Origin: a virus | Reading direction: 5' to 3' (one strand) | Length of the DNA stretch: 21,110 bases | Virus record (IMG/VR): IMGVR_UViG_3300009011_000061 | Location: 1-21,110 of that record | Part shown: positions 1-21,110 of the stretch, piece by piece | Layout: every line of letters starts with the position of its first letter | Numbering within the stretch: the stretch's first letter is position 1 | Program-made: the position numbers and the translations under genes | Notes under the pieces: generated by a model | Told to the model about the DNA's origin: nothing | The model's input: the letters and a program-made list of their open reading frames with translations, nothing else | Database searches by the model: none

Positions 1-2
1 CA

Positions 3-254
3 AGGAAGCTCTTAATTCATCTGTTTCAAGAGGATTACAATCGAGAGGCCATACAAGAGAGCATTCAAGGAGGACGAGTAAAAAGGCGGTTCGTGAATTG
101 GCTAATAATGAAGCGCTTTTCGGCAAGTCGTATACCAATTTATGTTGGGATTTGCTTGTCGTTGGTTTGGTTCGTTTTGTTGATTTGCACGGTTAGAATC
201 CCCGGTATTGACTGGAATGTGCTTAGCTGGATTACAGGCTTTCACTCAAAGTAA
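3..254 (+). CDS. C-terminal fragment of a membrane protein (5' end outside window)
   Basis: The reading frame is open from the first bases of the window to a TAA at 252-254, giving 83 residues with no start inside the window that is clearly preferred. The first part is charged, with many Arg, Lys and Glu. Around the last third lies one strongly hydrophobic stretch (beginning IPIYVGICLSLVWF), which should be a membrane-spanning helix, followed by a short tail ending FHSK. Base composition is AT-richer than the phage core. I do not recognise the family. An internal ATG at about 108 could start a shorter protein (MKRFSASR...) but has no good ribosome binding site, so I read it as the tail of a longer gene. 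Confidence 0.5.
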   Translation, partial: RKLLIHLFQEDYNREAIQESIQGGRVKRRFVNWLIMKRFSASRIPIYVGICLSLVWFVLLICTVRIPGIDWNVLSWITGFHSK

Positions 255-270
255 AAGGACCTCCTGAAGC

Positions 271-636
271 TCAGGCTACTGCTTGGGCTTCTTGTTTTGG
301 AAACCATTCAGTAAAGCCAACCTTTGGCGCTTTGGTCTTCGAGTTAATAACCGACTGCCGTCGGCGTTTAGGAATGTCCGCTTGGTCCTGATCCGTATGT
401 TCCGGCTCTTACCGGCCTTACGAGCCAGCTCTATGAACTGTTCGACGTATTGGGGGCATCAAACAGCGGGCTGAGTTGCTTCATCTTTGTACCAGCCATG
501 ATCTGGTCTGCACGCACGCCGACCTTGTGCATCCACTCATCGACAGTCAGCTCAATGACGTGGCCGTTTTTCTTCGGGTTAGGCCGGGTGGTTTTGGCGG
601 TCTTCTTCGCCTTAGCTATGGGGCGTCACGGGTCAT
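271..636 (-). pseudogene. Decayed paralogue of the 1028-1402 gene
   Basis: Read on the minus strand, this stretch aligns along its whole length with the intact gene at 1028-1402. Shared blocks include QLSP(L/M)FDAP, EQF(I/M)ELARK, IRTK, SKTKAPKVGF against PKTKVPKVGF, and a FP/PP tail. The start region runs into a stop (MTRDAP then TAG). The frame must shift again at the DAPQY point, where CCCC has lost a base, and once more just before SKTKAPKV. At least three lesions are needed to restore the protein, so it is a pseudogene. The region upstream of the start is also similar between the two copies, so the duplication covered more than this gene. Function unknown. Confidence 0.75.
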
Positions 637-753
637 TCCAAACAGTGCGAAAGTAATCATAGGCAATCTCCTGACAGCCGATTGCCTCGCCGGCTGGCGT
701 GATCAGTAGATGGTAAGCGCTCCAGACAGGCGGAGCATGGTTTCGATTTGCAT
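626..753 (-). pseudogene. Frameshifted small gene upstream of the decayed paralogue
   Basis: On the minus strand an ATG at 753-751 follows a purine-rich AGAGTAGG and begins MQIETMLRLSGA. After about 14 codons this frame closes with TGA, but a second frame continues as HLLITPAGEAIGCQ and on to a stop at 628-626. The second half matches the fragment at 1403-1477 (LLRITPAGEAG..., then AYEHFRCV against AYDYFRTV). I read it as one small protein of about 40 residues carrying a single frameshift. Its stop overlaps the start of the next pseudogene, as also happens in the second copy, so the two formed a coupled pair. The intact start position is inferred. Function unknown. Confidence 0.5.
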
Positions 754-796
754 GACCTACTCTTGAGGAGCAGTGCCAATATCCAAGGAGGTCAAA

Positions 797-976
797 ATGT
801 CTAAAGGTGGCGGCGGTAAAGGCGTGGGCGGGTCTGGTGGGGCGGGTAAAGGAGGAGGCTCTTCTCGAGGCCCCTCAAGTCACCCCGGACCAGGCGGTAA
901 TTGGCCGAGCACCACGGGTGGCGTGTCTGGAGGCAATAGAGGTAATGCTCCGTCAGCACCAGGAAAGAAAGGCTGA
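797..976 (+). CDS. Glycine-rich 59-residue protein
   Basis: ATG at 797 is preceded by a textbook AAGGAGG at 785-791 with good spacing. That decides the start over the in-frame ATG eight codons earlier, which has no such site. The product is 59 residues, begins MSKGGGGKG, is dominated by Gly, Ser, Pro, Lys and Asn, and ends APGKKG. It has no hydrophobic segment, no Cys and no globular-domain signature, so it should be a disordered basic peptide. It sits between the two copies of the two-gene unit but on the opposite strand. Similar glycine-rich small proteins are annotated as hypothetical in Pseudomonas. No function can be assigned. Confidence 0.6.
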   Translation: MSKGGGGKGVGGSGGAGKGGGSSRGPSSHPGPGGNWPSTTGGVSGGNRGNAPSAPGKKG

Positions 977-997
977 TTTTTAAGCGTAAGGTTTTAT

Positions 998-1027
998 CCT
1001 GCCCTCAGCGCAATAGGTGAGGGCAGG
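998..1027. terminator. Hairpin between convergent genes
   Basis: Ten-base perfect arms CCTGCCCTCA (998-1007) and TGAGGGCAGG (1018-1027) flank a ten-base loop. The hairpin lies between the end of the glycine-rich gene and the stop of the minus-strand gene at 1028. There is no U-run after the stem in either direction, so it is a terminator only by position and stem strength. Confidence 0.45.
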
Positions 1028-1402
1028 TCAAGCAGTCTGCTCTTGCTGCTCAACAGGCTTCGGTGGCCACTCGGAAAAACCAACCTTCGGCACCTTGGTT
1101 TTCGGATTGAGGATTGACTTTCCCTTGGTGTCAGTCAGTACCGCCTTTGTCCTGATCTTCAGATCACGACAGCGCAAAGTCTTGCGAGCCAGCTCCATGA
1201 ACTGCTCGGCGTACTGCGGCGCGTCGAACATTGGCGAGAGCTGACGCACTGTAGCTCCCCCCATGATCTTCTCAGCACCCTTACGAACCAACTCAAGCCA
1301 CTCAGGCTCCGGTATTGGCTCGACGCCGCCTGGAGCCTTGAGGTTCTTGCGCGTGCCGCTCGTTTTCTTGCGCGCCTCGGCGGTGGCGACATCAATGGTC
1401 AT
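1028..1402 (-). CDS. Conserved hypothetical protein, intact copy of a duplicated gene
   Basis: The 124-residue product begins MTIDVATAEARKK and has a basic, probably disordered N-terminus. A mostly helical middle follows (EWLELVRKGAEKIM, then QLSPMFDAPQYAEQFMELARK), and it ends in a Lys- and Pro-rich tail. No transmembrane segment and no Cys pair are seen. The start ATG overlaps the stop of the fragment at 1403-1477 (TGAATG), so translation was probably coupled to an upstream gene that is now truncated. A degenerate copy lies at 271-636. Family not recognised. The soluble, helical, charged make-up would fit a small phage or mobile-element accessory protein, but that is only inference. Confidence 0.7.
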   Translation of the reverse strand: MTIDVATAEARKKTSGTRKNLKAPGGVEPIPEPEWLELVRKGAEKIMGGATVRQLSPMFDAPQYAEQFMELARKTLRCRDLKIRTKAVLTDTKGKSILNPKTKVPKVGFSEWPPKPVEQQEQTA

Positions 1403-1477
1403 TCAAACACAGCGGAAGTGCTCATAAGCATTCTCCAGGCGTACGCCTGCCTCGCCGGCTGGCGTGATTCGTAGAAG
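1403..1477 (-). pseudogene. 3' remnant of the small upstream gene (second copy)
   Basis: In the minus-strand frame ending at TGA 1405-1403, about 24 residues (LLRITPAGEAGVRLENAY, then EHFRCV) match the end of the frameshifted gene at 626-753. Similarity between the copies stops near 1480, just before the start region of the divergent DUF5677-like gene. No plausible start codon follows in the frame. I take it as the 3' remnant of a gene cut by a rearrangement at about 1480. Confidence 0.45.
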
Positions 1478-1528
1478 TGGGGTATTTGTGTACGATGTAT
1501 CGAACGATTGAGAAGGTGGTGTTGGCTA

Positions 1529-2248
1529 ATGTCTGCTATGGATTTTGATGAAAAAGGATTTTTGTCTGACTATGTTTACGAGCATAGGGCCGTTATTAGG
1601 GAAAAATACGCCGGCGGTTTTTCAGATTGTGAGCGGATATCTAGTCAAGCCCAAATACTTCTACTAAATACAGGTGTTAGCGGTAGTGATAAGCCGATGT
1701 TGTGCTCGTTCCTTTTTTTTGAGAGAACAATTCGAGCATCTCAAGCCGCAGTTCGCTTATGCGAAATAGGAATGGTACAAGAGGCGCAGGTACTTCTTAG
1801 AACTGCGTATGAAACACTCTTTCACGCATCTGCACTTATCGCCGATCCGGCGATTTTTGAAAAACTCGATTCTCACAATGACAAGGAAGACGTAAAGCAG
1901 GCTAAAGCCATTCTGGCAGATGTTCCCCCAGATCAGCTATCTGAAATAAACAAGAAACACCTGAAGGAAATTGTTGATACGCGAGCAGGCCAAACCTTTT
2001 CAGTGCATTGCTCAGCGACAGCGGCAGGAATGTTAGATCTATACAGTATTGCCTATCGAGGTCTTTCTTCCTTGGCCGGTCACGCGACATTTCGTTCTCT
2101 TGATAGGTCATTTATCGAGGAGACGAACGGGTATTCTTTGTATATGGGGCCGACTGAAAATCAATTAATTTTCACATTGAGTTTAGTTGCGCAATGTTTA
2201 ACCCTATCTATAAAAGGCCTTGAGCAAATCAAGAGCAAGGTTCAATAA
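1529..2248 (+). CDS. DUF5677-like protein
   Basis: 239 residues from ATG 1529, chosen because AGAAGG lies about 12 bases upstream; ATG 1538 is an alternative. The frame extends to a TTG at 1508, but that leader (MRRWCWL) does not look native. The core resembles DUF5677 proteins: a helical stretch with FFERTIRASQAAVRL and a following LLRTAYETLFHASALI (about residues 68-110), then a conserved-looking Y-GLSSLAGHATFRSLD near residue 190. No membrane segment or enzyme motif is evident. Its biochemical role is unknown to me. The gene is AT-richer than the phage core and converges on the 2229-2558 gene with a 20-base overlap, so it looks like a cargo gene. Family assignment is by pattern memory only. 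Confidence 0.6.
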   Translation: MSAMDFDEKGFLSDYVYEHRAVIREKYAGGFSDCERISSQAQILLLNTGVSGSDKPMLCSFLFFERTIRASQAAVRLCEIGMVQEAQVLLRTAYETLFHASALIADPAIFEKLDSHNDKEDVKQAKAILADVPPDQLSEINKKHLKEIVDTRAGQTFSVHCSATAAGMLDLYSIAYRGLSSLAGHATFRSLDRSFIEETNGYSLYMGPTENQLIFTLSLVAQCLTLSIKGLEQIKSKVQ

Positions 2249-2558
2249 TTTCATCCCCCGGGTCTCGTTTCAGCTCGGATAAGCTTCCGTTTCGGAACAT
2301 CCGCGCCACGTTTTCACTTATTAGTACTTGGTGGCGCGGACTTTGAATAGCCTGATATGAGAGGGTCGGCCCGAGAGCATGACCGTTTAGAATCAGGTTC
2401 TGCACAGCCTCGCTCATTTCCTGAATATCGTTCCAGACCATCAGCTCTTGAAGCTTCCGCCGGGTGCCCAGCCGTAGCCGGTGACGCAATTCCTTCTCGT
2501 CGTACTCGATCCGCTTCTCGGCGGCTTTCGCTGATCGCTGTTGCCCAGTCTTGGCCAT
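2229..2558 (-). CDS. Small charged protein, possible DNA-binding
   Basis: 109 residues from ATG 2558, preceded by GAAGAGG at good spacing. The N-terminus is basic (MAKTGQQRSAKAAEKR). It is followed by a strand-like RIEYDEKELRHRLRLGTRRKL and two amphipathic helices up to ILNGHALGP, an arrangement that could be a ribbon-helix-helix-like fold. The C-terminal half contains SPRHQVLISENVARMF. It is the last of three minus-strand genes (with 2640-2930 and 2942-3217), read from the left-hand promoter side. Similar proteins occur as hypotheticals in Pseudomonas mobile elements. Function unknown; the DNA-binding idea is inference. Confidence 0.6.
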   Translation of the reverse strand: MAKTGQQRSAKAAEKRIEYDEKELRHRLRLGTRRKLQELMVWNDIQEMSEAVQNLILNGHALGPTLSYQAIQSPRHQVLISENVARMFRNGSLSELKRDPGDEIIEPCS

Positions 2559-2639
2559 GGCCTACCTCTTCAATTCCGCTGGCCGGCAAGTCCAGCCAGG
2601 TTTTTCGGCGGCGGGTCGTCGCCCGGTTACTGATGCGTT

Positions 2640-2930
2640 TCATGAGTTGAACTTGAATCCGTTCTCGCTGGCGATCAGCGCAACCCGCTTGACGTGCATG
2701 TGCAGTGTCTTGGCCGTCTCGCTGATGGTCTTGCCGGCTTCGGCCAGTTCGCGAACCTTCGGGGCGATCTTGTTGCGCTCGACGCGCAGACGGTCGTGGT
2801 GCGGTGTGGATGCCAGCTTTGGATCGCCAGTGACGCCACTGGGGATTTGCTGAGCCTTACCGCCGGAACCGAAGAACTGATCAAGTTGCTGGTTCAGGTT
2901 GTCGAGCAACTGGTCTCGTGGGTTTGGCAT
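2640..2930 (-). CDS. Small helix-turn-helix protein
   Basis: 96 residues from ATG 2930 (MPNPRDQLLDNLNQQLDQFF). A TTG start at 2945 would overlap the upstream stop and cannot be excluded. The first half is Gln/Asp-rich and probably helical. The second half, from about residue 55, is basic and reads KVRELAEAGKTISETAKTLH, followed by MHVKRVALIASENGF. This has the spacing of a helix-turn-helix of the resolvase/invertase type, with AETAKTLHM as the turn and the next helix as recognition helix. Middle gene of a three-gene minus-strand operon. A regulatory or DNA-binding role is likely, but the target is not visible. Confidence 0.65.
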   Translation of the reverse strand: MPNPRDQLLDNLNQQLDQFFGSGGKAQQIPSGVTGDPKLASTPHHDRLRVERNKIAPKVRELAEAGKTISETAKTLHMHVKRVALIASENGFKFNS

Positions 2931-2941
2931 TGGTGCACCGA

Positions 2942-3217
2942 TCAATGCACACCGTCCGCCAAGCGATTCGCCTGCTTTTCGAATGCGATCGCCATGTTCA
3001 CTGCTACTTGGTAACTGAAGCGGAATGCCTTGGTCTTTCCGGTGACCAGATCAACGATGTGGTAGGCATTGCCAACCGTCTTCACTTGGAAGCGTACTTT
3101 CTTATCTGGCGCCGCCAGACCTGCAAGGCGGGCGAACTCTCCACGGGCTGCGTGAGAGCGAACAAACAAGGCGTTGAGAACTTCCCGGCGCTGTTGCATT
3201 AGTGGTTGCGTTTGCAT
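2942..3217 (-). CDS. Hypothetical protein, first gene of minus-strand operon
   Basis: 91 residues from ATG 3217, chosen because GAGGGAT lies upstream at the right distance. The frame extends to 3259, but the extra 14 codons run into the inverted repeat. The product begins MQTQPLMQQRREVLNAL, has a basic helical N-terminal half, then a likely beta-strand pair (KVRFQVKTVGNAYHIVDLVTG) and a final helix (QVAVNMAIAFEKQANRL). There is no Cys and no membrane segment. The downstream gene starts at or just after its stop, so the genes are co-transcribed. Family not recognised. Being first behind the leader suggests an early leftward phage gene. Confidence 0.6.
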   Translation of the reverse strand: MQTQPLMQQRREVLNALFVRSHAARGEFARLAGLAAPDKKVRFQVKTVGNAYHIVDLVTGKTKAFRFSYQVAVNMAIAFEKQANRLADGVH

Positions 3218-3250
3218 GGCTGATCCCTCGGTGGTGGGGTTGCGTGTATT

Positions 3251-3307
3251 CGTCAGCACTCGGCGTCGCCTGTCGGTCGCCTTTGGGCGCAGTGGAGAGT
3301 GCTGACG
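3251..3307. repeat. 11-bp inverted repeat upstream of the minus-strand operon
   Basis: CGTCAGCACTC at 3251-3261 and GAGTGCTGACG at 3297-3307 are perfect inverted arms around a 35-base GC-rich loop. It lies about 35 bases upstream of the first gene's start codon, between that start and the terminator at 3325-3354. It could be an RNA stem in the 5' leader or a protein-binding site. Confidence 0.55.
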
Positions 3308-3324
3308 GATAAAGGCGGGTGAAG

Positions 3325-3354
3325 AAAAGGCCCAACTGGACGGGAGGGCCTTTT
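3325..3354. terminator. Bidirectional rho-independent terminator
   Basis: AAAAGGCCC and GGGCCTTTT form nine-base arms with a 12-base loop and a U-run in both directions. For leftward transcription it lies between the long leader and the three small genes, the place where lambda has tL1. Read-through would need antitermination, which the upstream nut-like site could provide. Confidence 0.75.
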
Positions 3355-3404
3355 GGTGTTTGCGATGCAGTGATCTCAGATAGCAAGATTTTTGGCGGGA
3401 TCGA

Positions 3405-3548
3405 TCAGCGCCAGAACGCTGCGACCCCGGCGGTACATCGCCAGTGCCTGCGGGGAACGTGCGGCGGATCGGTTAGCAGGGCTCTAGAACAGGGCGGTTC
3501 TGGTCGCACATGCGAAAGCGCTGCGCCGGTCAGGATGATCAGGAGCAT
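3405..3548 (-). CDS. Possible small secreted or frameshifted protein
   Basis: ATG 3548 has a good GGAG seven bases upstream and opens a 47-residue frame starting MLLIILTGAALSHVRPEPPC, which resembles a short signal sequence. The second half becomes Arg-, Trp- and Pro-rich and looks unlike a native protein. In an overlapping frame the same DNA reads ALAMYRRGRSVLALIDPAKN and ends at a stop near 3380, which looks more natural. A frameshift around 3450 may have broken one gene of about 55 codons. I cannot decide between a real short protein and a broken one. Confidence 0.3.
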   Translation of the reverse strand: MLLIILTGAALSHVRPEPPCSRALLTDPPHVPRRHWRCTAGVAAFWR

Positions 3549-3780
3549 GTGGATCTCCGGTTGAGTGCAGGTGTCCAGCGTCTTCTGGGTTGGCGTCCGC
3601 ATCCCGATGCACCCTGTCTCCAAGGTGCAGCAGTGATGCTTGTCGCTATGCCGTTAGAGCCGGTCTCTCTGCGCGGCGCACCATTAGCACCTTAGTTGTG
3701 CGGCGCACCGGAACTCGACGATCTCGTCGCATCGTGTCGTCATCGACCATTGAGTGCATAGCGATTAACGAGGCCGCGAC
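3549..3780 (-). other. Leader segment without a convincing gene
   Basis: Nothing here is clearly coding. A minus-strand frame at 3646-3759 would give 37 residues rich in Arg (MRRDRRVPVRRTTKVLMVRR in the middle), but it has no ribosome binding site. The DNA contains a ten-base direct repeat GCGGCGCACC at 3673-3682 and 3700-3709. It is part of the leftward transcript expected from the promoter at 4135-4163. Confidence 0.3.
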
Positions 3781-4034
3781 CTAGATAGCTCTAACATGCA
3801 CCGCTAATGATTTCCGATTCCATTCTTCTGACTCCCGGTTGTTTTCCCAATACGCCCGGTTAGCCAGGCGTATCAGTGAAAGTTTCCGTGTCCCTTCGGC
3901 GCTACTGGCGCGGTACGGGCTCGCTCAAATTGTTCGTCCGACCGCGACTCTGTCCGTCAGATAACTCGATTTGGCGCTTTACGCTGCACGCCCGGGTCAG
4001 TTGCCAACCCTCTGAACCGTTGAGGCCGGTTCAT
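3781..4034 (-). pseudogene. Degenerate reading frame in the position of lambda N
   Basis: On the minus strand an ATG at 4034, behind AAAGG, opens MNRPQRFRGLATDPGVQRK and stops after 25 codons (TGA 3959-3957). Read past that stop, the same frame continues RTESRSDEQFERARTA. A neighbouring frame then carries a natural-looking stretch (EGTRKLSLIRLANRAYWE, then NNRESEEWNRK) to a TAG at 3783-3781. One stop and one frameshift would therefore separate three segments of a basic protein of about 83 residues. It lies directly after the nut-like site, where lambda-type phages encode N. Whether it was ever an N protein is inference: no arginine-rich motif of known type is clear. Confidence 0.3.
3850..3873 (-). 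other. Strong RNA hairpin in the leftward leader
   Basis: On the minus strand ATACGCCTGG-CTAA-CCGGGCGTAT folds into a ten-base-pair stem with one G-U pair and a four-base loop. On the plus strand the same position is a C-A mismatch, so the structure favours leftward RNA. No U-run follows. It also overlaps the degenerate reading frame. Confidence 0.4.
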
Positions 4035-4052
4035 CGCTGCCTTTGAATCTGG

Positions 4053-4089
4053 GCCGGTGGTGATCCGGCAAGGGTGTCGCTAAAGAGCG
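4053..4089 (-). promoter_or_regulatory. nutL-like site (boxA + boxB)
   Basis: On the minus strand CGCTCTTTA (4089-4081) is an exact consensus boxA. Eleven bases later a stem GCCGG / CCGGC with a seven-base loop (4069-4053) sits in the boxB position. The site starts about 40 bases downstream of the predicted PL start, the same geometry as lambda nutL. The boxB loop is longer than the usual five bases, so recognition by a lambda-type N is uncertain. Confidence 0.65.
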
Positions 4090-4134
4090 GCGCGGCTTCC
4101 GTTGCTTGGCCGGTGATGCATTGGCTAGAGATGG

Positions 4135-4163
4135 ATTTAAGCAAGCTGAAAGTACCGTGTCAA
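4135..4163 (-). promoter_or_regulatory. PL-like leftward early promoter
   Basis: On the minus strand a perfect TTGACA (4163-4158) is followed after exactly 17 bases by TTAAAT (4140-4135), a sigma-70-type pair. Operator-like sites overlap both the -35 and the -10, so bound repressor would shut the promoter. Transcription would run left through the nut-like site. Confidence 0.7.
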
Positions 4164-4194
4164 GCATGCTTAATAATAAATTCAGATTGCTGAA
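4137..4194. promoter_or_regulatory. OL: three repressor operators
   Basis: Three 14-base near-palindromes of one type lie 21-23 bases apart: TTAAGCAAGCTGAA (4137-4150), TCAAGCATGCTTAA (4160-4173) and TTCAGATTGCTGAA (4181-4194). The same type occurs three times between the repressor gene and the Cro-like gene at 8633-8702. The arrangement equals OL1-3 of lambdoid phages, and the sites overlap the PL-like promoter. Confidence 0.75.
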
Positions 4195-4203
4195 ATATGT
4201 TGA

Positions 4204-4233
4204 CAATAAAAAGCCCGCTCGAAGGCGGGCTCA
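4204..4233 (-). terminator. Rho-independent terminator after the DUF1654 gene
   Basis: On the minus strand AGCCCGC and GCGGGCT arms with a six-base loop are followed directly by a U-run (TTTTTATTG). It begins three bases after the stop codon of the 4236-4487 gene and insulates that SOS-type transcript from the OL/PL region. Confidence 0.85.
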
Positions 4234-4235
4234 TT

Positions 4236-4487
4236 TCAAGCTTCGCAGTACTCTCGCCACCCGATCCTTACCGCGCCGCTCTCAAGGCGCTCCATGCGCA
4301 CACCGCTGGTCTCTTCAATCTCCTGAAGGACTTGCTGCCATGCTTCAGCGGGTTCGGCTTCAAGCTTGGTGACCGTGATAACTTGGATCTTTTGGACTGC
4401 GGGCGCGGCTATTAGGCGCTGGATACGTCGGCCAACAGATTCATACGAGTATCTGGTCCGAGATAGGGGTGAGGCGATTTCGGGCAT
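4236..4487 (-). CDS. DUF1654 protein, SOS-regulated
   Basis: 83 residues from ATG 4487, with AAGGAG upstream; the longer frame to 4595 would run through the promoter and LexA box, so it is rejected. The product begins MPEIASPLSRTRYSYESVG and contains the DUF1654-like core RIQRLIAAPAVQKIQVITVT, then EAWQQVLQEIEETSGV and a final RMERLESGAVRIGW strand. DUF1654 proteins are common in Pseudomonas and their prophages and are often reported under LexA control; the molecular role is not known. It sits alone on the minus strand between a strong terminator and the divergent methyltransferase. A LexA box overlaps its promoter, so it should be induced by DNA damage, together with prophage induction. Confidence 0.75.
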   Translation of the reverse strand: MPEIASPLSRTRYSYESVGRRIQRLIAAPAVQKIQVITVTKLEAEPAEAWQQVLQEIEETSGVRMERLESGAVRIGWREYCEA

Positions 4488-4506
4488 GGGTTGCTCCTTG
4501 CCATTA

Positions 4507-4547
4507 CTGGATGTATATACAGTATTGGTATTGTCATATTTTGGCAA
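4507..4547 (-). promoter_or_regulatory. Promoter with LexA (SOS) box
   Basis: CTGTATATACATCCAG on the minus strand (4522-4507) has the CTG-N10-CAG form of Pseudomonas LexA sites. A -35 TTGCCA (4547-4542) and a -10 TACTGT (4524-4519) with a 17-base spacer place the box over the -10, the usual position for LexA repression. Confidence 0.75.
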
Positions 4548-4666
4548 GGAGAACGGGAAGGAGGAGCCGGGCAGGGGGCGAGCAAGACTGGCCAACCTTG
4601 AATAGTCACCTAGTGAGAGCGATCTGCTTTCATCATGACAGATACACCTTTCGCCCTAGGTCATCG

Positions 4667-4672
4667 TATAAT
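4667..4672 (+). promoter_or_regulatory. -10 element upstream of the methyltransferase gene
   Basis: A perfect TATAAT lies 22 bases before ATG 4694. No good -35 is seen at 16-18 bases upstream, so the promoter is weak or activated. Transcription from here would run opposite to the DUF1654 gene. Confidence 0.45.
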
Positions 4673-4693
4673 GCGTTGATTGAGGGGAAATAA

Positions 4694-5692
4694 ATGCCTA
4701 CAGCAGTATCACTTTTTTCAGGATGTGGCGGCTCTGACGCGGGCATTATGGCCGCTGGATTTGACGTCATTATGGCCAACGATATTCTTGCTTACGCCAA
4801 GGATGTTTATCTTGCGAATTTCGAAGAGACTGACTATCAGCTCGGAGACATTAGAGGGATTAATAGTTTTCCGGCCGCAGACTTGCTGGTGGGATGCTAC
4901 CCGTGTCAAGGCTTTAGCCAAGGCGGTGCTCGAGAGGCTGATCGGAAGATAAATACTCTGTATGTCGAGTTCGCTCGAGCACTAAATGCTATCCAGCCGA
5001 AAGCGTTCATCGCTGAAAATGTTTCTGGCCTTCGCCGCAGCACTTATCGTCATCTGTTGGAGGATCAGTTAAAACAATTTTCTGAGGCAGGCGCACATGG
5101 CTACGACGTCTATTGGCAGCAGTTGAACGCTCACGAGTACGGTGTCGCTCAGGAACGCAAGCGTTTAGTTATCGTTGGTATCAGGAAAGATATCGGCGCT
5201 CCTTTCTCTTTTCCTCCTGCTTCCCATGGACCATTAGCAGACCAGCCATATTTCAGTATTGGACAGGCATTAGCTGGTCTTCCAGACTGGCCGGAAGGTG
5301 AGTACTGCGAAGATCCATTTCACTGGTATTACTTGTCTAGAAACCGTCGTCGCGGATGGGATGAAATCAGCAAAACTATCGTAAGTCATATGCGACATAT
5401 GCCTTTGCATCCGGTTAGCCCCGTGCTGCAACGGATTCATACGGATAGTTGGGTATTTGAATCAGAGGCTCCTGCGCGAAGATTCTCATATCGTGAGGCA
5501 GCTCGTTTGCAGGGTTTCATGCCTGAATACACGACACACGGCGGCGATATGATTTTCCCGGCAACTATAGCTGACAATAAAAAAGACTTTGCTTACAATA
5601 TGTTAAGGCACCGTTATCGCGTTATTGGTAATGCCGTTCCTCCTCCTATGTTCGAAGCTGTCGCGCGAGCCTTGCCTGATATTTGGAGCTGA
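4694..5692 (+). CDS. DNA (cytosine-5) methyltransferase
   Basis: 332 residues, ATG 4694 behind GAGGGG. All main C5-methyltransferase motifs are present in order. Motif I is SLFSGCGGSDAG (6-17) for S-adenosylmethionine. Motif IV is GCYPCQGFSQGG (67-78) with catalytic Cys71. Motif VI is ENV (108-110), motif VIII QERKR (153-157), motif IX RRFSYREAARLQGF (262-275) and motif X IGNAVPP (311-317). The target-recognition region between VIII and IX is short, as in monospecific enzymes; the target cannot be read from sequence. It converges with the minus-strand gene pair 5727-7855 and lies inside the immunity region. It probably protects the lysogen's DNA from the partner nuclease. An orphan methyltransferase is the alternative. 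The gene is AT-richer than the phage core. Confidence 0.95.
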   Translation: MPTAVSLFSGCGGSDAGIMAAGFDVIMANDILAYAKDVYLANFEETDYQLGDIRGINSFPAADLLVGCYPCQGFSQGGAREADRKINTLYVEFARALNAIQPKAFIAENVSGLRRSTYRHLLEDQLKQFSEAGAHGYDVYWQQLNAHEYGVAQERKRLVIVGIRKDIGAPFSFPPASHGPLADQPYFSIGQALAGLPDWPEGEYCEDPFHWYYLSRNRRRGWDEISKTIVSHMRHMPLHPVSPVLQRIHTDSWVFESEAPARRFSYREAARLQGFMPEYTTHGGDMIFPATIADNKKDFAYNMLRHRYRVIGNAVPPPMFEAVARALPDIWS

Positions 5693-5699
5693 TGATGTA

Positions 5700-5721
5700 G
5701 GCCGGCGTAAAGACGCTGGCC
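5700..5721. terminator. Hairpin between convergent genes
   Basis: GGCCGGCGT and ACGCTGGCC pair over nine bases (one G-U) with an AAAG loop, midway between the methyltransferase stop and the end of the minus-strand gene. No U-run follows in either direction, so termination is inferred from position. Confidence 0.45.
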
Positions 5722-5726
5722 GCATT

Positions 5727-6695
5727 CTACGAGTTATACCTGGTAGCCACTAGGTCAATAGTTGAAGAGATTTGGTCGCCAAACTTATCTCTGAAATGCA
5801 AGGCATTTTCTTCGGCCACTTTTGAAATCCTCAATCTGTCGAATGTTATTCCCGCTCTTCTGCATACGTCAGAAAATATTGCGTGACCTGGGATGTGGTG
5901 AGGTACCGAGAAGGCTCTCAAAAATTTGGCAATCGACACTGGATTTATCCACCTTTCTAATCTTTCGACCTGTAGGTCGTTAAACTTGCTTTCCCAGTCG
6001 TCTCCACATGCGCATTGGCCAAGAATGAATAGTTGACCCATTCTGAAGTCTCCAAATGGCTTCCATACCACAAAGTCTAATCCCTCGTCCTTGGGCGCTG
6101 TTGGAGACTCCCCGTCTTTCAAATGTACGGTCGGAATCCATGGAAATTCGCCTTTCGTCAATTCGTTCACGCGCTCCATTAGAGCCTTGAAGTTTGTGGG
6201 ACGCTCGATCGGATTATGCGAAGGGGCGCCTGTTCGAATGCCTTCAGCGGAGTGGCCTAGATAGCATTTCGCCACTTCAGTCACTACCAACTCAAACAAA
6301 ATAGGGAGTTGATTGAAAGGCTTGCTTGAGAGGTTTTTCTGTAAACTAGTTACTAGGCAAAGCTCGTAAATTAGTGTCTCGCTAGGGTTGTAATGAAGGG
6401 AGTTTCCCTCTCTGACAAAGGGGTACGAGGCAGCGCCCAAGCTTATGCGTCTATCTATCTCCTGTATTACAGGCCCTGTCGCCATGTCCAGCGCGAACTC
6501 TTCATCACGCCAAGTGTACCCATGCTCAGGCAAGTCGGAATGGTGCTCATCAGCGATAATATCGTCAGCCAAGCCCACGTCGATAGGAGTAACGCCTCTT
6601 TTTAGAGCATTTAGTTCTGCTTCGTCTGCGTTTTTGGATGGCTTGAATAAAACTCCTCGTTCATCCCAGCGATATAAATCTGGTATGTAGCTCAT
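5727..6695 (-). CDS. Putative nuclease of a methyltransferase-ParB cassette
   Basis: 322 residues, start ATG 6695 overlapping the stop of the ParB-like gene (ATGA), so translation is coupled. I do not know a named family with confidence. The middle shows a pattern like a PD-(D/E)XK-type core: FELVV with Glu135 on a helix, then DEGLDFVVWKPFGD with Asp207, then GQLFILGQCACGDDW with Gln227 and a Lys at 236. The spacing fits E-D-QxxK rather than a canonical D-ExK, so catalysis is uncertain. The N-terminal part (WRDEEFALDMATGPVIQEID) is helical and probably used for DNA or partner contact. No membrane segment. Together with the C5-methyltransferase and the ParB-like protein it could form a restriction or defence system. 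Nuclease role is inference. Confidence 0.6.
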   Translation of the reverse strand: MSYIPDLYRWDERGVLFKPSKNADEAELNALKRGVTPIDVGLADDIIADEHHSDLPEHGYTWRDEEFALDMATGPVIQEIDRRISLGAASYPFVREGNSLHYNPSETLIYELCLVTSLQKNLSSKPFNQLPILFELVVTEVAKCYLGHSAEGIRTGAPSHNPIERPTNFKALMERVNELTKGEFPWIPTVHLKDGESPTAPKDEGLDFVVWKPFGDFRMGQLFILGQCACGDDWESKFNDLQVERLERWINPVSIAKFLRAFSVPHHIPGHAIFSDVCRRAGITFDRLRISKVAEENALHFRDKFGDQISSTIDLVATRYNS

Positions 6696-7855
6696 TCAAG
6701 AAAATCCGTTGTGTCCAGGTCGCGGAGTGATCTAAATAAACTAGCGCTTAATTGTGCGATGTCTCGTGTTTTATTCAGCATAAGGGCCGCATCATTTTTT
6801 TCCAATCCACCCTCTGACACAATTTTCAACGCGCTCGTGAGTGCGTTTTCAGCTTCGCTCATCGATATGGCAAACTGATCTATAGGAGATTTTGAAAGAG
6901 CCTCAATTTGTTCAATCGTCTTCCCCGCGCGGAGAAGTTCTCTTTTGTTGGGGTCGGCAATGGCGTTCGCGAGGGCGCCCAGCTGGCGAGAATCGCTTAT
7001 CAGTCCGTTCCGCGCCTTACTCCTATCACCAAACATATAGCTGATAGCTGCCGCAGAATCAGCGGTTCGTCCTTTTGGGATAGGTTTTTTGTTGGTTGGA
7101 TCAAATTCCCCAAGATCTAAATAATTACGGACTGGGCTATAGTCTAAAAACGTATACACCCAAGAGAAAGGGAAGTCTGGATTGCTTCCTCGCCCTTTGC
7201 GCAAGCTGTCCGCAGGTATGAACAAACCCTCATCACGCAACTGATTTATGAAATAGTAGCCTTCAAGCAGTCGCTGAATAGTTCGGTTTTTATCACCGGT
7301 TACTTCAGCAATCTGCTGTAATGTCATTTCTCCACTAGAGACAACGTCGTCGATCCATGAGGCTTTTGCGTAAGAGTCCCAAGCCTTGGCTGACATGATA
7401 TGTCTTACACCAAGATATGCATTTAGCTTTAGGGAGTTATCGCCTGCTTCGAAAACATGAACTGGAATTTCAGTTTTTTCATTCCAGTCAGTTTTTTTAC
7501 TTTTAAGCACATCTGCGAAGCGTTTTTTTTGGTTAGTCGCTCTATCTGCACCAGCGAGAATCAGGCACGCCGAAAGTCTTCGATTGCCTTCTACTACGGT
7601 AAATGTACCGTCTAGTTCGCGCCGCGCGATAAGCGGTTCAGCTTCAAAATATCCATTATAAGCTAATGAGCTTATAACATCCTCAACACCAAAATTTTCG
7701 ACGATGAAGTCTAGAATATCCACCTGGTTGCCCCGACCGCCTTTCTCCACGCCAAAACGGGGGTTACGACTGTCCAAGCGCAACTTATCCAGAGCTATGT
7801 AAAGAATCGGGACTTTGTTTGGAAATGGACCGCTGGCTTTTTTTGCTGTGCTCAT
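6692..7855 (-). CDS. ParB/Srx-like N-terminal domain protein with HTH
   Basis: 387 residues from ATG 7855; the ribosome binding site is weak. The first 100 residues show the ParB/Srx fold: LDKLRLDSRNPRF (22-34), then EAEPLIARRELDGTF and the signature VVEGNRRLSAC (87-97), equivalent to the G-ERR box where ParB proteins bind CTP. Around 176-200 a helix-turn-helix follows (EMTLQQIAEVTGDKNRTIQR). The remaining 190 residues are helical and not assigned. It is not a chromosome- or plasmid-type ParB: no ParA gene is near and the length and C-terminus differ. It forms an operon with the putative nuclease and probably supplies DNA recognition or NTP-gated loading. That function is inference. Confidence 0.8.
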   Translation of the reverse strand: MSTAKKASGPFPNKVPILYIALDKLRLDSRNPRFGVEKGGRGNQVDILDFIVENFGVEDVISSLAYNGYFEAEPLIARRELDGTFTVVEGNRRLSACLILAGADRATNQKKRFADVLKSKKTDWNEKTEIPVHVFEAGDNSLKLNAYLGVRHIMSAKAWDSYAKASWIDDVVSSGEMTLQQIAEVTGDKNRTIQRLLEGYYFINQLRDEGLFIPADSLRKGRGSNPDFPFSWVYTFLDYSPVRNYLDLGEFDPTNKKPIPKGRTADSAAAISYMFGDRSKARNGLISDSRQLGALANAIADPNKRELLRAGKTIEQIEALSKSPIDQFAISMSEAENALTSALKIVSEGGLEKNDAALMLNKTRDIAQLSASLFRSLRDLDTTDFLE

Positions 7856-7968
7856 ATTTTTCCGCTGCTAGGTCGTAGGCTGAAGGTCGTACGCGTGTAA
7901 GCCGTCTGTTGCTTTGGCTGGGCTTGCGTTGTGGGCTGGCACAAATCGAGCCGCTGAGCGAGTTTTCA

Positions 7969-8622
7969 TCATAGCTTTTGTAAAGCCCTGACCACCACGC
8001 CCACGATCCGGCAATTCTCATCGAAGGGCTCAATGGGGTAGGCCGGGTTCAGCGGTTTCAGGAAGAAATTCCCGCCGTCTTCCACCAGTTTTTTAAAAGT
8101 AGCCTTGTCGCTGTCTGGGCGCTTTGCGACCACTAGCTTTCCTGAGTGCGCCTCAGCTTCCGTATCGACCAGGATAAAGGTTCCGTCAGTGATGCTCTGA
8201 CCAACCGGTGACGTCATCGAGTCGCCGACGACCTTCAGCCAAAAAGCGGCGCCCTTCGAATCGTAATCGGACAGTTCGTAGTGATCGGAGAATCCGACCG
8301 GGTAGGGCTCCACGGCTTCAGCCCAAGCGCCGGCGGCTACCCAGCTGATAACTGGGTAGCGGTAGGACTCGATAGGCTGGCGGGCTTCTCCGACGTTTGA
8401 ATCGGCTTTCTCTACCTCGTTACCCTCGCCAATGGCCAGCCACTCGGCACGAAATCCGGTGGCCTTTGCAAGCGCGTACAGGTTTTCCGGCCTGAGGCTT
8501 TTGCTCTCGCCGGTGATCCACTGTGTTACGGCTGAGTTTGCAACGCCGCAAAGCGAGGCAATTTCACCCTTCTTTTTCCCACTGAGCGCGATGGCCCGGG
8601 CAATACGTTCATGTCTTTCCAT
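7969..8622 (-). CDS. CI-type repressor, S24 (LexA-like) peptidase
   Basis: 217 residues, ATG 8622. Residues 5-65 are an HTH (KKKGEIASLCGVANSAVTQW) of the XRE type. The C-terminal half is the S24 self-cleaving domain: cleavage site Ala97-Gly98 (WVAAGAW), catalytic Ser135 in GDSM and catalytic Lys177 in ATFKKL, with the usual spacing of about 40 residues. It should hold the lysogenic state by binding the six operators at 4137-4194 and 8633-8702, and be inactivated by RecA-stimulated autocleavage on DNA damage. Transcribed leftward, with the Cro-like gene divergent. The ParB-like gene lies about 110 bases downstream on the same strand and may be partly co-transcribed with it in the lysogen. Confidence 0.92.
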   Translation of the reverse strand: MERHERIARAIALSGKKKGEIASLCGVANSAVTQWITGESKSLRPENLYALAKATGFRAEWLAIGEGNEVEKADSNVGEARQPIESYRYPVISWVAAGAWAEAVEPYPVGFSDHYELSDYDSKGAAFWLKVVGDSMTSPVGQSITDGTFILVDTEAEAHSGKLVVAKRPDSDKATFKKLVEDGGNFFLKPLNPAYPIEPFDENCRIVGVVVRALQKL

Positions 8623-8632
8623 GGACTCAATA

Positions 8633-8702
8633 TTAAGTTAACTGAATTTAAGCATGCAGTAGGTGGAAAACATCGTTGACGCAATAAATTAAGCATGCTG
8701 AA
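8633..8702. promoter_or_regulatory. OR operators and divergent PR/PRM
   Basis: Three sites of the OL type lie here: TTAAGTTAACTGAA (8633-8646), TTAAGCATGCAGTA (8648-8661) and TTAAGCATGCTGAA (8689-8702). A rightward -35 TTGACG (8675-8680) followed after 17 bases by TGAAAT (8698-8703) is the likely PR and is overlapped by the third site. Leftward PRM elements are less clear. The first two sites lie close to the repressor start. Confidence 0.75.
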
Positions 8703-8731
8703 ATTACGACAAAATCGAATGAGGATGCGCA

Positions 8732-8911
8732 ATGAATACGCATGAAGTCGCCGAATTCTTCGGCAGCAAGACAAAACTGGCAGCGGCGCTAGGCATCCGT
8801 CCGAGCGCCGTGACCATGTGGGGGGAGTCCATTCCAGAGTCCCGCCAATACCAGATTCAGGTTCTTTCCAAAGGCAAGTTCAAGGCGACCAAAAAGGAGC
8901 AGGCTGCTTAG
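8732..8911 (+). CDS. cro: Cro-like repressor
   Basis: 59 residues, ATG 8732, with GAGGA at about ten bases upstream. It is the first gene of the rightward operon, divergent from the CI-type gene. The sequence begins MNTHEVAEFFGSKTKLAAAL and continues GIRPSAVTMWGESIPESRQY, a compact helix-turn-helix in which GSKTKLAAALGIRPSAVTMW is the DNA-binding unit, as in lambda Cro and DicC-like proteins. A basic tail (KGKFKATKKEQ) follows. Its size, motif and place identify it as Cro: it should compete with the repressor at the OR and OL sites and turn down early transcription. Confidence 0.85.
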   Translation: MNTHEVAEFFGSKTKLAAALGIRPSAVTMWGESIPESRQYQIQVLSKGKFKATKKEQAA

Positions 8912-8964
8912 CGACATCCCCGTCCGCCGATCCATTGAAGCCAGATTAGAAGAGAGCAGTCCCC

Positions 8965-9582
8965 ATGGAAACGTCCAGTCCAAGACACAGCGTGCAAACC
9001 CGTGACCAGGTGCTTGTCGCGCATGCGGCAAACCAGATTGCCCGCACCAGCCTAAGCCAGGACGATTTCGCCCAGGCTCTGAGTCGGGAAATTTACGTAA
9101 TCGTCCCTGTCACGAAGATCGAATTGGCAAAAGTTCCTGATTTCGACGAACTGGCGCGCCTGAACGACGTGGGTGAATTCGTGAAGGCAGCCGGTCGCTG
9201 GCTCAAACGCGTTCAGCGCTGGCTCTCGGGCGATCAGGAAATGCCGTCTTGGCTGGAGGAGGCTTGGGTGAATGCACTGGAGCTTGAGTTTCGCGACAAC
9301 TGCATCAATGAGTTGGCTGGCCGCCACGGCTTGACCGGCGCACGCCAAATGCAGAGCGACCAATGCGCCAACAAAAGCTTCGGTGCGCTGATCCGCGCGC
9401 TGGGCGATGTGATCGACACCGGCAGCGAGGTATTTGACGACCAGGTGATGTGCGAAGAGGACTTACCGCATTTACCAGCGTTCGCCGAGCAGTGCCGTCA
9501 GGTAGAAGCGCGGGCAGGGGAGTTGGGCCGGAAGGCAGAAGCTCTGATCGCGAAACACCGAGTGAATTTGAAGATCGCCTGA
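8965..9582 (+). CDS. Unknown protein in the cII position
   Basis: 205 residues, ATG 8965 behind AGAAGAG. It begins METSSPRHSVQTRDQVLVAH, has a helical HAANQIARTSLSQDDFAQAL and a strand-like EIYVIVPVTKIEL, then long helices to the end with two Cys (CINEL and MQSDQCANK). No recognised HTH, membrane or enzyme signature. Position between cro and the replication genes is that of lambda cII. Pseudomonas phages carry similar proteins at this place, often annotated as hypothetical or as YdaT-like regulators. That analogy is positional and not a family assignment. A role in the lysis-lysogeny decision or in the switch to replication would be reasonable but is not shown. Confidence 0.65.
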   Translation: METSSPRHSVQTRDQVLVAHAANQIARTSLSQDDFAQALSREIYVIVPVTKIELAKVPDFDELARLNDVGEFVKAAGRWLKRVQRWLSGDQEMPSWLEEAWVNALELEFRDNCINELAGRHGLTGARQMQSDQCANKSFGALIRALGDVIDTGSEVFDDQVMCEEDLPHLPAFAEQCRQVEARAGELGRKAEALIAKHRVNLKIA

Positions 9583-9592
9583 ACAGCGGGCA

Positions 9593-9622
9593 CAAAAAAG
9601 CCGACGGAGAAGGTCGGCTGAT
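9593..9622 (-). terminator. Terminator oriented leftward after the cII-position gene
   Basis: AGCCGAC (9599-9605) and GTCGGCT (9613-9619) are seven-base arms with a seven-base loop. The U-run (TTTTTT) follows on the minus strand, so as a rho-independent terminator it points left. For rightward transcription it is a hairpin without a U-run, in the place of lambda tR1. Confidence 0.6.
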
Positions 9623-9646
9623 TCGCAAAACTAGAGAGGCCTGATT

Positions 9647-9772
9647 ATGCAGAGCCAGCCAAATTCCAGCAATACCCAGAACAATGTCGCGACACGTTTT
9701 CAGAGTTCGCAAAGCGTGTCGCAAGACACGTCATCTCGTTTTGCCAAATTGAATATCGGAGCCTCGCTGTGA
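9647..9772 (+). CDS. 41-residue Ser/Gln/Asn-rich peptide
   Basis: ATG 9647 behind GAGAGG; the product is 41 residues, starts MQSQPNSSNTQNNVATRFQS and ends NIGASL. The stop TGA overlaps the GTG start of the replication gene (GTGA), so it is probably translated and couples the next start. It has no recognisable domain and looks disordered. It may be a small regulatory peptide or simply a leader for coupling. Function unknown. Confidence 0.5.
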   Translation: MQSQPNSSNTQNNVATRFQSSQSVSQDTSSRFAKLNIGASL

Positions 9773-10560
9773 GCGTTCAAGCAATGTCATGGGCCCTGTC
9801 TTTGTCCACGCAAGTTCTCAAGGATGCCAGTGCCCGGCACGTCCTGCTGTGCCTGGCCAACTACGCCGGATCGAATGGTGCTGGCGCGTTCCCGTCGGCT
9901 ACCACGCTGGCTCAGGACACCGGCCTTTCCGAGCGCACCGTGCGTTACAAGCTGGATGACCTGGAGAAGTCTGGATTGATCCAAAAAGGCAACCAGGCGA
10001 TCGCCGCTGTTCACATTGATCGTCACGATCGCCGCCCAGTCGTTTATGACCTTCAACTATTGCGGGGTGCAAATGCTGCACCCCGCTCTGAGCGGGGTGC
10101 AGATGACGGCACGGGGTGCAATTCACAACAGAACGGGGTGCAACCTACGACACAACGGGGTGCAGCGGCTGCACCCAATACGTCAATTAACCATCAGGTA
10201 ACCGAACAGCAGCTGCAGCGCGAGTTTCCTAGCGTGGTCGATGATCAGGATCGACAAGCTCTTGATGCTCTCGAAGATCCTCGCCAGCGCTTTTCGATGT
10301 TTGCCGACTGGGAGTTCGGCGCTAAACAGTTGGAAGACCAGCTTCGCCTGATGTGCTTGCCGATCTCGTCGGCTACCGATGAGTTGATTAACTCGTTCAA
10401 AGGTTTCTTCATCGCCAAGCCCGATACCCGTGACAACGCCGCCGGCTGGTGCCACCGCCTTGCCAAGTGGATCAAGCGTGATCGCGCTGTGAAGTCCGGC
10501 GACATTGATGAAGAGATGGATGCGACCGGTGACTGGACTGCCAAGGGAGTTCGGGTATGA
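9769..10560 (+). CDS. Phage replication initiator, O-like
   Basis: 263 residues from GTG 9769, which overlaps the previous stop. Residues about 22-100 form a winged helix: ATTLAQDTGLSERTVRYKLD is the HTH and VVYDL closes the wing, as in replication protein O and related helix-turn-helix initiators. A low-complexity Gln/Ala/Gly linker encoded by the iterons follows (about 100-140). The C-terminal part has a DnaT/DnaD-like helical look (FADWEFGAKQLEDQLRLM and the segment SFKGFFIAKPDTRDNAAGW). By analogy with lambda, the N-terminal domain binds the iterons at 10063-10176 and the C-terminal part contacts the P-like protein to load host helicase. The next gene starts with ATGA overlap. Confidence 0.85.
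   Translation: MSVQAMSWALSLSTQVLKDASARHVLLCLANYAGSNGAGAFPSATTLAQDTGLSERTVRYKLDDLEKSGLIQKGNQAIAAVHIDRHDRRPVVYDLQLLRGANAAPRSERGADDGTGCNSQQNGVQPTTQRGAAAAPNTSINHQVTEQQLQREFPSVVDDQDRQALDALEDPRQRFSMFADWEFGAKQLEDQLRLMCLPISSATDELINSFKGFFIAKPDTRDNAAGWCHRLAKWIKRDRAVKSGDIDEEMDATGDWTAKGVRV
10063..10176 (+). other. Replication origin iterons inside the O-like gene
   Basis: The 9-mer CGGGGTGCA occurs at 10063, 10093, 10112, 10134 and 10156, with one inverted perfect copy at 10077-10085 and a partial inverted copy at 10170-10176. The last three direct copies are 22 bases apart, near two helical turns. Lambda's ori is likewise an iteron array inside O. The DNA just after the array is moderately AT-rich. Confidence 0.75.
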
Positions 10561-11228
10561 AATCTGCACGCGATCTTATTGCCGAACGGCGAACCGACCC
10601 TACCTACAAGCCGACGTCCGACCCAGTAGTGGCCGAGGTTGATCCATCGACCAAAGCTGTCATCGACGATTTGTTCCTGCGTCTTCGGGGTGCCTGTGGC
10701 GCATGGCGCCAGTCTTGGCCGACTGAGGCCGTGATGAACGCCTCGAAGCTTGAATGGCTCGGCGAGTTCATGCGCTCTGGGATCAACCGGATGGAGCAAA
10801 TCGACCACGGCATGCGCGTCCTGAGTGCGAGTAAGTCGGCATTTGTTCCGGCGCCTGGCGTTTTCGTTAGCTGGTGCTTTGCCCCTGAAGGGCTGGGATT
10901 GCCGAGCGTCGAAAAGGCGTACGCCCAGGGTCTTCGCAACTGCCATCCCGCTATGCGTGATTCGGCCAAGTGGATGCACGCTGCGGTCTACCACGCTACT
11001 GCGGCCGCTGGTTTTCATGGCCTGCCATTGCTCTCGCGTGAACTTGGTTTGGCGAGCTTCGAGCGTCACTACTTAGCCCAGTGCAGGAAGATCTGGAAGG
11101 GTGAACCCCTAGGCTCTATCCCTATTGCTGAACTTGCTGCGCCTAAGCCTGATCGCAACCCCGAAGTGGGTAACACCGCTTTGGCCAACTTGCGCGCGAT
11201 GCGTGCGGGGAGGGCAGGACGTGTGTGA
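10557..11228 (+). CDS. Replication protein P-like helicase loader
   Basis: 223 residues, ATG 10557 overlapping the O-like stop (ATGA). Length is near lambda P (233). It begins MKSARDLIAERRTDPTYKPT; the central part is helical (DDLFLRLRGACGAWRQSW, then MNASKLEWLGEFMRSGINRM) and the C-terminal half has FVSWCFAPEGLGLP and LPLLSRELGLASFERHYL. This fits the phage replication P family, which binds DnaB helicase and delivers it to the O-bound origin. No Walker motif is visible, so it is not a DnaC-like AAA+ loader. The assignment rests on position after O, length and general composition, so it is good but not certain. Confidence 0.7.
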   Translation: MKSARDLIAERRTDPTYKPTSDPVVAEVDPSTKAVIDDLFLRLRGACGAWRQSWPTEAVMNASKLEWLGEFMRSGINRMEQIDHGMRVLSASKSAFVPAPGVFVSWCFAPEGLGLPSVEKAYAQGLRNCHPAMRDSAKWMHAAVYHATAAAGFHGLPLLSRELGLASFERHYLAQCRKIWKGEPLGSIPIAELAAPKPDRNPEVGNTALANLRAMRAGRAGRV

Positions 11229-11430
11229 CCGTCGCCTTGCTGTACCCGAAATCGATACCTATCGCTTCGCAGTGTTCTGCTGCTCGTTCAAGGTCGATTT
11301 GAGTTCGCCACCTGATCACGCGCTGGCGCTGTTTGCCGACGAGGCCATGGCCAAGCGTTATGGCTCGTGGATGTGGCCGGGCACCTATGAAGTCGTTGAC
11401 GTCGTGACGGGGAAGCCTTCATGCGAGTGA
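11221..11430 (+). CDS. Small nin-region protein
   Basis: 69 residues from GTG 11221, with GGGAGG upstream; the stop of the P-like gene overlaps (8 bases), and its own stop overlaps the next ATG by ten bases. The frame stays open leftward to 11125, but that part is inside the P-like gene and reads as shadow. The product begins MCDRRLAVPEIDTYRFAVFC and has a GSWMWPGTYEVVDVVTG end: a short alpha/beta fold with three Cys near the start. Family not recognised. Its place equals the many small nin genes of lambdoid phages. Confidence 0.6.
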   Translation: MCDRRLAVPEIDTYRFAVFCCSFKVDLSSPPDHALALFADEAMAKRYGSWMWPGTYEVVDVVTGKPSCE

Positions 11431-11723
11431 GCTCGAAGAAGCTTCGCGCCTCGGCCAATGGCCAAGAGTGCACCGTCCGGGTGCCAGGCATCTGCAATCA
11501 CAATCCAGAAACCACCGTCCTCGTGCATCTGCCTTGCGGGCAAAAGGGCATGGGCATGAAAGGCTTTGACACCGTGGCGGTGTACGCGTGCAGCGCTTGC
11601 CACGACGTGATCGACGGCCGCGCCGCCGGCGAGATCGACTGGCAGGACGTGCCGCGCGCCATCGCCGAAACCCACGAAGCCCTGATCAGGGCTGGAATTC
11701 TCACCGTGAAGGGGGCCGCATGA
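11421..11723 (+). CDS. YbcO/DUF1364 family putative nuclease
   Basis: 100 residues, ATG 11421. It begins MRVSSKKLRASANGQECTVR and shows the DUF1364 pattern: Cys17 and Cys25 (TVRVPGICNHNPETTVL), His36 in VHLPCG, then GMGMKGFDTVAVYACSACHD with a CxxCH pair at 56-60. These residues form the zinc/HNH-like centre of E. coli YbcO, a prophage-encoded protein proposed as a nuclease in recombination. In lambda-type phages it lies in the nin region, as here. Its stop TGA overlaps the integrase ATG (ATGA), so the two are translated together. Well supported as a family member; substrate unknown. Confidence 0.85.
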   Translation: MRVSSKKLRASANGQECTVRVPGICNHNPETTVLVHLPCGQKGMGMKGFDTVAVYACSACHDVIDGRAAGEIDWQDVPRAIAETHEALIRAGILTVKGAA

Positions 11724-13033
11724 GTACCGCCGCGGTGAAGATCACCGAAGCTGAGATCAAGCGCCAAGTGGCCGGCACCGTACAGGACGTACGCGACATT
11801 GAGAATAAGGGCCTGTACCTGCGCTTTAACAAGGCTCGAACTGGTGGCTCGTGGTACCTGGTGTTGAGGGGCAAGTGGAATCCGATCGGCACGTTCCCCG
11901 AGCTGACTCATAAACAGGTTGTAGCGGCGTTGCCGTCGCTTCGGCTGCGCCTGGCCGCCGGGGAGGGCGCGAGCCTGTCGAAGTGGAACGCTGTTGGCGA
12001 ACTGCTGGACTGGTTCGCTGATCGCATGTCGCGCGATCGTAATCTGTCGACCAAACGCAAAAACACCGGCGCCTCGATCATCAAGTGCCACCTGAAACCA
12101 CGCCTCGGCGAGCTGCCCCTGATCGGTATCGACAAGGCTGCTCTCGACACCCTGCTGATGTGGCCGCTGCAAGAAACCATTTCCATCGACTACGTGCGTT
12201 CCGCGTTCCAGCTGTTGGCCTTGTCATTCCGGCAGGCGGCCAAGCTGGGGTTGATCACGTTCAATCCGATGGCGGCGATCAAGTTCAACGACTTCTCCAA
12301 CGCTAAGGTCGGCATCAAGCCGTCCCGTCTGCGCGGCGTTCAACTGGAAGGCCTGCTCGGGCAACTGGCCGAAGTCATGAGCACCGCGCCGCTGGATTCG
12401 ATGCTTGCCCTGATGATGCTTTGCCACGGCACGCGAATCGGCGAAACCCGGATGGCGCGCTGGTCGCACATCAGCCTGGCCGAACGTGAGTGGTTCATCC
12501 CAGCTGAGAACACCAAGACCGGTGTCGAGCATCACCTGCCCCTGACCGAGCAGGTGTGCACGCTGCTGACCCGGTACCGCGAGGGCCAGTTCGCTCGAGG
12601 CTATGAGGGCCAGTGCCTGTTCCCGGCGCGCAACGGCAAGGCGCTGGGCGAGGCTCAAGGCTGCGCAGTGTTCCGTCGGCTGGGGCAGGGCGAGTGGACC
12701 AGTCACGACCTGCGCAAGGTGGCCCGCACCGGTTGGGCAGACCTTGGCATCGATCACCTGATTGGAGAGCTGCTGATCAACCACGCGATGGGCCACAACG
12801 TGAAGGTTTACATCCAGTCGGACGTGATGAGCCGCAAGCGTGATGCCCTCGAGCAGTGGCACGCGCATCTAGATCAGAAAGGCTTTACGGCTATTCACGG
12901 ATTGACCGGCTTTAGATTTGAAGATTCTGATAATTCGCTGCAAGCCACAGACCATAGGGCCTGCAAGGCCATTGAAGAAACAACCATAGGCGAGGTTTCA
13001 AATCATGCAAAAAGGGCGAGTGCCTGGCTTTAA
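11720..13033 (+). CDS. int: Tyrosine site-specific integrase
   Basis: 437 residues from ATG 11720, chosen for its ATGA overlap with the preceding gene. The first 60 residues look like an arm-binding domain (GLYLRFNKARTGGSWYLVLR), 90-195 a core-binding SAM-like domain, then the catalytic domain. Catalytic residues: Arg239 in GTRIGE, Lys266, His329 and Arg332 in HDLRK, His355 in NHAMGH and nucleophile Tyr364 in KVYIQ; the nine-residue His-Tyr spacing is usual. It should integrate and excise the prophage. Oddly, it is embedded in the early operon between YbcO and the zinc-ribbon gene, not at a prophage end, and no excisionase or att site was seen next to it. The last 40 residues drift to AT-rich DNA and are probably extra. 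Confidence 0.93.
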   Translation: MSTAAVKITEAEIKRQVAGTVQDVRDIENKGLYLRFNKARTGGSWYLVLRGKWNPIGTFPELTHKQVVAALPSLRLRLAAGEGASLSKWNAVGELLDWFADRMSRDRNLSTKRKNTGASIIKCHLKPRLGELPLIGIDKAALDTLLMWPLQETISIDYVRSAFQLLALSFRQAAKLGLITFNPMAAIKFNDFSNAKVGIKPSRLRGVQLEGLLGQLAEVMSTAPLDSMLALMMLCHGTRIGETRMARWSHISLAEREWFIPAENTKTGVEHHLPLTEQVCTLLTRYREGQFARGYEGQCLFPARNGKALGEAQGCAVFRRLGQGEWTSHDLRKVARTGWADLGIDHLIGELLINHAMGHNVKVYIQSDVMSRKRDALEQWHAHLDQKGFTAIHGLTGFRFEDSDNSLQATDHRACKAIEETTIGEVSNHAKRASAWL

Positions 13034-13325
13034 GCGAGAACGGATCGAGCTTGAGCCTTGCTCGATCTGCGCGGGGAACGCGGTGGTGAAAGGGCTGTTT
13101 TATGAGCTGGTTTGCACTGATTGCAACGGCTCAGGTTGGGTTGTTTGGGGGAGCAAGTTGGTCCTTTCTTCCGACGAGTTGGTCACTCAATTGAGTTTCA
13201 AATTGCAGCACGCTCAACGTGAAATTGCAGCGCTGAAAGGTTCGCCGCTGATGGGCGAACCACAAAGCCGATACGAACGATCGAACCGCCTGGGGGCGGG
13301 CGGCACAAATTACACAGGGGATTAA
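13005..13325 (+). CDS. Zinc-ribbon small phage protein
   Basis: 106 residues, ATG 13005, inside the end of the integrase gene (29-base overlap) with GCGAGG upstream. Two Cys pairs, CSICAG (near residue 19) and CTDCNGSGW (near residue 37), have the CxxC-N-CxxC form of a DnaJ-like zinc ribbon. A helical stretch (QLSFKLQHAQREIAALKG) follows and the tail is disordered. It lies just before the Q-like antiterminator, where lambdoid phages keep small nin-type proteins. Binding nucleic acid or a partner through the zinc ribbon is a guess. Confidence 0.6.
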   Translation: MQKGRVPGFKRERIELEPCSICAGNAVVKGLFYELVCTDCNGSGWVVWGSKLVLSSDELVTQLSFKLQHAQREIAALKGSPLMGEPQSRYERSNRLGAGGTNYTGD

Positions 13326-13329
13326 AGGA

Positions 13330-13719
13330 ATGATGATTCGTAAGCCGGCAGGACGACCATTGGGTGACACCGAGTATCTGCTCGAGCAGTGGGGTTGGTG
13401 GAGGATGGATGGAATGGGAGTTCCTGGTTACACGTCTCCAACATTAGCGCTGATGCGCCAAGCAGTGTGCCAGCCAGTGGCGAGCAAGAACTACTGCATC
13501 ACAGACGACTGGGCTATTGCTATCGACAATGCTGTGGCCCGACTCACACAACGGGATCAGCAAATGGGGGATGTACTCTGGCTCTACTTTGGTGAAAAGT
13601 GGGCCATGGTGAGAGTGGGAAAATATTTTGGGATCAGCGAAGGAAAAGCGAGGGAGCTTGTCCGGGCAGGTGCTGCGTGGGTCGACTGCGCAATTGATGG
13701 TATGCGGCAGGCAGCTTAG
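13330..13719 (+). CDS. Q-like late antiterminator
   Basis: 129 residues from ATG 13330 (or 13333), AAAGG just upstream. It begins MMIRKPAGRPLGDTEYLLEQ and has QWGWWRMDGMGVPGY, then TDDWAIAIDNAVARLTQRD, DVLWLYFGEKWAMVRVGKYF and SEGKARELVRAGAAWVD. The WGWW box, ITDD-A-xID-AV helix and final HTH-like segment are typical of the short lambdoid antitermination Q family (phage 82/21-type and DUF1133 relatives). It is the last early gene; late genes follow after a 180-base gap with a hairpin. It should act on RNA polymerase paused at the late promoter, which must lie in the gap 13720-13899. Confidence 0.85.
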   Translation: MMIRKPAGRPLGDTEYLLEQWGWWRMDGMGVPGYTSPTLALMRQAVCQPVASKNYCITDDWAIAIDNAVARLTQRDQQMGDVLWLYFGEKWAMVRVGKYFGISEGKARELVRAGAAWVDCAIDGMRQAA

Positions 13720-13785
13720 CCGCTTCGATTTCTCCGCCAGTTAAGGAAAAACATTTTTTAGTAAAGTCAATTTGAGTGCTCAATC

Positions 13786-13811
13786 AGTCGAGGAGGTTTT
13801 TTTCCTCGACT
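13786..13811 (+). other. Hairpin in the Q to moron gap (late-promoter region)
   Basis: AGTCGAGGA (13786-13794) and TCCTCGACT (13803-13811) are perfect nine-base arms with a GGTTTTTT loop; no U-run follows. A nearby 12-base near-palindrome TTGAGTGCTCAA lies at 13772-13783. Both are in the 180-base gap behind the Q-like gene, where the late promoter, pause and qut site are expected. I cannot place the promoter. Confidence 0.4.
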
Positions 13812-13899
13812 ATGAAGTATGATGCGCTTCATCGCGCCTGGAGGTCAGGTGTTGTTAACGGTTTGTTGCGAACCGCACTGTAATTTTTGGATGAAGTGA

Positions 13900-14964
13900 A
13901 TGGAATCAAATTTTCGTTATAAGCTGGCTTTTCATTTGAAGCGCATGTTCATAGTGCTAGGTGCTTTGAGCGGCACTTTTTCTATGTTGCTTCTTTTTTC
14001 TGAACGGTTTAGCTATTTTATTGGCGGCTCGGGAGAGTTTAACTACGGCGGGTCTACAGCGATAGCTTCTTTGCTGGTGTCGGCAATATCATTTTCTTTG
14101 GTTTATTTGCAGTCCGGTGCCTCGTCATCTAGCGTTGAAGCTGATCTTTCAAATAGAGCATATCTAAACAAGGCTAATAAGGCTCTTGAGGAGGTTGAGC
14201 GTAGAAATTTAGAATTTACAAATAAGCTCACTCTACTAGAAGAGAGGCTTGATGAGGCTGAATTCTCAACAGGGTTGACTGCAGAGGAAAGGGGGCTGGT
14301 AGTAAATGGCGCAATTAAGTCTGCAAGCTCAGAGGCAATAAAAGAGGTTTTTGCCCTTGAAGCTGAAAAATTCGAATCACACCTGGCGGATAATTTAGGT
14401 TTGGATCGATTGGCATCAATTTCAAAAAGTAGTGTGGAACGCTTAATGCGCGAAATATCCGACCTTCGCCTCCGGTCGAATATAAATCTCCTAATAGGTA
14501 TGACCATAACCGCAGGTGGGCTGTGGTTGCTGTGGACTACAGTATCAATAGTCGATGCCTCCGAGCTTCTAAAAACTCTTGCCTCCGGTGGGGCGGAGTC
14601 AGATTCGCAGTTCTTAAAGAACTTGATTCTTCCAATCATTCCCCGAGTGCTATTAGTTGTTTTTGTCGAGGTTTTTGCTTATTTCTTTTTGCGGTTATAC
14701 CGAAACGGTCTTTCTGAAATTAAATATTTTCAAAATGAACTGACTAATATCGAGTCGAAGCTGACCGCAATCGAGTTCGCATATGTGACGAAAAACAACA
14801 GTGCTCTCAAGGCAGCAATTGAAGCCTTGTCAAGCACTGAGCGAAATTTTGTTTTGGACAAGGGGCAGACTACAGTCGAATTGGAAAGGGCTAGGTCTGA
14901 AACGGAGTTAAGTCGGAATTTGGTTAAAGCTCTTCCAAAAATCCTTTTGGAACGAAAGAAATAA
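13900..14964 (+). CDS. Four-helix membrane protein with coiled coils (probable moron)
   Basis: 354 residues, ATG 13900; a purine-rich stretch upstream gives only a weak ribosome site. Four hydrophobic segments: about 16-33, 52-71, 196-218 and 241-266. Between the second and third lies a long helical, charged region (80-190) that includes a coiled coil (ANKALEEVERRNLEFTNKLT and further), and after the fourth a second coiled coil (LSEIKYFQNELTNIESKLTA and further). The layout suggests a two-hairpin membrane anchor with cytoplasmic coiled-coil arms. AT-richer than its neighbours, between the Q-like antiterminator and the late terminators, so it is a typical moron site. No catalytic motif. A role in superinfection exclusion or abortive infection is only a guess. 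Confidence 0.8.
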   Translation: MESNFRYKLAFHLKRMFIVLGALSGTFSMLLLFSERFSYFIGGSGEFNYGGSTAIASLLVSAISFSLVYLQSGASSSSVEADLSNRAYLNKANKALEEVERRNLEFTNKLTLLEERLDEAEFSTGLTAEERGLVVNGAIKSASSEAIKEVFALEAEKFESHLADNLGLDRLASISKSSVERLMREISDLRLRSNINLLIGMTITAGGLWLLWTTVSIVDASELLKTLASGGAESDSQFLKNLILPIIPRVLLVVFVEVFAYFFLRLYRNGLSEIKYFQNELTNIESKLTAIEFAYVTKNNSALKAAIEALSSTERNFVLDKGQTTVELERARSETELSRNLVKALPKILLERKK

Positions 14965-15107
14965 GTCTGATTGTTTTGGTGCATAAAGCGAGTAGGTTAC
15001 TCGGCGAAGGAGGGGTGATTTTTAGTATCGCTAAAAAGGGTTTTCCGCGCGGAATACTTATGTTTTCATTGTAGCGTGAACTGCTGTGAACGCAGCGAGA
15101 CGCCTTC

Positions 15108-15134
15108 AAAGCCCGGCCATAAGCCGGGTTTTTT
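15108..15134 (+). terminator. Rho-independent terminator
   Basis: CCCGGC (15112-15117) and GCCGGG (15123-15128) with a CATAA loop are followed by six T (15129-15134). It ends the moron transcript and lies about 120 bases before the holin gene. Late transcription must read through it, consistent with Q antitermination. Confidence 0.8.
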
Positions 15135-15146
15135 AATGTCTTTTAT

Positions 15147-15173
15147 AAGCCCTGCAATCGTGCGGGGCTTTTC
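15147..15173 (+). terminator. Second tandem rho-independent terminator
   Basis: A ten-base stem AAGCCCTGCA / TGCGGGGCTT (15147-15156 and 15161-15170, one G-U) with loop ATCG and a short T run. It follows the first terminator by 12 bases; tandem terminators fit a strong block before the late genes. Confidence 0.7.
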
Positions 15174-15252
15174 CGTTTTCGGCCCTATGCCTCGCTCTTT
15201 GCGTTACGCGGATGCCAGTGACATGGAGGTCGAACCTATCTGAGGGCAACAA

Positions 15253-15573
15253 ATGAACACGGAGCAACAAGCTCTCGCCGACGTACCCCTTTGGCTGTTG
15301 ATATTGCTGAGCATGGCGGGCCTGTCGGGGGAAATGCTAAGGGCGTCAGGTAGCGACCTTGGTCTTCGGCAAATCCTTCAACGGGTAGCTTTGCGGTTTC
15401 TCGCATCCGGTCTACTGGGTATGGCCACGCTGCTGCTCGCAATGGCGCTCTGGAACAACCTGTACTTGGCCGCCGGACTGGGCATCGTCATTGCGGTGAT
15501 TGGTGCCGATGTAGCCGGGGGTTTGTACACCCGGTTCTTGGCAAAAAAGGCAGGCATTAAAGTCGACGATTAA
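15253..15573 (+). CDS. Phage holin, LydA-like
   Basis: 106 residues, ATG 15253 preceded by GAGGGCAAC. It has three hydrophobic segments, starting at about residues 11, 46 and 68 (VPLWLLILLSMAGLSG, then RFLASGLLGMATLLLAMAL, then LYLAAGLGIVIAVIGADVAG). A short charged C-terminal tail follows (RFLAKKAGIKVDD). Size, segment count and basic tail match holins of the superfamily III / LydA type. It should form the membrane lesions that time lysis. It is the only lysis gene visible: no endolysin or spanin is in the window, so those must lie elsewhere. It lies between the terminators and the packaging region. Confidence 0.8.
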   Translation: MNTEQQALADVPLWLLILLSMAGLSGEMLRASGSDLGLRQILQRVALRFLASGLLGMATLLLAMALWNNLYLAAGLGIVIAVIGADVAGGLYTRFLAKKAGIKVDD

Positions 15574-15991
15574 GTTGCTGACAATCAAATACTCCAACGA
15601 GATCGGCAAATGCAGGTCCGGGTGATAGGGGATGTTGGGAAGGAGTCGTGGGTCAGCTCGACCTGAGCTGGCCTGGAGCTGACATGGCTGGGGACCCTGG
15701 GGTTATCTGAAGGGTACGGGGTCGGAAACCCGCTGGAAAGCGTTAGCCACAGGGCTGGAAAGTTAGTTGACAGCGGTTGACAGGTTGACAAGGAATGCCG
15801 GGTTTTCAGCGACAGCGTTCGCATGATCCAAACAGTGGTTTTTAGTGAAGTGCCCCCCGGTTCTATTGGGCTGTAGGCGTTTTCATGCCTGTTCATTTTC
15901 TTAAACAGTAGCCCCGGCGCACTGGCCAAAAGGCTTGTCAACTAAGCCGGGTTAGTTGACAAGACCGACAAGCCAAGACGATGGAGGCCGC
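15574..15991 (+). other. Non-coding gap upstream of small terminase: candidate cos region
   Basis: This 418-base gap has no convincing gene. The lambda-type position (just before Nu1, with a gpA-type terminase) marks it as the likely cos site. It holds nested inverted repeats GTCAGCTC / GAGCTGAC (15652-15659 and 15676-15683) with an inner CAGCTC / GAGCTG. It also holds the TTAGTTGACA repeats listed separately. The cleavage site itself cannot be named from sequence. Confidence 0.5.
15763..15963. repeat. TTAGTTGACA repeats and 12-bp inverted repeat
   Basis: TTAGTTGACA occurs at 15763-15772 and 15952-15961, and inverted at 15936-15945. GTTGACA also stands at 15776-15782 and 15784-15790. The inverted copies extend to perfect 12-base arms (15934-15945 and 15952-15963) around GCCGGG. 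The repeats are just upstream of the small terminase gene, where lambda has its R sites in cosB. They are candidate binding sites for the small terminase subunit. Confidence 0.55.
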
Positions 15992-16561
15992 ATGGCTTTT
16001 GTAACTCGCAAGGAGTACTGCGAGCTGAAGGGGTGGTCGAGGCAGTACGTTGGCAAGCTGGTCAAGAGTCAACGACTGGTTCTGAATGCCGCCGGGCAGA
16101 TTGATGTGGAGGCCAGCGAGCAGCTTCTGGCCATGACGAGCGACCCGAGCAAGGCCGCCGTCGCCGCTCGACATGAGCGCAATCGACCGAAGCGGGGAAA
16201 TCAGCCACCGCTGGAAATAGTCATCGCAGACTTTGTAGATGACCCCTCTGGTCAGGTACCCGACTTTCAAAAGTCACGCGCTCTTCGTGAGCATTACCTG
16301 TCGCTTCAGGAAAAAAACAATTTCCTTAAAGCCCAAGGCACTTTAGTAGAGCGCAAAGCGGTTGAAGACGCGGCCTATAACGCCGGTCGCTTGCTGCGTG
16401 ATCTTTTGCTTGGAATGGCGCCACAGCTATCGCCTGAACTGGCCTCGCTGTCTGATCCATGGCAAATCGAAAAGCGTCTGACGTCGGCTTTGCGACAAAC
16501 ACTGGAAGATGCTGAGCGGCTGTCTACAGCAGATCTAGAACAAGCCATTACACCGAGCTAA
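15992..16561 (+). CDS. Terminase small subunit, Nu1-like
   Basis: 189 residues from ATG 15992, with TGGAGG eight bases upstream; the longer frame to 15956 is rejected because it lies in the repeats. It begins MAFVTRKEYCELKGWSRQYV, a winged-HTH that fits Nu1-type DNA binding (residues 4-50). Helical segments follow (KSRALREHYLSLQEKNNFLK, and ERKAVEDAAYNAGRLLRDLL), and these probably mediate dimerization and contact with the large subunit. It lies directly before the gpA-type large terminase, as in lambda. Role: recognise cos, probably through the TTAGTTGACA repeats upstream. Confidence 0.85.
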   Translation: MAFVTRKEYCELKGWSRQYVGKLVKSQRLVLNAAGQIDVEASEQLLAMTSDPSKAAVAARHERNRPKRGNQPPLEIVIADFVDDPSGQVPDFQKSRALREHYLSLQEKNNFLKAQGTLVERKAVEDAAYNAGRLLRDLLLGMAPQLSPELASLSDPWQIEKRLTSALRQTLEDAERLSTADLEQAITPS

Positions 16562-16565
16562 ACCT

Positions 16566-18560
16566 ATGTCCTTAGAAATGTCGAACGGTGCGACGGTGTA
16601 CCGCGAAGCGTATTTCCGTGGGCAGCGACCAGAGCCTGACGTCTGGATTGATCAGTGGGCCGACGAGTACATGCGCATCCCGCGCGACACGGGCGCGGCC
16701 GAGCCTGGTCAATACCACACTTCGCGCACCCCTTATGCGCGTGAGCCGATGCGCTGTCTGTCACCTGCCCACCCGTGCAAGCGAGTGGTGACTATGGTGG
16801 CTTCGCAGTTGATGAAAACGCAGATCGCCTTGAACTGGATCGGCGGCCTGATCCATATGGCCCCGTCCAACATCCTGACGTTGTTGCCCAGTCTGGGGTT
16901 GGCCAAGCGGGTATCGTCGCGCATTGGTAAAACCATCAAGGCCACGCCGGTTCTGCGTGAGCGCGTGGCGTCCAACCGCTCGCGAGATGCGCGCAACACC
17001 ATGGACACGAAGGAGTTCGAGGGTGGTTCGCTGTACATCACCACGGCCGGTTCTGCGGCCAACCTGGCGGAGCTTTCCGCCCGCTACATCTATGGCGACG
17101 AGGTTGATCGCTGGAGTGTGGACGTGGGCGAAGAGGGCGACCCGGTCGAATTGGCCGAGACTCGCGGCAGTACTTTCGGCCGTAACGCTAAATTTTATTT
17201 TTCCAGTTCGCCGACGGTCCGGGGGGCGTCACGGATCGCTGATCTGTTTGAGGTCAGCGATCAGCGTTACTACTACGTGCCGTGTCCAACCTGTGAACAC
17301 ATGCAGGTTCTGGAGTGGGAGCGGTTGCATTACTCGGCGGATTTTCAGGTTGTGCATTACCAGTGTGCCGGCCCCGACTGCGACGTACTGATCGAGGAAC
17401 GCTATAAGGGCGAGATGCTGGCAAAAGGGGAGTGGCGATCACACTCACAAGGCGATGGCGAAACCGTTGGTTTCAACTTGAATGCGTTGTACTCGCCGCC
17501 CGGCTGGACCGGTTGGGCCTCGTTGGCCAAGCAATTCGAGAAGGCTAAAAAGGCTCAGGCCAAAGGCGATCTGGAGCCGATGCAGGTGTTTTATAACACC
17601 CGTCTGGCCAAGGTCTGGGATAGCGCTCAGGAGCAAACCTCAGCCGACGTGCTGAGGGATCGGGCGCGGCTGGAAAGCTACGGACTTGGCTCAATGCCCG
17701 AAGGCGTGTTGATGCTGACCGCTTCTGTTGACACCCAAGCCAACCGCCTGGAACTGATGGTGATGGGTTGGGGGGCCGGCATGGAACGCTGGGTGGTCGA
17801 CTTTCAGGTGATCTCCGGCGACCCGGCAGATGAACGTACCTGGGCGGCGCTGGATGAGTTGCTCAAGGCCCGTTACCGACACCCTTGTGGTGCTGAGCTG
17901 ATGATCATGGCGACTGCGGTCGACTCCGGTGGTAACCATACGGATGAGGTTTATCAGTTCTGTCGTATGCGCCGCTGGCGCAGCGTGTTCGCCATCAAGG
18001 GGGCGAGCAAGCGAGGCCGGCCGGTGATCGCGCAGCGACCTTCGATGGTCGACGTGACATGGAAGGGCCTCACTGAACGGCATGGAGCCGAGCTTTGGAT
18101 TGTTGGTACCGACACGGCGAAGGACTGGATCTACAACCGCTATGTGTTCGACACCGGACCGGGAGCGCTGCACTTTGCCAACGACCTGCCGGATGACTTT
18201 TTCGCCCAGTGCGTGGCTGAGCGAAAAATCACCCGTTACGTAAGGGGGCACAAACGCATCGAATGGACCAAAGGCAAGGCCGAGCGCAACGAAGCGCTCG
18301 ATCTGTTGGTGTACAACTTGGCCATGGCCCATTACCTCGGCATCAATCGTTACCAAGAACACGATTGGACGCGTATTCGGAAGTCGATCTACGAGTCGGT
18401 TTCGGGCGATAGCAGCCAGCCCGTTCAGAGCGAACGGCTCAGCCGGCCAGTCGTAACACCGGCCGCACCACAGGTGCCGCAACCCGCCGTGAAATCACGT
18501 CCGGCAGCCGCTCCCCCACAACGCCGCAGTTCCACCAGTGGCTACCTGAAGAGACGCTGA
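16566..18560 (+). CDS. Terminase large subunit, lambda gpA family
   Basis: 664 residues, ATG 16566, four bases after the small subunit stop; the ribosome binding site is weak. The N-terminal half is a packaging ATPase: a Walker A-like segment ASQLMKTQ (79-86, Lys84) and Walker B YIYGDEVDRW with Asp178-Glu179. A zinc-like CPTC / CAGPDC pair at about 244-270 is usual in gpA-type terminases. The second half is the endonuclease domain, with ASVDTQANRLELMV and a conserved AVDSGGNHTDEVYQF. A Pro/Ala-rich basic tail ends the protein. gpA family (PF05876). It should cut at cos and drive DNA into the prohead through the portal coded at 18768. Confidence 0.95.
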   Translation: MSLEMSNGATVYREAYFRGQRPEPDVWIDQWADEYMRIPRDTGAAEPGQYHTSRTPYAREPMRCLSPAHPCKRVVTMVASQLMKTQIALNWIGGLIHMAPSNILTLLPSLGLAKRVSSRIGKTIKATPVLRERVASNRSRDARNTMDTKEFEGGSLYITTAGSAANLAELSARYIYGDEVDRWSVDVGEEGDPVELAETRGSTFGRNAKFYFSSSPTVRGASRIADLFEVSDQRYYYVPCPTCEHMQVLEWERLHYSADFQVVHYQCAGPDCDVLIEERYKGEMLAKGEWRSHSQGDGETVGFNLNALYSPPGWTGWASLAKQFEKAKKAQAKGDLEPMQVFYNTRLAKVWDSAQEQTSADVLRDRARLESYGLGSMPEGVLMLTASVDTQANRLELMVMGWGAGMERWVVDFQVISGDPADERTWAALDELLKARYRHPCGAELMIMATAVDSGGNHTDEVYQFCRMRRWRSVFAIKGASKRGRPVIAQRPSMVDVTWKGLTERHGAELWIVGTDTAKDWIYNRYVFDTGPGALHFANDLPDDFFAQCVAERKITRYVRGHKRIEWTKGKAERNEALDLLVYNLAMAHYLGINRYQEHDWTRIRKSIYESVSGDSSQPVQSERLSRPVVTPAAPQVPQPAVKSRPAAAPPQRRSSTSGYLKRR

Positions 18561-18561
18561 T

Positions 18562-18768
18562 ATGTCATTTACGAAAAAGCACCTCGACGCGGTTGAGGCG
18601 GCCATTGCTCGCGGTGAGAAAACTGTGCGCTACACCGACCGTACCGTGGAATACCGCACGGTCGATGAACTGCTCGCGGCGCGCGCGGAAATACGCTCGT
18701 CGCTGGCACGCGAAGCCGGGCCACGTTCGCGCGTGATCCGCCTTTATCACGGGGGCAGGGGACTTTAA
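18562..18768 (+). CDS. Head-tail joining protein, gpW-like
   Basis: 68 residues, ATG 18562 right after the terminase stop; its own stop overlaps the portal start (TAATG). It begins MSFTKKHLDAVEAAIARGEK and continues TVRYTDRTVEYRTVDELLAA, the helix-hairpin-helix pattern of gpW (PF02831). The C-terminus is basic (SRVIRLYHGGRGL). In lambda gpW stabilises filled heads and prepares them for tail attachment. The order terminase, W, portal is that of lambda A-W-B. Confidence 0.85.
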   Translation: MSFTKKHLDAVEAAIARGEKTVRYTDRTVEYRTVDELLAARAEIRSSLAREAGPRSRVIRLYHGGRGL

Positions 18769-20249
18769 TGGCCCGACATTTTCCGACGTTGACCCGTAAC
18801 GGCTTTGTACTGCCGTCCAACATCAAGGCCAGTTACGAAGGCGCTGGTGAAGGCCGCCGATCCGCTAACTGGGACGCTCCCGACAACGGGATCAACAGCA
18901 TCAACACCCCGGCACTGCGCAATTTGCGGTCGCGCTCCCGGGCAGCGGTTCGCAATGACCCGTATGCCTTCAACGTCATCGACAAGCGCGTCAGCAACCT
19001 GATCGGCACCGGCATCACCCCTAGGCCAGCGACCGATGATGATGCCCTGCGCAAGCTGCTTCAGGAGCTGTGGAGCGATTGGGTTGATGAATCTGATGCG
19101 GATGACCGCACCGACTTTTACGGCCAGCAGGCGCTGGTGGCGCGTACGGTGGAAACATCGGGTGAATGCTTTGTTCGCTTGCGTCCTCGCAGTCGGGACG
19201 AAGGCTTGGCGGTTCCACTGCAGTTGCAGATTCTGGCGCCGGAGTTCGTGCCGCACGACAAATTCGAGAGCACCAAGAACGGCAACGTCATCCGCGCCGG
19301 CATCGAGTTCACGCCCGGCGGCAAGCGGGTAGCGTATTGGATGTACCTGTCGCACCCGCGTGATGCGGCCTCGTTGAACGCCGGCTACAACCAGCTAGTG
19401 CGCGTCCCGGCCGCGCAGGTGCTGCACATCTTCGAACCGGTCGAACCTGGCCAGTTGCGCGGTGTGCCGCGATTGTCGCCGGTTCTGAAACGGCTACGCA
19501 GTCTGGACAACTACGACGACGCGGTGCTGTTCCGGCAGGAGGTGGCCAACCTGTTCGCCGGTTTCATCACGCGCCCGCCGCCGGACGCGGGTCCGGCTCC
19601 ACGCGATCCGGTCACCGGCGCGTTATTGGATCTGGACCGCGACGGCTTCACGCCCATGGTTGCGCTCGAACCCGGCACCATGCAGGAACTCGGTCCGGGC
19701 GAAGAGGTGGAATTTTCCAAACCGCCGGATGCGGGCAACAACTACCCGGACTTCATGCGGCAGCAGTTGATGGCTGCAGCGGCGGGTAGCGGTACGCCTT
19801 ACGAGATCCTCACCGGCGACATGCGCGGAATCAACGACCGAGCATTACGGGTGGTGCTCAACGAGTTTCGGCGCCGCCTGGAACAACTCCAATTCAGCGT
19901 GTACGTGCATCAACTTTGCCGTCCGGTGCGGGCCGCGTGGATGGACATGGCGGTGCTGTCGGGTGTTCTGGTGCTGGACGATTACGCACAGAAGCGCCGC
20001 CAGTACCTGCGCACTCGCTGGGTACCGCAAGGCTGGGCTTACATCCAGCCGGTGCAGGACGTGCAGGCGCGAGCGATGGAGGTGAGAGCCGGTTTTTCGT
20101 CGCGCAGCGAGATGGTCTTGCGTACCGGCTACGACGCCGAAACGGTCGATCTGGAAAACGCCGCCGATCTGGCGCGGGCCACCTTATTGGGCCTCAACTA
20201 CAACACCCTGGATGCCGTCGAAGACACCGACGACAAGGAGCAACCATGA
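18768..20249 (+). CDS. Portal protein, lambda gpB family
   Basis: 493 residues, ATG 18768 sharing a base with the stop of the W-like gene. It begins MARHFPTLTRNGFVLPSNIK and has the portal pattern: LRSRSRAAVRNDPYAFNVID, then KRVSNLIGTGITP near 85, and QLQILAPEFVPHDKF near 155. A stem/clip region follows with VLHIFEPVEPGQLRGVPRL (about 220-240). The C-terminal half has YEILTGDMRGINDRALRVV and a helical end. Family PF05136. It forms the 12-mer ring through which DNA is packaged. Its stop overlaps the protease ATG (ATGA). Confidence 0.95.
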   Translation: MARHFPTLTRNGFVLPSNIKASYEGAGEGRRSANWDAPDNGINSINTPALRNLRSRSRAAVRNDPYAFNVIDKRVSNLIGTGITPRPATDDDALRKLLQELWSDWVDESDADDRTDFYGQQALVARTVETSGECFVRLRPRSRDEGLAVPLQLQILAPEFVPHDKFESTKNGNVIRAGIEFTPGGKRVAYWMYLSHPRDAASLNAGYNQLVRVPAAQVLHIFEPVEPGQLRGVPRLSPVLKRLRSLDNYDDAVLFRQEVANLFAGFITRPPPDAGPAPRDPVTGALLDLDRDGFTPMVALEPGTMQELGPGEEVEFSKPPDAGNNYPDFMRQQLMAAAAGSGTPYEILTGDMRGINDRALRVVLNEFRRRLEQLQFSVYVHQLCRPVRAAWMDMAVLSGVLVLDDYAQKRRQYLRTRWVPQGWAYIQPVQDVQARAMEVRAGFSSRSEMVLRTGYDAETVDLENAADLARATLLGLNYNTLDAVEDTDDKEQP

Positions 20250-21110
20250 GCAAGAGCGCGAAACCGCGTATTTACAACCGCGCCGGCAAACGCGTCGAGG
20301 TTAAGGACAAGACCTGGTATGCCGTTAATGCCAGCGGCGAAGCGGCCGATCGAGTGATCGAAGTTTTCGTCTATGGCGAGATCGGCGCGTGGGGCATCAC
20401 GGCCAATCAGTTCGTGCAGGATCTGCGCGCCCTGGATGACGGTGTGTCGCCGGTGGTCGCCGCGTTCAACAGCATCGGTGGCGATCTGTTCGACGGTCTG
20501 GCCATGCACAACGCGCTGTCGCGGCTGGGCGAGCGCTGCACCGGCCGGATCGATGCACTGGCCGCCAGTGCGGCCAGTGTGGCCGTGTGCGGTGCACACA
20601 GCGTAGTAATCGCGGCGAACGCCATGCTGATGATTCATAACCCCTACACCTATACAGGCGGGGACGCTGAGGACTTTCGCCGGGTCGCTGATGTGCTGGA
20701 TCAAACCTTGGAGGCGATCATTGCGGCCTATAAGGCCAAGGCGCCCAACATCGACGACGCGGAACTGCGGCGAATGGTTAATGCAGAAACCTGGCTGACT
20801 GCCAATGAAGCGGTGGCATTGGGGCTGGCCGATGAAGTGGGCGACGGCGTCAAGGTCAAAGCCTGTCTCGGTCAAGGCGCGGTGCTACAACGATTCCAGC
20901 ACGCCCCGGCTGATTTGCTGGCCCAGCTCGACGAGCCACCTGAAGCGGATCCGGATCTTGATCCTGTCGAACCGCCGCTGGTGCCGCCTGTAGCCGACCC
21001 GGCCAAGTTGGCATTGATGGTCACTCAGCGCTGCACGGCGGCGGGCATCAGCAACCTGATCGAACCGCTGCTCAAGTCCACCCAGCTTGAAAGCGAAGAG
21101 ATCGTTTTAG
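20246..21110 (+). CDS. Head maturation protease, ClpP-type (3' end outside window)
   Basis: ATG 20246 overlaps the portal stop; 288 residues to the window end and no stop yet. The N-terminal 220 residues are a ClpP-like serine protease: VYGEIGAWG (43-50), FNSIGGDLFDG (74-84), catalytic Ser108 in ALAASAASVAV and catalytic His131 in MLMIHNPYTYTGG; the third residue, an Asp or Glu around 160-180, is not fixed. After a Pro/Asp-rich linker (EPPEADPDLDPVEPPLVPP) a new domain begins, perhaps a scaffold, or a fused capsid-decoration or major capsid part. It occupies the place of lambda C, but the protease is S14 (Clp), while lambda C is S49-like. It should cleave scaffold or capsid during head maturation. 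Confidence 0.9.
   Translation, partial: MSKSAKPRIYNRAGKRVEVKDKTWYAVNASGEAADRVIEVFVYGEIGAWGITANQFVQDLRALDDGVSPVVAAFNSIGGDLFDGLAMHNALSRLGERCTGRIDALAASAASVAVCGAHSVVIAANAMLMIHNPYTYTGGDAEDFRRVADVLDQTLEAIIAAYKAKAPNIDDAELRRMVNAETWLTANEAVALGLADEVGDGVKVKACLGQGAVLQRFQHAPADLLAQLDEPPEADPDLDPVEPPLVPPVADPAKLALMVTQRCTAAGISNLIEPLLKSTQLESEEIVL

Follow-up and report, generated by a model that had tools for sequence, protein, structure and literature searches.

What could a DNA methyltransferase, a ParB-like protein and a nuclease-like protein, encoded together in the immunity region of a Pseudomonas prophage, be doing beside the repressor gene? This question was raised by the 21,110-nucleotide stretch of IMG/VR record IMGVR_UViG_3300009011_000061 analysed here as a whole (the window). 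A preliminary description of the sequence had proposed a restriction-like or defence module expressed in the lysogen. The relevant features are:

4137..4173: left operator cluster, OL-like; TTAAGCATGC exact at 4164 (- strand), with one-mismatch copies at 4160 (overlapping) and 4137
4236..4595, - strand: conserved 119-aa gene (phrog_2707), the far limit of the cargo interval downstream of cI
4667..4672, + strand: TATAAT, a weak -10-like candidate read from the sequence, without a good -35, 21 bases 5' of the methyltransferase start
4694..5692, + strand: C5-cytosine DNA methyltransferase, 332 aa, M.HaeIII-like, the predicted self-marking enzyme
5727..6695, - strand: predicted PD-(D/E)XK nuclease, 322 aa, the predicted restriction effector
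6692..7855, - strand: ParB-like protein, 387 aa
7969..8622, - strand: CI-type repressor with HTH and S24 peptidase (PF00717, 3e-27; phrog_4, 8e-51)
8648..8702: right operator cluster, OR-like, right of cI; TTAAGCATGC exact at 8648 and 8689, with a one-mismatch copy at 8693 (- strand)

Position and conservation of the cassette

The three complete ORFs were all present as first described. The ParB-like stop and the nuclease start overlap in ATGA (6692-6695), the methyltransferase gene converges with this pair across a gap of 34 bases, and cI lies directly upstream of the pair on the same strand. The placement of the cassette between OL and OR was also borne out. The two clusters were assigned as operators because exact copies of TTAAGCATGC lie beside cI and the leftward operon; the 18 matches found over the window at up to two mismatches are not above chance. 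The higher AT content claimed for the trio held against most of the window (GC 0.44-0.49 across 4.5-8.0 kb vs 0.55-0.64), but is not peculiar to it: two other stretches, 1.5-2.5 kb and 13.5-15 kb, have as much AT. Scanning for promoters and terminators yielded no more than the shuffled controls did, and the TATAAT at 4667..4672 was missed by the promoter scan.

The cassette occupies a cargo hotspot beside cI. In 80 related phages, the interval between cI and the 119-aa gene, which marks its boundary in most of them, was empty in 21 and had other configurations in 57, and defence-type genes are among its cargo. A RexA homologue was found in one phage; its occurrence in the same interval of a sibling (PF15969, 5.3e-54) makes the earlier comparison with lambda rexAB apt as to position. 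In Wphi the trio sits between gene A and the record end, that is, in the tin/old region, which was called a P2 defence hotspot by Vassallo et al. (PMC9519451).

Whether the three genes also occur together elsewhere had been set as a check, and they do. The same convergent order was found in Wphi, in Pseudomonas phage D14A and in dozens of phage and chromosomal loci, and IMG/VR locus L004 also holds the trio; 374 of 5,426 E. coli genomes contain DNA that matches the Wphi version at least in part. Among 163 ParB loci, the nuclease gene directly follows ParB in 150, and 119 have a C5 methyltransferase at a distance of no more than 1.5 kb, which is convergent in 87 of them. When about 1,460 genomes were searched by the nuclease instead, ParB was adjacent and a DNA methyltransferase stood beside the pair in 16/16 evaluable loci. 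The trio is thus a real unit, with co-occurrence far above chance. Single-sequence searches gave little: a single-protein scan of IMG/VR found only two relatives of the ParB-like protein and none of the nuclease, and tblastn with the nuclease against named phages returned no hit, not even the copies in D14A and Wphi. Because known relatives were missed in this way, profile searches were needed.

Predicted functions of the three proteins

The methyltransferase matches PF00145 over its full length (residues 4-327, E 2.5e-58) and carries the motifs PCQ (IV), ENV (VI), QERKR (VIII) and GNAVPP (X), which identify it as a complete C5-cytosine DNA methyltransferase, as had been claimed. Its closest solved structure is M.HaeIII (6.8e-41), and the alignment runs through the target recognition region.

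The assignment of a ParB/Srx-like protein with an HTH domain is weak by sequence (TIGR00180, E 0.0042; profile against Caulobacter ParB, 0.011) and solid by predicted fold. The protein matches phrog_3694 (9e-79) and would consist of an NTP-binding ParB/Srx domain (about 17-154), a DNA-binding HTH domain (about 160-300) and C-terminal helices (about 314-382). With 16.9 bits against the TIGR00180 cut-off of 58.45, it falls outside the canonical ParB of ParABS partition systems. The predicted model (pLDDT 88.8) resembles Noc (Z 10.5) and KorB (Z 10.2), with some 200 aligned residues that take in the HTH domain, as well as Caulobacter ParB (Z 9.5). Foldseek placed it in the same fold at 4e-5, and on this structural ground membership in the ParB-CTPase fold superfamily, of the ParB/Noc/KorB type, is solid. 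Residues D28, N31, R33, E73, N91, R92, R93, H152, W159 and K164 are invariant. The nucleotide motif (GNRR, YxGxRHI) differs from the canonical one, so the protein may bind CTP, but may equally bind ATP or GTP, or no nucleotide at all.

The nuclease-like protein belongs to phrog_14650/phrog_3984, families of unknown function. The E...D...GQC pattern noticed earlier proved to be strongly conserved among 103 homologues, most of them only about 20% identical to the window protein: R83 and D207 (103/103) are invariant, E135 (96/103), Q227 (102/103), C228 (97/103), W234 and K237 (102/103) are near-invariant, and R287 and R289 are also kept near-absolutely. The predicted structure (pLDDT 84.9) looks like a PD-(D/E)XK nuclease closest to MspJI (Foldseek 4.5e-4). 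The top rows of the VIA-align comparison were MspJI, FokI, N.BspD6I, NgoMIV and AspBHI, with Z-scores of 5.8-7.2, all below 8, and at such values a common arrangement can be of little significance; families absent from the structure tables were given no weight. The likeness covers residues 266-440 of MspJI, its catalytic part. The QAK of MspJI corresponds to QCA here, so the canonical third catalytic residue is absent, and a conserved lysine, K237, stands further on. Catalysis must therefore use a moved lysine, for which K237 is the candidate, or the nuclease is unusual.

Modification partners and the proposed mechanism

The ParB-nuclease pair was found beside chemically different modification genes. 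At the 16 nuclease-search loci, seven methyltransferases are of the C5 type, eight of the N6-D12 type and one of the N6/N4 type. As a point against a constant link with a mark, 9 of 111 dereplicated loci had no recognised modification gene nearby. One clade of the pair, mostly from Bacteroidota, lies in phosphorothioate (Dnd) clusters with DndC/D/E genes. For example, in locus L045 DptG/DptH precede the pair and DndBCDE converge on it; in L082 a DndC above the cut-off and a DndD relative converge on the pair, with no DptG/H in view. A 1702-aa protein encoded before ParB in L045 and L055 was considered as a DndC-D-E-HerA fusion and rejected, since only the HerA part matched; its NCBIfam assignment is DptH. 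The exchange of partners is also seen from the side of the methyltransferase. The window enzyme is 80-82% identical to those of D14A and locus L120, despite only 26-30% identity of the neighbouring ParB and nuclease proteins, and the methyltransferase clade was rejected for both ParB (p-AU 5e-5) and the nuclease (3e-6). Two very different restriction halves thus stand beside nearly the same methyltransferase. What the C5, N6 and phosphorothioate partners have in common is that each marks DNA, whatever the chemistry. The pair thus resembles a portable restriction half that can be combined with self marks of different chemical kinds.

These facts, together with the predicted folds, the place in a cargo hotspot and the protection given by the nearest tested relative, PD-lambda-5, suggest that the cassette is probably a prophage-borne restriction-modification system of unusual make-up, in which the methyltransferase marks self and the ParB-nuclease pair restricts unmarked DNA. 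The main proposal of the preliminary description, with ParB as recognition part or switch, is thus the best-supported reading, given the co-occurrence elsewhere and the other modification chemistries. The DNA marked by the methyltransferase would be that of lysogen and prophage, and the probable target is a site resembling GGCC. Recognition and loading would fall to the ParB-like protein, its HTH domain binding DNA and its nucleotide-binding domain expected to close on the DNA as a clamp. On unmarked DNA it would recruit or activate the predicted PD-(D/E)XK nuclease, whose gene directly follows its own, and the nuclease would cut the DNA of the incoming phage. Following cI on its strand, the pair is probably made with cI in the lysogen, and the methyltransferase, on the opposite strand, would have its own start. 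We call the cassette a restriction-modification variant with a ParB clamp instead of a helicase. More tentatively, the pair may represent a distinct architecture, a mark-agnostic and helicase-free restriction half, in which a nucleotide-gated clamp of the ParB type is loaded where the mark is missing, moves by sliding and brings the nuclease with it, and which was coupled in evolution to 5-methylcytosine, N6-methyladenine and phosphorothioate.

Other readings were weighed against this restriction-modification system. It is unlikely that the methyltransferase is a co-factor and not a shield, with the pair acting only if the host is marked or the nuclease cutting marked DNA. MspJI, the closest fold, is a known 5mC-dependent endonuclease, and a precedent exists in the Dnd-linked PbeABCD, which acts only with phosphorothioate present (PMC6459918). 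However, the likeness does not extend to the 5mC reader of MspJI, a nuclease that attacks marked DNA would destroy its own host if the cognate methyltransferase were active next to it, and pairing with three kinds of mark better suits a rule of blocking by the mark. An abortive-infection guard is rather improbable. Here the methyltransferase would keep the pair silent until infection, through mark loss or inhibition of the methyltransferase by the phage, set the nuclease loose on the chromosome, whose cleavage would be lethal to the cell. Methyltransferase and effector stand on opposite strands with separate starts, so that their balance could shift, but convergent genes are common in ordinary restriction-modification systems too, and the sequence points to no trigger other than DNA. 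In favour of such a guard, the published description of PD-lambda-5 speaks of a compacted 'RM+Abi' system (PMC9519451).

That the non-canonical QCA motif marks a decayed or inactive remnant is very improbable, as the ORFs are intact and the residues R83, E135, D207, Q227, K237, R287 and R289 are near-absolute in distant homologues. Phage methyltransferases often serve anti-restriction, and the enzyme might shield phage DNA from host restriction beside an unrelated pair for prophage maintenance or regulation. This is hardly to be expected, because the pair is tied to methyltransferase or Dnd genes in bacterial chromosomes as well, a methyltransferase stood beside it in all 16 nuclease-search loci, and no ParA gene was recognised adjoining the cassette.

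If the proposed mechanism is true, recognition and communication in a restriction system are the task of a ParB-type clamp, a device familiar from chromosome segregation, which takes the place held by a helicase in type I and III enzymes. That C5, N6 and phosphorothioate partners replace one another beside one restriction half raises the questions of which mark blocks it and how three chemistries could block one kind of reader. A possible function is also suggested for the phage families phrog_3694, 3984 and 14650, listed as unknown, and a prophage cargo hotspot adjoining cI is flagged in Pseudomonas-type phages.

Comparison with known systems

As in Type II restriction-modification systems such as HaeIII, a stand-alone C5 methyltransferase close to M.HaeIII is encoded side by side with a predicted PD-(D/E)XK nuclease. 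Unlike in those systems, a third gene, for a protein of the ParB-CTPase fold, is a constant component, the nuclease is nearest to MspJI with a non-standard QxK, and the restriction half is also used with N6 and phosphorothioate marks. The predicted catalytic fold is shared with the modification-dependent endonucleases MspJI and AspBHI, but the cassette has no recognised 5mC reader domain, is paired with a methyltransferase and has its lysine outside the QxK position. Dnd systems with DndFGH or PbeABCD likewise combine a modification module with a portable restriction half, and the ParB-nuclease pair occurs in such loci; the window cassette, in contrast, has no helicase or translocase (DptH, PbeA), and no DndC or DndD genes were found among the window proteins scanned. 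Like lambda rexAB, it is carried as cargo in the interval bounded by the operators, on the cI strand and downstream of that gene, but no sequence relation was found and no cassette protein matched PF15969.

The methyltransferase also matches PADLOC DruM2 (4e-105). DruE-type helicases are large, and Druantia was rejected since no ORF of that size adjoins the cassette. No named system with the exact trio was found in PADLOC 2023 or the literature searched, and the earlier statement to this effect still holds. The close kin are the PADLOC candidate PDC-M38A, the unnamed Wphi genes gp96/gp98 and PD-lambda-5. The PDC-M38A models seem mixed, one fitting the window ParB and others fitting hotspot cargo proteins, so this name was not used for inference; PDC-M38 was not mentioned in the literature searched. 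Wphi (mth-gp96-gp98) and D14A carry the same three genes in the same convergent order, deposited without function as a system; their ParB and nuclease proteins share only about 26-30% identity with those of the window.

PD-lambda-5 is the nearest tested relative. It gives broad phage protection, was reported as prophage-borne (Vassallo et al. 2022, PMC9519451) and, like the cassette, encodes a ParB-fold protein with a DNA methyltransferase. The N-terminal 150-190 or so residues of the ParB-like proteins are homologous (5e-14), with only 19-205 matching 13-194 of the 473 residues of PD-Lambda-5_A. The PD-Lambda-5_A-type proteins compared here are about 450-540 aa long with another C-terminus; homology of this C-terminus to the cassette nuclease was considered and rejected, as no nuclease-like part was found in it, and these loci lack a homologue of that nuclease. 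Membership of the cassette in PD-lambda-5 was rejected because of this N-terminal match only and the PF00145 partner: the PD-lambda-5 loci examined encode a D12 N6-adenine methyltransferase, and PD-lambda-5 consists of two genes, whereas the cassette has a C5 enzyme and three.

Layout of the cassette and the cargo hotspot beside cI

Reading of the ORFs in the window bore out the preliminary description, in that the three cassette genes are complete and lie as follows, next to cI:

4694-5692 (+), C5-cytosine methyltransferase (MTase), a full enzyme (PF00145, 2.5e-58)
5727-6695 (-), nuclease-like gene, PD-(D/E)XK-type fold in the model
6692-7855 (-), ParB-like gene, ParB-type fold in the model
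7969-8622 (-), cI, on the same strand as the ParB-nuclease pair and upstream of it

The ParB-like and nuclease-like genes are joined by an ATGA overlap. Exact copies of TTAAGCATGC, with one-mismatch copies as neighbours, were located at 8648 and 8689 to the right of cI and at 4164 on the left; the cassette therefore lies inside a lambda-like immunity region, between the operators as had been proposed. The gene order suggests expression in the lysogen; no promoter above chance was found in scans of the window. All 14 named phages sharing matching DNA are Pseudomonas phages.

In 80 IMG/VR phages with a related cI (Pseudomonas-type; L215-L294), the interval between cI and the conserved 119-aa gene (phrog_2707) was between about 60 bases and 5.4 kb long. 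No cargo gene of at least 120 aa was present in 21 of them, and the remainder showed 57 different configurations, the cargo comprising 98 protein clusters. PADLOC and Pfam matches among 44 cargo proteins were RmrA, AriA, CapP, HEC-04, HipA-like, RhuM, D12 and C5 MTases and one RexA (5.3e-54). The window cassette is thus one filling of a cargo hotspot with defence-type genes. The related trio of phage Wphi is located between gene A and the record end, which is the tin/old region, described as a defence hotspot of P2 (PMC9519451). Elsewhere in the window, an AT-rich gene with DUF5677 (2.2e-17) that abuts the leftward operon close to the left end (1508-2248, +) is likely another cargo gene. A second cargo gene is possible at 13900-14964 (+), right of the integrase block, where an AT-rich gene encodes a predicted coiled-coil or membrane protein of 354 aa with no family match above cut-off.

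Co-occurrence of the genes and exchange of modification partners

The MTase, ParB and nuclease genes form a unit that recurs elsewhere. ParB scans, with an alignment of five ParB-like proteins as query, provided 80 loci from GTDB genomes and 80 from IMG/VR. The nuclease directly followed ParB in 150 of 163 ParB loci; most of the others were PD-lambda-5-like proteins or ran into contig ends. In 119 of the 163 a C5 MTase lay at most 1.5 kb away; in 87 it was convergent, the stop codons of MTase and pair often lying only a few bases apart. The convergent trio also occurs in Wphi (mth, gp96, gp98) and Pseudomonas phage D14A; the Wphi stretch was matched in part by 374 of 5,426 E. coli genomes and mostly covered in 103. 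Because these scans started from ParB, the search was redone from a nuclease profile in class, phylum and order samples (about 1,460 genomes, partly overlapping), and 17 genomes were matched, centre genomes not counted. From 16 of these, 17 loci were fetched (one genome gave two), and 16 remained for counting, one being truncated by a contig end; one of the 16 (L205) shares its contig with a ParB-scan locus (L015). ParB adjoined the nuclease in 16/16, a count partly conditioned by a profile built from ParB-adjacent nucleases, and a DNA MTase lay within about 1 kb in 16/16 (7 C5, 8 D12, 1 N6/N4), which is less so conditioned.

The modification partner is exchanged. Partner class was clustered in a 112-protein ParB tree (25 changes against a shuffled mean of 58.7), and the 14 phosphorothioate-linked rows all fell in one clade among C5-linked ParB proteins. 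The window MTase shares 80-82% identity with its counterparts in D14A and another fetched locus (L120), whereas ParB and nuclease share 26-30%; nearly the same MTase thus accompanies two very different restriction halves. Their five-member MTase clade had 99% support and was rejected when forced on the other trees (p-AU 5e-5 for ParB, 3e-6 for nuclease), values that are optimistic since the group was named after the identities were seen; the identities carry the point by themselves.

The pair was also observed in Dnd phosphorothioate loci (L045, L055, L079, L082, L009, L018, L022), apparently serving that mark as a further restriction half or as a substitute one. In L045, where NCBIfam confirmed DptG, DptH, DndB, DndC, DndD and DndE, it sits between DptGH and DndBCDE, the latter converging on it like the MTase in the window. 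L082 has DndC above and a DndD relative below the NCBIfam cut-off, with no DptG/H in view. Two Bacteroidota loci encode homologous proteins of about 520 aa; that in L018 (5392-6963), just upstream of the pair, joins a DndE domain to a HerA-type ATPase, and its homologue is L009:5294-6853. At L206:3972-8407, a second, PD-lambda-5-like ParB (495 aa; 6923-8407, -) converges on a D12 MTase-ParB-nuclease operon. N6-type MTase neighbours with divergent ParB were seen in L099 and L072; the putative nuclease of L072 scored very low (19 bits) and may belong to another family.

Predicted functions and mechanism

AlphaFold2 models were built from alignments of about 100 sequences. The matches of the ParB-like model (pLDDT 88.8) to Noc (Z 10.5), KorB (10.2) and Caulobacter ParB (9.5) cover the nucleotide-binding domain as well as the HTH domain, in agreement with the earlier assignment; after the HTH the model ends in a helical region. 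V-V-E-G-N-R-R-L forms the P-type motif of this protein, in which N91, R92 and R93 did not vary across 105 sequences; the second motif reads Y-x-G-x-R-H-I.

For the nuclease (pLDDT 84.9), the top structure matches were all restriction-type PD-(D/E)XK enzymes bar one uncharacterised protein (1y88): MspJI (Foldseek 4.5e-4, Z 7.2), FokI, N.BspD6I, NgoMIV and AspBHI. A Z below 8 would be weak support taken alone; the uniform list, together with a profile match of DGGxD...QC to SGDGGVDF...GQAK of MspJI (E 0.041), makes a restriction-type PD-(D/E)XK fold credible. E135, D207, Q227 and K237 are near-invariant. Since QC is mostly followed by Ala or Gly where MspJI has Lys, the position of the catalytic lysine has probably shifted, K237 being a candidate. 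In L209 an in-frame stop splits the nuclease gene (5653-6564, -) between intact ParB and C5 MTase genes, a broken effector with the mark retained, a pattern that a costly nuclease would predict.

The closest solved relative of the window MTase is M.HaeIII (6.8e-41), aligned across the target recognition region. Arginines of the window enzyme align with R225, R227 and R243, the base-contacting arginines of HaeIII, and a GGCC-like site is therefore a fair guess, no more.

Most likely, the MTase would mark self DNA, while the ParB-like protein would bind DNA through its HTH, close as a nucleotide-gated clamp and, on unmarked DNA, activate the nuclease to cut. The main rival reverses the dependence on the mark, the pair acting only where it is present, and has a precedent in PbeABCD, which requires phosphorothioate (PMC6459918). 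Next comes an abortive infection module, as proposed for PD-lambda-5 (PMC9519451). Under the preferred reading, activation on unmarked DNA, the sliding clamp would take over the role that a motor has in type I and III enzymes.

Relation to known systems

PADLOC named the ParB-like protein only as PD-Lambda-5_A (N-terminus) and the candidate PDC-M38A, and the MTase as DruM2; it gave no match for the nuclease. The fetched PD-lambda-5-type loci differ: their ParB-fold protein has about 450-540 aa and is accompanied by a D12 MTase, and the window-type nuclease is absent. In the portions consulted, a survey of Dnd neighbourhoods mentions ParB only as DndB (PMC10853773), and a 2025 survey of ParB-CTPase folds describes MTase fusions and ATP, GTP or CTP binding, the MTase-ParB-nuclease cassette not being among the systems in those portions (PMC12704722). 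The earlier view that no named system has this exact set thus holds for these sources, and on this basis the cassette is related to known defence, stands outside any named system and is a variant of restriction-modification.
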